From Melioribacteraceae bacterium (lineage in GTDB: Bacteria > Bacteroidota > Ignavibacteria > Ignavibacteriales > Melioribacteraceae): DNA of 64,000 nucleotides. Under the pieces are notes generated by a model. It did no database searches. It saw nothing but the letters and a program-made list of their open reading frames with translations, and was not told where the DNA came from. The translations under genes were made by a program, and so were the position numbers. Location of the stretch: the NCBI GenBank assembly GCA_016927595.1, contig JAFGMI010000024.1, positions 1 through 64,000 on the forward strand, read 5' to 3'. This document shows, one piece after another, positions 1 through 64,000 of this stretch (positions are counted from its first letter, which is position 1; each line of letters begins with the position of its first letter).

Positions 1-1
1 A

Positions 2-412
2 CTTTATTCTCTTAATCCTTCGGGGGATTTGAACTGGAAATTCGAATTTGATACTCAATTTATTATGGATAATACGGAACCAACAATTGACTCTGACGGG
101 AACATTTTTTTTGGTGCTGATACATTGTACTCTGTTAATTACAAAGGAATATTAAGATGGAAACAGAGCCTCGGAACAAAACACATTTTTAGTCCGCTAA
201 TAAATGATAAAGATGGGAATATTTATATAGGTGCAACAGAGCTGGGTAGCCCATCAGAACAAAACGTCATATCATTTAACAACAACGGAGAATTTAACTG
301 GGATCTTAAAGTTGAAGGCGAGAGATTATTGGGGGCATCACCTGTTATAACTAGTTCTGGTAAATTAATATTTCCAACATTCAGAGCGTTTAATTTTCTT
401 ATCATTTATTAG
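2..412 (+). CDS. PQQ-like beta-propeller repeat protein, 3' part only
   Basis: The frame is open from the left edge of the window, so the start lies outside. The visible 136 residues hold repeated blade motifs of the PQQ/WD-like type: a YSLNPSGDLNWKF blade end, DSDGNIFFGADTLYSV, DKDGNIYIGA, and NNNGEFNW. This family usually forms secreted or periplasmic beta-propellers, and no substrate can be named. The last residues before the stop (AFNFLIIY) do not fit a blade. A neighbouring frame continues with EEVYSLKSK, which does resemble one, and stops at 458, so a frameshift near 390-400 is possible. The family call is fairly sure; intactness is uncertain. Confidence 0.65.
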   Translation, partial: LYSLNPSGDLNWKFEFDTQFIMDNTEPTIDSDGNIFFGADTLYSVNYKGILRWKQSLGTKHIFSPLINDKDGNIYIGATELGSPSEQNVISFNNNGEFNWDLKVEGERLLGASPVITSSGKLIFPTFRAFNFLIIY

Positions 413-445
413 TGAGGAGGTTTATTCGCTCAAATCAAAAATTAT

Positions 446-474
446 TTGCATCTCATAAAAAATCAAATTATTTT
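446..474 (+). promoter_or_regulatory. Possible promoter of the tRNA-Tyr cluster
   Basis: TTGCAT at 446-451 and TATTTT at 469-474 are separated by 17 bases and lie about 40 bases before tRNA-Tyr. The sequence is AT-rich, so a chance match is quite possible. Confidence 0.3.
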
Positions 475-516
475 TGTTGCTCGTCAAAATTCGGCGAAGT
501 TCTTTTTATTTCTGAG

Positions 517-599
517 GGGCAGGCGCCAAAGCTGGAGAGTTGGGGCGGACTGTAAATCCGTTGGCTAAGCCTGAGGGGGTTCGATTCCCTCCCTGCCCA
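517..599 (+). tRNA. tRNA-Tyr (GUA)
   Basis: A class II tRNA with a 7-bp acceptor stem (517-523 with 592-598), the long variable arm expected of bacterial tRNA-Tyr (about 562-574), and a T arm with loop TTCGATT. The anticodon GTA is at 552-554. The discriminator is A599; it is followed by CCG, so CCA is not encoded. It is the first RNA gene of a Tyr-Gly-Thr-rpmG-Trp cluster upstream of secE, an arrangement common in this part of the bacterial tree. Confidence 0.95.
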
Positions 600-779
600 C
601 CGTGTAAACATACAGGTAGTACGGATTAAATCTACCGAAATTGCAGAAAATTGATGAAGGAGAGTATTGAGCCTTTCTCTATTCGAGTACTTCGTCAATT
701 AATTACTGGACATATATTTTGAATTTTTGAATCAGCTTAAAAGCTGGTTAAAGTGTTTTTTTACGTTTTGAATAAACAA

Positions 780-850
780 GCGGGAGTAACCCTGCCTGCC
801 GGTAGGCAGGTCAGTTGGTATACTATCGTGTGTTCGAATAAAAATTTGTT
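780..850 (+). pseudogene. tRNA-Gly-like relic interrupted by a palindrome
   Basis: Bases 780-790 (GCGGGAGTAAC) are identical to the first 11 bases of the real tRNA-Gly at 875. A 20-bp palindrome follows, and then TCAGTTGGT at 811-819, which continues the D arm of the same tRNA (TCAGTTGGC). The rest is too diverged to fold, although a GTTCGAAT T-loop-like string remains at about 832-839. It is a decayed copy of the neighbouring tRNA-Gly. Confidence 0.7.
791..810. repeat. Short palindromic repeat inside the tRNA-Gly relic
   Basis: CCTGCCTGCC followed by GGTAGGCAGG forms an inverted repeat of 10 + 10 bases with one G-T mismatch. It sits exactly between two tRNA-Gly-derived blocks, so it looks like an insertion. 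Small GC-rich palindromes of this kind are scattered in many genomes; the copy number here cannot be judged from one window. Confidence 0.7.
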
Positions 851-874
851 CTTAAAAATGTTGAAAACTTAAAA

Positions 875-948
875 GCGGGAGTAACTCAGTTGGCTAGAGT
901 CACAGCCTTCCAAGCTGTTGGTCGCGGGTTCGAGTCCCGTCTCCCGCT
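875..948 (+). tRNA. tRNA-Gly (UCC)
   Basis: The acceptor stem GCGGGAG (875-881) pairs with CTCCCGC (941-947). The anticodon stem 902-906/914-918 carries loop CTTCCAA with anticodon TCC at 909-911. The T arm has a GGTTCGAGTCC-type loop. The discriminator is T948 and CCA is not encoded. Degraded copies of this gene lie on both sides (780-850 and around 1010-1026). Confidence 0.95.
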
Positions 949-991
949 CTGTTGAGAGCGAGACGTCAACAGACTGAAAAAGAATTGGTCG

Positions 992-1009
992 TCCCGATTT
1001 ACATCGGGA
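992..1009. repeat. Palindrome TCCCGAT-N4-ATCGGGA
   Basis: A perfect 7-bp inverted repeat with loop TTAC. It is directly followed by a second tRNA-Gly 3'-end copy at 1010-1026. A shorter relative (CCGATTTATCGG) occurs at 1205-1216 in the tRNA-Thr relic. Confidence 0.65.
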
Positions 1010-1026
1010 AGTCCCGTCTCACGCTC
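1010..1026 (+). pseudogene. Remnant of a tRNA-Gly 3' end
   Basis: Seventeen bases match tRNA-Gly 933-949 with one difference (A1021 for C944), covering the T-stem 3' strand and the acceptor 3' strand. No matching 5' half is found nearby. It looks like the end of a duplicated tRNA-Gly. Confidence 0.6.
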
Positions 1027-1070
1027 AGAAAATACCCGGAATTTTAAGAATTCCTTGTGTTTGTGTGCAA

Positions 1071-1143
1071 GCTGATGTAGCTCAGTTGGTAGAGCACATC
1101 CTTGGTAAGGATGAGGTCACCGGTTCAATCCCGGTCATCAGCT
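1071..1143 (+). tRNA. tRNA-Thr (GGU)
   Basis: The acceptor GCTGATG (1071-1077) pairs with CATCAGC (1136-1142). The anticodon stem CATCC/GGATG carries anticodon GGT at 1104-1106. The D arm is standard (AGCTCAGTTGGTAGAGC) and the T loop is TTCAATC. The discriminator is T1143 and CCA is not encoded. Confidence 0.95.
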
Positions 1144-1160
1144 CTACAAATTTTTTTTAT

Positions 1161-1229
1161 TGTAGATCAGTTAGCAGAGTATACTTAATTGGTCTAAGGT
1201 AATCCCGATTTATCGGTATGGCCAGCTCT
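1161..1229 (+). pseudogene. tRNA-Thr-like relic
   Basis: TGTAGATCAGTTAGCAGAG at 1161-1179 matches 16 of 19 bases of tRNA-Thr from 1076 onward, and the end CAGCTCT (1223-1229) matches the end of the real gene and its flank. The middle has diverged and holds the palindrome CCGATTTATCGG (1205-1216). It cannot fold as a tRNA. Confidence 0.55.
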
Positions 1230-1278
1230 GATTCTCGGAGCAGAATTTTGTAAAAAGTTAGTTTATAGTGGAGAAACA

Positions 1279-1446
1279 ATGGCAAAAGCTAAAAATGCTA
1301 GGCAGACAATAATTTTAGAAAGTACAGCCGGAACTGGTTACAGGTATACGACGAAAAAAAATAAAAGAAATCATCCAGCCAGAGTTGAGTTTAAAAAGTA
1401 TGATCCGGTTGCAAGAAAACACGTTATTTTCAAGGAAACTAAATAA
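1279..1446 (+). CDS. rpmG: 50S ribosomal protein L33
   Basis: The 55-residue product has the L33 pattern: [30 protein letters not shown] and EFKKYDP, ending in HVIFKETK. It has no cysteines, so it is the zinc-free (C-minus) form. The start ATG follows GTGGAGAAACA, a reasonable ribosome-binding site. It lies between tRNA-Thr and tRNA-Trp; many relatives carry tuf in this slot, while here tuf is at 15770. L33 is a small basic protein of the large subunit near the E site. Confidence 0.95.
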
Positions 1447-1448
1447 AT

Positions 1449-1521
<73 letters not shown>

Positions 1522-1549
1522 CAAACGCTAATTTAATGCAGAAGATTAT

Positions 1550-1732
1550 ATGAAAGAAAAGATTATCAATTTTTTTAACGATGTGGTCAAGGAAATGAAA
1601 AAAGTTACCTGGCCAACAAAGAATGAACTTAAGGAATCCACGGTTATAGTGATAGTAGTTTGTTTAATTATTGCAGCTTTTACATATGCAATTGATATGT
1701 CAATCTCAAAGTTATTAGAAGGTTTATTTTAA
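1550..1732 (+). CDS. secE: Preprotein translocase subunit SecE
   Basis: A 60-residue protein with the minimal SecE layout: an amphipathic N-terminal helix with the family motif EMKKVTWPTKNEL (about residues 14-26), then one membrane segment (about 32-52, VIVIVVCLIIAAF). SecE clamps SecY in the inner-membrane Sec channel. It sits 28 bases after tRNA-Trp and 2 bases before nusG, the conserved tRNA-Trp-secE-nusG order. Confidence 0.96.
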   Translation: MKEKIINFFNDVVKEMKKVTWPTKNELKESTVIVIVVCLIIAAFTYAIDMSISKLLEGLF

Positions 1733-1734
1733 TA

Positions 1735-2280
1735 GTGGAAAATCCCAACGCAAAATGGTACGTAGTAAGAACGTTCTCGGGGCACGAGAACAAGGTGAAA
1801 ACGCTAATTGAGGCTGAACTGAAGGACAGCGACGAACTGCAATCCAAAATATTGGAAGTACTGGTTCCCACTGAGAAGGTTTTTGAAGTTAAGGACGGTA
1901 AAAAGAAGACAAAAACAAAGAATTTTTTCCCAGGCTATATTCTGGTTCATGCAGAACTGGATAACCGGGTAAAAGATTTTATAGTAAATATGCCTTCAAT
2001 TATGGGATTTCTTGGTTCACAAAATCAGCCGAATCCTTTACTGCCCGACGAAGTGAAGCGGATAGTTGGCAGAATAACTAAAAACGACGAAACAGAAAGA
2101 ACTGAAACTATTTTCAGAACAGGGGATTTTGTAAAAATTATTGACGGACCATTCAATAACTTCTCTGGAATGATCGAGGAAGTGAATGAAGAAAAGATGA
2201 AAGTAAAGGTTATGGTCTCGATATTCGGAAGAAAAACTCCGGTGGAAATAGATTTTGTTCAGGCAGAATTAGAAAAATAA
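1735..2280 (+). CDS. nusG: Transcription termination/antitermination protein NusG
   Basis: A 181-residue protein with an N-terminal NGN domain (KWYVVRTFSGHENKV at about residues 6-20, FFPGYILVHAEL in the middle) and a C-terminal KOW domain (GDFVKIIDGPFNNFSG). NusG binds RNA polymerase across the clamp and links it to Rho or to ribosomal protein S10. The start is a GTG two bases after the secE stop; AGAAGG about 10 bases upstream is the likely ribosome-binding site. Cotranscribed with secE and the L11-L1 genes. Confidence 0.96.
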   Translation: MENPNAKWYVVRTFSGHENKVKTLIEAELKDSDELQSKILEVLVPTEKVFEVKDGKKKTKTKNFFPGYILVHAELDNRVKDFIVNMPSIMGFLGSQNQPNPLLPDEVKRIVGRITKNDETERTETIFRTGDFVKIIDGPFNNFSGMIEEVNEEKMKVKVMVSIFGRKTPVEIDFVQAELEK

Positions 2281-2297
2281 ATAGGTAGGTTAAGATT

Positions 2298-2723
2298 ATG
2301 GCAAAGAAAATTGATGGGTATATCAAATTACAGATACCGGCAGGTCAAGCAAACCCATCTCCGCCCGTTGGTCCGGCGCTGGGACAAAAAGGTGTAAACA
2401 TCATGGAGTTTTGCAAACAGTTCAACGCAAAAACTGCCGATAAATCAGGCTTAATTATTCCCGTTGTTATCACCGTATATGCTGATAAATCATTTACATT
2501 TATTACTAAAACTCCTCCAGCGGCAGTGCTGCTTAAGAAAACTCTGAAGCTTGAGAAAGGTTCGGGTGAGCCCAATAAGAATAAGGTTGCAAAAGTTAAA
2601 AAAGCTCAGCTTAAAGAAATTGCGGAAACAAAAATGGCAGACCTTAACGCTTCTGATGTGGAAAGCGCGATGAGCATGATCGCAGGTACTGCAAGAAGCA
2701 TGGGTATAACTGTAGAAGATTAA
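2298..2723 (+). CDS. rplK: 50S ribosomal protein L11
   Basis: 141 residues, the usual length. The N-terminal [20 protein letters not shown] and the C-terminal RNA-binding part ([13 protein letters not shown]) are typical. L11 forms the base of the L7/L12 stalk and the GTPase-associated centre together with 23S rRNA. AGGTAGG 10-17 bases upstream of the ATG could serve as ribosome-binding site. Followed by rplA after 31 bases. Confidence 0.97.
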
Positions 2724-2754
2724 TTATTTATAATTAAATGTTTGGTAGAGCGAA

Positions 2755-3456
2755 ATGAGAGCATCAAAGCGAATAAGAAAAATAAAAGAAACAGTTGATT
2801 CAAAAAAAGTCTATACAATTGAGGAAGCTGTAAAATTACTCAAAAACGGCTCAACGGTAAAATTCGTCGAATCACTTGATTGTGCTGTAAGACTTGGTGT
2901 TGATCCAAGGCACGCTGATCAGATGGTGAGAGGTACTGTAAGTCTGCCACATGGAACCGGTAAAGAGGTGAAAGTACTGGTAATTGCAAAAGGCGATAAG
3001 GCTCAGGAAGCACTGAATGCAGGAGCTGATTATGCCGGATTTGAGGAATACCTAGAAAAAATTAAGGAAGGCTGGGCAGATGTTGATGTAGTTATAGCCA
3101 CACCGGATTCGATGAGCGAGCTCGGAAAATTAGGACGCGTGCTTGGTCCGAAAGGTCTTATGCCTAATCCCAAGAGCGGTACCGTAACGACTGATGTTGT
3201 AACTGCGGTAAAAGAAGTAAAAGCAGGTAAAATCGAGTTCAGAGTAGATAAAACAGGCATTGTTCATGCATCAGTTGGTAAACTTAATTTTGATGAGAAG
3301 CAGCTTGTTGAAAACACTCAGGCTTTTCTTCAGACAATTATAAAACTGAAACCATCATCTGCAAAAGGTCAGTATATAAGAAGCTGTTTCCTTTCAAGCA
3401 CAATGGGACCCGGTTTAGAGGTTTCTAAAGATGAAGCTTCGGTAATGGCAAAGTAA
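2755..3456 (+). CDS. rplA: 50S ribosomal protein L1
   Basis: 233 residues with the L1 hallmarks [18 protein letters not shown], the [18 protein letters not shown] loop near residue 125, and the [14 protein letters not shown] segment. L1 builds the mobile stalk at the E site and in many bacteria represses its own operon by binding the mRNA. No obvious L1-binding leader was identified here. Conserved rplK-rplA-rplJ-rplL order. Confidence 0.97.
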
Positions 3457-3521
3457 TTACGCACTCATAATAAATAAATGCTTCAAATTAATGTCACATT
3501 GTAAAATGAATTAGGTGTTCG

Positions 3522-4046
3522 ATGAATAAGACAGAAAAAGCTGAAATCATCGCTGAAATTAAGGAACATTTTCAAAATTCTACTGCCGTTTACCTGATCG
3601 ATTATACCGGAATAAACGTCGAGGAAATAAACGGTCTTAGAAAACAGTTCAGGTCAGAGGGTGTTAAATACAAGGTATATAAAAACACCTTTGTAAAGAA
3701 AGCTCTCGAGGATTTGAATTCTCATTCCGGTTTTAATGAGCTTCTAATCGGAATGACCGGTATAGCATTCACCGGTGAGGATAATTTTGGTGCTCCTGCC
3801 AAAGTTATTAAGAAATTCAATGACGACAAGAAGAAATTTTCCTTAAAAGGATGTTATATAGATACAACATTCTACGCAGGTGATCAGTTAAAAACTTTAG
3901 CCACACTACCTACCAAGGAAGAAGTAATGGCAGGAATCGTGGGCAGTATCCATGCACCGATATCCGGAATAGTTGGTGCAATAAGCGCTGTGATGCGGGA
4001 TATAGTCAGCCTTGTTGATGAAATCAGCAAGAAAAAAGCCGCATAG
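3522..4046 (+). CDS. rplJ: 50S ribosomal protein L10
   Basis: 174 residues with the L10 N-terminal domain (AVYLIDYTGINVEEINGLRKQ, VYKNTFVKKAL) and a C-terminal alpha-helix (residues about 135-174) that anchors L7/L12 dimers. A 65-base gap separates it from rplA. L10 leader regulation is known in other bacteria, but no clear leader structure was recognised in that gap. The weak ribosome-binding site is TAGGTG. Confidence 0.96.
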   Translation: MNKTEKAEIIAEIKEHFQNSTAVYLIDYTGINVEEINGLRKQFRSEGVKYKVYKNTFVKKALEDLNSHSGFNELLIGMTGIAFTGEDNFGAPAKVIKKFNDDKKKFSLKGCYIDTTFYAGDQLKTLATLPTKEEVMAGIVGSIHAPISGIVGAISAVMRDIVSLVDEISKKKAA

Positions 4047-4089
4047 TTATCAGAAATTGAAATTAAAAAGATATAAGGAGTAAAAAGAA

Positions 4090-4473
4090 ATGTCAGAAAA
4101 AGTAGCTGAAATCGTTGAGAAAATTAAAGCTCTCACACTTGTTGAAGCTTCAGAATTGAAAACAGCATTGGAAGATGAGTTCGGTGTATCTGCCGCAGCA
4201 CCTGTTATGATGGCAGGTCCAGCTGTAGCCGGCGCCGGAGATGCTGCTGCTGTTGAAGAAAAAACAGAATTCGATGTTATTCTTGCAAGCTTCGGTGACA
4301 AAAAGATAAACGTTATTAAAGTCGTAAGAGCTCACACCGGATTAGGCTTAAAGGAAGCTAAAGATTTAGTTGACGCAGTTCCGAAACCGGTTAAAGAAGG
4401 TGTTTCAAAAGACGAAGCAGAAAAGATCAAAAAAGAACTTGAAGAAGCCGGCGCTACAGTAGAAATCAAGTAA
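4090..4473 (+). CDS. rplL: 50S ribosomal protein L7/L12
   Basis: 127 residues. The N-terminal dimerisation domain (residues 1-33) is followed by an Ala/Gly-rich hinge (about 38-57) and the C-terminal factor-binding domain with [24 protein letters not shown]. It is the multicopy stalk protein that recruits EF-G, EF-Tu and other GTPases. AAGGAG lies 14-9 bases upstream of the ATG. A strong hairpin follows before rpoB. Confidence 0.97.
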
Positions 4474-4501
4474 TAATTTTTGATTTTTCCCCATAAAATT
4501 G

Positions 4502-4536
4502 AAAGTGGTAAAACGTAAAAATCGTTTTGCCACTTT
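4502..4536 (+). terminator. Hairpin between rplL and rpoB (attenuator or processing site)
   Basis: A 14-bp stem (4502-4515 with 4523-4536), one G-T pair and a 7-base loop, ending in TTTT. It starts 28 bases after the rplL stop and lies 60 bases before rpoB. In other bacteria this junction holds a partial terminator or RNase III site that lowers RNA polymerase output relative to ribosomal proteins. The U tract is short, so partial rather than full termination is likely. Confidence 0.65.
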
Positions 4537-4595
4537 TGTATGTATATAAGCAGTATAAAAACTGCAAAATTTTTTACCAATTATGGAGGTTTAGG

Positions 4596-7500
4596 TTGGA
4601 TAAGCAAAATATAAATAAGCTAACCAACAGAATTTCGTTCGGAAAAATTACACCAGCCATTGAACAGCCAGACCTGCTGAATATTCAAACCGAATCGTTT
4701 GAAGATTTTCTGCAGTTAACTGTTCCTCCCTCTCAAAGGGAAAATAAAGGGCTTCAGGAGGTTTTTCAAACAAACTTCCCGATTCTGGATAATAAAGAAT
4801 TTTATAGATTGGATTTTGTTGAGTATTACATCGAAAAACCACGCTTTTCGATACCTGAATGCGAAGAAAGAGGTTTAACATTCAGTGCGCCGCTCAAAGC
4901 AAAACTTCGTCTTTCTACCAAGGATGATGAAACTGAAGAATACGTAAACTCCGTTGAACAGGAAGTATATTTAGGCAATCTGCCTTTCATGACTAAAAGG
5001 GGAACATTTATAATAAACGGTGCTGAAAGAGTTATCGTTTCGCAGCTGCACAGATCACCCGGCGTTGCATTTGCTCAGACTGTTCATCCTAATGGCACAC
5101 CAATTTATTCAGCAAGAATAATTCCGTTTCGCGGATCATGGGTTGAATTTGCAACGGATATAAATCACATAATGTACGTTTATATCGACAGACGAAAAAA
5201 GTTTCCGGCTACAACATTACTGAGGGCACTGGGATTTGAAGCAGATGAAGATATTTTAAATTTGTTCAATCTGGTTGAAGTTGTTAAGACCAAAAAACTG
5301 GATCCGATGGAACATAACGGACGGGTAGCTTCTGAGGATGTTATCGATCTTTCAACCGGAGAAATTTATGTAGCGAAGGACGGAGAATTAACGGAAGAAA
5401 TTATTGACTTAATAAAAGCATCGCAGATTGATGAAATCAAATTAATCAGTAAAGAATCGAATATTGAACAGGATCTTGTACTCAACACACTACGCAAAGA
5501 TACCTCCAAAACTAAAGAAGAGTCTCTTTATGCAATTTACAGACAGTTAAGATCGGGTGAAGCTCCGGATTTGGACACTGCACAGGCGCTTATCGATAAA
5601 CTGTTTTTTAATGATAAAAGATACGACCTCGGTGAAGTTGGACGTTTCAGGATGAACGATAAACTGGGGCTGGATATTCCCCAAAATGTTAAAATACTTA
5701 CAAAGGAAGATATCATCGCGATTATGAAGAACATTATTCTTCTGAAAAACGGAAACGTCAGCGTTGATGATATTGATCATCTTGGCAACAGACGTGTAAG
5801 AACAGTTGGTGAACAACTGATGCAGCAGTATAATGTTGGCCTTGCCAGGATGTCAAGAACAATCCGGGAACGTATGAATATGCGCGATACCGAAAATATG
5901 CAGCCGCAGGATCTGGTTAATGCCAGAACAATAAGCAGTGTTATAAATGCGTTTTTTGGTACAAACCAGTTGTCACAGTTTATGGATCAAACGAATCCCT
6001 TATCAGAACTGACACATAAAAGAAGAGTTTCGGCGCTCGGTCCGGGCGGTCTAACAAGAGAACGTGCCGGTTTTGAAGTCCGTGACGTACACCATTCTCA
6101 TTACGGAAGGTTGTGTCCCATTGAAACTCCCGAAGGTCCGAATATCGGGCTTATATCCTCGTTAACGATTTACTCAAGGGTTAATAACTATGGATTTCTC
6201 GAAACACCTTACCGCAAAGTAACAAACGGTAAAGTCACCAAGCACGTTGAATATCTTAGTGCCGATCAGGAAGACGAATTTACTATAGCACAGGCTAATG
6301 CTCCCATTGATGAGCAGGGTAATTTTATTCGTGAGCGCGTTAAGTGTCGTCACAGAGGTGAATTCCCTGTTGTAACTCCCGATCAGGTTCACTACATGGA
6401 CGTAGCACCTTCGCAGATAGTAAGTGCAGCAGCCTCACTCATTCCGTTCCTCGAGCACGATGATGCCAACAGGGCTCTTATGGGTTCGAACATGCAGCGA
6501 CAGGCGGTTCCGTTGATGGTTACCGAAGCACCAATCGTAGGAACCGGTATGGAATACAAGGTTGCACGAGATTCGAAATCGATGATAATTGCGGAAGATA
6601 ACGGTGTGGTTGAATATGCAGATGCACAGAAAATTATTGTAAAATATGATATTGACCAAAGCAGTTTTGAAGCGCTGACAGGATTCGATGATGACAGAAG
6701 GGTTGAACATACTTTAACAAAATTTTCGGGTACAAACCAGGAAACATGCTTTAATCAGAAAGTAATCGTCAAAACAGGCGACAAAATTAAAAAAGGTCAG
6801 GTGTTGGCTGATGGTTCGGCGATTGACAACGGAGAACTTGCACTCGGCAAAAACGTATTGGTCGCTTTCATGCCTTGGCGCGGATATAACTTTGAGGATG
6901 CAATTGTAATAAGCGAACGCCTTGTTGCTGATGATGTTTTTACATCGATACATATTGAAGAGTTTGAACTTCAGGTAAGAGAAACAAAACGCGGCGAAGA
7001 GGAATTAACAAGAGATATACCGAATGTGAGCGAAGAAGCTACGAAGAATCTTGATGAATTCGGTATCATTATGGAAGGCGCAGAAGTTAAAGAGGGTGAT
7101 ATTCTTATTGGAAAGATTACACCAAAGGGTGAAACCGATCCGACTCCCGAAGAAAAACTTCTTAAAGCTATCTTCGGTGATAAAGCCGGCGATGTGAAGG
7201 ATGCTTCATTAAAAGCACCTCCCGGACTGAAAGGAACCGTGATAAAAACCAGGCTCTTCAGCAGAAAAAGAAAAGATGCTGAGTCGAAGAAGATAGAGAA
7301 AAAACAACTTGATCAGCTGGAATATAATTTCGATAAACTGAAAGAACAGCATTATGCAAAACTTCAGCAGAAGCTTACAAAAATATGTGCCGGTCAGACT
7401 ACAACTGGTGTCCGCGACCTGGACGGATCAGTTGTTCTGCGAAATAATACTACAATCAAGGACAGCACATTTGCTGATATCGAAGACGTAACAAAACTCG

Positions 7501-8375
7501 ATTATACACAGGACTGGTTCAGTTCCAAAAAAAATAATGAGATGATAAAAACCTTGTACACTAATTATTTTAAGATCAGATCTGAAATTGACGAAGAGTA
7601 CAAGAGAGAAAAATTAAAAATACAAAGCGGTGATGAACTTCCTCCGGGAATAGTTCAGCTTGCTAAAGTTTATGTCGCCAAAAAGCGTAAACTATCCGTC
7701 GGAGATAAAATGGCAGGTCGACACGGTAATAAAGGTGTCGTTGCCAAAGTAGTACCACAGGAAGATATGCCTTACCTCGAGGACGGAAGTCCGGTAGATA
7801 TCGTATTGAACCCTCTTGGTGTACCTTCCCGTATGAATCTTGGTCAGCTTTACGAAACTGCATTGGGATGGGTTGGCAAAAAACTTGGTGTTAAATTCGA
7901 GACACCAATTTTCGACGGCGCCAGCGTAGGTATAGTTGAAGAATATGTAAAAGAAGCCGGAATCAACGAAGGTAGCAAAACAGTTCTATACGACGGCAGA
8001 TCCGGTGAGAGATTCCATCAACCTGTTACCTGCGGATATATTTACATGCTTAAACTGGGGCATATGGTCGACGATAAAATTCATGCCAGGTCTATTGGAC
8101 CATACTCATTAATTACGCAGCAGCCATTAGGTGGTAAAGCACAGTTCGGCGGACAGAGATTCGGTGAAATGGAAGTCTGGGCGCTTGAAGGCTACGGCGC
8201 TGCACATGTACTGCAAGAAATCTTAACCGTTAAGAGTGACGATGTTACAGGTAGAGCAAAGACGTACGAATCAATTGTAAAAGGTGAAAATCTACAAAGA
8301 CCGGGAATTCCGGAATCGTTTAACGTATTGATCAAAGAGCTTCAGGGTCTGGGGCTTGATATTAAAGTCAATTAG
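4596..8375 (+). CDS. rpoB: DNA-directed RNA polymerase subunit beta
   Basis: The start is placed at TTG 4596, preceded by TGGAGGT with 5-base spacing. An in-frame ATG at 4527 would add 23 residues but lies inside the rplL-rpoB hairpin. The resulting 1259 residues carry the full beta core: the fork/rifampicin region at residues 457-479 with Asp464, His474 and Ser479 at the positions of E. coli 516, 526 and 531 (sensitive-type residues), the GRHGNKG lysine motif, and the C-terminal QQPLGGKAQFGGQRFGEMEV segment. It forms the catalytic core with rpoC, which follows after 36 bases. Confidence 0.98.
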   Translation: MDKQNINKLTNRISFGKITPAIEQPDLLNIQTESFEDFLQLTVPPSQRENKGLQEVFQTNFPILDNKEFYRLDFVEYYIEKPRFSIPECEERGLTFSAPLKAKLRLSTKDDETEEYVNSVEQEVYLGNLPFMTKRGTFIINGAERVIVSQLHRSPGVAFAQTVHPNGTPIYSARIIPFRGSWVEFATDINHIMYVYIDRRKKFPATTLLRALGFEADEDILNLFNLVEVVKTKKLDPMEHNGRVASEDVIDLSTGEIYVAKDGELTEEIIDLIKASQIDEIKLISKESNIEQDLVLNTLRKDTSKTKEESLYAIYRQLRSGEAPDLDTAQALIDKLFFNDKRYDLGEVGRFRMNDKLGLDIPQNVKILTKEDIIAIMKNIILLKNGNVSVDDIDHLGNRRVRTVGEQLMQQYNVGLARMSRTIRERMNMRDTENMQPQDLVNARTISSVINAFFGTNQLSQFMDQTNPLSELTHKRRVSALGPGGLTRERAGFEVRDVHHSHYGRLCPIETPEGPNIGLISSLTIYSRVNNYGFLETPYRKVTNGKVTKHVEYLSADQEDEFTIAQANAPIDEQGNFIRERVKCRHRGEFPVVTPDQVHYMDVAPSQIVSAAASLIPFLEHDDANRALMGSNMQRQAVPLMVTEAPIVGTGMEYKVARDSKSMIIAEDNGVVEYADAQKIIVKYDIDQSSFEALTGFDDDRRVEHTLTKFSGTNQETCFNQKVIVKTGDKIKKGQVLADGSAIDNGELALGKNVLVAFMPWRGYNFEDAIVISERLVADDVFTSIHIEEFELQVRETKRGEEELTRDIPNVSEEATKNLDEFGIIMEGAEVKEGDILIGKITPKGETDPTPEEKLLKAIFGDKAGDVKDASLKAPPGLKGTVIKTRLFSRKRKDAESKKIEKKQLDQLEYNFDKLKEQHYAKLQQKLTKICAGQTTTGVRDLDGSVVLRNNTTIKDSTFADIEDVTKLDYTQDWFSSKKNNEMIKTLYTNYFKIRSEIDEEYKREKLKIQSGDELPPGIVQLAKVYVAKKRKLSVGDKMAGRHGNKGVVAKVVPQEDMPYLEDGSPVDIVLNPLGVPSRMNLGQLYETALGWVGKKLGVKFETPIFDGASVGIVEEYVKEAGINEGSKTVLYDGRSGERFHQPVTCGYIYMLKLGHMVDDKIHARSIGPYSLITQQPLGGKAQFGGQRFGEMEVWALEGYGAAHVLQEILTVKSDDVTGRAKTYESIVKGENLQRPGIPESFNVLIKELQGLGLDIKVN

Positions 8376-8411
8376 TTAAACAAATTTTTTAATTCTTAAA
8401 GGAGAAACCTC

Positions 8412-11400
8412 ATGAGGTTAAGAACTCAAGAAGCTAAAATAAAACAGATCGATAAGCTAACCATTAGTCTGGCTAGTCCCGATGATATATTATCCAGATC
8501 ACACGGTGAAGTAACTAAACCAGAGACGATTAACTACAGATCGTTCAGACCCGAGAAAGACGGTTTATTCTGCGAGAAAATATTCGGACCGGTTAAAGAC
8601 TGGGAGTGTGCCTGTGGTAAATATAAAGGCATAAGATATAAAGGTATCGTGTGCGACAGATGCGGTGTTGAAGTTACTCTGAAAAGTGTAAGAAGAGAAA
8701 GGATGGGTCATATCTCTCTGGCTGTCCCCGTTGTTCATATCTGGTTCTTCAAAGCGCTTCCGTCAAAAATTGGTAATATAATCGGAATGACGACAAAAGA
8801 GCTGGAGAAGATTATTTATTATGAATCGTATGTTGTTATTAATCCGGGTCCTACTGGTCTTAAAGAAAAAGATCTTATCTCCGAAGACCAGTACTTCGAA
8901 ATTTTAAGCACCCTTTCTCACGATAACGATTCGCTTGAAGATAATGACCCGAATAAATTTCTTGCAAAAATTGGCGGCGAAGCCGTTAAGCAACTTCTGA
9001 AAAGTATTAATGTGGAAAATACTTTTCAAATTCTTAAAGCTCAACTCGCTACGGAGACTTCCCAACAGAAAAGAAATGATCTTCTGAAACGACTCCGTGT
9101 ACTCGAAGCGTTCAGAGAACATGAAGAGAAAGTCCCCAACAAGCCCGAATGGATGGTAATGAGTGTAGTCCCGGTTATTCCGCCGGAATTAAGACCGCTT
9201 GTTCCGCTCGAAGGAGGAAGGTTTGCAACGAGCGATCTTAACGATCTCTACAGAAGGGTTATTATAAGAAACAACAGACTTAAAAGACTAATAGATATTA
9301 AAGCTCCTGAAGTGATTTTAAGGAATGAGAAGAGAATGCTCCAGGAAGCAGTAGATGCCCTGTTCGACAATTCCAGAAGAGCAAGTGCAGTACGAAGCGA
9401 TGGCAACAGACCTCTTAAATCATTAAGTGATATGCTTAAGGGAAAGCAGGGACGTTTCAGACAGAACCTGCTTGGTAAAAGGGTGGATTATTCCGGTCGA
9501 TCTGTAATTGTGGTCGGACCCGAATTAAAACTTCATCAGTGTGGTTTGCCCAAGGATATGGCGGTTGAATTGTTTAAACCTTTCATTATCAGAAAGCTTA
9601 TTGAGAGAGGACACTTTAAAACAGTTAAGAGTGCAAGAAAAGCTGTTGACAGAAAAGATCCGGTTATTTGGGATATACTTGAAAAATTGATACAGGGTCA
9701 TCCTGTGCTTTTAAACCGTGCCCCTACTCTTCACAGACTCGGTATTCAGGCATTTCAGCCGTTATTGATAGACGGTAAAGCAATACAGCTTCATCCAATG
9801 GTTTGTACGGCATTTAATGCTGACTTCGACGGTGACCAGATGGCGGTACATGTCCCGTTGTCTTACGAGGCACAGTTGGAGGCTTCGTTGTTAATGCTTT
9901 CAAGCCACAACATACTATCGCCGCAGAATGGCAGTCCTATTGTAGTCCCTACACAGGATATTGTACTTGGCTGTTATTACCTGACTAAGGTTAAACATGG
10001 TGCTAAAGGCGAGGGAATGATATTCAGTGATCCCGAAGAAGCAATAATTGCTTACGATACAAAAGTTGTTGAGCTACATGCAAAAGTTAAAGTGAAAATT
10101 GATGATAAATTTTATGACACAACCATCGGAAGAATAATTTTCAACCAGATCGTTCCCAAAGAAATGGGTTACTGGAATGAACTGCTGGTTAAAAAAGTAT
10201 TCAGCGGATTTATTTATAAAATGTTTATAAAGCTGGGGAATGTTGTAACTGCTAAATTTCTTGATGATCTGAAAGCCCTTGGGTACAGGTATTCTACCGC
10301 TGCTGGTATCTCTATCAGTTACAGTGATATGCTTATCCCGGACGAAAAAGTAAACCTTATTGAAGAATCGAACAAAAAAGTTTCATCGATTCTTAATGAA
10401 CACGAACAGGGTCTTATAACAGACGCTGAACGTTATAATAAGATAATAGACGTTTGGACACATACGACAAATAATGTTAGTAAAACTTTGATGGATAAAA
10501 TCCGTTCCGATCAAAACGGATTCAATTCGCTTCACATGATGGTCGATTCGGGCGCCAGAGGTTCGCAGGAACAAGTTAGACAGCTGGCAGGAATGCGCGG
10601 TTTGATGATGAAGCCCCAGAAGAGTTTAACCGGTCAATCGGGTGAAATTATCGAGAACCCTATTGTCGCCAACTTTAAAGAAGGCTTGTCGGTGCTCGAA
10701 TACTTTATTTCTACTCACGGTGCCCGTAAAGGTCTCGCAGATACGGCATTAAAAACTGCTGACGCCGGTTACCTTACAAGAAGATTGTGCGACGTGGCGC
10801 AGGATGTAATTATTTCTGAAGAAGACTGCGGTACGATCAGAGGTGTTTATATATCGGCACTGAAGGACGTTGAACTTGAAAGAGAACCGCTTGCCGAAAG
10901 AATTACAGGACGGGTTGCGCAGGAAGATATTTACGATCCGAGAAACGATGAAATTATTATCGAAGCAGGCGAGTTGATCGATGAGGAAATTGCAGAGCGT
11001 ATAGACGATGCGTTAATAGATTCTGTTTATATAAGGACTGTTCTGACATGCGAATCGAAACGAGGCGTCTGTGCCAAGTGCTATGGTAGAAATTTAACTA
11101 CCGGTCACCTGGTGGAAATTGGCGAAGCTGTTGGTATTATAGCTGCACAGTCTATCGGCGAACCAGGTACACAGCTGACACTTAGAACTTTCCACCTCGG
11201 CGGTACTTCATCCCGTATTGCTTCACAGTCTCAGGTTGATTCCAACATAGACGGTATTGTTAAATTCGACAAAATAAATTTTGTTGAAAAGACAGACTTT
11301 TTCGGGAAAGTTAAGGTCGTAACCGGTCGCCGTGGTTCAATGGGTATTTTTGATGAGGATGACAGGCAGCTGAAGAAATTCGATATTCCGTACGGCGCTG

Positions 11401-12665
11401 AGCTTATGGTTAATGATAACGCCAAAGTGAAAAAAGGTCAGCCGCTATATAACCACGATCCGTATAATGCAGTTATCTTAACTGATACGGGCGGAACGGT
11501 TTCGTTTATTGATCTGGTAGAAAACGTTACTTACCAGCAAATTGCTGACGAACAGACCGGTCACGTTCAGAAAGTTATTATTGAATCAAAGGATAAAAAT
11601 TTAACACCAAGCATTTTGGTAACTGATAACAAGGGTAATGAAAAAGTATTCAACCTGCCGACCAGGGCTTATCTTTCGGTAGACGAAAACGAAACCATTC
11701 AACCGGGTACAATACTGGCAAAGATTTCTAAATCAGCTGCTAAAAGTAGGGATATTACCGGTGGTCTTCCGAGGGTCACAGAATTATTTGAAGCAAGAAG
11801 CCCGCACGATCCTGCTATAGTTTCGGAGATAGAGGGTGTTGTTAAGTTCGGTGCTAAGAAGAAAGGTTCGCGTGAAATTATAATTGAATCACTCGATGGA
11901 ATGGATCAGAAAGTCTACTCGGTTCCTTACGGTAAACATATACTTGTACAAGAAGGCGATGAAATACCTGCTGGTGAAAAAATTACCGACGGACCGATTG
12001 ATCCTCATGATATTCTAAAGATAAAAGGTACAAACGCTGTTCAGGAATATCTTGTTAATGAGATTCAGGAAGTCTATCGTTTGCAGGGTGTTAAAATAAA
12101 TGATAAACATATCGAGGTTATCGTAAAGCAAATGCTTCAGAAACTTAGAATCATTTCTGCTGGTGATACCAAATTTATTGATGAAGATTACATTGACAGG
12201 GTACGAGTAGTTGACGAGAATGATAAAATCAGAGGAATGGTATATATTGAAAATCCGGGTCAATCAAGGTATCATCCCGGGCAACTTATTTCTCGTGCTA
12301 AATCCAGAGAAATGAATGCCGATCTATCCCGGAAAAGTAAGGAGCAATTGGAAGTAAGAGATGCTGAACCTGCAACATTCGATAACGTTTTATTAGGTAT
12401 TACTCAGGCTGCACTTTCAACAGAAAGTTTCATTTCTGCGGCATCGTTCCAGGAAACTACAAAAGTATTGACAAATGCTGCTACTGAAGCTAGGGCGGAT
12501 TTCCTGAACGGATTGAAAGAAAATGTTGTAATGGGACACCTTATTCCTGCTGGGACGGGTCTCAAGAAGTATAATAACATCATCTTAGCAAGTGAAGAAG
12601 TACAGGAATCAATTGAAACCGAGGCGTCTAAATCTGAAGAAAGGGAAGCAACTAAATCGTTGTAA
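8412..12665 (+). CDS. rpoC: DNA-directed RNA polymerase subunit beta'
   Basis: 1417 residues. The N-terminal zinc ribbon uses Cys66, Cys68, Cys81 and Cys84. The catalytic magnesium loop NADFDGD is at residues 469-475. A second zinc site is formed by Cys806, Cys880, Cys887 and Cys890. The trigger-loop region includes [15 protein letters not shown]. The last ~25 residues are a Glu/Ser/Lys-rich tail. AAAGGAG lies 14-8 bases upstream of the ATG. Last gene before the str-operon promoter. Confidence 0.98.
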
Positions 12666-12692
12666 AATCAATTGAAAACAGGATTTAGTTTC

Positions 12693-12721
12693 TTGACATT
12701 ACATAATAAAACTGCTAAATT
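12693..12721 (+). promoter_or_regulatory. Probable promoter of the str operon
   Basis: TTGACA at 12693-12698 is a perfect -35 box. A 17-base spacer leads to TAAATT at 12716-12721, with an extended -10 TGC just before it. It lies in the 102-base gap between rpoC and rpsL, which lacks an obvious terminator, so it would add to read-through from rpoC. Confidence 0.55.
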
Positions 12722-12767
12722 GAGAGTCTGAATTTTTAAGCACTTTATTTTAAATGGAGGTGTTTTA

Positions 12768-13142
12768 GTGCCAACAATAAACCAGTTGGTTAGGAAAGGA
12801 AGAAAGGTAATTACTTCGAAAAACAAAGCCCCGGCTTTGGACGCATGCCCGCAGAAAAGAGGCGTGTGTACTCGAGTTTATACCACAACGCCTAAAAAAC
12901 CAAACTCTGCTCTTCGTAAAGTTGCCAGGGTGAGGTTGACAAATCAAATTGAGGTTACTGCCTATATACCCGGTGAAGGTCATAATCTGCAGGAACACTC
13001 AATCGTGTTGATAAGAGGCGGCAGAGTTAAAGATTTACCCGGTGTACGTTATCATATAATCAGAGGTACATTGGATACAAGCGGCGTGGAAGATAGAAAA
13101 AAAGGTCGCTCTAAATATGGTGCAAAAAAACCTAAAAAGTAA
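12768..13142 (+). CDS. rpsL: 30S ribosomal protein S12
   Basis: 124 residues, with the S12 signatures [20 protein letters not shown] and [16 protein letters not shown]. The lysines whose changes give streptomycin resistance in other species (in PKKPNS and RVKDLPG) are wild type. The start is GTG 12768, with TGGAGGTG 6 bases upstream. S12 sits at the decoding centre. First gene of rpsL-rpsG-fusA-tuf. Confidence 0.97.
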
Positions 13143-13152
13143 TTAGAGTATT

Positions 13153-13620
13153 ATGAGAAAGAGAAGAGCTGAAAAGAGGTACATTAAACCTGATCCAAAG
13201 TATAATGATTTACTTGTTTCGAAGTTTATCAATTATATGATGTGGGACGGTAAAAAGTCAACTTCAAGACAAATGATCTATGAATGTTTCGACATTGTAG
13301 AAAAGCGTACTAAGAAACCCGCTATGGATGTATTTAAAAAAGCGGTCAGCAACGTTCAGCCCATGGTTGAGGTTAGAAGCCGCAGGGTTGGTGGCGCTAC
13401 TTATCAGGTGCCTATGGAAGTTAGACAGGAAAGAAGAATCGCATTAGCTTTGAGATGGATTAGAAATTATTCGAGAGACAGAAAAGATAAATCCATGGCT
13501 CAGAAGCTTGCTGCTGAACTAATCGCTGCTTCTAATGGCGAGGGGTCTTCGGTAAAGAAAAAAGATGATACTCACAGAATGGCTGAAGCAAACAAAGCGT
13601 TTGCTCACTTTAAGTGGTAG
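13153..13620 (+). CDS. rpsG: 30S ribosomal protein S7
   Basis: 155 residues: MRKRRAEKR start, KFINYMMWDGKKS, the VRSRRVGGATYQVPMEVR beta-hairpin that contacts E-site tRNA, and a C-terminal KAFAHFKW. S7 nucleates assembly of the 30S head. It starts 10 bases after rpsL; TAGAG is the only visible ribosome-binding element, which suits translational coupling. Confidence 0.97.
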   Translation: MRKRRAEKRYIKPDPKYNDLLVSKFINYMMWDGKKSTSRQMIYECFDIVEKRTKKPAMDVFKKAVSNVQPMVEVRSRRVGGATYQVPMEVRQERRIALALRWIRNYSRDRKDKSMAQKLAAELIAASNGEGSSVKKKDDTHRMAEANKAFAHFKW

Positions 13621-13637
13621 GGAAGGAAGAAAATTAG

Positions 13638-15737
13638 ATGTCCGCGAAACGGGTTGACATATCGAATGTTAGGAATATCGGCATAATGGCTCATATTGAT
13701 GCCGGCAAGACTACGACAACCGAAAGAATATTATTCTATACAGGTAAAGTACACAGATTGGGTGAAGTACACGACGGCGCTGCAACAATGGACTGGATGG
13801 AACAGGAGAAAGAGAGAGGTATTACTATTACCAGCGCTGCAACAACTGCTTATTGGAAAGATCATCAGATCAATATTATAGATACACCCGGGCACGTTGA
13901 TTTTACAGTTGAAGTTGAGAGATCCCTGAGGGTTTTGGACGGTGCTATTGCGCTTTTCTGTGCTGTTGGTGGTGTTGAACCTCAGTCGGAAACAGTTTGG
14001 AGACAGGCTGATAAATATAAGGTTCCCAGAATTGCGTTCGTTAATAAAATGGATCGTATAGGTGCTGACTTTTATCATGCAGTGGATATGATGAGAGAAA
14101 GACTGGGTGCTAATGCTGTTCCGATAACACTGCCGATCGGCGAAGGTGATTTATTCGCCGGCGTTATTGATCTTATGACGATGAAAGCAAGAATGTATCA
14201 TGAGGAATCGCAAGGTGCGACATTTGAAGATATTGATATTCCGGTAGATTTGATCCCGACGGCAAATAAGTACAGAACGTTGATGCTTGAATCTGTTAGT
14301 GAAGTCGACGATACGCTGCTCGAAAAGTATCTTGAAGGTGAAGAAATTTCCGAAGCTGAGGTAAAAGCTGTATTGCGTGAAGCTACTATTCAGCTGAAAA
14401 TTGTTCCGGTTCTTTGCGGTTCATCCTTTAAAAACAAAGGGGTTCAAAAACTTCTGGACTCTGTTGTAGAGTTTTTACCCGCACCGAATGATGTGGGCGA
14501 ATTACATGCACATCACATTCATAAAAATGATGATGTTGTAAGAAAAATTGATGAAAATGAAAAGTTTGCTGCTCTGGCATTTAAAATAATGACCGATCCT
14601 TATGTAGGTAAATTAACTTATGTGAGAGTCTATTCGGGCAAATTAGCCGCGGGCAGTTATATATTTAATTCCATCTCCGACAAGAAAGAAAGGGTTGGCA
14701 GAATTCTCTTAATGCACGCAAACAGAAGAGAGGATATGGAGGAGATCAGAGCCGGGGATATAGCAGCAATTGTCGGATTGAAACATACAAGAACCGGTGA
14801 TACTTTATGCACATCTGATGATGCTGTCATTCTTGAAAAAATGGCTTTCCCCGAACCGGTTATTCAAATTGCAATTGAGCCGAAAACGAAAGCCGATCAG
14901 GATAAATTGTCTGAATCTCTAGCGAAATTATCAGACGAAGATCCTACATTCAAAGTAAAGGTGGATGAAGAAACAGGTCAGACTTTAATAAGCGGAATGG
15001 GCGAACTTCACCTTGAAATTCTTGTAGATAGAATGAAAAGAGAATTTAAGGTTGAAGCCAATGTGGGAAAACCACAGGTTGCTTACAGAGAAACTATTTC
15101 TGAAACTGTTCAGTCTGAAGGTAAATTTGTAAAACAATCGGGTGGCCGCGGGAAATACGGTCATGTCTGGATAGAATTATCGCCTAATGAACCAGGTAAA
15201 GGCTACGAATTTGAAAATGCAATTGTGGGCGGAGTTATACCGAAAGAGTATATCAATCCGGTATCGAACGGTATTCAGGAATCTATGAGAAACGGTGTTA
15301 TTGCAGGATATCCTGTAGTAGACGTTAAAGTGAAACTGTACGACGGTTCTTATCATGATGTTGACTCGGACGAAATTTCATTTAAAGTTGCTGGTTCTAT
15401 GGCATTCAGGCAAGGTGCGTTGAAAGCCAAGCCTAAATTGCTCGAACCTCTTATGAAAATCGAAATAATAACTCCCGAAGAATACATGGGAGACGTTATG
15501 GGTGACCTTAATTCAAGAAGAGGCAAAATTGAAGGTTTTATGGCACGCCGGGATGCTCAGGTAATAAGAGGTACAGTGCCTTTGGCTTCGATGTTTGGTT
15601 ATGCCACCACATTACGTTCGATGACGCAGGGAAGAGCTATTTACACGATGCAGTTCTCGCATTATGCTGAAGCTCCGAAATCGGTTGCCGATGAATTATC
15701 GGAAAAATTATCAAATAAAAAGTTAGAAACAGCATAA
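13638..15737 (+). CDS. fusA: Elongation factor G
   Basis: 699 residues, the usual EF-G length. The GTPase motifs are complete: [15 protein letters not shown] (G1), RGITITSAA (G2), DTPGHVDFT (G3) and NKMDR (G4). Domain IV contains [14 protein letters not shown], and domain V ends with the QFSHYAEAP segment. It drives tRNA-mRNA translocation. GGAAGG lies upstream of the ATG, 18 bases after rpsG. A single copy is seen in this window. Confidence 0.98.
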
Positions 15738-15769
15738 ATATCAATTAGAAATAACAAGGAGTAATCTCG

Positions 15770-16978
<1,209 letters not shown>

Positions 16979-16987
16979 TTAAATTTA

Positions 16988-17015
16988 TCCCGGTTCTCGT
17001 AGCCGGGAATTATTT
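16988..17015 (+). terminator. Hairpin between tuf and rpsJ (possible attenuator)
   Basis: TCCCGGTT pairs with AGCCGGGA around a 5-base loop (16988-17008, 8 bp with one G-T pair), followed by ATTATTTTT. It lies at the border of the str and S10 operons and ends just before the rpsJ ribosome-binding site. No new promoter was seen after it, so it probably terminates only in part. Confidence 0.55.
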
Positions 17016-17032
17016 TTCAGGAGAGTTATAAA

Positions 17033-17341
17033 TTGGCTGGTCAAAAGATAAGAATCAAATTAAAATCATACGATCATATATTGATTGATAAATCTACAGA
17101 AAAGATCATTAAAACGGTGAAAAGTACCGGCGCTGTTGTTTCAGGACCTATTCCGCTGCCAACAAAAAGATCGGTATACACTGTTTTGCGCTCTCCGCAC
17201 GTTGACAAAAAGTCAAGAGAACAATTTGAAATAAGAGCACATAAAAGAATTATTGATATTCATAATTCAAATAACAAAACCGTCGATTCACTGAGTAAAT
17301 TAGAGATTCCGGCGGGTGTTGATATAGAGATTAAGTTATAG
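17033..17341 (+). CDS. rpsJ: 30S ribosomal protein S10 (NusE)
   Basis: 102 residues, typical S10: [49 protein letters not shown] and a VDIEIKL end. The start is TTG 17033 with CAGGAGAG 8-15 bases upstream. S10 is a 30S head protein and also the NusE antitermination factor that can bind NusG. First gene of the S10 cluster. Confidence 0.96.
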
Positions 17342-17350
17342 GAATATAAA

Positions 17351-17971
17351 ATGCCTGGTTTGTTAGGAAAAAAATTGGGAATGACGAGTGTTTATACTGC
17401 GGACGGTCAGGTTGTACCTGTTACCGTAATTGAAACAGGACCCTGCAGCGTACTTGCTGTTAGAACAAAAGAAAAAGACGGATACGATGCTTTACAGTTA
17501 GGATTCGGACTAAAGAAGGAAAAACATCTTAGAAAACCTGAAAAGGGTTTTTATGAGAAAGTAAAGTTAACTCCGGCAGCTGTTTTGAGAGAGTTTAAGA
17601 ATTTCGACACTGCTCAATATAAAGTTGGCGACACAATTTCCGTTGATATTTTTACTGTTGGTGATAAAGTAAAAGTAACGGGTAAGTCGAAAGGGAAAGG
17701 CTTTCAAGGTGTTATGAGAAGACACGGATTCGGCGGAGTAGGCGGTACAACCCACGGACAAAGCGACAGACTGAGAGCTCCGGGTTCAATCGGTTCAAGT
17801 TCTTATCCATCGCGGGTCTTTAAAGGTACAAGAATGGCTGGCAGAACCGGGAATCAGAGTACTACAATTGCCGGATCAAAGGTCGTTAAAGTTATTCCCG
17901 AGAAAAATTTACTGTTAGTTAAAGGCGCTGTCCCCGGATCTGTGAACAGCATAGTTGAAATTAAAAAGTAA
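17351..17971 (+). CDS. rplC: 50S ribosomal protein L3
   Basis: 206 residues with MPGLLGKKLGMTSVYTADG at the start, the KGKGFQGVMRRHGFGG loop, GQSDRLRAPGSIGSSSYPSRV, and a VPGSVNSIVEIKK end. L3 reaches the peptidyl-transferase centre. It begins 10 bases after rpsJ with AGGAAT upstream. Confidence 0.97.
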   Translation: MPGLLGKKLGMTSVYTADGQVVPVTVIETGPCSVLAVRTKEKDGYDALQLGFGLKKEKHLRKPEKGFYEKVKLTPAAVLREFKNFDTAQYKVGDTISVDIFTVGDKVKVTGKSKGKGFQGVMRRHGFGGVGGTTHGQSDRLRAPGSIGSSSYPSRVFKGTRMAGRTGNQSTTIAGSKVVKVIPEKNLLLVKGAVPGSVNSIVEIKK

Positions 17972-17982
17972 GTGGTTGAGTG

Positions 17983-18609
17983 ATGAAATTAGATGTCTTT
18001 AAAATAGATGGTACAAAATCTGGCGAATCGGTTGAATTATCAGATAAAATATTTGCCATCGAACCAAATGATCACGTTATCTACTTGTCTGTAAAAGCAT
18101 ATCTCGCAAATCAAAGACAGGGTACTCATAAAACTAAAGAGAGAAGCGAGGTTAGCGGCGGCGGGAAAAAGCCATGGAGACAAAAGGGTAGGGGTACTGC
18201 AAGAGCAGGCACAACCCGTTCACCTTTATGGATCGGCGGCGGTACGATTTTCGGTCCGAAGCCAAGAAATTACAGGCAGAAGCTTAATAAGAAAGTAAAC
18301 CGACTCGCAAGAATGTCTGCCTTATCTATTAAAGCCAAGAGCGATCAGATTGTGGTTGTGGAGGATTTCAATTTTGACGAACCAAAAACGAAAAACTTCT
18401 CGGAAATTCTAAGCGCGTTAAATCTTTCAGGAAAGAAAACCCTGGTACTTACGAACGGAAATCAGATTAATGTGCATAAATCAGGCAGGAATATTTCAAA
18501 AGTGTTTGTCAAGGAAGCTGTTAAAGCATCTACATACGATTTATTGAATAACCAGGTACTCGTTCTTCAAAAAGGTGCAATTGAACTGTTAGAAAGTACA
18601 TTAAATTAA
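17983..18609 (+). CDS. rplD: 50S ribosomal protein L4
   Basis: 208 residues from ATG 17983. A GTG immediately before it (17980) would add one residue, and the ribosome-binding site (GGTTGAG) does not decide between them. Motifs include [27 protein letters not shown] and IFGPKPRNY, which line the exit tunnel. L4 represses its own operon in enterobacteria; no such leader is recognisable here. Confidence 0.96.
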
Positions 18610-18626
18610 TTGGTGTTGAGGAAAAG

Positions 18627-18920
18627 ATGCATAATATTTTAATAAGACCACTGCTGACCGAAAAGATGACGGATCTTAACGAAAAATATAAACAGTACGG
18701 TTTTGTTGTTGATATAAATGCTAATAAAATTGAAATAGCAAAGGCGGTTGAGACTAAATTCGAGGTGGAAGTTGTTTCGGTAAATACTATCCGACACAAA
18801 GGTAAAACAAAAACCCAATTCACCAGGAAAGGAAAATTTTCGGGAAGAACACCAAAATATAAAAAAGCAATCGTTACATTAAAAGAAGGTCAGTCAATTG
18901 ATCTCTTTGGTGAGGTTTAG
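18627..18920 (+). CDS. rplW: 50S ribosomal protein L23
   Basis: 97 residues: [30 protein letters not shown] and the [17 protein letters not shown]-terminal strand. L23 is at the tunnel exit, where SRP, trigger factor and SecY dock. It begins 17 bases after rplD, with TTGAGG upstream. Confidence 0.96.
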
Positions 18921-18948
18921 AGAATAGAGGAATTGGAGCTTTTATCAA

Positions 18949-19776
18949 ATGGCAATTAGAAAATTAAAACCAAATACACCCGGAACGCGATACATGTCTA
19001 TCGCAGCTTTTGACGAAGTAACAAAAGCTACTCCAGAAAAATCTCTTACCGTGGCTCTCTCAAAAAGCGGCGGAAGAAATAATAATGGTCGCGTAACAAG
19101 CAAAGCCAGAGGTGGCGGTCATAAAAGAAGATATAGAATTATCGATTTCAAGAGAAATAAAATAAATATTCCTGCTAAAGTTTTCTCAATCGAATATGAC
19201 CCTAACAGATCTTCAAGAATCGCATTACTTCATTATGCCGATGGCGAGAAACGCTACATACTTGCTCCCGATGGATTGAAAGTCGGCGATACTATTATGT
19301 CGGGCGACAAAGCTGAAATTAAAGTCGGTAATGCGTTGAAATTGAAAGACCTGCCATTAGGCAGTTTTATCCACAACGTAGAATTGAAGCCTGGCAAAGG
19401 CGGTCAACTGGGCAGGTCAGCCGGCATGGGACTTCAGCTGATGGCTAAGGAAGGGAAATTTGCACAGGTAAAGCTTCCTTCGGGTGAAGTAAGAAATATA
19501 CAACTTGAATGTATGGCGACCTATGGTAGTGTTGGTAACTCAGATCACGAAAACATTAGTCTGGGTAAGGCAGGAAGAAGCCGATGGCTTGGAAGAAGAC
19601 CCAAGACCAGAGGAGTTGCAATGAATCCTGTAGATCACCCGATGGGTGGTGGTGAAGGAAAAACCTCAGGAGGCGGACACCCTGTTTCACCTTGGGGACA
19701 GAAAGCTAAAGGTCTTAAAACGAGGAAAAAGAAAAATCCATCAGATAAATACATAGTTAAACGAAGAAAAGCATAG
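18949..19776 (+). CDS. rplB: 50S ribosomal protein L2
   Basis: 275 residues. Signatures are [33 protein letters not shown], and the peptidyl-transferase-proximal [26 protein letters not shown] near residues 224-249, whose histidine is conserved. One of the most conserved 50S proteins, needed for subunit association. Ends 8 bases before rpsS. Confidence 0.98.
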
Positions 19777-19784
19777 AGTAAAAA

Positions 19785-20069
19785 ATGCCAAGATCAGTCA
19801 AAAAAGGTCCTTTTATTGATGTTAAATTGCTGAGTAAAATCAGGAAGTTAAACGACAATAATCAAAAAAAGATTGTTAAAACCTGGTCACGATCCAGCAC
19901 AATTAGTCCTGAGTTTGTGGGACATACTATTGCGGTTCATAACGGGAATAAAATGATTCCTATTTATATTTCCGAGAACATGGTTGGTCATAAATTAGGT
20001 GAATTTGCACCGACCAGGATTTTCAGAGGTCACCCAGGTACTAAAGCTGAAAAAGCTGCTAAAAAGTAA
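19785..20069 (+). CDS. rpsS: 30S ribosomal protein S19
   Basis: 94 residues: [39 protein letters not shown] and [18 protein letters not shown]19 forms a head complex with S13. There is almost no separate ribosome-binding site (TAGAGTAAAAA), which suggests coupling to rplB. Confidence 0.97.
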
Positions 20070-20093
20070 GAACAGGTTTTAAGGATTAGATAA

Positions 20094-20438
20094 ATGGAAG
20101 CTAAAGCGACTCATAAATACATAACATCATCACCAAGAAAAATGAGATTGGTGATAGATTTAATTAGAGGCAAATCGGTAGATCAGGCAATTGAGATTCT
20201 GCATTTTTCGCCGAAACACGCGTCTAATTACGCAGAAAAAGTTTTAAGATCGGCAGTTGCTAATCTGTATAACAAAGATGAAGAAACCAAGCACGAACCA
20301 TCCGATTTAATTGTCAAAGAGGCTTATGTTAATCAGGGTCCTACTTTGAAAAGGATGCTTCCTGCTCCAATGGGTAGAGCATACAGAGTTAGAAAAAGAT
20401 CAAATCATTTAACAATAGTAGTAGCGACAAAAGATTAA
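20094..20438 (+). CDS. rplV: 50S ribosomal protein L22
   Basis: 114 residues: [28 protein letters not shown], then [32 protein letters not shown], the beta-hairpin that lines the exit tunnel near L4. The ribosome-binding element is AAGGAT. It ends 14 bases before rpsC. Confidence 0.97.
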
Positions 20439-20452
20439 TATCGGAGGATTTT

Positions 20453-21094
20453 TTGGGTCAGAAAGTTAATCCAATAGGTTTTAGGGTAGGTGTTATTCGC
20501 GGTTGGGAATCCAACTGGTACGAAAGCAAGAGTTACGCACTCAAGTTGCAGGAAGACGAAAAACTTCGAAAATACGTCAGAAACAGGCTAAAAAAAGCAG
20601 GTATTAGCAGAATTATTATCGATCGTACCTCCAAAAACGTGATTCTCACCATTCACACCTCAAGACCCGGCGTAGTTATTGGTAAAAGCGGTAAAGAAAT
20701 AGCCCAGTTAGAGCAGGAATTGAAAGGGATTACCGACAAGGAAGTTAAAGTTCAGATTACTGAGATCAAAAGACCTGAACTGGATGCCAAACTGGTTGCG
20801 GATAATATTGCTTCGCAGCTGCAGGGAAGGATATCTTTCAGAAGAGCTATGAAATCGGGCATTACTGCTGCACGAAGAATGGGTGCTGAAGGCATAAGAG
20901 TTATGTGTTCGGGCAGATTAGGCGGTGCCGAAATGGCTCGGACCGAACAGTACAAAGAAGGCAGAATTCCGCTTCATACTTTAAGAGCCGATATTGATTA
21001 TGCAACATCGACTGCTCAAACAATTTACGGCTCAATCGGCATAAAAGTCTGGATTTGCCGTGGTGAAATTTTAGGTAAAAGGTTGTCAGAATAA
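20453..21094 (+). CDS. rpsC: 30S ribosomal protein S3
   Basis: 213 residues from a TTG start preceded by CGGAGGA. The product begins [19 protein letters not shown], contains the KH-domain loop [11 protein letters not shown], and has the C-terminal [23 protein letters not shown] segment. It contributes to the mRNA entry helicase site. Slightly shorter than E. coli S3, lacking an extended tail. Confidence 0.97.
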
Positions 21095-21115
21095 AGATTT
21101 GCAGGAGTTATTCTC

Positions 21116-21535
21116 ATGTTAATGCCCAAAAGAGTAAAATACAGAAAGTCACATAGAGGCAGAAGAACCGGTAAAGCCCACAGAGGAAGTAGTGTAAATT
21201 TCGGTGATTTCGGATTAAAAGCCCTCGACGCTGCATGGATTACCAGCAGACAAATTGAAGCATGTCGTGTTGCTATAACGCGAACAATGAAAAGAGACGG
21301 TAAAGTTTGGATCCGAGTATTTCCTGATAAACCTGTTTCCAAGAAGCCTCTTGAAACAAGAATGGGTAAAGGTAAAGGAAACCCTGAATTCTGGGTTGCC
21401 GTTGTTAAACCGGGCAGAATACTGTTTGAAGTTTCGGGTGTACCGAGAGAAGTGGCAGAAAAAGCATTTAAACTGGCTTCAAACAAATTGCCTATAAAAA
21501 CAAAAGTAGCTGTAAGACCCGACTACGAAAATTAA
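21116..21535 (+). CDS. rplP: 50S ribosomal protein L16
   Basis: 139 residues, with [16 protein letters not shown], the [25 protein letters not shown] core and [25 protein letters not shown] about 8 bases upstream supports ATG 21116 over the second ATG six bases later. L16 is near the A-site tRNA on the 50S. Confidence 0.97.
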
Positions 21536-21552
21536 TTATTGAAGGTTTAGAA

Positions 21553-21768
21553 ATGAAGATCTACGAAATACGCGAAATGTCGAATGAAGAAATAATTAAA
21601 AGAATTCAGGAAGAGGAGGCTAACCTTCTTGATTTGAGATTCCAGCATGAAATGAAGAATTTAACCAATACATCCAAACTTAAATTAGTTAAGAAAGATA
21701 TTGCGATGATGAAGACGATTCTTAACGAGAGAGAGCGCGGAATCAATAAGAAAGCTGAAAAAAACTAG
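21553..21768 (+). CDS. rpmC: 50S ribosomal protein L29
   Basis: 71 residues, two-helix L29 fold: MKIYEIREMSNEEIIKRIQE, DLRFQHEMKNLTNTSKLKLVKKDIAMMKTILNERE. It sits at the tunnel exit beside L23. GAAGG lies upstream of the ATG. Confidence 0.95.
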   Translation: MKIYEIREMSNEEIIKRIQEEEANLLDLRFQHEMKNLTNTSKLKLVKKDIAMMKTILNERERGINKKAEKN

Positions 21769-21784
21769 GAGCAGATAAAGTTTT

Positions 21785-22042
21785 ATGGAAACAAGAACGC
21801 TTAGAAAAACCCGCCTGGGTGTAGTTGTTAAGAATAAAATGGATAAGAGTATTACTGTTGCTATCGAAAGAAGGGTTGCTCATCCCATTTACAGAAAATA
21901 CTTTAAGAAGACAACTAAACTTATGGTGCACGACGAGAAGAATGAGTGCGGAATTGGTGACGTTGTTAAAATTATGGAAACCCGTCCTTTAAGTAAGAAT
22001 AAAAAATGGCGGGTGGTAGAAATCGTAGAAAAAGCAAAATAA
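21785..22042 (+). CDS. rpsQ: 30S ribosomal protein S17
   Basis: 85 residues with the OB-fold S17 pattern [65 protein letters not shown], read in segments. It is a primary 16S rRNA binder. It starts 16 bases after rpmC, with AGGAG upstream. Confidence 0.96.
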
Positions 22043-22068
22043 TTTGGTTCTGATAAGGAGTTTTAGAA

Positions 22069-22437
22069 ATGGTACAACAAGAAACAAACCTGGTAGTCGC
22101 CGACAATTCGGGTGCAAAAAAGGTGAGATGTATTAAGGTGTTGGGCGGAAGCAGAAAAAGATATGCGACAGTCGGGGATTTGGTAGTAGTATCAGTTAAA
22201 TCGGCAATACCCGGCGGCGGTGTTAAAAAGGGTGAAGTTTCCAAAGCAGTGATTGTAAGAACTAGTAAAGAAATCAGAAGAAATGACGGTTCGTATATAA
22301 GATTCGATGAAAATGCAGCTGTTTTACTGAATGCACAGAACGAACCGCGCGGTACGCGTATTTTCGGACCTGTTGCCAGAGAATTAAGAGATAAAAAGTT
22401 TATGAAAATTATTTCATTAGCCCCTGAAGTTCTTTAA
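22069..22437 (+). CDS. rplN: 50S ribosomal protein L14
   Basis: 122 residues: [27 protein letters not shown], then [43 protein letters not shown] and [11 protein letters not shown]14 makes inter-subunit bridges and binds RsfS in other bacteria. AAGGAG precedes the ATG. Confidence 0.98.
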
Positions 22438-22451
22438 TTAAGGATTTAGAA

Positions 22452-22775
22452 ATGAAAGTAAAAAAAGATGATAATGTTGTTGTAATTGCCGGGAACTACA
22501 AAGGTAAAACCGGTAAAGTATTAAAAGTTTTTCCGCAGCGAAACAGGGTGATTGTTGAGGGTGTTAATATCAGGAAAAGACACACAAAACCTAACCAGCA
22601 GAATCCGCAGGGCGGAATAATTGAGAAAGAAGCTTCAATTAATGCATCGAACGTTATGGTTATTGATCCTAAATCGGGTGAGCCCACAAGAATTGGGAAA
22701 AAGATAATTTTAGACGATAAAACGAATAAAAAACGAAGCGTTAGAGTTAGCAAAGCTAGCGGAGAAATGTTGTAA
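22452..22775 (+). CDS. rplX: 50S ribosomal protein L24
   Basis: 107 residues. The KOW motif [23 protein letters not shown] (residues 5-27) is followed by [26 protein letters not shown]24 is an assembly initiator of the large subunit. TTAAGGA is the ribosome-binding site. Confidence 0.97.
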
Positions 22776-22798
22776 TCAATTTCAAAATGAGATTTTAA

Positions 22799-23434
22799 AT
22801 GGCAAAGAAAGAAGAAAATATTAAAAAAGAATCGAAAAAAGCAGCTGCAAAGGATGCTAAAGCAGCCGAAGCCGTAACGGCAAAAATTCCTCAGGCGTTG
22901 CTCGAGAAATATAAAGCAGAGATTGTTCCCAAACTCAAAGAACAATTTTCTTACAAAAGTGTAATGGAAGTACCCAAACTTCAAAAAATAGTATTGAACA
23001 TGGGAGTTGGTGAAGCTGTTCAGGATTCCAAGGCGCTGGACTCTGCAGTTGCCGAGCTTGAAACAATCAGTGGTTATAAAGCATCAGTCAGAACTTCGAA
23101 GAAGTCAATCTCAAACTTCAAATTAAGAGAAGGGATGAAAATCGGTGCCAAGGTTACACTTAGGCGCGATGCAATGTACGAGTTTCTTCAGAGACTAATA
23201 TCAGTTGCGCTGCCGCGTGTAAGAGACTTCAGAGGTATTTCAGATAAATCGTTTGACGGCAGAGGTAATTACACTTTGGGAATTAAAGAGCAGATCATTT
23301 TTCCGGAAATTAATGTAGATAAAATCAGTAAGATTAGAGGACTCGACGTTACTTTTGTAACATCAGCAAAAACTGATCAGGAAGCATATGCACTACTATC
23401 TGCTTTCGGTGTACCATTTAGAAAAAAACAATAA
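22799..23434 (+). CDS. rplE: 50S ribosomal protein L5, with N-terminal extension
   Basis: 211 residues against about 180 for typical L5. The extra part is a Lys/Ala/Glu-rich stretch of about 30 residues at the N terminus. The normal protein begins near [16 protein letters not shown] and continues with [38 protein letters not shown] and [22 protein letters not shown]5 binds 5S rRNA and the P-site tRNA. No good ribosome-binding site precedes the ATG, so a start further in cannot be fully excluded; no internal ATG, GTG or TTG sits right at the core start, which supports the extended form. Confidence 0.94.
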
Positions 23435-23450
23435 TAAAACCAGGTTATAA

Positions 23451-23720
23451 ATGGCTAGGAAATCTTTAATAGCGAGAGAAGCTAAAAGAAAAAAAATGGT
23501 TGACAAATATGCTCAACTAAGAAAAGAATTAAAGGAAAAAGGCGATTACGAAGCTCTGCAATCAATTCCCAAAAATGCGTCGCCTGTTCGTTTAAGAAAT
23601 AGATGCTTGGTTTCCGGGAGACCGAGAGGGTATTACAGAAAATTCGGAATATCAAGACTTGTTTTCAGAGAAATGGCTCTGAAAGGTGAAATTCCGGGAA
23701 TTAAAAAATCCAGTTGGTAA
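23451..23720 (+). CDS. rpsN: 30S ribosomal protein S14
   Basis: 89 residues, the long zinc-free S14 form: [15 protein letters not shown], then [21 protein letters not shown] and [20 protein letters not shown]. Only one cysteine is present, so the four-Cys zinc site of the short form is absent. S14 sits in the 30S head. Confidence 0.97.
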
Positions 23721-23744
23721 TTGATTAGATAGGAGAATTATTAA

Positions 23745-24140
23745 ATGCCAGTTACAGATCCGATTGCAGATTTTTTGACAAGAATTAGAAATGCTGCTAA
23801 AGCGCGTAAAAAATTTGTTGATATTCCGGCTTCAGGCACAAAAACCAAAATGGCTGAAATATTAAAAGATTCGAAATTTATACGTGACTTTAATGTTATA
23901 GAAGATGATAAACAGAATATTCTAAGGATTCATCTTAAATACGTAGCAGGTTCACCGAGTATTTCGGGATTGAAAAAGATTAGTACGCCGGGATTGAGAA
24001 CATATGTTGGGAAGGATAATATACCGAGAGTGCTTAACGGCTTAGGTATTGCAATTATCTCAACATCTAAAGGTTTACTAACTGATAAACAAGCAAGGCA
24101 AGAATCCATTGGCGGCGAAGTTATTTGCCACATCTGGTAA
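23745..24140 (+). CDS. rpsH: 30S ribosomal protein S8
   Basis: 131 residues: [26 protein letters not shown] at the start, the [23 protein letters not shown] loop, and GGEVICHIW at the end. S8 binds helix 21 of 16S rRNA and in E. coli controls the spc operon. AGGAG precedes the ATG by about 7 bases. Confidence 0.97.
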
Positions 24141-24161
24141 AAATTTGAATGAGGTATAGAA

Positions 24162-24698
24162 GTGTCAAGAGTAGGTAAAAAACCGATAAACATTAAAGAC
24201 GTTGAGGTAACACACAAGAATGGTGAAGTTACTGTAAAGGGTAAACTCGGACAACTGAGTATAAAAACTCACCCGAAAATTAATATTTCAATTGAAGGCG
24301 AAGAATTAGTTGTTACCAGGAACAGCGATTTGAAAGAGAACAGATCGCTTCATGGATTAACACGAGCACTTATCCAGAATATGGTGCTGGGTGTTACTGA
24401 AGGTTATGCAAAGTCACTGGATATAGTAGGGGTTGGTTACAGAGCTGAATTAAAAGGTACAAATTTACTTCTGAATATAGGTTATTCGCACCCTATTTAC
24501 TTTGAACCGCCTAAGGATATTACTCTTGAAGTTCCTGCTCCTACACAGATAAAAGTCAGCGGGATCGATAAGGAACTTGTCGGCCTGGTTGCAGCAAAAA
24601 TCAGATCATTCAGAAAGCCCGAACCTTATAAGGGTAAAGGCATTAAATATTCAAACGAAGTAATCATTAAGAAAGCTGGTAAAACGGCTGGGAAATAA
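24162..24698 (+). CDS. rplF: 50S ribosomal protein L6
   Basis: 178 residues from GTG 24162, with GAGGT 8 bases upstream. Motifs are SRVGKKPINI, RSLHGLTRALIQNMVLGVTEGY and the C-terminal RSFRKPEPYKGKGIKYSNEVI RNA-binding segment. L6 supports the stalk base. Confidence 0.97.
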   Translation: MSRVGKKPINIKDVEVTHKNGEVTVKGKLGQLSIKTHPKINISIEGEELVVTRNSDLKENRSLHGLTRALIQNMVLGVTEGYAKSLDIVGVGYRAELKGTNLLLNIGYSHPIYFEPPKDITLEVPAPTQIKVSGIDKELVGLVAAKIRSFRKPEPYKGKGIKYSNEVIIKKAGKTAGK

Positions 24699-24716
24699 AG
24701 TCTAGGAGATGTAAGA

Positions 24717-25082
24717 ATGTTAAAGAAAGAAAAAGCTAGAAGAGCCAGAAAAATACAAAGAGTACGAAGAAAAATCACTGGAACTGCTGAAAAACCCAGA
24801 TTATCAGTTTTTAGAAGTTTAAATCACATTTATGCCCAAATTATTGACGATTCGAGCAGCAAGACTTTAGCAGCTGCTTCTACAAAATCTGCCGAATTAG
24901 CGGAGGATTTAAAGAAAGCAAAAACTAAAGTGGAAAAATCTAAATTGGTTGGAACCCTCATTGCTAAAAAAGCAGCTGAAGCCAATGTTAAAAAAGTAGT
25001 TTTTGATAGAGGCGAGTATATGTATCACGGCAGAGTGAAAGCAGTTGCGGAAGGTGCAAGAGAGGGAGGTTTAGAATTTTAA
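24717..25082 (+). CDS. rplR: 50S ribosomal protein L18
   Basis: 121 residues: [73 protein letters not shown]. It binds 5S rRNA together with L5. The tRNA-Gln gene begins 6 bases after its stop, interrupting the usual rplR-rpsE junction. Confidence 0.97.
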
Positions 25083-25088
25083 CTGCAT

Positions 25089-25162
25089 TGCCCGATCGTC
25101 TAATGGTAGGACACCGGCCTTTGGAGCCGTATGTGGAGGTTCGAATCCTCCTCGGGCAGCCA
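25089..25162 (+). tRNA. tRNA-Gln (UUG) inside the spc operon
   Basis: The acceptor TGCCCGA (25089-25095) pairs with TCGGGCA (25152-25158). The D arm is GTCT/GGAC. The anticodon loop CTTTGGA holds TTG at 25121-25123; the outermost pair of the anticodon stem is a C-T mismatch. The T arm is GGAGG-TTCGAAT-CCTCC. The discriminator G25159 is followed by an encoded CCA (25160-25162), unlike the four tRNAs at the left end of the window. It lies in the same orientation between rplR and rpsE, so it must be cut out of a ribosomal-protein mRNA. Confidence 0.93.
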
Positions 25163-25195
25163 TATAATTGAATTTTTTGAATTAAGGAGTTGAAA

Positions 25196-25702
25196 TTGAA
25201 GCACAAAAAAGTCTCTGGTCTTGAAGGATTAAAAGAAAAAGTTGTACACATAAATCGTGTGGCAAAAGTTGTTAAAGGTGGTAGACGATTTAGCTTCAAC
25301 GCAATTGTCGTTGTAGGCGACGGTAACGGTCACGTGGGTGTAGGTTTAGGCAAAGCTAACGAAGTAACCGATGCTATTTCTAAAGGTATCGACGATGCAA
25401 AGAAAAATGTGTACAGAGTTCCAGTAATTAAAGGAACAGTGCCTCACGAGATTATCGGTAAATATGGTGCAGGGAAAGTGTTGCTGAAACCTGCTTCACC
25501 CGGTACAGGACTTATTGCCGGTGGTGGCGTCCGGGCTGTTCTTGAATCAGCTGGTATACAGGACGTTCTTACAAAATCATTGGGATCAAGCAACCCTCAC
25601 AATCAGGTAAAAGCTACACTTAACGGTTTACTGCATCTGATTGATGCCAGAAATATGGCGTTTAAAAGAGGAATGGAAGTATCCGAAATATTTAATGCGT
25701 AA
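25196..25702 (+). CDS. rpsE: 30S ribosomal protein S5
   Basis: The start is set at TTG 25196, six bases after AAGGAG (25184-25189); the in-frame TTG at 25190 touches the ribosome-binding site. The 168 residues carry [20 protein letters not shown], the [17 protein letters not shown] dsRNA-binding loop and [20 protein letters not shown]5 affects decoding accuracy and mRNA unwinding. Preceded by the inserted tRNA-Gln. Confidence 0.96.
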
Positions 25703-25714
25703 TTGAGGATTAGA

Positions 25715-25903
25715 ATGGCTAAAAAGATTAAAGTAACCCAGACTAAAAGTATTATCGACAGACCGAAAGATCAAAAAAGAACCATTGAAGCTTTGGGTCT
25801 TGGAAGACCGAATTATTTTAAAATTCATAATGATACTCCTCAGATAAGAGGTATGGTCAGAAAAGTAATACATCTTGTTAAAGTAGACGAAATTGAAGAA
25901 TAA
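25715..25903 (+). CDS. rpmD: 50S ribosomal protein L30
   Basis: 62 residues from ATG 25715, with GAGG 6-9 bases upstream. A TTG at 25703, directly after the rpsE stop, is in frame but has no ribosome-binding site of its own. Motifs: KKIKVTQTKSIIDRPKDQKRTIEALGLGR and DTPQIRGMVRKVIHLVKV. A small 50S protein that is missing from some bacteria. Confidence 0.95.
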   Translation: MAKKIKVTQTKSIIDRPKDQKRTIEALGLGRPNYFKIHNDTPQIRGMVRKVIHLVKVDEIEE

Positions 25904-25912
25904 GAGGAATAA

Positions 25913-26377
25913 ATGGACGTTTTAAGTAACTTAAATAAAGCAAAGGGCTCAACCAGACCAAGTAAGAGAATCGGTAGAGGTGAAGGAAGCGGTAGAGGTG
26001 GTACTTCGACAAAAGGTATGAATGGTCAGAAATCGAGAGCTGGTTATAATTACAGAGCCTGGTTTGAAGGCGGTCAGATGCCTTTACAGCGACGAGTTCC
26101 CAAAAGAGGATTTACCAATATCTTTAAGATAAATTATCAGGCAGTAAATCTTGATAAATTGCAGATGCTTGTCGACGAGGAAAAAGTAACTGATGGCAAA
26201 ATTGACGCTGTGGTGCTTTATAAAAACGGCGTTATTTCTAAAGCCAATTATCCTTATAAAGTTTTGGGTAGAGGCGAATTGAAAGTGAAACTGGAAGTAG
26301 AAGCTCACGGCTTCAGTGCTTCCGCAAAAGAAAAAATTGAATCCGCTGGTGGTACTATTAAAGAGATTAAAGTTTAA
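25913..26377 (+). CDS. rplO: 50S ribosomal protein L15
   Basis: 154 residues with the L15 start (GSTRPSKRIGRGEGSGRGGTSTKGMNGQKSRAG, in pieces), FEGGQMPLQRRVPKRGFTN, and the C-terminal AHGFSASAKEKIESAGG motif. The stop TAA overlaps the secY start (TAATG), which implies translational coupling. Confidence 0.97.
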   Translation: MDVLSNLNKAKGSTRPSKRIGRGEGSGRGGTSTKGMNGQKSRAGYNYRAWFEGGQMPLQRRVPKRGFTNIFKINYQAVNLDKLQMLVDEEKVTDGKIDAVVLYKNGVISKANYPYKVLGRGELKVKLEVEAHGFSASAKEKIESAGGTIKEIKV

Positions 26378-27723
26378 TGGGAAAATTACAAGACACATTT
26401 CGGAATATCTTTAAAATTCATGAGCTGAGACAAAGAATATTATATACCTTAGCTCTTTTATTTATTGTGCGCCTAGGTTCGCATATAACTCTGCCGGGTA
26501 TCGATTCTTACCTGCTGTCGACTGCTATGGCTAGTAGAACATCAGACAACCTGCTTGGTTTGTACGATATGTTCGCCGGCGGTGCGTTCAGCCAGATGGC
26601 GGTTTTCGCACTCGGTATAATGCCCTACATAAGTGCATCAATTATTCTTCAGCTCGGTGGGGCTGTAATTCCGTATCTTCAGAAACTTCAGCGTGAAGGC
26701 GAAGAAGGCAGAAAGAAAATTACACAGTGGACACGTTATGGCACTGTTGCGATTTCCGCTTTTCAGTCTATCGGTATAATTACCGGCGTAGTACTTCCAT
26801 TGGATGTTAACGGTGCACCCGTTGTGCCTGCTGAAGTTCAGGGAGTTGGATTTATATTCCAGTCAGTGATTTTAATGACAGCCGGTACCGTTTTTATGAT
26901 GTGGCTCGGCGAGCAGATAACCGAAAAAGGGATAGGCAACGGAATATCGTTGATAATCTTTATAAATATTATCAACCGCCTGCCTTTTGCATTGCTGGAC
27001 GAAGTGCGCTTGATAAGCGCCGGGACAAGAAATATTGTGATCGAAATAGTAATTCTTGCATTTATGGGACTTATTATTGCGGGTATCGTTCTTGTTACTC
27101 AGGGAACAAGGAGAATCCCTGTTCAATATGCCAAACGAGTTGTCGGCAGAAAAGTTTACGGCGGAGTTACACAGTATATTCCGCTTAGAGTTAACACGGC
27201 GGGCGTTATGCCTATAATTTTTGCACAGGCTATTATGTTTATACCAGGTACCGTTCTGGCGTTTTTCCCGAACAGCGAGTTTATGCAGGCACTTGCCGGC
27301 TACTTCGACTGGCAGTCGGTGACATATTCGGTTATATATGGTTTGATGATAGTGTTCTTTACCTATTTTTATACTGCTATTGCTTTTAATCCGCAGGATG
27401 TTGCAGAAAATATGAAAAAACAGGGCGGTTTTGTGCCTGGAATCAGACCCGGAAAGCAAACTGCCGAGTTTATTGATAATATACTTACAAAGATTACATT
27501 ACCCGGTTCAATTTTTCTTGCCATTATTGCGATACTTCCGGCATTCGTCTCGAAACTTGGAGTATCAGGAAGTTTTGCTTCCTTCTTCGGCGGTACAAGT
27601 CTTTTGATTATTGTAGGCGTGGCATTAGATACATTGCAGCAAATAGAGTCTCATCTTTTAATGAGGCATTACGATGGTTTTATGAAATCGGGTAAAATGA
27701 AAGGTCGTCGGGGCGGTATTTAG
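26377..27723 (+). CDS. secY: Preprotein translocase subunit SecY
   Basis: 448 residues and about ten membrane segments, the normal SecY layout. Diagnostic parts are the plug and TM2 region around GLYDMFAGGAF, the GIMPYISASIILQL segment, the cytoplasmic loop TQGTRRIPVQYAKRVVGRKVYGG, and FNPQDVAENMKKQGGFVPGIRPG. SecY forms the inner-membrane protein channel together with SecE (1550). The start overlaps the rplO stop by one base, and the stop overlaps map by one base. Confidence 0.98.
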   Translation: MGKLQDTFRNIFKIHELRQRILYTLALLFIVRLGSHITLPGIDSYLLSTAMASRTSDNLLGLYDMFAGGAFSQMAVFALGIMPYISASIILQLGGAVIPYLQKLQREGEEGRKKITQWTRYGTVAISAFQSIGIITGVVLPLDVNGAPVVPAEVQGVGFIFQSVILMTAGTVFMMWLGEQITEKGIGNGISLIIFINIINRLPFALLDEVRLISAGTRNIVIEIVILAFMGLIIAGIVLVTQGTRRIPVQYAKRVVGRKVYGGVTQYIPLRVNTAGVMPIIFAQAIMFIPGTVLAFFPNSEFMQALAGYFDWQSVTYSVIYGLMIVFFTYFYTAIAFNPQDVAENMKKQGGFVPGIRPGKQTAEFIDNILTKITLPGSIFLAIIAILPAFVSKLGVSGSFASFFGGTSLLIIVGVALDTLQQIESHLLMRHYDGFMKSGKMKGRRGGI

Positions 27724-28484
27724 TGATTCTTATTAAGACCAAAAATGAAATTGATAAGATAAGAGAAAGTTGTAAAATAGTTGCCGAAACACTACAGTTG
27801 GTTAAACGACATGCTAAGCCAGGTGTTACAACTTTAGAACTTGATAAGATTGCCGAAGATTATATAAGAAGTAATGATGCGGTTCCTGCCTTCAAAGGGT
27901 ATTCACAGGCGGGATCAATTGATTTTCCTGGTTCGTTGTGTACATCAATCGACGAGGAAGTTGTACACGGAATTCCTTCCGAAAGGATTTTGATGGGAGG
28001 GGAGATTTTATCGGTTGATGTAGGTGTTCTTAAGAATAATTATTATGGCGACGCTGCAATAAGTATTGCAGTGGGAAACATTAGCGAAGAGAAAAAACAT
28101 TTAATGGAAGTAACCGAAAAATCTCTTCAACTAGCAATTGAACAGGCTGTTAAGGGTAACAGGATAGGCGATATATCTTTTGCTGTTCAGGAGGAAGTTG
28201 AAAAAAACGGTTACAGTGTTGTTCGGGATTTATGCGGTCATGGAGTCGGAAAAATGTTGCACGAAGACCCTCAGGTTCCTAATTACGGTAAAAAAGGCAC
28301 CGGGCATTTGATTAAAGACGGCATGACAATAGCAATTGAACCGATGGTTAACATGGGAACATTTAGAGTAAATGTGGCTGATGACGGCTGGACTGTTGTA
28401 TCGGCTGATAATTCACCCTCGGCACATTTCGAACACACTATAGCAATTATTAACGGAAAAGCAGAAATTTTATCTATTAGTTAA
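27723..28484 (+). CDS. map: Methionine aminopeptidase, type I
   Basis: 253 residues from GTG 27723 (TAGTG overlap with secY). The metal ligands are visible in the usual blocks: D in LSVDVGVLKNNYYGDAA, H in LCGHGVG, E in AIEPM and E in HFEHTIAI; the substrate-side histidine is in EEVVHGIPS. It removes the initiator methionine from nascent proteins. No adk gene separates it from secY, unlike in many Gram-positive bacteria. Confidence 0.97.
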   Translation: MILIKTKNEIDKIRESCKIVAETLQLVKRHAKPGVTTLELDKIAEDYIRSNDAVPAFKGYSQAGSIDFPGSLCTSIDEEVVHGIPSERILMGGEILSVDVGVLKNNYYGDAAISIAVGNISEEKKHLMEVTEKSLQLAIEQAVKGNRIGDISFAVQEEVEKNGYSVVRDLCGHGVGKMLHEDPQVPNYGKKGTGHLIKDGMTIAIEPMVNMGTFRVNVADDGWTVVSADNSPSAHFEHTIAIINGKAEILSIS

Positions 28485-28703
28485 ATGGCGAAACAAGGAG
28501 CAATAAAAGTAGACGGAGTGGTAACGGAAACGTTACCTAACGCTCATTTCAAGGTTAAACTTGATAATGGTCACGAAATATTGGCTCATATTTCAGGAAA
28601 AATGAGAATGCACTTTATTAAAATACTTATTGGTGACAAGGTATCTATTGAACTTTCGCCGTATGATTTGAATAAAGGCAGAATTACATACAGATATAAA
28701 TAA
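28485..28703 (+). CDS. infA: Translation initiation factor IF-1
   Basis: 72 residues, a single S1/OB fold: [64 protein letters not shown], read in two parts. The ATG is directly adjacent to the map stop codon, so translation is probably coupled. IF-1 occupies the A site during initiation. Confidence 0.97.
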
Positions 28704-28714
28704 ACGGAGCAGAG

Positions 28715-28828
28715 ATGAAAGTACGTGCATCTGTGAAGAAAATATGCGAACACTGCAAGATAATTAAACGCAAAGGTGTTGTGAGAGTTATTTGCAAAAA
28801 CCCTAAACATAAACAAAGACAAGGCTAG
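28715..28828 (+). CDS. rpmJ: 50S ribosomal protein L36
   Basis: A 37-residue gene: [20 protein letters not shown] followed by [17 protein letters not shown]. The zinc ligands C-x2-C, C and H are all present, so this is the zinc-binding form. CGGAGCAG is upstream. It lies between infA and rpsM, the standard position. Confidence 0.96.
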
Positions 28829-28839
28829 GAGGATTAAGC

Positions 28840-29223
28840 TTGGCTCGAATTGCAGGTATTGACTTACCAAAACAAAAGAAGGCATTTATCGGATTGACTT
28901 ATATTTACGGTATCGGGCAAGCCGTTGCCAAAGATATATTGAAAAAAGCCGATGTTGATCCCGATAAGAAAGTTTCTGAATTAACAGAAACCGAAGTCGC
29001 AAGAATCAGATCTGTTATGACAACTGAATATAAAGTTGAAGGCGCTTTAAGAGGTGAAGTTCAGCAAAACATTAAACGTTTGATGGACATCGGCTGCTAC
29101 AGAGGATTAAGACACAGAAGAGGTTTACCGGTTAGGGGGCAGAGGACGAAAACAAATTCCAGAACCAGAAAAGGTAAACGAAGAACTGTTGCAGGCAAGA
29201 AAAAAGCCCCGGGTAAGAAATAA
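28840..29223 (+). CDS. rpsM: 30S ribosomal protein S13
   Basis: 127 residues from TTG 28840, with AGGAGG seven bases upstream. Motifs: [58 protein letters not shown]. The basic C-terminal tail contacts P-site tRNA. First gene of the alpha cluster. Confidence 0.97.
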
Positions 29224-29241
29224 TTAATAAGGAGTTGAATT

Positions 29242-29628
29242 TTGGCTAAGTCAGTTAAAAAGACAAAAAAGAAAGTTCATGTCGATTCAGTTGGCGTTGC
29301 TCATATTAAGGCATCGTTCAACAATATAATCGTCACTATAACCGATATTTATGGTAACACTATTTCGTGGTCGTCTGCCGGTAAAAACGGGTTTAAAGGA
29401 TCCAGAAAAAATACGCCTTTCGCTGCGCAGGTTTCCGCTGAAGCGGCTGCCAAGGAAGCTTACGATTTAGGCTTAAGACGTATTGATGTTTTTGTTAAGG
29501 GTCCCGGTGCAGGAAGAGAAGCTGCTATCAGAGCCCTGAATACAGCAGGTTTGCAGATACAGTCAATTAAAGATATTACGCCTATTCCGCATAACGGCTG
29601 TAGACCACCTAAAAAACGAAGAGTATAA
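29242..29628 (+). CDS. rpsK: 30S ribosomal protein S11
   Basis: 128 residues from TTG 29242 with AAGGAG upstream. Motifs: [57 protein letters not shown] and the C-terminal [18 protein letters not shown]. It is located on the 30S platform at the E site. Confidence 0.97.
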
Positions 29629-29645
29629 TCAGGAGAATACGTTAA

Positions 29646-30272
29646 ATGGCAAGATATACTGGTTCAGTTTGTAAATTGTGCAGACGAGAGAAGCAGAAAC
29701 TTTTTCTTAAAGGGGCAAAATGTCATTCTGAGAAATGTCCTATTGAAAAAAGAAACTACCCTCCCGGGCAGCATGGTTTGTCTAGAAGAGCTAAGTTTTC
29801 AGAGTACGGTGTTCAGTTAAGAGAGAAACAGAAAGTTAAAAGAGTTTACGGAATTCTTGAAACTCAATTCAGAAATTACTTCGAAAAAGCTAACAGACAA
29901 AAAGGTGTAACAGGTGAAAACCTGATAAAACTTCTTGAAAGAAGACTTGATAATGTTGTTTACAGACTTGGTTTTGCTCCGTCGAGAAAAGCCGCACGTC
30001 AGTTGGTACTTCATGGACACTTTATGATTAACGGAAGTAAGGTAACTATTCCTTCGTATTCCGTTGCACCCGGCGATATCGTTGGTGTTGTTGATTCAAG
30101 CAAAAAACTTGATGTGATACACAATTCATTACGTAGATCAAAAGACAGTTTATACGACTGGTTGCAGGTTGAAAAAGCAACTCTTAGCGGTACATTTTTG
30201 CAAGTACCAAACAGGGAAGACATTCCATTAAACGCAAATGAGCAACTGATTGTTGAGTTGTATTCAAAATAA
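29646..30272 (+). CDS. rpsD: 30S ribosomal protein S4
   Basis: 208 residues. The N terminus has four cysteines (CKLC near residue 9 and CHSEKC near residue 26), so this is the zinc-binding C-plus form. The S4 RNA-binding domain spans about residues 95-160 ([27 protein letters not shown], split). S4 is a primary 16S binder, and in E. coli it represses the alpha operon. Confidence 0.97.
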
Positions 30273-30297
30273 TTTATAATTAGAAAGAGGAAATTAA

Positions 30298-31293
30298 ATG
30301 GGCTATGCGTTCCTTAAAATGCCGGAAGGTGTTGTGCTGGAAGAGTCAACAGCCTCTGGTACATACGGAAAGTTTACCGTTCAGCCGTTAGAAAAAGGAT
30401 TTGGTGTAACTTTAGGTAATGCGTTCAGAAGAGTGCTGTTGTCTTCAATCACTGGTGCCGCAATTAATGCTATTAAGGTAGACGGCGTTCTGCATGAATT
30501 TACTAATATTCCCGGTGTTGTTGAAGATGTAACCGACCTGATTTTGAACCTTAAAAAAATCAGGATGAGAATCATAAACAAGAAAGCCAATAAAATCGAT
30601 CTTTCTCTTAACGGTCCTGGTAAATTATCCGGTGCTGATTTGCAAAAAGCTTCACCCGACGTTGAAATCCTTAACCCGGAGCAGCATATTGCTACCTTAA
30701 ACGAAGATGCCAAAGTTGTTATGGAACTCAGATTCGGATTCGGGAAAGGGTATGTCCCGTCGCATGAGCAAAGTATAGTTGATCAGACAATCGGCATTAT
30801 TCCTATTGATTCGATTTATACACCGATTAGGAAAGTAACTTACGATGTCGTAAACGTTCGTATCGGTGAGAGCAATGATTTTGAACAATTGACACTTGAA
30901 ATTACAACTGACGGATCTTTGACTCCTGAAGATGCGTTGTCTAACGCGGGGAGTATTCTCAGAGATCATATAAATATGTTTATTAACTTTGATGTTGAGC
31001 AGGAAGAGCATAAAGTAGAAAGCGAAAAGGATGCTGAGACCGAGAGAATTAAAAAGATTCTGCTTACAAGTGTCGATGATCTTGAACTGAGTGTAAGATC
31101 TCATAACTGTCTGAAAGCAGCCAATATCAAAACCCTTGGTGATTTAGTTCGGAAAGATGAGTCCGAAATGCTTAAGTTCAGAAATTTCGGTAGAAAATCT
31201 CTCGCTGAATTAATTGAAATAGTTGAAAATTACGGTCTGGATTTTGGTATGGACGTCGACCGTTATATAAAAGATGATATTGAAACTAACTAA
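30298..31293 (+). CDS. rpoA: DNA-directed RNA polymerase subunit alpha
   Basis: 331 residues. The N-terminal dimerisation domain holds EPLEKGFGVTLGNAFRRVLLSSI-type sequence (residues about 30-55), and the C-terminal domain (about 250-320) has DDLELSVRSHNCLKAANIKTLGDLV and KFRNFGRKSLAEL. It scaffolds assembly of beta and beta' and contacts UP elements and activators. AGAGGAA lies upstream of the ATG. Confidence 0.98.
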   Translation: MGYAFLKMPEGVVLEESTASGTYGKFTVQPLEKGFGVTLGNAFRRVLLSSITGAAINAIKVDGVLHEFTNIPGVVEDVTDLILNLKKIRMRIINKKANKIDLSLNGPGKLSGADLQKASPDVEILNPEQHIATLNEDAKVVMELRFGFGKGYVPSHEQSIVDQTIGIIPIDSIYTPIRKVTYDVVNVRIGESNDFEQLTLEITTDGSLTPEDALSNAGSILRDHINMFINFDVEQEEHKVESEKDAETERIKKILLTSVDDLELSVRSHNCLKAANIKTLGDLVRKDESEMLKFRNFGRKSLAELIEIVENYGLDFGMDVDRYIKDDIETN

Positions 31294-31314
31294 TCCTGAA
31301 AAAAAGGTAACACA

Positions 31315-31908
31315 ATGAGACACAGAGTAAAAGGAAGAAAATTAGGAAGAACGGCTTCGCACAGATCCGCTACCTTACGTGCTTTAGCTACTTCTCTTCT
31401 GAAACATAAAAAGATTAAGACTACTGTTGCTAAAGCTAAAGAAACCAGATCTTTTGTTGAACCGCTGATAACCAAGGCTAAAGCTGATACGTTGCATGCA
31501 AGAAGATTTGTTTCGCAGTTCATTAAAGATAAAGAAGTTTTGAAGGAACTATTTTCGGAAATTATTCCTAAAATCGGTGACAGACCGGGCGGCTATACGA
31601 GAGTGGTTAAACTGGGAACGCGGGTCGGTGACGCTGCTGATATGGCGATAATTGAACTTGTTGATTATAATGTAATTGCTGAAAAGAAAGAAAAGAAAAC
31701 CACTGCCGGGAAGACAAGGAAGACTACCAAAGCAGCTGATAAAAAACCTGTTGTTGAAGATGCCGAGGTTATTGAAGAAGTTGTAGAACCTAAAAAAGAG
31801 AAAACGGAAGCAAAAAAAGAAAAGAAATCAACAGCCGCAAAAGGTAGTGCGAAAACCAAAAAGACAGAGTCTTCTAAATCAACAAAATCAAAAAAAGACA
31901 AAGAATAA
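31315..31908 (+). CDS. rplQ: 50S ribosomal protein L17, with long C-terminal tail
   Basis: 197 residues. The L17 core covers about residues 1-120 ([52 protein letters not shown]). The remaining ~75 residues are low-complexity Lys/Glu/Ala/Thr, longer than in most bacteria but reminiscent of tails seen in Bacteroidota. L17 lies at the tunnel exit. Last gene of the ribosomal block; a terminator follows. Confidence 0.96.
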
Positions 31909-31929
31909 TTCCTGAAGCAAAAAAAATTG

Positions 31930-31968
31930 AAGAGTAACCCCGATTTTTCGAGGTTACTCTTTTTATTT
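31930..31968 (+). terminator. Rho-independent terminator after rplQ
   Basis: AAGAGTAACC (31930-31939) pairs with GGTTACTCTT (31952-31961), followed by TTTATTTT. A 10-bp perfect stem and a T tract make this a good terminator ending the ribosomal super-operon. Confidence 0.85.
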
Positions 31969-31985
31969 TAAATATATTTAAAATT

Positions 31986-32567
31986 ATGTTTAACGAAGTT
32001 AAGTTCGTAAAATCTATTACTTCTCTGAACGGAGTACCCAAAGTACGGCTGCCGGAACTAGTACTTTGCGGACGCTCGAATGTGGGAAAATCATCATTCA
32101 TAAATTCATACTTCCAAAGGAAAAAACTTGCTAAGATCAGTTCCACACCTGGCAAAACACGCACAATAAATTATTACCTGGTGGATGGTAAATTTTATAT
32201 TGTTGATCTGCCCGGATTCGGTTATGCCAGGGTATCAATCAAGGAACGTAATGAGTGGCAGAAGATGATAGAAGAATATTTATCCGGCTCAGGATATATA
32301 GCTAATGTTATACATCTGATCGACAGCCGCCACGAACCGACGAAACTGGACCTAACACTTAACAATTATTTGAAAGAACTGGATCTTCCCTATACTCTCT
32401 TGCTGACTAAGACTGATAAATTAAAGCAGTCTGAATTAACAAGATCAAAGAAAGTTATTAAAAAGCAATTTAACACTGATGAATCGAATGGGGTAATTTA
32501 TTATTCATCAGTTACAGGTTTCGGCAGAAAAGAAGTCTATAAATTGCTTGTTGATACATTCAATTAA
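31986..32567 (+). CDS. engB: Ribosome biogenesis GTP-binding protein EngB/YsxC
   Basis: 193 residues with a complete TRAFAC GTPase set: GRSNVGKSSFIN (G1), TPGKTRTINYY (G2), DLPGFGYARV (G3), TKTDK (G4) and SSVTG (G5). EngB takes part in assembly of the 50S subunit. It lies just after the ribosomal-protein terminator with its own start ATG; no clear ribosome-binding site is visible. Confidence 0.95.
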   Translation: MFNEVKFVKSITSLNGVPKVRLPELVLCGRSNVGKSSFINSYFQRKKLAKISSTPGKTRTINYYLVDGKFYIVDLPGFGYARVSIKERNEWQKMIEEYLSGSGYIANVIHLIDSRHEPTKLDLTLNNYLKELDLPYTLLLTKTDKLKQSELTRSKKVIKKQFNTDESNGVIYYSSVTGFGRKEVYKLLVDTFN

Positions 32568-32626
32568 TGATATTTACGCAAACTTTTATTATTATTTCGC
32601 ACAATCGAAAAACTTTTTAGAGTTTT

Positions 32627-34498
32627 ATGCCCTGGGACCACAGAAATAGAAAAAGAATCTTTATTTTCCTCCTTATCCCGCTGCTATCAGCTGTGCAGTT
32701 TTTTACGGAAGATTTTTTACTCAGACTTGTAGCAGCCGTTCTGCTTGTTATTTATGTTGCGTTCATCATATTCCTTCGTGATTCGATAAGACAGGAAGAT
32801 CTGCCGTACAGAGAAGACGAATTTGAAGCGGAAGAACCCGTCCATGAAGAGAATGAAGCTGATTATGAAACAGATTACGGTGAAGATTTTAAAATTATTT
32901 CGTCGAACAAGAAAATCGAAGTGCGTTCGGCTGAGGATGTAATGGGTGGAATTAAACCGCAGGGGAGAACATACTTTAAGCCACCGGATCTTAAAGAAAA
33001 TTTTACACGCATTGCAACAGAACGATTACCCGACGATGTAAGCCACGATGAGCATTTCGGTTTTATACTTTCCAAGATATTGTCGGTAGTAAAAGAATCA
33101 TACCTCGCGCATTCGGCTCTTTTTTTCTGGTTCAACAAGAGAAAACAGAAGTTGGCACTTGAAAGATTTGCTTCAAGTTCGAGCGATATCATTTTACAGA
33201 AGTTCGAGGTTGAAGATGATATACTAAGTAAAATAGTTCAGAAGGAGGAACCTGAACTTCTGACGGATATACCTGAAAAGGCTGAAAAGGATGTTATAAG
33301 ATATTACAGCCGTCCTCAGGGGATTAGAAGTTTCGTTGGTGTACCTTTATATTATGGTGATCAGTTATCCGGTGTTCTGGCAATAGATTCAAAAGTCGTT
33401 GACGCATTCGGTATCGAAACAATTTATTCTCTAGGCAGATTCGTCAGGGTTATCTCTTCAATTATATCACTCTTTGATGAAAAATTTACTTCAAACCAGG
33501 CTGATCAGAGACTTAAATCTTTGCTGAATATTCTTGCAACCGATAAAAAATTTGATACTGAGGATGAACTGTTTTCTGCCATTGAATCTTCGGTAAAATC
33601 TTTGATTTACTGGGATGCATTTACATTCATTAACTATTCTGCATTTGATAATAAATTTAAAATATCTAAAATCAGCAACAAGACTTCCCTGAAATACGTG
33701 GGAGAAAATCTCGAGATTGAATTAAACGGAACGCTGGCAGGCAAGGCAGTTCTTACAGGCTTACCTGTAAAGTTGGACGATACATCGAATGCCTCTGTAC
33801 CAAGATATACTAAAAATGAGGATGTAACATTTGACGGTTCTTTCCTTGCAATACCGCTTTCTTATGACGAGCAGAATTTCGGAGTTCTGTGCTTCGAGAG
33901 TCTTAAGAAAAGTGTATATACAAACAGCGATATCGAATTTTTGAAGAAGGCTACCAAGATATTTTCATTTATCGTCTATTCATATTCCACACATTCAGTA
34001 CTTAAAAGTAATTTATCAGTCGACCTTGAAACCGGTCTCCTTAATAAAAAATCATTTCTGGCTGCGGTAGCACTCGAGTTGCGGAAGTCTGTAGAAATGC
34101 AGGTGCCCGGATCGGTCCTGCTTCTGCAGATCGATGAATTTCTTGGGGAAGTCTCCTTGTTTGAAGGTGATCCGCTTCCGAAGGTAATAAAGACGGTCAC
34201 TGCAATGATAAAAGATGAGTGCGACGAATACGCGATTACCGGACGGGTAGGCGATAAAATGTTCGCAATATATTTTTTTAACACACCTGTAAAAGATGCT
34301 TTTCTGTGGGCAGAAAAACTGCGCATAAAAATTGCCCGGAAACCTATTGCAGTCGCGTCTAAACAAACGACTTTTACTGTTTCCGTGGGAGTCGCCAACG
34401 CTACAACAAAATCCGATATTGAAGAAGTATTCTACAATGCAGAACTTGCATTGAACAAAGCTTTGGAAAAAGGCGGCAATGCTGTAAAAAGCTTATAA
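32627..34498 (+). CDS. Membrane protein with GAF domains and a degenerate GGDEF domain
   Basis: 623 residues. Two membrane segments (about 10-28 and 31-48) are followed by an acidic linker (55-90) and two GAF-like sensor regions (about 150-300 and 305-455, with VGVPLYYGDQLSGVLAID and FLAIPLSYDEQNFGVLCFES). The C-terminal region (about 470-620) has the diguanylate-cyclase layout (DLETGLLNKKSF, then SVGVANA), but the GGDEF signature reads VGDKM at 541-545. A c-di-GMP synthase activity is therefore unlikely; a sensory or nucleotide-binding role is the inference. It ends 8 bases before the phosphopentomutase gene and may lead that operon. Confidence 0.75.
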   Translation: MPWDHRNRKRIFIFLLIPLLSAVQFFTEDFLLRLVAAVLLVIYVAFIIFLRDSIRQEDLPYREDEFEAEEPVHEENEADYETDYGEDFKIISSNKKIEVRSAEDVMGGIKPQGRTYFKPPDLKENFTRIATERLPDDVSHDEHFGFILSKILSVVKESYLAHSALFFWFNKRKQKLALERFASSSSDIILQKFEVEDDILSKIVQKEEPELLTDIPEKAEKDVIRYYSRPQGIRSFVGVPLYYGDQLSGVLAIDSKVVDAFGIETIYSLGRFVRVISSIISLFDEKFTSNQADQRLKSLLNILATDKKFDTEDELFSAIESSVKSLIYWDAFTFINYSAFDNKFKISKISNKTSLKYVGENLEIELNGTLAGKAVLTGLPVKLDDTSNASVPRYTKNEDVTFDGSFLAIPLSYDEQNFGVLCFESLKKSVYTNSDIEFLKKATKIFSFIVYSYSTHSVLKSNLSVDLETGLLNKKSFLAAVALELRKSVEMQVPGSVLLLQIDEFLGEVSLFEGDPLPKVIKTVTAMIKDECDEYAITGRVGDKMFAIYFFNTPVKDAFLWAEKLRIKIARKPIAVASKQTTFTVSVGVANATTKSDIEEVFYNAELALNKALEKGGNAVKSL

Positions 34499-34506
34499 GG
34501 GGAATC

Positions 34507-35670
34507 TTGAAAAACTTTGTCATTATAATCCTTGACGGAGTGGGAATCGGAGAGCTGCCCGACGCCGGGAAGTATGGCGACTCAGGTAGTAATACTCTTG
34601 CTAACCTTGCAGATCATTTAGGCGGGCTCTTTCTGCCGAAACTGCAGCAGCTTGGTTTGGGAAATATTTCCAGGATAAGAGGGATCCCCAAAAGTATTCC
34701 GTCCCTTGCTTCATATGGGAAAATGAAAGAGGTTTCACCCGGGAAAGATTCTACGACGGGACACTGGGAGATAGGCGGATTAAAAGTGGATTTTGATTTC
34801 CCTTATTATCCCGAAGGTTTTCCGGCAGAACTTGTAAACGATTTTATAAGAGAAACCGGCATTGCAGGTGTTTTAGGCAATAAACCTGCATCAGGCACGG
34901 CAATAATTGAAGAACTAGGCGACGAGCATGTTAAAACTGGTTTCCCCATCATATATACTTCTGCCGATTCTGTATTTCAAATCGCTGCGCACGAAGAAGT
35001 AATACCACTTGAGAGACTGTATGAAATATGCGCTATCGCGCGTGAAAAAGTATTGATCGACAAAAATTCCGTTGGCAGAGTAATAGCAAGACCGTTTACA
35101 GGAAAATCCGGAGAGTACACTCGTACTACAAATCGGAAAGATTTTTCAATGGAGCCCACAGGAAACACAATACTTAATTACCTGTATAATTCAGATATCG
35201 AAACTGTTGCGATCGGGAAAATAAACGATCTGTTTAATCACAGCGGAATTAAAACTTCTGTTAAAACGAAATCGAATAATGAAGGTGTTGAAGCGATTAA
35301 AATAGCCTGCAGTGAAAAGAAGAACAGCCTGATATTCGCAAATCTGGTTGATTTTGATGTTTATTACGGGCACAGAAATGATCCTGAGGGGTTTAATAAA
35401 GCTTTGCAGGAGTTTGATGAAAACCTGCCGGGAATATTGGATTCGCTTGATGAAAATGACTGTTTGATAATTACTGCAGATCACGGGAATGATCCAACTT
35501 CCGTTAGTACTGATCACAGCAGGGAATATGTGCCATTGTTGTTCTACCGGAAAAATCATGAGGGAAGAAATTTGGGAACCAGGGAAACCTTTTCAGATGT
35601 TGCACAGACTGTAGCTCACTTCTTCAGAATTAATAACAATCTGAAAGGCACCAGCTTTTTATATGAGTGA
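34507..35670 (+). CDS. deoB: Phosphopentomutase
   Basis: 387 residues of the alkaline-phosphatase superfamily. The N terminus IIILDGVGIGELPDA carries the metal-binding Asp, and STTGHWEI holds the phosphorylated Thr region. The C-terminal ITADHGNDPTSVSTDHSREYVPLL holds the second metal site. It interconverts (deoxy)ribose-1-phosphate and -5-phosphate in nucleoside salvage. The start is TTG 34507 with AAGGGG upstream. Its 3' end overlaps the next small ORF by 8 bases. The neighbouring EutN-type shell genes are unusual company. Confidence 0.93.
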   Translation: MKNFVIIILDGVGIGELPDAGKYGDSGSNTLANLADHLGGLFLPKLQQLGLGNISRIRGIPKSIPSLASYGKMKEVSPGKDSTTGHWEIGGLKVDFDFPYYPEGFPAELVNDFIRETGIAGVLGNKPASGTAIIEELGDEHVKTGFPIIYTSADSVFQIAAHEEVIPLERLYEICAIAREKVLIDKNSVGRVIARPFTGKSGEYTRTTNRKDFSMEPTGNTILNYLYNSDIETVAIGKINDLFNHSGIKTSVKTKSNNEGVEAIKIACSEKKNSLIFANLVDFDVYYGHRNDPEGFNKALQEFDENLPGILDSLDENDCLIITADHGNDPTSVSTDHSREYVPLLFYRKNHEGRNLGTRETFSDVAQTVAHFFRINNNLKGTSFLYE

Positions 35671-35872
35671 TAAGTATACTGCACATTCCTTTAAGGATGT
35701 TAACGGCTCAACTGAAGATAAGATCAGCAAATACGATATTAAGATGGATGAATTAAATGCAATAAGTGAAAATCAAATCCTTCCCATTGAATTAGTCGTG
35801 GAATTATACGTGTGTAAGGGGAGCATAAGTGATAAAGAATTCATGAAGAGAATTTCAGGTAATGAAAAATAA
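35663..35872 (+). CDS. Small unknown protein upstream of the PIN-domain gene
   Basis: 69 residues, mostly polar and predicted alpha-helical (KISKYDIKMDELNAISENQ, IELVVELYVCKGSISDKEFM). No family was recognised and no DNA-binding fold is evident. It overlaps the deoB end by 8 bases and the PIN gene start by 11, so the three are translated from one message. The position just before a PIN-domain gene is that of an antitoxin; that role is only inferred from context. Confidence 0.6.
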   Translation: MSDKYTAHSFKDVNGSTEDKISKYDIKMDELNAISENQILPIELVVELYVCKGSISDKEFMKRISGNEK

Positions 35873-36245
35873 AAAAGAATTTTTAGTTGATACGGATGTA
35901 CTGGCAGAACATTTAACAGGAAACCCCGGATCTAAAACAGCACTCGAAAAAGCAATGCTCAACGGCACATGCTTTACAACCGTGCTGAATGCTTCTGAAC
36001 TTTTTCTTGCATGTAATAATGATGCTCAGATATCGAACGTTGATAAACTGCTGCGCACGTTGAATATACTCGGTCTGCATGCACGTTACAGCCTGTTGAC
36101 AAAAGAATACGCAGGAAAAAGCGATAATGTGCGCGATGCTCTTTTTTGTGCTGCAGCAAAAATAAATAGACTCCCCGTGCTGACAAATAAAAAAGAAAAA
36201 TATAAATTTGCGGGTATAGATTTAGTAGATAAAAATTCAATCTGA
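35862..36245 (+). CDS. PIN-domain protein (VapC-like ribonuclease fold)
   Basis: 127 residues. The PIN core is visible: [12 protein letters not shown] with Asp10 and Asp12, the second acid Glu46 in [10 protein letters not shown], Asp92 in [19 protein letters not shown], and the final strand after Thr108-Asn109. The fourth acidic residue often seen in TNDxDF is Lys110 here. VapC toxins cut tRNA or rRNA, but PIN proteins also have non-toxin roles. The gene overlaps the small ORF upstream and ends 7 bases before a EutN-like gene, an uncommon setting for a toxin-antitoxin pair. Confidence 0.8.
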
Positions 36246-36252
36246 GGTTAAA

Positions 36253-36552
36253 TTGGTTTTAGGTAAAGTAATCGGTACTGTTTGGTCAACCAGGAAGGAT
36301 GAGAATCTCGTCGGCTCAAAGTTTTTAATAGTCAGGGAGTTGAACCTTGACTACACTCCAAAGTCCAAAACTGTTGTTGCCGTTGATTCGGTAGGAGCGG
36401 GTGTCGGTGAGGTAGTACTTGTTGCGCAGGGAAGTTCTGCCAGGCAGACATCAATAACTAAGAATAAACCGGTTGATGCTGTAATTATGGCTATAGTAGA
36501 TAAACTTGATATTTCAATTAAAGAAAAAATTGAAGAGCTATTAAAGAACTGA
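36253..36552 (+). CDS. EutN/CcmL-family microcompartment vertex protein (copy 1)
   Basis: 99 residues from TTG 36253. The fold signature is clear: [25 protein letters not shown] at the N terminus, [23 protein letters not shown] in the centre, and [15 protein letters not shown] near the end. EutN/CcmL proteins form pentamers that cap the vertices of bacterial microcompartments. The stop overlaps the start of a second copy (TGATG). No BMC hexamer shell gene occurs in this window. Confidence 0.92.
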
Positions 36553-36818
36553 TGCATCTGGGAGTAGTTATAGGGACCATATGGGCAACAAGAAAGTATG
36601 AAGCTGTAAAGAACTACAAGCTTCAGCTTGTTCAGCCTATCACAGCGGAGAAGAAAAGTCTGGGCGATCCCATTATTGCAGTCGATACCGCAGGTGCGGG
36701 TCCCGGGGAAATGATATATTACATCACCGCCAGCGAAGCGGTAATTCCAATGGATGTCGATATGGCGCCTGTTGATGCATCTATTGTGGGTATTGTCGAT
36801 TCAATTCACGCAGAATAA
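36552..36818 (+). CDS. EutN/CcmL-family microcompartment vertex protein (copy 2)
   Basis: 88 residues: [60 protein letters not shown]. It shares the family pattern with the gene before it but differs at many positions, so the pair is an old duplication rather than a recent one. It ends 17 bases before the sigma-factor gene. The partner shell and cargo, if any, must be encoded elsewhere. Confidence 0.92.
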
Positions 36819-36835
36819 AGCCAGGGGAAATCATT

Positions 36836-37690
36836 TTGAAAATTACCAAGCAGTATACAAACAGGGAAAGTCAATCGTTAGATAAATACCTCCAGGAAAT
36901 CGGCAAGGTTGATCTTCTTACGCCGGATCAGGAAATTGAACTGGCTATTATGATTCGCAACGGCGATCAGGCAGCATTGGAAAAGCTGGTTAAAGCGAAT
37001 TTAAGATTTGTTGTGAGTGTCGCCAAACAGTATCAGAATCAGGGTTTATCGCTTGGCGACCTTATTAATGAAGGGAACCTTGGTTTGATAAAAGCGGCTA
37101 AAAGATTCGATGAAACAAGAGGTTTTAAATTCATTTCTTATGCGGTCTGGTGGATCAGGCAATCCATCCTGCAGGCTCTCGCAGAGCAGTCCAGAATTGT
37201 TCGTCTGCCTCTGAACCGTGTAGGGGCGCTCAATAAAATCGGACGTGCATACAGCAATCTTGAACAGGAATATGAACGTGAACCGAGTGCATCGGAATTG
37301 GCTAGTGAATTAGAAATGGATTTAACTGAAGTGTCCGATGCGCTTAAGATTTCGGGGCGGCATGTGTCAATGGATGCTCCGTTTTCACAGGGTGAGGAAA
37401 ACAGACTGCTCGATGTACTTGAAAACGACGAACAGCCTTCTCCCGATTTTACACTAATGAGTGATTCTCTGCGCAACGAGATAGAACGTGCTCTTTCTAC
37501 CCTGACTGAGAGAGAAGCCGAGGTTATAAAACTTTATTTCGGACTGAACAAAGAGCATTCGTTAACACTTGAAGAAATAGGTGAAAAGTTCAATCTCACG
37601 AGGGAGCGTGTGAGGCAAATAAAGGAAAAAGCGATCAGAAGACTTCGGCATGCAACAAGAAGCAAGAACCTGAGATCATACCTCGGCTGA
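36836..37690 (+). CDS. rpoD: Primary RNA polymerase sigma factor (RpoD/SigA type)
   Basis: 284 residues from TTG 36836, with AGGGGAAA upstream. It lacks region 1.1, as in Bacteroidota and relatives, and begins with region 1.2 ([20 protein letters not shown]). Region 2 has [17 protein letters not shown] and the -10-binding helix [17 protein letters not shown]. Region 4 has the -35-binding helix-turn-helix [28 protein letters not shown] (split). It directs housekeeping transcription. Lying directly behind two microcompartment genes is odd. Confidence 0.94.
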
Positions 37691-37692
37691 TT

Positions 37693-38376
37693 ATGCCCGG
37701 CATAAGGTTCATAAAATATTTTTTATTGTATTCATACCTCTCTCTGTTCATTTTAAGCTGTTCCTCATCCAGTTACAGCAGCCGCTACAATAAGCCCTCA
37801 TCGGGTAAGAGTGAGACAAATCTGAAAAAAAACAGATTCTCTTCGGAAGAAGATCCTGTAACAGATACCAGCAAAGCATCCGCCATATATTTAAATCCTT
37901 CCGGCAATAATGAATTTGATGAAAAACCGGTTGAAGATGTACCTGTAGATACGAAGGGATTTGTAAAGAATCTCAGGCACCTCGAAAAACTCAGTAATAC
38001 ATTAACAGACAGAGAGAAAATTCTGTTTGAAGTCATAAAATTTCTTGACACACCCTACGTTTACGGCGGTTCCGATTTTAACGGGATAGACTGTTCGGCT
38101 TTCACACAGAATGTTCTGATTAATTCGATAGGATTTAGTCTGCCAAGAACTGCCAGCGAACAATACCGGACAGGGACTGAAGTAGGAAGGAAAGATCTGG
38201 TATTCGGCGATCTCGTTTTTTTCAATACAACTATTAAATCATTTCCGGGTCATGTGGGTATTTATCTGGGCGACGATCTGTTTGCTCATGCAAGCAGTAC
38301 AATGGGCGTAACCATTTCTTCGCTGAAAAGTACTTATTTTAATCAACGGTTTGTCGGAGGCAGAAGGGTAAGATAA
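37693..38376 (+). CDS. NlpC/P60-family lipoprotein (peptidoglycan hydrolase)
   Basis: 227 residues. A hydrophobic leader ends in lipobox FILSC with Cys23, so the protein should be lipidated. A low-complexity linker leads to the NlpC/P60 domain (about 112-227) with catalytic Cys134 (GIDCSAF), His187 (GHVGIYL) and a third polar residue, His199. Such enzymes usually cut D-Glu-mDAP bonds in peptidoglycan stems. It begins 2 bases after the sigma-factor stop, so the two are cotranscribed. Confidence 0.92.
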   Translation: MPGIRFIKYFLLYSYLSLFILSCSSSSYSSRYNKPSSGKSETNLKKNRFSSEEDPVTDTSKASAIYLNPSGNNEFDEKPVEDVPVDTKGFVKNLRHLEKLSNTLTDREKILFEVIKFLDTPYVYGGSDFNGIDCSAFTQNVLINSIGFSLPRTASEQYRTGTEVGRKDLVFGDLVFFNTTIKSFPGHVGIYLGDDLFAHASSTMGVTISSLKSTYFNQRFVGGRRVR

Positions 38377-38378
38377 TA

Positions 38379-39335
38379 TTATTCATTTTGTATCAACTGA
38401 CGCATCTCGGAGAAAAAGTCTATAGCGTTGTTAAACTCCGTCCTCATTTCTTCGGTCATATCGAAAGATAACTGCGATATAGCTATTAACGATCTTGTAT
38501 TTATATTTTTGACTGAATACTGGATATCAAGTTTATACTCTTCAATGTTATCCTTAAAGATTTCATAAAGTGTCATGAACGCTTTTATATTTACATAAGG
38601 GACTGTAGAACTGGAATTTGACATTTCTATAAGTTCCGGGATAAACTGTTTAGGATATTCACTGCAGATAGATATAGCGGCTTTGCCGGCAGTTTGCATC
38701 TGCGCATTGAATCTTAGCGCTTTCAGGTGATGATTCAGTGCAATCTGAACGAGTTTTTCAACGTTCCTCTGAGCCATATGTACCTTTTCAATCGGCTTAT
38801 CACTGATGTTTTTAAGAATTGCATCCAGCACTCCGGGAAGTTTCTCTTTTATTTTTCTGCTGTTATCTATGTTATGTACAGAAGTATTCATTACTACTTT
38901 AAGGAGCAGCTGCCAATCCCCCGATTCTATAATTTTATCCAGCGTTCCTTCTTTGTTTCCTTTTTGCTCTTCTGATCCGGAAGCAACAGGCTTACGCATC
39001 TTATGAATTACATCCACCTGATTCTGTTCTAATGCGATGCGTCCTTCCTGAATCGCAATCTTAAGCAGAGGGTCTTCGGTCGACAGTGGTATCCTCTCAA
39101 TAGTTAGAAATTTTGCTATATCGAATGCATCTTCCTTTGCAACTTCAGTGACGATTAGAGAATAGTTAGGCATGTTTTCGGGTTGAATTATCTGAACCTG
39201 ATATTGTGAATTTGTTTTGCTGCAGTTCTTCACAATTTCATCAAAGGCTTTAAATATTTTCTTTTCCTCGTAAGCTTTTACGATGCTCACAAGCTTAATT
39301 CTGTTAGAGGAATTATTAACTGCAACTTCAGACAT
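38379..39335 (-). CDS. Unknown alpha-helical protein
   Basis: 318 residues from the ATG at 39335 (reverse strand), chosen because AAAGGATT precedes it; an in-frame ATG at 39464 would add 43 residues without a good ribosome-binding site. The sequence is rich in amphipathic helices with leucine/isoleucine spacing and may be a HEAT/ARM-like solenoid. No signal peptide, membrane segment or catalytic motif was seen. It converges with the NlpC/P60 gene (2-base gap) and diverges from fumC. Confidence 0.7.
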   Translation of the reverse strand: MSEVAVNNSSNRIKLVSIVKAYEEKKIFKAFDEIVKNCSKTNSQYQVQIIQPENMPNYSLIVTEVAKEDAFDIAKFLTIERIPLSTEDPLLKIAIQEGRIALEQNQVDVIHKMRKPVASGSEEQKGNKEGTLDKIIESGDWQLLLKVVMNTSVHNIDNSRKIKEKLPGVLDAILKNISDKPIEKVHMAQRNVEKLVQIALNHHLKALRFNAQMQTAGKAAISICSEYPKQFIPELIEMSNSSSTVPYVNIKAFMTLYEIFKDNIEEYKLDIQYSVKNINTRSLIAISQLSFDMTEEMRTEFNNAIDFFSEMRQLIQNE

Positions 39336-39612
39336 ATCTACTAAAATCCTTTTTAGTAAAACAATTGGAAATTGGTTCCCAAATCCGGAATAATTTATTC
39401 CAGACGCATTAATCCTACAACCATTATCGTAAAAGATTTGAATAAATTTAAATATTTCGGGCAATCATTTGAAAAAATTATCGTTTTATTCTAATCCGAA
39501 TAATCTAGTTCACCCGGCTGATTTTGAACTCCGGTTCTGATAAATCATTGTTTTTAACAGTGACATCTTTTAATTTGATAATATAAAATTTTATTTAAAG
39601 TAGGAGCTTAAA

Positions 39613-41004
39613 ATGGAATTTAGAATCGAAACCGACACAATGGGCGAAGTAAAGGTGCCTTCCGACAAGTATTACGGTGCACAGACTGCAAGATCACTTA
39701 TGAATTTTAAGATTGGCGGGGAAAGGTTTCCGCGGGAACTTATAAGAGCGCTTGGAGTTCTTAAAAAAGCAGCCGCACTTGCTAATGTTGAACTTGGTAT
39801 GCTGCCGAAAGAGAAAGGTGATTTGATCCTGAAGGCTGCCGACGAAGTTATTGACGGTAAACTCGACGAGCACTTCCCGCTTGTTGTGTGGCAAACAGGC
39901 AGCGGGACACAGACAAATATGAACTCGAATGAGGTTATTGCCAATCGTGCCATAGAACTTGCAGGGGGAGAGTTAGGCAGCAAAAAACCTGTCCATCCAA
40001 ATGACGATGTGAACAAAGCCCAGTCGTCGAATGATACATTTCCGACAGCAATGCATATAGCCGCGGTTGAGGAGATTTACCGGAGATTGATACCTATGGT
40101 TACAAAACTCCGTGATGCACTCCAGGCTAAAGCCGATGAGTTTAAGGATATAATTAAAATAGGCAGAACACACCTTATGGATGCAGTTCCGCTTACACTT
40201 GGACAGGAATTCAGCGGGTATGTCCAGCAGCTTACATATGGACTGGATAGAATTAATGGATGCCTTCCTCGTTTGAGTGAGCTGGCTCTGGGCGGTACCG
40301 CCGTTGGAACCGGGCTAAATACACACAAAGACTTCGCCGATCTCGCTGCAAAAAAAATATCCGAAATAACAGGAAGGCAGTTTAAATCCGCTCCCAACAA
40401 GTTCGAAGCACTTGCTGCACACGATGCAATTGTTGAAGCAAGCGGTGTGATGAAAACACTTGCTGCTTCACTCATGAAAATCGCAAATGATATAAGAATG
40501 CTGGGCTCGGGTCCCAGATGCGGAATAGGGGAGCTTCTGCTTCCGGAAAATGAACCGGGAAGTTCAATTATGCCTGGCAAGGTTAATCCTACACAGTCTG
40601 AAGCTGTGACGATGGTTTGTGCACAGGTTATGGGTAATGATGTTGCAATTAATTTCGGAGGTGCAACCGGACATTACGAGCTTAACGTTTTTAAACCCGT
40701 AATGATTTTTAATCTTCTGCAATCTATCAGACTATTATCGGATGCCTGTGAAAGTTTTACTGACAACTGCGTTGTTGGTATTCAGGCTAATAAAACCATG
40801 ATTGATCATTATCTTACAAATTCGCTGATGCTTGTTACGGCACTGAATCCACATATCGGATACGATAATGCTGCTAAAGTTGCAAAGAAAGCACATAAGG
40901 AAAACACCACTCTAAAGAAAGCAGCTGTTGAACTGGGACTCCTTACTGAAGAAGAATTCGATGAAAAAGTGAGACCCGAAAATATGATCGGACCGAAAGC
41001 TTAA
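39613..41004 (+). CDS. fumC: Class II fumarate hydratase
   Basis: 463 residues of the fumarase/aspartase superfamily. Family blocks are [46 protein letters not shown] and the signature loop [16 protein letters not shown], with the catalytic Ser at 317/318. It converts fumarate to malate in the TCA cycle. TAGGAG lies upstream of the ATG. Aspartase is less likely, since [13 protein letters not shown] is the fumarase form. Confidence 0.95.
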
Positions 41005-41161
41005 AATGCCTATAAAACTATTTTCGGTAAACCTGGTGATCGTATTGAATATATCGGAACCGGAGGTGTAATTTTATCGGTTCCGGACTTCTTGACTGGA
41101 AACGACTATTAAAATTCGGCTTTAATTGTTTATTATTTTGAATCATTAAGCGGGGGCAAAA

Positions 41162-42094
41162 ATGGTTAGATATGCCGAGCCTTTATCTGACGGATGGAAT
41201 CTGATGAAAAAGGCTTTATTCAAACCATTTGATATTAAAAAATGGTTTATCGTCGGATTTACCGCATTTCTGGCGGGATTAACCGACTGCGCCGGAGGAG
41301 GCGGAGGTAACTACAAAAGTGATTATCATTTCGATGCCTACGATTTCTTTCATTTCCCTGAAACTGCTTACGACTGGCTTCTCAACAATATGTTCTGGAC
41401 GGTATTTATTATTTTCGGAATAATTGTTGTCATAGGATTAATTGTTCTTTTTACCTGGCTAAGCTCGCGCGGTAAGTTCGCATTCCTGAATAATGTTGTG
41501 CATGATAAGATGGAAGTTGTTAAACCCTGGTACGAATACAGCAGCGAAGGCAATAGTCTGTTCTTGTGGCGCCTCGTTTACGGCCTTGTTGTATTTATGT
41601 TGATGCTGGGTTACTTTATTACCGGATTCATAATCGCCTACAATATATATTCTGATGAGGGATTCACTGGATCATATGCAATGGTGATCGTTTTAGGTTT
41701 GCTGGCGCTCTTAGCAACATTGGTAATATTCGCTTATATCGAAAGTTTCCTCGATAATTTTATCGTGCCCATCATGTACCGAAACAAGATAGGAGCTGTT
41801 GAAGCCTGGAGGAATTTTTTAGAATTGTTCACAAAAAACATGGGCGCTTTCCTTTTGTTTGGTTTGTTCAAGTTGGGGCTTGTTATTGCACTTATTATAG
41901 CCATTATTATTGCAGGCTTCTTTACGTGCTGCATGGGATTTATTTTATTAATTATACCTTATATAAGAGATGTTGTACTTCTGCCGTTTAGTTATACTTT
42001 CAGAGCTTTCAGCTTATATTTTCTGGAACAGTTTGGTGAGCAGTATAAAATATTCCCGACAATTCCTGCAGAAGACAGCGAATTTAGAATGTGA
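41162..42094 (+). CDS. Multi-pass membrane protein of unknown function
   Basis: 310 residues with about six membrane segments. The N terminus YAEPLSDGWNLMKKALFKPFDIKKWFIVGF, read in two parts, resembles a family of bacterial membrane proteins that open with a similar block and carry a Gly-rich loop (here five glycines near residue 45). No catalytic motif is recognised. GCGGGGG precedes the ATG. It may be cotranscribed with the DUF2752 gene 48 bases later. Confidence 0.8.
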   Translation: MVRYAEPLSDGWNLMKKALFKPFDIKKWFIVGFTAFLAGLTDCAGGGGGNYKSDYHFDAYDFFHFPETAYDWLLNNMFWTVFIIFGIIVVIGLIVLFTWLSSRGKFAFLNNVVHDKMEVVKPWYEYSSEGNSLFLWRLVYGLVVFMLMLGYFITGFIIAYNIYSDEGFTGSYAMVIVLGLLALLATLVIFAYIESFLDNFIVPIMYRNKIGAVEAWRNFLELFTKNMGAFLLFGLFKLGLVIALIIAIIIAGFFTCCMGFILLIIPYIRDVVLLPFSYTFRAFSLYFLEQFGEQYKIFPTIPAEDSEFRM

Positions 42095-42142
42095 TAGAAT
42101 ATGGACTGATGAAATGTATTTTTACTAATTGGTATTAAAGAT

Positions 42143-42550
42143 ATGGAACTTACATTCACGCAGTATAAAAACCGCAGGTTAATTAATATTACTGTAATTT
42201 TATTAACAGTTATTATACTGACACTGATTCATTTAGTTGATCCTTCTGATTACTCATTTTACGTCTGCGGATTTAAAGACATCACCGGTATCGAATGTCC
42301 GACGTGCGGTACAGCCAGGTCGCTGCATTCGTTCGCAAATGCTGAATTCGGTGAATCACTGCGCTACAATCCGCTCGGATTTATTATCGGAATTATACTT
42401 TCAGTTATAGCAGGCGGATCGGTTTATGAGTTGTTGTCGGGGAGAAATATAAAAAAATCATTCAGTCCCGGAATAATTAAAAATTTACTCTTACTAATAT
42501 TTCTGCTGGTTATTGTATCATGGATGATTAAAATAATTTTAATTTTGTGA
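42143..42550 (+). CDS. DUF2752-family membrane protein
   Basis: 135 residues, with three membrane segments (about 16-35, 75-95 and 112-133). The diagnostic motif between the first two is ITGIECPTCGTARSLHSF followed by a conserved NPLGF; the Cys-x2-Cys-Gly pair suggests a metal or disulfide site. Function is unknown for the family. It shares orientation with its neighbours. Confidence 0.88.
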   Translation: MELTFTQYKNRRLINITVILLTVIILTLIHLVDPSDYSFYVCGFKDITGIECPTCGTARSLHSFANAEFGESLRYNPLGFIIGIILSVIAGGSVYELLSGRNIKKSFSPGIIKNLLLLIFLLVIVSWMIKIILIL

Positions 42551-42564
42551 TTGAGGGGGAATTA

Positions 42565-42699
42565 ATGGGAACCACAATAATAGTAATTCTGCTTGTCCCA
42601 ATAGCATTTCAGGTATTCCTGCTGGCTTTGAAACAGGAGAAACGTCACAAGGAGTTGATGGTGAAGCTGGATGAAATGGAAGCCAGGTTAAAAAGATAG
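42565..42699 (+). CDS. Small single-pass membrane protein
   Basis: A 44-residue frame with TGAGGGGGAA before its ATG. The N-terminal membrane segment (TTIIVILLVPIAFQVFLLAL) is followed by a charged helix (KQEKRHKELMVKLDEMEARLKR). It lies 14 bases after the DUF2752 gene in the same orientation. The good ribosome-binding site and the clean membrane-then-coiled layout support a real gene; no family is recognised. Confidence 0.65.
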   Translation: MGTTIIVILLVPIAFQVFLLALKQEKRHKELMVKLDEMEARLKR

Positions 42700-42968
42700 G
42701 TTTATTATTATTCATTACATTATAATCCTATAAATATTTGATTATAGTATTTGCCATCATTTAAGTATAATTCTCTGTGCCATTTAGCTATGCTTCTTTG
42801 TAACCTTAGACTATAGTCTACTATATTATTTGATTGTAATTATATGGAGTCCGTGAACATATTCTTTTGAATAGTAATACCTTGTAGAGCAATGTATTTT
42901 GCTTTTTACTATTGACCGATGAAGTATCAGTCGGATAGAAACTGATTTGATAAAATAATGTAAACGAA

Positions 42969-43817
42969 ATGCAGCATTCAATCTCCGATAAAATTAATTC
43001 ACATAAATATCCCGGCTTGTATCTCCGATACCCGGTTCTGTTGCGTCTTCATCATTTTATAGAGTCTGCTACAACACTGCGTGTCTGGTACATGAAAAAA
43101 ACACTACGGAAAATTTTGAATACACTGCCTAAAAAATTCAGCTTATATGATGCCGGCTGCGGGGCGGGAGTATATATTTTACCACTATTGTCTCGTTATC
43201 CCGAATCATTTTTCCTGGGCGTAGATAAAATTGCCGGTAATGTGGAAGTTTGTTCTGAATACAGCCGTATAAACAAATTGAATAATGCCAGATTCGTACA
43301 GGCAGCAATTGAAGATTTTGCCCCGACCGATTCCATGGATTTAATTATTTGTGTCACAGTCCTTCAATACGTTGAAAACGATACAAAGGCTTTGGCAAAT
43401 TTTAAGAAAAACCTTAAATACGGTGGTAAGTTGCTTCTTTATATCCCGGTTTATTATGACAGGGTAATTCCCTTTTATGAAAAAATAGTTACGAAGTATT
43501 TTATTAAAAACGACTATGATACCCGGCAGGGAATAAAAAGGCATTATTCACCGGAAGAAATGTTCAGTAAATTAAGTGATAGTGGGTTTACAATTACATC
43601 TAGTTCATTCGTATACGGCATACCTGGTAAACTTGCGTACGAATTATTTTCATTGGGATTGTATCTCTTTAAGAAACTTCCGTCCCTTATCTCGTTTATT
43701 TTATTAATCTTATTCGTGATTGCTGTCTATCCGATTGTATTTGCTTCGATGATGGTTGATTACTTATATAAGCATAAAAAAGGCAACGGTCTGCTGATTG
43801 TTGCGGAGAAAAACTAA
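42969..43817 (+). CDS. Class I SAM-dependent methyltransferase
   Basis: 282 residues. The SAM-binding motif I is YDAGCGAGVYILPLL (about 60-74), followed by GVDKIAG (motif II) and DLIICVTVLQYVENDTKAL (motif IV). A C-terminal hydrophobic segment (about 225-260) suggests membrane attachment. The substrate is unknown; lipid or quinone methylation is possible because of the membrane part. A ~270-base AT-rich gap precedes it. Confidence 0.85.
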   Translation: MQHSISDKINSHKYPGLYLRYPVLLRLHHFIESATTLRVWYMKKTLRKILNTLPKKFSLYDAGCGAGVYILPLLSRYPESFFLGVDKIAGNVEVCSEYSRINKLNNARFVQAAIEDFAPTDSMDLIICVTVLQYVENDTKALANFKKNLKYGGKLLLYIPVYYDRVIPFYEKIVTKYFIKNDYDTRQGIKRHYSPEEMFSKLSDSGFTITSSSFVYGIPGKLAYELFSLGLYLFKKLPSLISFILLILFVIAVYPIVFASMMVDYLYKHKKGNGLLIVAEKN

Positions 43818-43836
43818 ATATTATGAAAGGAATAAA

Positions 43837-44358
43837 ATGATAGACAGACATCCTGACAGCTCGGAATACAGCGAAAAATTAAAGGGTTTTATCGGTCTGG
43901 TTCCCGAGGACGGACTGCTCGAAGTTATGTCCGCCCAGATGAAAGATACCATTCTATTCATGAAAACAATCCCATATCGCTTGCATAACTACAGTTATGC
44001 ACCCGACAAGTGGACAGTAAAACAGGTGTTCGGTCATTTATGTGATTCTGAGAGAATTTCCGGTTACAAAGCTTTATGCTCAGGCAGAGGCGAGGAATTT
44101 GACAGCCATAAAATTGACGGTAACGGATTTGTCAGTAAAGGAAAGTTTGGCAGGTTAAGTTTATCGGAGCTCGCTGAAGAATATGAATCAGTCCGGAGGT
44201 CAAATCTTATACTTTTCAGACACTTTCCTGATGAAGCCTGGGAGAGAATAGTAAAATTCCCGGAAACATCCGTAACAATCCGTGCACTCGGGTATATAAT
44301 GGTTGCGCATGAGCGTCATCATATTAATATTCTGAAAGAACGATACTTAAAGAGTTAA
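43837..44358 (+). CDS. DinB-family protein
   Basis: 173 residues from ATG 43837, with GAAAGG upstream; an in-frame start at 43798 would overlap the methyltransferase and lacks support. The four-helix DinB layout is visible: WTVKQVFGHLCDSERISGYKAL with a metal-binding His, and MVAHERHHINILKERY with two more. Such proteins are putative metal-dependent thiol transferases or hydrolases; the substrate is unknown. Confidence 0.85.
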   Translation: MIDRHPDSSEYSEKLKGFIGLVPEDGLLEVMSAQMKDTILFMKTIPYRLHNYSYAPDKWTVKQVFGHLCDSERISGYKALCSGRGEEFDSHKIDGNGFVSKGKFGRLSLSELAEEYESVRRSNLILFRHFPDEAWERIVKFPETSVTIRALGYIMVAHERHHINILKERYLKS

Positions 44359-44526
44359 TTCTTCTTGTAATAATGCCGGAATATAAACATATTCAAACTA
44401 CAAGGCTCAAAATTACGCAAATGCTGAAATAAATCCTGTGTAAAAACCATTTAATTCTTAATAATTAGTGTCAATTTATTGATCAGTGTTAATTATATCT
44501 ATGCCTGATTCCGGTTATAATTAATG

Positions 44527-44555
44527 TTTAAAAATCTGCAAGATTGTTCTATAAT
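44527..44555 (+). promoter_or_regulatory. Possible promoter of the DUF4386-MDR-GNAT cluster
   Basis: TTTAAA at 44527-44532 and TATAAT at 44550-44555 are 17 bases apart and lie 29 bases before the ATG at 44585. The -10 is a perfect match, the -35 four of six. Confidence 0.45.
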
Positions 44556-44584
44556 AATTAATGATGAAGGGCAGGTGCTGGTAA

Positions 44585-45319
44585 ATGTCGTATAGTAGAT
44601 TAAATGTTCCTATAACCAAAGTAGCGAAATATGCCGGTATTGCATATCTCATAATTTTTGTAACAGGTATTTACTCAAATTTTTTTGTGCTTGAAGGGCT
44701 TTATGTCCCGGGAGATGCCGAAGCTATTGTAGATAACATAGCAGTTAATAAATTTTTTTTCAGGACAGGCATAATCGGCTTTATCATCATGGTTATTTTT
44801 GATGCATTTCTTGTTTGGGCACTGTATCAGATATTTAAAATTATTGACAAGGACGTTTCGTTATTTGCAGCTCTTCTGAGGTTGATAAATGTTTCAACTT
44901 TTACATTTGCATTGTGCATACTTGTAGATGTTCTGAACTTAATGAGTATAGATCATGTGTCTTCAGATTTTTCAAAAGAGTATTTAAATATGCAGGTAAT
45001 GCATACCATCATGGCATTCAATTCAGCCTGGCTTGTAGGATTGATTTTTTTCGGACTCCACCTTTTGGTAACCGGTTATTTGATTATCAAGGCAGAATTT
45101 ATTTCAAACATTACAGGTATGTTGCTCATTATTGCAGGTTTCGGATATTTAATTGACAGCTTCGCGAATTTTATTTTTGCAGACTATATTTTATATAAAG
45201 ATATTTTCATTTCGATCGTATTAATTCCGGGGATAGTAGGGGAGCTTTCATTGACATACTGGCTTTTGTTTAAAAGCAACAAGTTAAACCAAATTAATCA
45301 AGAAAGGATAATTAGATGA
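44585..45319 (+). CDS. DUF4386-family membrane protein
   Basis: 244 residues with six or seven membrane segments. It starts with KVAKYAGIAYLIIFVTGIYSNFFV and has the conserved middle block DAFLVWALYQIFK and the late FGLHLLVTGYLI. DUF4386 proteins are of unknown function. The stop overlaps the next gene's start (ATGA), so it is cotranslated with the oxidoreductase. Confidence 0.88.
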   Translation: MSYSRLNVPITKVAKYAGIAYLIIFVTGIYSNFFVLEGLYVPGDAEAIVDNIAVNKFFFRTGIIGFIIMVIFDAFLVWALYQIFKIIDKDVSLFAALLRLINVSTFTFALCILVDVLNLMSIDHVSSDFSKEYLNMQVMHTIMAFNSAWLVGLIFFGLHLLVTGYLIIKAEFISNITGMLLIIAGFGYLIDSFANFIFADYILYKDIFISIVLIPGIVGELSLTYWLLFKSNKLNQINQERIIR

Positions 45320-46314
45320 AAGCAGTTGTTTATACTGATTACGGACCACCGGACGTTCTTCATGTTGAAGAAAGGGACAAACCAGCAACAGGGAGAAATG
45401 AAATACTTATCAGAAATTATGCGGCATCGGTAAACTATGGTGATTTAACAGCTCGTAATTTTAAAAGTATTACTGCGAGCGAGTTTAATATGCCAGGTCT
45501 TCTATGGTATCCTGCAAAATTATCTTTCGGATTGAGTAAACCGAGGAATCCGATTCTCGGTAGTGAATTTGCAGGCATTGTAGAGGAGGTGGGTGCGGAT
45601 GTAAAGCTTTTTAAACCAGGCGATAAAGTCTTCGGATACCGTGGACAAAAGATGGGTACTTATGCAGAATATATATGTGTATCCGAAAACAGCAGCATCG
45701 CATTAATGCCCTCCAAAATTTCATTTGAAGTAGCGTGTGCAATTCCTTATGGTGCGCTAATGGCAATGAATCACCTTAAGAAAGTAAACATTGAACATGG
45801 CAGTAAGGTTCTTGTGAACGGCGCATCGGGAGCAATTGGTTCAGCAGCTGTTCAGCTGGCAAAGAGTTATGGTGCGGAAATCACCGGTGTATGCGGTTCA
45901 GTAAGAATGGAATTTGTAAAGGCGCTTGGAGCGGATCTGGTAATTGATTATACAAAAGAAGATTTCACAAAAAGAGGCGAAACGTATGATGTTATTTACG
46001 ATATATTAGGGAGAAGTTCGTTTTCTAAATGTAAAAACTCCCTTAATCCCGGGGGGCGTTATCTTCTTGCAAGTTTTAAGATGAAGCAGCTTTATGAGAT
46101 GCTGCGTACATTAAATGCAAATAAAAAAGTAATTTGTGCACTGGCAGTTGATAAATCTGAAGACCTTGGAATTATTAAAAATCTTGTAGAAGAGGGTAAA
46201 TTAAAAACGATAATCGATAAAATTTTTCCGATGGAACAGGCTGCCGAAGCTCACAGGTATGCAGAGGAAGGGAATAATAAAAGTAACGTAGTAATTGAAT
46301 TTAATCGGACATGA
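45316..46314 (+). CDS. NAD(P)-dependent zinc-free MDR oxidoreductase (quinone reductase-like)
   Basis: 332 residues. The GroES-like N-terminal half includes GSEFAGIVEEVGADVKLFKPGDKVFGY. The Rossmann half has NGASGAIGSAAVQLAKSYGAEITGVCG and ALGADLVIDYTKEDF. The zinc-binding cysteines of alcohol dehydrogenases are missing, pointing to the quinone/enone reductase branch. It starts at ATG 45316, overlapping the DUF4386 stop; AGAAAGGA is upstream. Confidence 0.9.
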   Translation: MKAVVYTDYGPPDVLHVEERDKPATGRNEILIRNYAASVNYGDLTARNFKSITASEFNMPGLLWYPAKLSFGLSKPRNPILGSEFAGIVEEVGADVKLFKPGDKVFGYRGQKMGTYAEYICVSENSSIALMPSKISFEVACAIPYGALMAMNHLKKVNIEHGSKVLVNGASGAIGSAAVQLAKSYGAEITGVCGSVRMEFVKALGADLVIDYTKEDFTKRGETYDVIYDILGRSSFSKCKNSLNPGGRYLLASFKMKQLYEMLRTLNANKKVICALAVDKSEDLGIIKNLVEEGKLKTIIDKIFPMEQAAEAHRYAEEGNNKSNVVIEFNRT

Positions 46315-46318
46315 TATT

Positions 46319-46798
46319 GTGAATATTACGTATCGTAAAATTAATGATTCGGATAGAGAATGGATTGAAGAGTTTATTAAAGAACATTGGAGATCCGGGC
46401 AAGTTGTTGTGCATAAAACCGTTTATGCCCCAGGTGAACTGCAAGGATTTGTAGCCCAGAAGGAGGGCAGGAATGTCGGTCTGATTACATATGTTTTCGA
46501 AAGTGATAGTTGTGAGATTGTTACTCTCAATAGTGTCATCGAGGACAGAGGTATCGGGTCACACCTGGTAGATCTTGTAAAAAAGGAGGCAATTACTAAT
46601 AATTGCGGGAGATTATGGTTAGTAACAACAAATGATAATATTAAATGCATTTATTTTTATCAGAGACTTTGCTTTAGACTTACTTCTATCTTTCCCAATG
46701 CAGTTGATTATTCAAGGAAGATTAAACCGGACATTCCGATGGTGGCTGAAAACGGATTGCCCATCAGAGACGAACTGGAGTTTACTTTATATCTTTAG
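46319..46798 (+). CDS. GNAT-family N-acetyltransferase
   Basis: 159 residues from GTG 46319, four bases after the MDR stop; TTG 46295 upstream is in frame but overlaps the MDR gene. GNAT motif A is visible as LNSVIEDRGIGSHLVDLVKKEA (RGIGSHL, acetyl-CoA pyrophosphate loop), then FYQRLCFRLT (motif B). The acceptor substrate is unknown. It probably belongs to the DUF4386-MDR transcript. Confidence 0.87.
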   Translation: MNITYRKINDSDREWIEEFIKEHWRSGQVVVHKTVYAPGELQGFVAQKEGRNVGLITYVFESDSCEIVTLNSVIEDRGIGSHLVDLVKKEAITNNCGRLWLVTTNDNIKCIYFYQRLCFRLTSIFPNAVDYSRKIKPDIPMVAENGLPIRDELEFTLYL

Positions 46799-46863
46799 AA
46801 CAGAACTGATATTTAATTAAGAGAATTCCTGAGGGAGTCTATTTCTACAGTAACTGAAGGCAT

Positions 46864-47298
46864 ATGAAAAAAACAGACGAACCAATTGCGGTAGTTCAGG
46901 AATTTAATAAGTCCATCGGAGATGTATGGAATGCGGTTACCAATGTAGATTTAATGCGCCAATGGTTCTTTGATAATATTCCGGCTTTTGAACCGGTGAA
47001 GGGATTTAAGACTCAATTTAATGTAGCAAGCGGCGAAAGAAATTTTCTTCACATGTGGGAAATTACCAATGTTGATATTCCCGGAATGATAATGTATAAT
47101 TGGAAGTATAAGGGTTATCCAGGGGATGCGTCGGTTGTTTTTGAATTGTCTGAAAGTAATAGTCTTACTATTCTAAAAGTATCCATGAATATTATTGAAG
47201 ACTTTCCGGAGGATATACCAGAGTTCAGAAGGGAAAGTTGTATTGCGGGCTGGAAATGTTTTATATGTGAAAATTTAAAACGATTTTTAGATGGTTAG
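46864..47298 (+). CDS. AHSA1/SRPBCC-domain protein
   Basis: 144 residues. The START-like helix-grip fold is indicated by FNKSIGDVWNAVTNVDLMRQWFFDNIP at the N terminus, GMIMYNWKYKGYPGDASVVFEL in the middle, and the C-terminal helix ESCIAGWKCFICENLKRFL. The family is related to the Hsp90 activator Aha1 C-terminal domain; in bacteria it often binds small hydrophobic ligands. No partner is clear. Confidence 0.88.
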   Translation: MKKTDEPIAVVQEFNKSIGDVWNAVTNVDLMRQWFFDNIPAFEPVKGFKTQFNVASGERNFLHMWEITNVDIPGMIMYNWKYKGYPGDASVVFELSESNSLTILKVSMNIIEDFPEDIPEFRRESCIAGWKCFICENLKRFLDG

Positions 47299-47414
47299 AT
47301 ATTTATCGTTTTTAATTTTATTAACAGAATTTGTTAGAAGGCAATATAAATCTCAGACTTTCTGACATTTTAATAAGGTCAATTGAAATAGCAAATTGAA
47401 AGCAGATTTAACAA

Positions 47415-48566
47415 ATGAGAAAAATTATACTTATCTGTTTGTTATTTTTATTTTATTCTGGCTGTGGCGATTCAAGCACAGAACCGATATATGACGAAAT
47501 CCCTCTTGAGGAAGAAATTCAGCTAAATTCGCCCATGATCGTAAAAGTCGATACCAGAATTGAACTGTTATCAGTCGTACAGCATTTTACAACGTGGGCT
47601 GATAGGAGACATACCAAATACGAGAGCCGTTACAAAGAAGAAGTTGAAAAATATTTTAAGAAGTATTCAGGTCATGAAGCGGTAAGGCTTTCACAGGAAC
47701 TTACGGATAAGGGATTTACTTATGATGCCCCTCCAAATTTTGTGCTCTATCATAGCAATCCTCCGGACTTTAATCAGGAAACGGAATACTCTGATTATTT
47801 AATAGCCAGAGCCGGTTCAGGAAACAAATTGGAATCATTTGCAAACGCCTTAAGGAAATTTGCTCAGGATACCGATTTCCCGGCTTTTATCGGGAGTCAG
47901 AAGGCATATTTTATAAAAATTGAAAATGATATTAAACGTACAATAGGAAATAAGGATTACATCCAGATCCTTGAAGATTATTACGGTTCATGTAAAAATA
48001 ATTATTACATTACTCCTGCATCATTGTTTCATGCAGGCGGTTACGGAGCATTAGTACAATCATCAGAGGGTGAAGATGTATACAATATCTGCGGACCACT
48101 GGGTAGCTCCAAAGGTATCCCGGATTTCGGCGATGAATCTTATTTCCAATATATAATGCTGCACGAGTTCAGTCATTCTTTTGTTAATCCTGTTACCGAA
48201 GCAAATGTTCAGGAAGTGTATAAATACGACGAACTTTTCGAACCTATACGCGACAGGATGGCAGCCATGGCTTACGGTGATTGGAGAACGTGCGTAAATG
48301 AGCATCTTGTGAGAGTAAATGTTGCGAGGTTTTTCAATTCACTCGAAGGTGTTGATAAATGCAATGAGATCCTGGAAAGTGAATACCAGAAAGGATTCAT
48401 TTATATTCATGGATTGAATGCTCTCATGCAGAGTTATGAAGCTGACAGATCATCATTCCCTGATTATGTGAGTTTTTATCCCGAGATATTAAAGTTTTTG
48501 AATCAATTAAATGATATTCATTTTCTGTTAATCAGAAAAACATTAGTGGAACATAAAAAAGTATAA
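47415..48566 (+). CDS. DUF4932-type lipoprotein with HExxH motif
   Basis: 383 residues. The signal peptide ends in lipobox FYSGC (Cys17). The mature part has SPMIVKVDTRIELLSVVQHF, typical of DUF4932, and an HEFSHSFVNP segment with His250, Glu251 and His254, the zinc-protease HExxH pattern. A lipid-anchored metallopeptidase is a reasonable inference. A flavin-reductase gene follows after 3 bases. Confidence 0.85.
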   Translation: MRKIILICLLFLFYSGCGDSSTEPIYDEIPLEEEIQLNSPMIVKVDTRIELLSVVQHFTTWADRRHTKYESRYKEEVEKYFKKYSGHEAVRLSQELTDKGFTYDAPPNFVLYHSNPPDFNQETEYSDYLIARAGSGNKLESFANALRKFAQDTDFPAFIGSQKAYFIKIENDIKRTIGNKDYIQILEDYYGSCKNNYYITPASLFHAGGYGALVQSSEGEDVYNICGPLGSSKGIPDFGDESYFQYIMLHEFSHSFVNPVTEANVQEVYKYDELFEPIRDRMAAMAYGDWRTCVNEHLVRVNVARFFNSLEGVDKCNEILESEYQKGFIYIHGLNALMQSYEADRSSFPDYVSFYPEILKFLNQLNDIHFLLIRKTLVEHKKV

Positions 48567-48569
48567 ATC

Positions 48570-49139
48570 ATGGTTGTAACTAATAAAATGAAAAAATCGG
48601 CTATGGGCGCAAAGCAGTTGCTTAATCCAAGACCGGTAGTGCTTGTAGGAACGGTAGTTGATGGTAAACCGAATTTTATAACAGTTTCATGGACTGGGTT
48701 AACAAGTGCAACTCCCCCTACAATGTCGATCGCGATCAGGAATTCAAGATATTCGCTTAACGGCATTAATAATAATAAAACTTTTTCAGTAAATGTTCCC
48801 TCATCGGATTTGGTAAACCAAACAGATTATTGCGGTAACGTGTCAGGATGCGAACATGATAAGGCAAGTGAATGTGGGTTTACCGTTTTTAAGGGTCTGC
48901 TGGATAATGCACCGTTGATAAAAGAATGCCCCATCAATATTGAATGCAGGGTAATTAAAAGTATTCAATTGGGAGATCATACACTATTTATCGGTGAAAT
49001 AATTGAATCTTATATATCCGAAGAATGTTTTACAAATGGTATTCCGGATATTAAAAAGGTTGATCTGCTCTGTTACTGTAATTTAACTGCAAATGAAATG
49101 GGTTATTTTAAAATCGGTGACCCGGTTGAACCCAAGTGA
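48570..49139 (+). CDS. Flavin reductase family protein
   Basis: 189 residues with the FMN-binding split-barrel pattern: PRPVVLVGTVVDGKPNFITVSWTGLTSATPPTMSIAIR (in pieces), NNNKTFSVNVPS, and CVDFSG-like loops. Conserved cysteines in CGNVSGCEHDKASECGF set this apart from the classical HpaC type and recall the ferric reductase/flavoredoxin-like branch. Start ATG 48570 is kept; ATG 48588 is a possible alternative. Confidence 0.88.
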   Translation: MVVTNKMKKSAMGAKQLLNPRPVVLVGTVVDGKPNFITVSWTGLTSATPPTMSIAIRNSRYSLNGINNNKTFSVNVPSSDLVNQTDYCGNVSGCEHDKASECGFTVFKGLLDNAPLIKECPINIECRVIKSIQLGDHTLFIGEIIESYISEECFTNGIPDIKKVDLLCYCNLTANEMGYFKIGDPVEPK

Positions 49140-49556
49140 TTATATAAAATCAGGATTATTGGGAAAATATTTTTTTATTTAAAATGACTGAATTGATTTT
49201 TGTTGAAGAGTCTTTTAAAATTTGTTCTCTCCCCTCCATCGGTTTCCCATCTTTATAACAGGTATCCTAGCCGGAATTCAAGTGTCATAGGAAATTCATC
49301 CAGATCGCTGTCTCCTATCATTGATCTGAATTATTCCGATGATGCAAACGTGCACTGTGAAAAGCATTGTCTTCAGTCCTCGCTTTTCAAATAATTCCGC
49401 AGCATTCATTGGAGTAATCCCGATGATAATTGGAAATATCAGTTCAGCAGATTAAGCATACATTTGCCAACTTTTGCCGGAGTAATTTTGTATTTTTATG
49501 ATGAGATGAATAATGGTCATTTTGTATATTTAATTTAACAATATAAGGGGACTTTA
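49140..49556. other. Gene-free stretch (417 bases)
   Basis: Between the flavin reductase and the next lipoprotein. An open frame of 64 codons at 49200-49394 has no ribosome-binding site and biased Ser/Leu composition, and looks like chance. No RNA gene, terminator or repeat was recognised. It may hold the promoter of the gene at 49557. Confidence 0.5.
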
Positions 49557-50351
49557 TTGCGCTCAAATATCTTCACAATCATTGTTTGTGTTATATCAAT
49601 AGCATTTTTTTCAGACTGTAAGGAAAACTCATCGGAGCCTGATCCGAAAAATGCACAGATTTATGGAACAGTTTCCTTTCATGACGGTACTCCGGCTTCT
49701 TACGCAACGCTGGATCTTAAAACTCTTCCGATCAATAACCATAGGACTGCGGTAGCAGATGCAGGCGGAAATTACTCATTTGAAGATTTGTTCGGTGCGG
49801 ATTATATACTGAAATTTATCGGAGGCAGTGAAATAAATCCGTATGAAGCCGAAATCGAACTCGGTCAGGGGAAAGAACACATAGAGAATATTACATTAAC
49901 AATTAATGTGCTTGAGGAAACCTTTGGGAAAAACATTAATAGTGATGTTGCAATAATAATGTATGAGCCGAATTCAGCCCGCATCGGGAACAACTACCAT
50001 CTTGTTGATTACTTAAGCGGAAGTTATAATTCGGATTTCGGCAGTACGGTAACGCTAAGTGCCGATGTATATTTAATACCTTCCTCAATGAACTGGCAGG
50101 ATCAGGATTTTGACATATCCGCTGACTCTATCAGAAATAATTTTATATTCATAATGAGCTATGAAGAATCATACGATTATGGAACACATACCATAAGAAT
50201 TGAAGGAGATGACATCAGGAAAATATTATCAAACCCAGAAAACGGCTTTGCTCTTGTGAAAAGAGGAAATCAGGATAAAGAATTAAAAATACCATGCGTG
50301 GACAGGGCAAATAACAATTTCGGTCTGAAAATATATTACAAAGATTTTTAA
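49557..50351 (+). CDS. Secreted or lipid-anchored protein with a carboxypeptidase-regulatory-like domain
   Basis: 264 residues from TTG 49557, with AAGGGG upstream. The hydrophobic leader ends near FFSDC, a weak lipobox (Cys about 21). Residues about 33-110 form a CarboxypepD_reg/Ig-like beta fold (AQIYGTVSFHDGTPASYATLDLK, GNYSFEDLFGADYIL). The rest is unrecognised and beta-rich. The function is unknown; cell-surface location is inferred. Confidence 0.75.
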   Translation: MRSNIFTIIVCVISIAFFSDCKENSSEPDPKNAQIYGTVSFHDGTPASYATLDLKTLPINNHRTAVADAGGNYSFEDLFGADYILKFIGGSEINPYEAEIELGQGKEHIENITLTINVLEETFGKNINSDVAIIMYEPNSARIGNNYHLVDYLSGSYNSDFGSTVTLSADVYLIPSSMNWQDQDFDISADSIRNNFIFIMSYEESYDYGTHTIRIEGDDIRKILSNPENGFALVKRGNQDKELKIPCVDRANNNFGLKIYYKDF

Positions 50352-50527
50352 CGGCTAAACTGATTAGAAAGTTATTCAAAATACTTTATCTGAAAATGAT
50401 TGTGTTGATCAGCCAACTGTAAAATATTTTCTTAAATGGTATTTTAAATTACCCGGTGAAGTAATTCGCTGGTATCAGATTTTCCTGGTCTAATAATAAA
50501 CTTGTACATATTCTTTCTTAATATTTT

Positions 50528-51355
50528 ATGAAAACTCCGGAAAGTTACTGCTATATCAAAGGCGAGATAATACCCGTTGCAGAAGCATCAATCAGTATAA
50601 CTGATAGCGGTTTGCAAAGGGGCTGGGCGATATTCGATTATGTAAGAACTTATAACGGATACCTGTTCCATTTCGCTGATCACTATTATAGATTTACTAA
50701 ATCGGCAGCGGGATTAAACATGCAAGTCCCGATTTCCGAGAACGAGTTAAAGCATATAGCTTATGAGCTGATAAAAAAGAGTGAGCTTATTAATCCATCC
50801 GTTAGAATGATACTTACCGGAGGCGATTCATCTTCAAAAGGAAATGCTCGTTTAATTATTATTGCTGAAGAATTATACGTTTACCAGGATGATTTGTACT
50901 TCAAGGGAGGTAAACTGGTTTCAGTTGAATTTCAGCGCGAACTCCCTGAAATAAAATCCACGAATTATGCTAATTCTTTCAGATTGAATAATAAAATGAA
51001 ACAGGCCGGGGCTTTTGAAATTCTTTATCATTCAATTTCCGGAGTTACCGAATGTACCCGCAGTAATATTTTTGCGTTTATCGATAATAAACTGGTGACT
51101 CCAAAAGATAATATCCTTAAAGGAGTAACTCGTAAAATTATTCTTAATCTTGCCGGTAAAAATTATACTGTTGAAACAAGAACCGTTACTCTCAAAGAAC
51201 TTCTGATGGCAGCTGAGGTATTTGTGACTTCAACAAGTAAGGGTATAATACCGGTTGTACAAATAGACAATTACAAAATTGGGATAGGTTTACGAACAAC
51301 AAAACTTATGAATTTATTTTGTGAATATACAAGCAATTATAAATTAAAAAAGTAA
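50528..51355 (+). CDS. Class IV (BCAT-like) aminotransferase
   Basis: 275 residues of fold-type IV PLP enzymes. The N-terminal block is ASISITDSGLQRGWAIFDYVRTYNG. The PLP-binding lysine is Lys143 in EIKSTNYAN, and Glu175 in GVTECTRSNIF holds the pyridine nitrogen. VFVTSTSKGIIPVVQID closes the active site. The family includes branched-chain, D-amino acid and aminodeoxychorismate lyases, and the substrate cannot be decided from sequence alone. Confidence 0.9.
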   Translation: MKTPESYCYIKGEIIPVAEASISITDSGLQRGWAIFDYVRTYNGYLFHFADHYYRFTKSAAGLNMQVPISENELKHIAYELIKKSELINPSVRMILTGGDSSSKGNARLIIIAEELYVYQDDLYFKGGKLVSVEFQRELPEIKSTNYANSFRLNNKMKQAGAFEILYHSISGVTECTRSNIFAFIDNKLVTPKDNILKGVTRKIILNLAGKNYTVETRTVTLKELLMAAEVFVTSTSKGIIPVVQIDNYKIGIGLRTTKLMNLFCEYTSNYKLKK

Positions 51356-51476
51356 AATAATGCAGAATAATAATATTTAAAAAGATTGAGCTGAACATTG
51401 CAAAAGGTTATCTTTAAAAAAGTCCCTTAAGAAAAATATCCCGTTAAACTATTTATTTTCAATGCGAGGTAGCAAG

Positions 51477-53024
51477 ATGAAAAAAGACAAACTATTAATT
51501 CTGACACTTATTTTAACATGGGTTTCAATAATCGCCTCTGATAAGAATAACAAACTGATTGTAAATGTTGATCTGGGTACTGTTAATATTGATAAAAACA
51601 TATACGGTCATTTTGCCGAACATCTCGGTCGCTGCATTTACGGGGGGATATGGGTTGGAGAAGATTCGCATATACCGAATACGCGCGGTATAAGAAACGA
51701 TGTGATTGAAGCCCTTCGGGAAATCAATCCGCCAGTAGTAAGATGGCCGGGCGGCTGTTTCGCTGATTATTATCATTGGAAGGACGGTATAGGTCCCAGG
51801 GAGAAAAGACCATCGATGATCAACTCCAGCTGGGGCGGCGTAACAGAGGATAATAGTTTCGGGACGCACGAGTTCCTGGATTTCTGTGAACTGATAGGCG
51901 CCGAACCGTATCTTTGTGTCAACGTCGGCAGCGGAACGGTACAGGAAGCTGCCGATTGGGTAGAGTATGTGAACTCGGGTAATAAAAGTCCTATGACTGA
52001 CTTAAGGAAAAAGAACGGAAAGGAAGAACCGTGGAATGTAAAATATTGGGCTGTAGGCAATGAAAGCTGGGGCTGTGGTGGGAACATGACCCCGGATTAC
52101 TATGCGGATTTGTTTAAGCGCTATTCAACATACATGCGTGCAGGTCAATTATTCAGGATCGCAAGCGGTGGAATAGATTCGGATTATGACTGGACCGAGA
52201 CCATTCTGAAAAAGACGCAGCAATATGGACATTTGATTCAGGGCTATTCATTTCACTACTACTCCGTTTATCCGGGGTGGGCTAAAAAAGGATCTGCTAC
52301 ACAATTCACTGAGAATGAATGGTTTAATATGATTAATAACACTCTCGTAATGGAGGATAGGCTTAAGAGGCAGATAGCTTTAATGAATGAATATGATCCG
52401 GAAAACAGAATAGGACTAATGGCTGATGAATGGGGCACATGGTATGAAGTTGAATCGGGAACTAATCCGGGATTTTTATACCAGCAGAATACACTGCGCG
52501 ACGCTGTAATTGCATCTTTGTTCCTGAATATTTTCAACAACAATGCTGAACGAGTTAAGATGGCGAATATTGCACAAACTGTTAATGTGCTTCAGGCAAT
52601 GTTATTAACAAAAGATGAACTGATGGTTAAAACTCCTACATATTACCTGTTTAAGATGTACAGAGTGCACCAGGATGCAACACTTCTTCCTATAAATCTG
52701 AAATGTGAAAACTATTCATGGCAGGGAAATAGTATACCCAGTATAAGTGCATCAGTTTCTAAGGATGATCAAGGTGTTGTAAATATGTCTCTTACAAATA
52801 TTAATCCGAACAAAGATATAATATTAAACGTGGAGCTTCGAGGGATTGATAAGATCAAAACTTTAACCGGTGAAATTATAACTTCGGAGAATATGAATGA
52901 TTATAATGACTTCGGGAAAGACGAAAAGGTGAATGTAAAATCATTCTCAAATTATAAGTTAAACGGCAGCAGTCTTGAAATTAATCTGCCGTCTAAATCG
53001 GTTGTAACGTTAAAAATTAAATGA
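51477..53024 (+). CDS. Secreted alpha-L-arabinofuranosidase, GH51
   Basis: 515 residues from ATG 51477, six bases after GAGGT; an ATG at 51462 would add five residues. A signal peptide covers about the first 22 residues. GH51 hallmarks are YGHFAEHLGRCIYGGIWVG, RWPGGCFADYYHWKDGIGPR, acid/base Glu196 in VGNESWGCGG and nucleophile Glu318 in ADEWGTWYEV. It removes alpha-L-arabinofuranosyl side groups from plant polymers. A GH127 enzyme follows in the same orientation. Confidence 0.94.
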   Translation: MKKDKLLILTLILTWVSIIASDKNNKLIVNVDLGTVNIDKNIYGHFAEHLGRCIYGGIWVGEDSHIPNTRGIRNDVIEALREINPPVVRWPGGCFADYYHWKDGIGPREKRPSMINSSWGGVTEDNSFGTHEFLDFCELIGAEPYLCVNVGSGTVQEAADWVEYVNSGNKSPMTDLRKKNGKEEPWNVKYWAVGNESWGCGGNMTPDYYADLFKRYSTYMRAGQLFRIASGGIDSDYDWTETILKKTQQYGHLIQGYSFHYYSVYPGWAKKGSATQFTENEWFNMINNTLVMEDRLKRQIALMNEYDPENRIGLMADEWGTWYEVESGTNPGFLYQQNTLRDAVIASLFLNIFNNNAERVKMANIAQTVNVLQAMLLTKDELMVKTPTYYLFKMYRVHQDATLLPINLKCENYSWQGNSIPSISASVSKDDQGVVNMSLTNINPNKDIILNVELRGIDKIKTLTGEIITSENMNDYNDFGKDEKVNVKSFSNYKLNGSSLEINLPSKSVVTLKIK

Positions 53025-53305
53025 TGACGTAATATTTCGTTAATAAAAATATTAAGGAGGAGTATTCATTTCCGTTTTTTATTCTGATACGCATATTACA
53101 ATAATGATTTGAGTTAAAAATTAATTGGTCTTACGATAAAGCTTTATTTATAATCTGCTTTTAATTTTGACTAAGGTGAAGAAAAAAATTTTACAATCCG
53201 GATACATGAATTTGATATTGCCGGATAAAGAATTTCCTCGCAGGCATAACGACATAATAGTTATTTGGTCTAGTATAATTAAATTAACAGTTTTGCGGTA
53301 ATACA

Positions 53306-55711
53306 ATGCAGAAGATACTTTTATTTATTCTTAGTTTACTCGTCATACCATATTCAATCCATGCGCAACCGATAAATTTATATCCAATAAGAACGGTCGA
53401 TGTATCTAATGTGCTGTTTACTGAAGGTTTCTGGAAATTCAGGTATGAAGTAAATCGTGATATCACAGTACCTCATATTTTCAATCAATTAAAAGTAAGC
53501 CGCAGAATTGATAATTTGCTGTTTGCTGCAGGCATTAAAACAGGAGAATACTGCACTCGTTATCAGTTCGATGATTCCGATATTTATAAATCAATAGAAG
53601 CAGCAAGTTACGTATTGATGCAGAATGATATCCCGGAACTTGAGGATGCTATCGACAGTCTTGTTGTGATTATCGGTAAAGCCCAGCATGAAGACGGTTA
53701 TTTATATCCCCCCCGCGACGTGCCTTCGGAATCAATAAAAAAAAGTATAGGTCCTGAAAGATGGTCCAGACTGCAGTGGAGTCATGAACTGTATAATATG
53801 GGTCATCTGTACGAGGCGGCTGCAGCGTATTATAACGCAACAGGTAAAAATGAACTGCTTGATATTGCGTTGAAGAATGCAGAATTAATTATTTCCGTAT
53901 TTAATCCTCACGGATTGCAAATTCCTCCGGGTCATCAGGAGATAGAGTTAGGATTGGTCCGGCTATATGAAGTTACAGGCGCAGGAAAGTATCTTCAACA
54001 AGCCAAGTATTTTCTTGATATAAGGGGCAGAGGGAAGGAATTAACCGGCAGAGAAACGTGGGGTGAGTATTCGCAGGATCATATACCGCCGGTTAAGCAG
54101 ACGGAAGCTGTAGGACACGCAGTCCGTGCCGCTTATATGTATACTGCAATGACAGATATCGCAGCACTCTTTCATGATGATGCATATAAAAATGCAGTAA
54201 ACAGATTATGGGAAAATGTAACCGGTAAAAAAATATATATTACAGGAGGCATCGGCTCTACCGGTTCTGGAGAAGCATTCGGAAGCAACTATGATTTGCC
54301 GAATGCAAGTGCTTATAACGAATCCTGTTCGTCAATAGCAAATATGCTGTGGAATTACAGGATGTTTCAGCTTTACGGTGATGGTAAATATCTGGATGTG
54401 TTTGAACGTACTTTGTATAATGCATTCCTTTCAGGGATAGGCATGGAGGGAAATCTTTTCTTTTATCCGAATCCTTTGGTCTCGTACGGTTCTCATTTCA
54501 GAACTGCATGGTTCACTTGTGCATGCTGTCCTCCCAATATTGCCAGATTCATAGCTTCACTTTCTTCCAGAATGTATGCGCTCAAGGATGATGAATTATT
54601 CGTTACTCTTTACGCTTCTTCTACAGCTGATTTGACAGTCAATGGTAACAAAGTAAAAATGATTCAGGGAACAGAGTATCCGTGGGACGGTAAAATAAAA
54701 ATTACAGTTCTACCGGAAAATGAGTCAGCTGATTTTAAGATTAGTCTGAGAGTTCCCGGCTGGAGTTTGGGGAGGCCTATAGCGGGCGATTTATATTCGT
54801 TTCTTGAAGAAGGTGATAAACCAGCCCTGCTTGTTAATGGAGAAAAACAATACTTTGATATAGTGAACGGTTTTATATCCATCCGGCGTGAGTGGTTTAA
54901 AAATGATATTATTGAACTGCAATTGCCGATGAAAATCCATAGAATAGTAACCAGTGAAAAAGTTAAGTCCGACATTGGTAAAGTAGCTTTGCAACTGGGT
55001 CCGGTTGTGTATTGCGTTGAGTGGGTAGATAATTCCGGAAAGGTGGTCGATAACCTATTACTGGATGACAACACGGTTTTGTATTATACATTTAATAAAG
55101 ACCTCCTGAACGGAGTTAATACAATTCACGGAATGGTAAAGAGTTACAAGTATGATTCACAAAACACAGTTCAGTCTCATCTTCAGGAGATAACGGCAAT
55201 TCCATATTATTCATGGGCTCACAGAGGCAGCGGAGAAATGAGCGTCTGGCTTGCAAGAGACGAAAATTTTATCAAACCAAGAAACGGACCGACTCTTGCA
55301 TCATTGAGTACAATTTCGGTCTCATCTGGCAAAAACCCGCAGGCTGTCAATGATCAATTTGAACCGGACAGTTCAGGCGACGAGTCTGTTCAATTCTTTC
55401 ACTGGTGGCCCAATAAAGGTACTGACGAATGGGTCCTTCTGGATTTACCGGAGATTTCTGAGATATCAAAGGCTGAGGTTTACTGGTTTGACGACACCGG
55501 GAGGGGAGAATGCCGCATACCTGAATCATGGAGAATCATGTATAAAGATGGGAATGAATGGCGGGAAGTATACACTACCAAACAGTACAGTGTTGAAAAA
55601 GATAAATACTGTGATGTTCTGTTTGAAACTGTAAGAACCAAAGAGTTGAAAATCATCATCAGATCCCAAAAGGATTTTGCAGGAGGAATTCACGAGATTA
55701 AAATTAAGTAA
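53306..55711 (+). CDS. Secreted beta-L-arabinofuranosidase-like GH127 enzyme
   Basis: 801 residues. A signal peptide (1-20) ends at HAQP. The GH127 (alpha/alpha)6 catalytic part includes the known active-site pattern: Glu323 (GSGEAF), Glu339-x-Cys341, and Cys407-Cys408 (WFTCACCPPNIAR), matching Glu322, Glu338-x-Cys340 and Cys417-Cys418 of the characterised HypBA1 enzyme. The C-terminal part (about 660-801) looks like a discoidin/F5-8C-type carbohydrate-binding module. It probably releases beta-L-arabinofuranose from hydroxyproline-linked glycans. It lies 281 bases after the GH51 gene. Confidence 0.92.
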   Translation: MQKILLFILSLLVIPYSIHAQPINLYPIRTVDVSNVLFTEGFWKFRYEVNRDITVPHIFNQLKVSRRIDNLLFAAGIKTGEYCTRYQFDDSDIYKSIEAASYVLMQNDIPELEDAIDSLVVIIGKAQHEDGYLYPPRDVPSESIKKSIGPERWSRLQWSHELYNMGHLYEAAAAYYNATGKNELLDIALKNAELIISVFNPHGLQIPPGHQEIELGLVRLYEVTGAGKYLQQAKYFLDIRGRGKELTGRETWGEYSQDHIPPVKQTEAVGHAVRAAYMYTAMTDIAALFHDDAYKNAVNRLWENVTGKKIYITGGIGSTGSGEAFGSNYDLPNASAYNESCSSIANMLWNYRMFQLYGDGKYLDVFERTLYNAFLSGIGMEGNLFFYPNPLVSYGSHFRTAWFTCACCPPNIARFIASLSSRMYALKDDELFVTLYASSTADLTVNGNKVKMIQGTEYPWDGKIKITVLPENESADFKISLRVPGWSLGRPIAGDLYSFLEEGDKPALLVNGEKQYFDIVNGFISIRREWFKNDIIELQLPMKIHRIVTSEKVKSDIGKVALQLGPVVYCVEWVDNSGKVVDNLLLDDNTVLYYTFNKDLLNGVNTIHGMVKSYKYDSQNTVQSHLQEITAIPYYSWAHRGSGEMSVWLARDENFIKPRNGPTLASLSTISVSSGKNPQAVNDQFEPDSSGDESVQFFHWWPNKGTDEWVLLDLPEISEISKAEVYWFDDTGRGECRIPESWRIMYKDGNEWREVYTTKQYSVEKDKYCDVLFETVRTKELKIIIRSQKDFAGGIHEIKIK

Positions 55712-55902
55712 TCAGGAGCTCAGTTTTTCGTTGATCTGCTGATTCGTTATCTGAAATGCATCATATAACCACCCGAATACTTTAGCGAAGAACTTATTGA
55801 AAATTAAATTTGTATTTGAATTACAATATCTGAATGCCGGTCATCAGATCTCCTGCATGTTATTTCTATTAATTAACTTAAAAAAATATCGGCCGTATTT
55901 TT

Positions 55903-55910
55903 TATCTTTG
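55903..55910 (+). promoter_or_regulatory. Bacteroidota-type -7 element (TATCTTTG)
   Basis: TATCTTTG fits TAnnTTTG and lies 30 bases before the start at 55940. No TTTG -33 element was seen at the right distance. Confidence 0.45.
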
Positions 55911-55939
55911 CAGTCAAATAATCATGATGTGGAGTATAT

Positions 55940-56617
55940 TTGGGAAACCTCGACGGTTTAATATCTCTTCTGATTGCCTGTGTTGAGCTTGTTTTCGTCT
56001 TAAACTTACTGGTATTCGCAGAAAAAAATTACGTTAATAAACTTATCATTTTTCTTGTAATTTTATTAGCTGCATATCAGGCAACTGAATTTATGATCTG
56101 CTATTTCGGAATGAATGACACATTTATTGTATATTTCGCGTTTTTAATAATAACACTGATCCCGACATTTGGCGGATTAATAGCTTTATACCTGTTCCAG
56201 GGGAATCGTAAATTGCATCAGGTGCTTTTTATCCCCGCTCTCTTTTTCATTTTTTATTACGCGGCTGTAATCGGCAGTTTCGATATAACCGGATGCACTT
56301 TTCTGTACGCTGTTTATGATTATCCCTTGGGAAATTTGTACAGTCTTTTTCATTTCGCAATAATATATTTGTCAATGCTGGTTTATTTTTTTGTATACAT
56401 ACGTACTGAAAATCAATTCGTGAAAAAACTTAATTTGATACTATTAACGGGCTATTTAATTACATTCATACCTGCAAATACGGTTTTTTTGCTTTCAGAT
56501 TTTATGTGGAGCATTAAAGAAAGTATACAAGGCAAAATTGCAGTTGTGCTCGCACTTTCTTTCAGCTATTATGCATTGAAAAATAAAAATCTACCCGGAG
56601 AGGAGAAAAAAATATAA
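55940..56617 (+). CDS. Multi-pass membrane protein, unknown function
   Basis: 225 residues from TTG 55940 with GGAG upstream. About seven hydrophobic segments fill nearly the whole length, resembling the 7TM input regions of some signalling proteins, but no output domain follows. No family was recognised. It overlaps by a few bases the next small frame, which seems to use a non-standard start. Confidence 0.7.
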   Translation: MGNLDGLISLLIACVELVFVLNLLVFAEKNYVNKLIIFLVILLAAYQATEFMICYFGMNDTFIVYFAFLIITLIPTFGGLIALYLFQGNRKLHQVLFIPALFFIFYYAAVIGSFDITGCTFLYAVYDYPLGNLYSLFHFAIIYLSMLVYFFVYIRTENQFVKKLNLILLTGYLITFIPANTVFLLSDFMWSIKESIQGKIAVVLALSFSYYALKNKNLPGEEKKI

Positions 56618-56949
56618 ACGAAGTTATTTTAAACATCTATCTGATAATAGATAACGAAAAGGTAACAGGATTTCGGGCAAAAGCATATGAAAGTGATGAT
56701 GGGGATTCTCAGAAAATAAAATTTCTAAAATCCCGTGTATTGATTGATTTTGAAAATGCTTATAGATTCGATGCCCCGGTCAATCCGAAGGGCGAGTTTA
56801 TGAAATATCGTAATTTCGCAAAACTTGAGGAACGGGGGATGCATTTTCAACTCTTTGAGGAAATATTTGTTAAATTTAACGTTCCTGAGAATCCGCTTAT
56901 TTGTGTCACTCCCGTTGTTGACGGGAAAATAATACACTCGGAAAGCTGA
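56614..56949 (+). CDS. Small unknown protein, apparent ATA start
   Basis: The frame is open from 56587 to the stop at 56949 and reads as coding throughout (NEVILNIYLIIDNEKVTGF, then VNPKGEFMKYRNFAKLEERGMHF). The only standard start is a TTG at 56740, which would delete about 40 coding-looking residues and has no ribosome-binding site. GGAGAGGAG at 56597-56605 is ideally spaced from ATA 56614, giving about 111 residues. No family was recognised. Cotranscription with the membrane gene before it is likely. Confidence 0.55.
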   Translation: MNEVILNIYLIIDNEKVTGFRAKAYESDDGDSQKIKFLKSRVLIDFENAYRFDAPVNPKGEFMKYRNFAKLEERGMHFQLFEEIFVKFNVPENPLICVTPVVDGKIIHSES

Positions 56950-56977
56950 AATTATTAAGAATAAAAGGGAAAATGAA

Positions 56978-58978
56978 ATGAGTAAAAACATCCAGCAATT
57001 ATCAATTGATACGATACGACTCCTTGCTGTAGACGGAGTACAGAAAGCTAATTCGGGTCACCCCGGAATGCCGATGGGCTGTGCCCCTATTGCTTATTTA
57101 TTATATGCAAAACTTATGAAGCATAATCCCGGAAATCCGAAGTGGATTAACCGCGACAGATTCATTTTATCAGCCGGTCATGGAAGTATGCTCCTGTACA
57201 GTGTTCTTCATCTTACAGGCTACAAAGTATCTATGGAAGATCTTCAGAGTTTCAGACAATGGGAGAGTATTACACCCGGACATCCGGAGTATGGATTAAC
57301 AGAAGGTGTTGAAACAACAACAGGACCATTGGGGCAGGGTTTCACCAATGCTGTCGGAATGGCATTGGCGCAGAAATTTATGGCATCAAAGTTTAATAAG
57401 AACGATAAAAATATTATCGATCATTATATATATGGAATATGCAGCGACGGTGATCTGATGGAAGGCGTTTCCCATGAAGCCGCATCGTTTGCGGGACACA
57501 ATAAACTGGGAAGCCTGATATTTTTCTACGATAACAATAAAATAACTATTGACGGAAGTCTGGCACTATCGATGTCTGAGGATGTAGGTAAAAGATTTGA
57601 GGCGTACGGCTGGCATGTCCAGTATGTAGATGATGTGAATGATCTCGTACAGCTTGAAAAAGCTGCTATTAATGCACAAAATGAAAAAGACAGACCATCG
57701 TTAATAGTTACAAATACGGTAATCGGTTACGGGAGCCCGAATAAAAAAGGTACTGCAGGCTCGCATGGTTCGCCTCTGGGTGAGGAAGAGGTTAAGCTTA
57801 CAAAACAGTTCTTCGGATTTCCGGAAGATAAAACTTTCTATATACCGGATGAAGTGCAGAAACATTTTAATGAATTAAAAAATACTCTTCCTTTGTATGA
57901 AGAAGAATGGAAAAAATTATATGCCGGGTATCGTAGTAATTATCCCGAAGATACTAAACTGCTTGATGAAGTTATGAACGGTAACTTTGGTAATGATTGG
58001 TTAAACAGTCTGCCCGTGTTCGAAAATTATGGTGAGGGTGTCCCGACACGATCAGCTTCAGGCAATGTCCTTACTGCAATAGCTGAAAAGCTGCCCACTT
58101 TGCTTGGAGGTTCGGCAGATTTAACACCGTCTAATAATACCCAAGTAAAATCATACGTGAATTTTTCTCCGGATGATTATTCCGGCAGGTACGTCAGGTA
58201 CGGTATCCGGGAACATGCTATGGCGAGTATGATGAATGGTATATGTATGTACGGAGGCATAATCCCTTATGGTGGTACATTTCTTGTTTTTTCGGATTAT
58301 CTGCGTCCGGCAATAAGACTTGCTGCTCTGTCCCATATTCGTCCGATTTATGTATTCACTCATGATAGTATCGGATTGGGTGAAGACGGACCTACGCATC
58401 AACCGGTTGAGCATTTTGCTGCCCTGCGCGCGATACCGGGACTGGTAGTTATAAGACCGGCAGATGCAAATGAAACAGCACAAGCCTGGAAAGTAGCCAT
58501 TACTCATCACGGCGGTCCGGTAGCAATATTGTTAACGCGTCAGAAGATTCCCGTGATCGACAGAACAGTGTATTCTGGCGCAGAAAACCTGGAGAAAGGG
58601 GCTTATATACTTAAGGATTGTGAGGGAAAACCCGATATAATTTTAATGGGTAGTGGATCAGAGGTTTATTTACTTCTGCAGGCTTCTGAAAAACTGGAAG
58701 CGGATTCGATTAAAACCAGAGTAGTAAGTTTCCCCAGCTGGGAATTGTTCGAATCTCAAAGTGATGATTACAGGGAAAGCGTGCTACCGGCGGATGTTAC
58801 AGCACGATTGAGCGTGGAAGCAGGTGTTAAACTCGGATGGGAAAGATATACGGGACTTAAAGGCGATTCAATAAGTATTGATAAATATGGAGCGTCGGCA
58901 CCTTTCAAAATCCTTTTCGATAAATACGGTTTTGGAGTTGATAATATAGTTGCCAGGGCAAAGAAGCTTGTTAAATAA
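56978..58978 (+). CDS. tkt: Transketolase
   Basis: 666 residues, full length. The TPP-binding part is CSDGDLMEGVSHEAASFAGH and FFYDNNKITIDG. The central domain has YVRYGIREHAMASMMNGICMYGG and SIGLGEDGPTHQPVEHFAALRAIPGL; the C-terminal domain begins around residue 530. It moves two-carbon units in the pentose phosphate pathway. Preceded by AAGGGAAA; a terminator hairpin follows. Confidence 0.97.
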   Translation: MSKNIQQLSIDTIRLLAVDGVQKANSGHPGMPMGCAPIAYLLYAKLMKHNPGNPKWINRDRFILSAGHGSMLLYSVLHLTGYKVSMEDLQSFRQWESITPGHPEYGLTEGVETTTGPLGQGFTNAVGMALAQKFMASKFNKNDKNIIDHYIYGICSDGDLMEGVSHEAASFAGHNKLGSLIFFYDNNKITIDGSLALSMSEDVGKRFEAYGWHVQYVDDVNDLVQLEKAAINAQNEKDRPSLIVTNTVIGYGSPNKKGTAGSHGSPLGEEEVKLTKQFFGFPEDKTFYIPDEVQKHFNELKNTLPLYEEEWKKLYAGYRSNYPEDTKLLDEVMNGNFGNDWLNSLPVFENYGEGVPTRSASGNVLTAIAEKLPTLLGGSADLTPSNNTQVKSYVNFSPDDYSGRYVRYGIREHAMASMMNGICMYGGIIPYGGTFLVFSDYLRPAIRLAALSHIRPIYVFTHDSIGLGEDGPTHQPVEHFAALRAIPGLVVIRPADANETAQAWKVAITHHGGPVAILLTRQKIPVIDRTVYSGAENLEKGAYILKDCEGKPDIILMGSGSEVYLLLQASEKLEADSIKTRVVSFPSWELFESQSDDYRESVLPADVTARLSVEAGVKLGWERYTGLKGDSISIDKYGASAPFKILFDKYGFGVDNIVARAKKLVK

Positions 58979-58983
58979 TTGTG

Positions 58984-59012
58984 CAGGCGGGGTTAAAGCC
59001 CCCGCTGTTTTA
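58984..59012 (+). terminator. Terminator between tkt and the converging YqaA gene
   Basis: CAGGCGGGG pairs with CCCCGCTG (one bulged G) around a TTAAAG loop, followed by TTTTAT. It lies just after the tkt stop and touches the stop codon of the minus-strand gene at 59010, so it may also stop transcription from the other side. Confidence 0.7.
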
Positions 59013-59624
59013 TAACAAATATTTGATAACAACAAATCCTCCCAGAAGCAGAACTGTAAACGCAACAGCAAGCCAGTTAAAATATTTGTCGATAAAACCT
59101 TTTATCTGCTCCCCGAATTTCCAGATTAACAGCGCAACGAGAAAGAATCTGCCGGCACGGCTGATTATAGAAGCCAGGATAAACATGATTAAATTAATTT
59201 CGAACGCTCCACCGGAGATTGTAAAAACCTTATAAGGAATGGGAGTAAATCCGGCTGTAAAAATTATCCAGAAATTCCATTCTTCATACAGAGCCTTTAC
59301 ATCGAAGAAAATCTTTTCAGTAAATCCGGGGATATTATTGAAGAAAAATAATGCGAGGGAGGAAAATTCGTTAGGTCCGCTCCACCATAAAAAATGTCCG
59401 ATAACGTAACCAAGCATTGCACCGAGAACAGACGCTACAGTGCAGTTCAGCGCAAATGAAAATGCTTTTTTCCGGTGCCCGAGAATAAGAGCGATCAGAA
59501 GAGCATCCGGCGGAATGGGGAAGAAGGATGCCTCAGCAAATGCAAGAATAAAAAGAGCAATCGGTCCATAAGGTGTTTGAGACCAGTGCAGAACCCAGTC
59601 GTATAATTTTCTTACAATTTTCAT
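59010..59624 (-). CDS. DedA/YqaA (VTT-domain) membrane protein
   Basis: 204 residues from the ATG at 59624 (reverse strand), chosen because CAGGAAT precedes it; an upstream in-frame start at 59648 has no support. It has four to five membrane segments with the family blocks FPIPPDALLIALILG and AGFTPIPYKVFTISGG. DedA-family proteins affect membrane lipid homeostasis, with C55-P or phospholipid transport proposed. Converges with tkt. Confidence 0.9.
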   Translation of the reverse strand: MKIVRKLYDWVLHWSQTPYGPIALFILAFAEASFFPIPPDALLIALILGHRKKAFSFALNCTVASVLGAMLGYVIGHFLWWSGPNEFSSLALFFFNNIPGFTEKIFFDVKALYEEWNFWIIFTAGFTPIPYKVFTISGGAFEINLIMFILASIISRAGRFFLVALLIWKFGEQIKGFIDKYFNWLAVAFTVLLLGGFVVIKYLL

Positions 59625-59680
59625 AATATTCCTGAAAGTAAAGCCCAATTATATAAATTTTCTGTTGCAATAAGAAAGTA

Positions 59681-59712
59681 TTTGTCTCGTTCGATTCAGA
59701 ATAATAAATTTG
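59681..59712 (+). promoter_or_regulatory. Bacteroidota-type promoter
   Basis: TTTG at 59681-59684 (-33 element) and TAAATTTG at 59705-59712 (-7 element TAnnTTTG) with a 20-base spacer, 31 bases before the TTG start of the next gene. Spacing and both boxes fit the consensus known from Bacteroidota. Confidence 0.6.
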
Positions 59713-59743
59713 AACTTAATCATAATCGTAAAAGGATATCAGT

Positions 59744-60859
59744 TTGCTGAAATCAGAAAGACTTATGTCGCTTGATGTATTCAGAGGCATTACAATAGCC
59801 GGAATGATACTCGTAAATAATCCGGGTTCGTGGAGCCACATCTATCCCGCGCTTCGTCATGCTGAGTGGCACGGCTGTACACCTACAGACTTAATATTCC
59901 CGTTCTTTTTATTCATCGTGGGAGTTGCGGTTACTTTTTCATTAACAAAAAGAAAAGAACGGGGTGATGATCAGAAAATGCTGATATTCCAGATACTGAG
60001 AAGAAGTATCATCCTGTTTGTTCTTGGTTTGATTCTGGCAGGATTCCCGTATTTTGATTTATCCACTATACGTATTCCCGGAGTTCTTCAGAGGATTGCC
60101 ATTGTATATCTGATTACTTCAATAATATTTCTCAAAGCCGGTATTCGTTATCAGGTGGTATTAACTTTATTATTTGTTTTGATTTACTGGGGACTATTAA
60201 CACTTATTCCTGTGCCAGGTGTAGGTTATGCAAATCTGGAACCGACTACAAACCTAGGAGCCTGGCTTGACAATATATTGCTCGGCGGACATTTATGGAG
60301 CGCGACAAAAGTGTGGGACCCCGAAGGTTTGCTGAGCACGATCCCGGCTATATCTACGGCTTTAATAGGAGTTCTTACCGGGCATCTTTTAAAAAGCGAT
60401 AAAGACGGTTCAGTAAAAACCGTATGGATGTTTGTAGCAGGCGGCGTATTAATGTTGTCAGGCTATATATGGGATGGTTGGTTCCCGATAAATAAAAATA
60501 TCTGGACAAGTTCCTACGTACTTTACACTGCCGGCTTGGCGTTGAATTTTCTGGCTTTCTGTTACTGGTTTATAGATGTTCTTAATTACAAAAAATGGGC
60601 AGTACCGTTTCAGATTTACGGATTGAATGCCATCACGGTCTTTTTCCTTTCTGGTATTATAGGAAGAGCCATGTATTTAATAAAATTTACAAGATCCGAT
60701 GGATCAGAAATTTCTCTTAAGTCCCTTATCTACAAAAATATTTTTGTTTCGTGGCTGGAACCGATTAACGCCAGCCTTGCTTTTGCATTAACCTATGTTG
60801 CACTATGGTATTTACTGGTTTGGTTTTTATACAAACGGAGTATATTTATTAAAGTTTAA
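59744..60859 (+). CDS. HGSNAT/NagX-like membrane acyltransferase
   Basis: 371 residues from TTG 59744 with AAAGGA upstream. About ten membrane segments. The N-terminal signature RLMSLDVFRGITIAGMILVN, then EWHGCTPTDLIFPFFLFIVG, matches the heparan-alpha-glucosaminide N-acetyltransferase-like family (also called DUF5009 or NagX). The role may be acylation or transport of amino sugars; this is inferred from the family. Confidence 0.88.
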   Translation: MLKSERLMSLDVFRGITIAGMILVNNPGSWSHIYPALRHAEWHGCTPTDLIFPFFLFIVGVAVTFSLTKRKERGDDQKMLIFQILRRSIILFVLGLILAGFPYFDLSTIRIPGVLQRIAIVYLITSIIFLKAGIRYQVVLTLLFVLIYWGLLTLIPVPGVGYANLEPTTNLGAWLDNILLGGHLWSATKVWDPEGLLSTIPAISTALIGVLTGHLLKSDKDGSVKTVWMFVAGGVLMLSGYIWDGWFPINKNIWTSSYVLYTAGLALNFLAFCYWFIDVLNYKKWAVPFQIYGLNAITVFFLSGIIGRAMYLIKFTRSDGSEISLKSLIYKNIFVSWLEPINASLAFALTYVALWYLLVWFLYKRSIFIKV

Positions 60860-60944
60860 TTGATTAGCCTTCCAGATCTTTATTAGTTGCATTTTGCACC
60901 TGTGAGTTTTATTTTCATCTGCTATTATTAAGAAGGAGATGCTA

Positions 60945-62768
60945 ATGCCTGTTCTTAAAAAGTTTTCTACAATACCTGAAATGTTTGAATTCATTACTCT
61001 GGAATTCGGTTCAAAGCAAAATAAACCCGTGCTTCAGTATAAAGCAGATAATATTTATCGGGATATTAGTTATGGCGAATTATACGAAAGAACCGAAAAC
61101 TTTGCTTTGGGACTTGCTGCATTAGGTGTAAAAAGAGAGGACAAAGTTTCTTTAATTTCGGAAAACAGACCGGAATGGGTTATTGCCGATCAGGCTATTC
61201 TGGGAATGGGCGCAGTAAATGTCCCATTGTATCCCATCTCTACTTCCGATACAATTGAATATATACTGAATAATTCGGAATCAGTCGGTATTATAGTTTC
61301 AACCCAGTTCCAGTTGAATAAAATTTTGAAGATTAGGGAAAAATGTAAAAAACTGCAGTTCGTAATTATAATGAATGAGATTGAAAACGTCGAAGGCGAT
61401 AATATTTTTAAATTCTCAAGCATAATAGAGAAGGGGAAAGAATTTAAAAAAGATAATCCCAGATTGTTTAAAGAAACTACCGCACTTGCCAATGAGAATG
61501 ATCTTTGTACCATTATCTACACTTCCGGTACAACGGGTGAACCGAAAGGTGTGATGCTGACCCATAAAAATATTGTATCCAATATGATGGCAGCTCATGA
61601 GTCTTTTGATTTTGGTGTAGATGATGTGTTCCTGTCCTTCCTCCCTTTGTGCCATATTTTTGAAAGGATGGCGGGGTACTATACGGCACTATCAGGCGGA
61701 TGCACAATCGCATATGCAGAAAGTATTGAGAAAATTGCTCAGAATATGACCGAGATAAAACCTACAATTATTACCGCTGTTCCAAGATTGTTCGAAAGAA
61801 TGCATTCTCGTATTATTAAAAACGTAGAATCGCAGCCCGAGAAGAAACAGAAAATATTTAATTGGGCAATTGAAACCGGCAGACAGTTTATGGAACTTAA
61901 AAGAAATAATAAACCTGTGCCGATAGCACTGTCGGTCAAGCATAAACTTGCTGATAAACTCGTATTTAAAAAACTTAGAGAACGAACTGGCGGAAGAATT
62001 CGGTTTATTGTTTCCGGTGGAGCAGCGTTGCCGAGAGATTTGGGATTTTTCTTTGAAGCAGTCGGGCTTTTAATTATTGAGGGATACGGTCTTACCGAAT
62101 CATCACCGGTAATTGCTGCAAACAGATTGCACGATTATAAGTTCGGTACCGTTGGAAAGCCGTTCCCGGGCGTTGAAGTTAAAATTGCCCAGGACGGTGA
62201 AATATTGGCATATGGTCCAAATATAATGCAGGGATACTATAAAAATAAAAAAGAGACTGAAGAGACTGTAAAAAACGGCTGGCTGCATACAGGCGATATT
62301 GGTGTTTTTGATGCCGAGGGCTTCTTAATTATAACTGACCGTAAAAAGAGTTTATTTAAAACATCTACAGGGAAATATATTGCACCTACTCCGATTGAGA
62401 ATATGTTTCTTGCCAGTAAATATATCGACCAGTTCATATTAATAGGAGACCGGAGGATGTTCATCACCGCACTTATTGTGCCCGATTATGAAGCAATAAA
62501 AGAATATGCCGATGCACATCGAATCGCGTACACGGATCCGCTTGAATTAACCAAATCCAAGCAGGTATATGAACTGCTCGAGAAAGACCTGTCGCAGTTC
62601 CAGAAGAGACTGGCTGCGTATGAAAAGGTTAGGCGGTTTACCATTCTTGAAAAACCATTCACGATTGAAGACGGCGAGATGACCCCTTCATTGAAACTGA
62701 AGAGAAAGGTGATTGAAGAACGGTATAAAGATTTGATAGAGGAAATGTATAAAGGGATTGAATCCTGA
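60945..62768 (+). CDS. Long-chain acyl-CoA synthetase (AMP-forming)
   Basis: 607 residues from ATG 60945, six bases after AGAAGGAG (60931-60938); the ATG at 60939 touches the site. ANL-superfamily motifs: TIIYTSGTTGEPKGVMLTH (P-loop, about 190-208), GYGLTESSP, GWLHTGDIGVFDAEGFLIITDRKK and the lysine region KTSTGKYIAPTPIEN. It activates fatty acids for lipid synthesis or degradation. A terminator follows directly. Confidence 0.94.
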   Translation: MPVLKKFSTIPEMFEFITLEFGSKQNKPVLQYKADNIYRDISYGELYERTENFALGLAALGVKREDKVSLISENRPEWVIADQAILGMGAVNVPLYPISTSDTIEYILNNSESVGIIVSTQFQLNKILKIREKCKKLQFVIIMNEIENVEGDNIFKFSSIIEKGKEFKKDNPRLFKETTALANENDLCTIIYTSGTTGEPKGVMLTHKNIVSNMMAAHESFDFGVDDVFLSFLPLCHIFERMAGYYTALSGGCTIAYAESIEKIAQNMTEIKPTIITAVPRLFERMHSRIIKNVESQPEKKQKIFNWAIETGRQFMELKRNNKPVPIALSVKHKLADKLVFKKLRERTGGRIRFIVSGGAALPRDLGFFFEAVGLLIIEGYGLTESSPVIAANRLHDYKFGTVGKPFPGVEVKIAQDGEILAYGPNIMQGYYKNKKETEETVKNGWLHTGDIGVFDAEGFLIITDRKKSLFKTSTGKYIAPTPIENMFLASKYIDQFILIGDRRMFITALIVPDYEAIKEYADAHRIAYTDPLELTKSKQVYELLEKDLSQFQKRLAAYEKVRRFTILEKPFTIEDGEMTPSLKLKRKVIEERYKDLIEEMYKGIES

Positions 62769-62790
62769 CAATAACCTAAAATGGAGATTT

Positions 62791-62822
62791 AAGCCCGGTG
62801 ATTGAATCCCGGGCTTTTTTTT
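62791..62822 (+). terminator. Terminator after the acyl-CoA synthetase gene
   Basis: AAGCCCGG pairs with CCGGGCTT around a 10-base loop and is followed by eight T. The U tract ends four bases before the ATG of the next gene. Confidence 0.85.
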
Positions 62823-62825
62823 AAC

Positions 62826-63512
62826 ATGAAATATGAGTTACTTATATTCGATGCAGATGATACACTGTTCAATTATAATGAAGGTGAATCTTTTGCACTG
62901 GCAGCATCACTGCAGGCATTCAAGATCAATGCTGATTTCAACAACTTCCGTAAAACCTATAGTGATATAAATAAGTCGTTATGGCAGGATTTTGAACTGA
63001 ATCAAATTAGTGCAGATGATCTTAAAATAGAACGATTCAGGAGATTGTTCTCATCATTAAATATTGGGATTGATGCAGAGAAATTCAGCGACTTGTATCT
63101 GCATAATCTCTCGAAGGCTGTATTTTTAATTGACGGAGCGTTAGAGTTAATTAAGAAGCTTAGTAGAAACTACAGGTTAGTGATAATTACGAACGGTTTA
63201 ACTAAGGTACAGAGACCGCGCTTTAACAAATCGGCTATTGGTAAGTATTTTGAAACCTATATTATCTCAGAGGAAATTGGACTTCAGAAGCCTGACCCGG
63301 GTATATTTAAATTCACTTTCAACAAAACAAAATATAATAAAAAAGATAAAACCTTGATGATAGGTGATAATCTCGGTTCAGATATTCTGGGGGGGAATTT
63401 ATTCGGAATAGATACGTGCTGGTATAACCCGGGACAAAAGGCAAACTTGACCGGAATTACTCCAACTTTTGAAATACATAGACTTTCTGCCTTGCTTACT
63501 CTTCTGAAATAG
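62826..63512 (+). CDS. HAD-superfamily phosphatase, YjjG type
   Basis: 228 residues from ATG 62826; the longer frame from TTG 62802 would run through the terminator. HAD motifs are DADDTLFNY (I), VIITNGLTKVQ (II), the Lys before PDPGIF (III) and MIGDNLGSDILGG (IV). The sequence resembles YjjG-like pyrimidine nucleotidases, though substrate assignment is tentative. There is no ribosome-binding site, and the start lies right behind the terminator. Confidence 0.88.
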   Translation: MKYELLIFDADDTLFNYNEGESFALAASLQAFKINADFNNFRKTYSDINKSLWQDFELNQISADDLKIERFRRLFSSLNIGIDAEKFSDLYLHNLSKAVFLIDGALELIKKLSRNYRLVIITNGLTKVQRPRFNKSAIGKYFETYIISEEIGLQKPDPGIFKFTFNKTKYNKKDKTLMIGDNLGSDILGGNLFGIDTCWYNPGQKANLTGITPTFEIHRLSALLTLLK

Positions 63513-63558
63513 AACGACTTTAATAGGGTTAATTCTGAATTAAAGGTGTTATTTTTAG

Positions 63559-63566
63559 TATATTTG
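63559..63566 (+). promoter_or_regulatory. Bacteroidota-type -7 element (TATATTTG) of metG
   Basis: TATATTTG fits TAnnTTTG and lies 26 bases before the metG start. No clear TTTG -33 element was found upstream. Confidence 0.45.
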
Positions 63567-63592
63567 CATTCTAAAAATTACAGGGATTTATT

Positions 63593-64000
63593 TTGCAACG
63601 AGAAAAAATTCTGGTTACATCTGCTCTTCCTTACGCTAACGGACCAATTCATCTGGGACATCTGAGCGGGGCTTATCTGCCTGCCGATATTTTTGTCAGG
63701 TATCATCGATCCAAGGGTTCAGATATCCTTTATGTCTGCGGATCGGATGAACACGGAGTTCCAATAACTATAAGTGCCGACAAAGAAGGTGTATCGCCAA
63801 AAGAGATAATTGACCGTTATCATGAGGCTAATAAAAAAGCATTTGAAAAGTTCGATATGTCTTTCGATGTTTATTCAAGAACAAGTCGCCCGATCCACCA
63901 CGAAACGGCTCAGACTTTTTTTAAGAGTTATCTGGAACAAAAACTTCTGATTGAGAAAAAGTCTTTTCAGTTTTATGATGATAAAGCACAGATGTTTTTG
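63593..64000 (+). CDS. metG: Methionyl-tRNA synthetase, 5' part
   Basis: 136 codons up to the right edge. The class I start LVTSALPYANGPIHLGHLSGAYLPADIFVRYHR contains the HIGH-type motif HLGH, and VCGSDEHGVPITISADKEG is typical of MetRS. The KMSKS motif and anticodon domain lie beyond the window. The start is TTG 63593 with CAGGGA upstream. Confidence 0.95.
   Translation, partial: MQREKILVTSALPYANGPIHLGHLSGAYLPADIFVRYHRSKGSDILYVCGSDEHGVPITISADKEGVSPKEIIDRYHEANKKAFEKFDMSFDVYSRTSRPIHHETAQTFFKSYLEQKLLIEKKSFQFYDDKAQMFL

Follow-up and report, generated by a model that had tools for sequence, protein, structure and literature searches.

Starting a gene at ATA is uncommon, but a few bacterial genes are known to do so. 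In Staphylococcus aureus, according to the accessible text of one study, AUA starts occur at infC, ccpN and citZ and an AUU start at cvfC1, as seen by ribosome profiling and, for ccpN, citZ and cvfC1, by reporter assays (PMC13009471). Strong extended Shine-Dalgarno (SD) sequences accompany infC, cvfC1 and ccpN, in poor medium the tested near-cognate starts work about 10% as well as AUG, ccpN reaches up to 30% of AUG in rich medium, and the near-cognate start of ccpN is conserved from S. aureus to Bacillus subtilis (PMC13009471). Further cases, again from the accessible parts of the sources, are the AUU/AUC start of infC with its feedback by IF3 and the GTC start of Streptomyces sigR (PMC5472188), as well as rpoS of Escherichia coli O104:H4, in which a single mutation, acquired during laboratory culture, replaced ATG with ATA (PMC12864459). 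Compensation by the SD sequence at GUG and UUG starts is described in the accessible portion of the work of Belinky et al. (PMC5622118). A search of the literature on start codons in Melioribacter, judged by titles and the openings of abstracts, returned nothing related.

The locus described here lies in the window, a 64,000-nucleotide stretch of DNA from a Melioribacteraceae bacterium whose genome (G000) comprises 3.85 Mb in 59 contigs. On the forward strand, positions 56614..56949 hold an open frame of 111 residues with homologues and no family name, which runs from ATA (56614..56616) to a TGA stop at 56947-56949, as read from the sequence. The preceding in-frame stop and ATA 56614 are separated by nine codons (KSTRRGEKN), among which there is no ATG, GTG or TTG, and the earliest standard start of the frame is a TTG at residue 43 (56740..56742), from which a protein of 69 residues would be made. 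Upstream, also on the forward strand, an open frame with a TTG start (55940..56617) encodes a hydrophobic protein of 225 residues; it ends in ATA TAA at 56617 and overlaps the small gene by 4 bases, and the extended SD sequence of the small gene, GGAGAGGAG (56597..56605, forward strand), sits within its last codons. An ATGA overlap would have become ATAA by one G-to-A transition, with the stop retained. The next gene downstream on the same strand is an ATG-initiated frame of 666 residues (56978..58978), which we take from its sequence, and not from a family search, to be a transketolase. We consider AUA 56614 to be the probable start codon of the small protein, with slow initiation aided by a very strong SD sequence.

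Within the taxonomic family, 62 of the 79 genomes carried the small gene, as did 45 of 58 relatives and 75 of 391 genomes sampled evenly across the class. Its nearest named relatives belong to metagenome-assembled genomes labelled Melioribacteraceae, Ignavibacteriae and Chlorobiota, which by themselves put the genome in Ignavibacteria and probably in Melioribacteraceae. The initial annotation had proposed a small conserved-looking gene whose coding-like sequence extends ahead of its only standard start; the breadth of the homologues in the family bears out the gene, and the conservation of residues 1-42 among them bears out the extension. Five residues (E3, N7, D31, K34 and L38), all of which precede residue 43, are invariant in an alignment of 94 rows, which, like the 94-row tree, omits L097 and L098 as both are truncated ahead of the stop. 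Structure prediction gave a confident model (pLDDT 91.7, pTM 0.82) in which residues 3-27 form two strands. Pairs among G000 and two genomes of the same genus, G001 and G002, gave pN values of 0.13-0.21 against pS values of 0.75-0.94 (saturated), and this held for codons 1-42 as well as for the remainder; the pairs that include G000 were slightly above the G001-G002 pair, and the G000 branch was 0.36 against 0.23-0.26 for its neighbours in the 94-row tree and not longer in a smaller tree. By these comparisons, the small protein is under constraint similar to that of its relatives. No credible match was found for it in Pfam or NCBIfam, the 94 homologues gave only scattered weak matches in Pfam, a Foldseek search with its model gave zero matches at E <= 0.001, and VIA-align found no Z >= 5 among 998 chains, a set to which the search is confined.

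Homologous loci were compared for the position of their starts. Ninety-eight were fetched, the window's own included, and 96 were anchored on a conserved E...N motif, leaving out L007, frameshifted near its start, and L038, cut by a contig end. Aligned codon 1 or 2 is a standard start in 89 of the 96 rows (56 ATG, 27 TTG and 6 GTG), and MNE is the commonest start among family members. In three rows (L004, L039 and L003) an ATG precedes codon 1 by 2 to 4 codons, while the sole standard start of L002, from G001, is a TTG seven codons upstream. The three remaining rows lack a standard start: the window's own (L001, ATA), L005 from G007, with an ATC two codons ahead of codon 1, and L096 (G406:C244), where CTG occupies aligned codon 1 and its surroundings contain neither ATG nor GTG nor TTG. 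Eighty named loci were also taken, of which 3 were unanchored and 57 repeated earlier rows; the 20 new ones have ATG (19 loci) or TTG (1) at the same column. As a rough control, ATG is listed in 27 of 27 scored transketolase rows and some standard start in 57 of 57 scored rows of the upstream gene, one of which (L092) contains an internal stop, over a span of 22 codons, against a narrower one of 12 for the small gene. From these counts alone, the three rows of 96 that lack a standard start would not stand out as significant.

Among the 96 rows, the SD sequence of the small gene gives the strongest pairing. A near-perfect one had been noted 8 bases before ATA 56614, and it was recovered as GGAGAGGAG, 8 nt ahead of the codon. 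The genome that contains the window yielded no 16S gene, and pairing was scored with the 16S tail of a relative (G154) in which CCTCC is intact. The best 10-mer pairing at GGAGAGGAG was -13.2 kcal/mol, a value reached by 11 of the 127,982 overlapping 10-mers that the two strands of the window contain and by 0.05% of 4,000 random 19-base stretches treated as upstream regions. SD sequences are in general enriched at the starts of this window, since pairing of -7 kcal/mol or stronger was found at 36% of 33 plus-strand ORF starts versus 7% of random places (p about 1e-5, 4,000 random places). When the 40 bases before codon 1 were ranked across the 96 rows, with no start chosen, this genome came first (-13.2), G001 second (-12.6) and G007 eighth (-9.9), and L096 was 29th. 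The 56 ATG rows averaged -3.2, and SD sequences were stronger in TTG rows than in ATG rows (p 0.003).

No standard start is present at codons -3 to +2 in four rows (L001, L002, L005 and L096, at ranks 1, 2, 8 and 29), whose mean SD strength was matched by 0.0115% of four-row sets drawn at random; that of this genome and G007 alone was matched by 0.17% of random pairs. Relatedness of the rows is not accounted for in any of these statistics; G000 and G001 may have inherited one SD sequence from a common ancestor, and the number of independent cases may then fall to two. Putative starts are AUU or AUC in G001 and AUC in G007, but AT-rich DNA is full of AUH codons, and the presence of an ATT or ATC close to the SD sequence in these genomes carries little weight by itself. 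At the window's locus, the standard start is absent from the column at which homologues begin and the first-ranked SD sequence lies at 8 nt, a combination of the ccpN type.

A sequencing or consensus error that hides a true ATG is unlikely; it would require only one changed base, and ATG AAC GAA would restore both the commonest MNE start and a classic ATGA stop/start overlap. However, an aligned ATA also occurs in the separately assembled genomes G002 and G028, which makes an error in G000 alone less likely, the SD sequence is much stronger than is usual for the 56 ATG rows, and two relatives likewise have no standard start near codon 1. The error that the initial annotation had raised as an alternative is therefore weakened by the aligned ATA codons and keeps a small probability. 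Both G002 and G028 have an ATG 2 or 4 codons before this ATA, which there reads as an internal Ile codon and not as a start; ATA as the apparent start is confined to this genome. In the G028 locus (L007, G028:C83) and in L115, aligned codon 1 is ATA and an ATG lies four codons upstream; the small gene there appears frameshifted shortly after its start, or else carries an assembly indel. L001-L005 cluster with modest support (87/89) in the 94-row tree, and the forks among them lack resolution in the smaller tree that includes L007, which enters it only from the point where its match begins. The transketolase tree places G000, G001 and G002 in one clade (100/98), with G002 as the sister of G000 (87/86), whereas G028 falls among four rows that start with ATG and away from G000.

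If the base is real, the transition from ATG to ATA, which keeps the upstream stop, could also be a recent mutation that removed the start and left the gene silent or almost so, and for E. coli a figure of up to 1% of ATG is given for ATA (Hecht et al., cited by the accessible text of PMC12864459). Such a loss is rather improbable: the frame is intact and under constraint similar to that of relatives, the SD sequence has been kept and is the strongest of the 96, the change from ATG to ATA in rpoS costs no more than 5-fold (PMC12864459, accessible text), and AUA starts in S. aureus yield about 10-30% of AUG (PMC13009471, accessible text). The constraint seen in pN argues against an old loss of function and not against a very recent one. 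The initial annotation had left open a low-rate or regulated start or one lost by mutation, and published AUA starts suggest the low rate. Translation from TTG 56740, the earliest standard start in the frame, is very improbable, and a start at residue 43 was rejected on the basis of homologue starts, upstream conservation and the model. Homologues that begin at residue 43 had been named beforehand as what would refute the ATA start, yet none of the 96 anchored rows needs a start there and 89 have a standard one at codon 1 or 2; the residues ahead of it are conserved, and the model folds them into two strands and a helix. A -1 frameshift at an A7 run, which would fuse the 225-residue protein to the small one, is equally remote. 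The run is preceded by an SD-like element and the phase is right for -1, but the upstream stop lies at -4 here, +7 in G001 and +45 in G007, three different phases, most rows have a standard start of their own, and G002 carries the small gene without the upstream homologue. A conserved frameshift fusion was rejected because the phase is not conserved and G002 lacks the upstream gene.

The upstream gene was matched by a homologue in 56 of the 96 rows, with its stop between -30 and +120 bases from codon 1 in 43 of them. Its 225-residue product has no credible match in Pfam or NCBIfam, and it may form a functional pair with the small protein. Weak starts showed no significant association with an adjacent upstream gene (p 0.09, odds ratio 2.2). 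In G002 (L104, 2995-3336), the small gene has an ATG two codons before the aligned ATA. A homologue of the upstream gene was not found in the G002 genome, and the small gene there is preceded by a different leader.

Under the preferred reading, initiation at AUA 56614, GGAGAGGAG at its 8-nt spacing would hold 30S subunits, or ribosomes that are ending the overlapping 225-residue gene, close to the near-cognate codon, which initiator tRNA would decode at a reduced rate. Ribosomes finishing the upstream gene may also couple into the small gene, and the outcome would be a low dose of the 111-residue protein. By analogy with infC-type starts, initiation at AUA 56614 may be sensitive to IF3. The infC gene of the same genome (L183, bases 1477-1479; G000:C23) has only an ATC at what is presumably its expected N-terminus, where ATC GCA AAG AAA follows GAGGTAA, like the usual near-cognate start of infC. 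With ATC alone at that position, AUH initiation probably occurs in this genome.

The small gene resembles the S. aureus set in its proposed near-cognate start and strong extended SD sequence, and cvfC1 likewise encodes a small protein; unlike that set, as the accessible text presents it, ATA is the apparent start in one species and is known here from sequence alone (PMC13009471). With infC and sigR it would share a near-cognate start in a conserved gene, and infC of G000 appears to use ATC, whereas control by IF3 was shown for infC and the small gene fits by codon class only (PMC5472188, accessible text). As in rpoS, ATA in place of ATG would lower the amount of protein without abolishing it; an SD change goes unmentioned in the accessible text on rpoS, in contrast to the exceptional SD sequence at the small gene (PMC12864459). 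The association of weaker start codons with stronger SD sequences within the family agrees with Belinky et al., whose accessible text covers AUG, GUG and UUG, and compensation would here extend to AUH (PMC5622118).

For genome annotation, the small gene is one that callers restricted to ATG, GTG and TTG would miss or cut at residue 43, and this one family offers a graded series of start-codon weakness (ATG, TTG, AUH) to set against SD strength. It can be hypothesized that standard starts were lost, in company with strong SD sequences, across several related species. As a less likely and more far-reaching proposal, the small gene of this Melioribacteraceae lineage may have abandoned standard starts, with a low, IF3-sensitive rate kept through different AUH codons (AUA in G000, AUU or AUC in G001, AUC in G007), each paired with an exceptional SD sequence. 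If so, a gene with no part in translation would be controlled much as infC is, and the family would form a natural series in which lost starts are compensated by the SD sequence; G002, after loss of the upstream gene, would have gone back to an ATG just before the old ATA.
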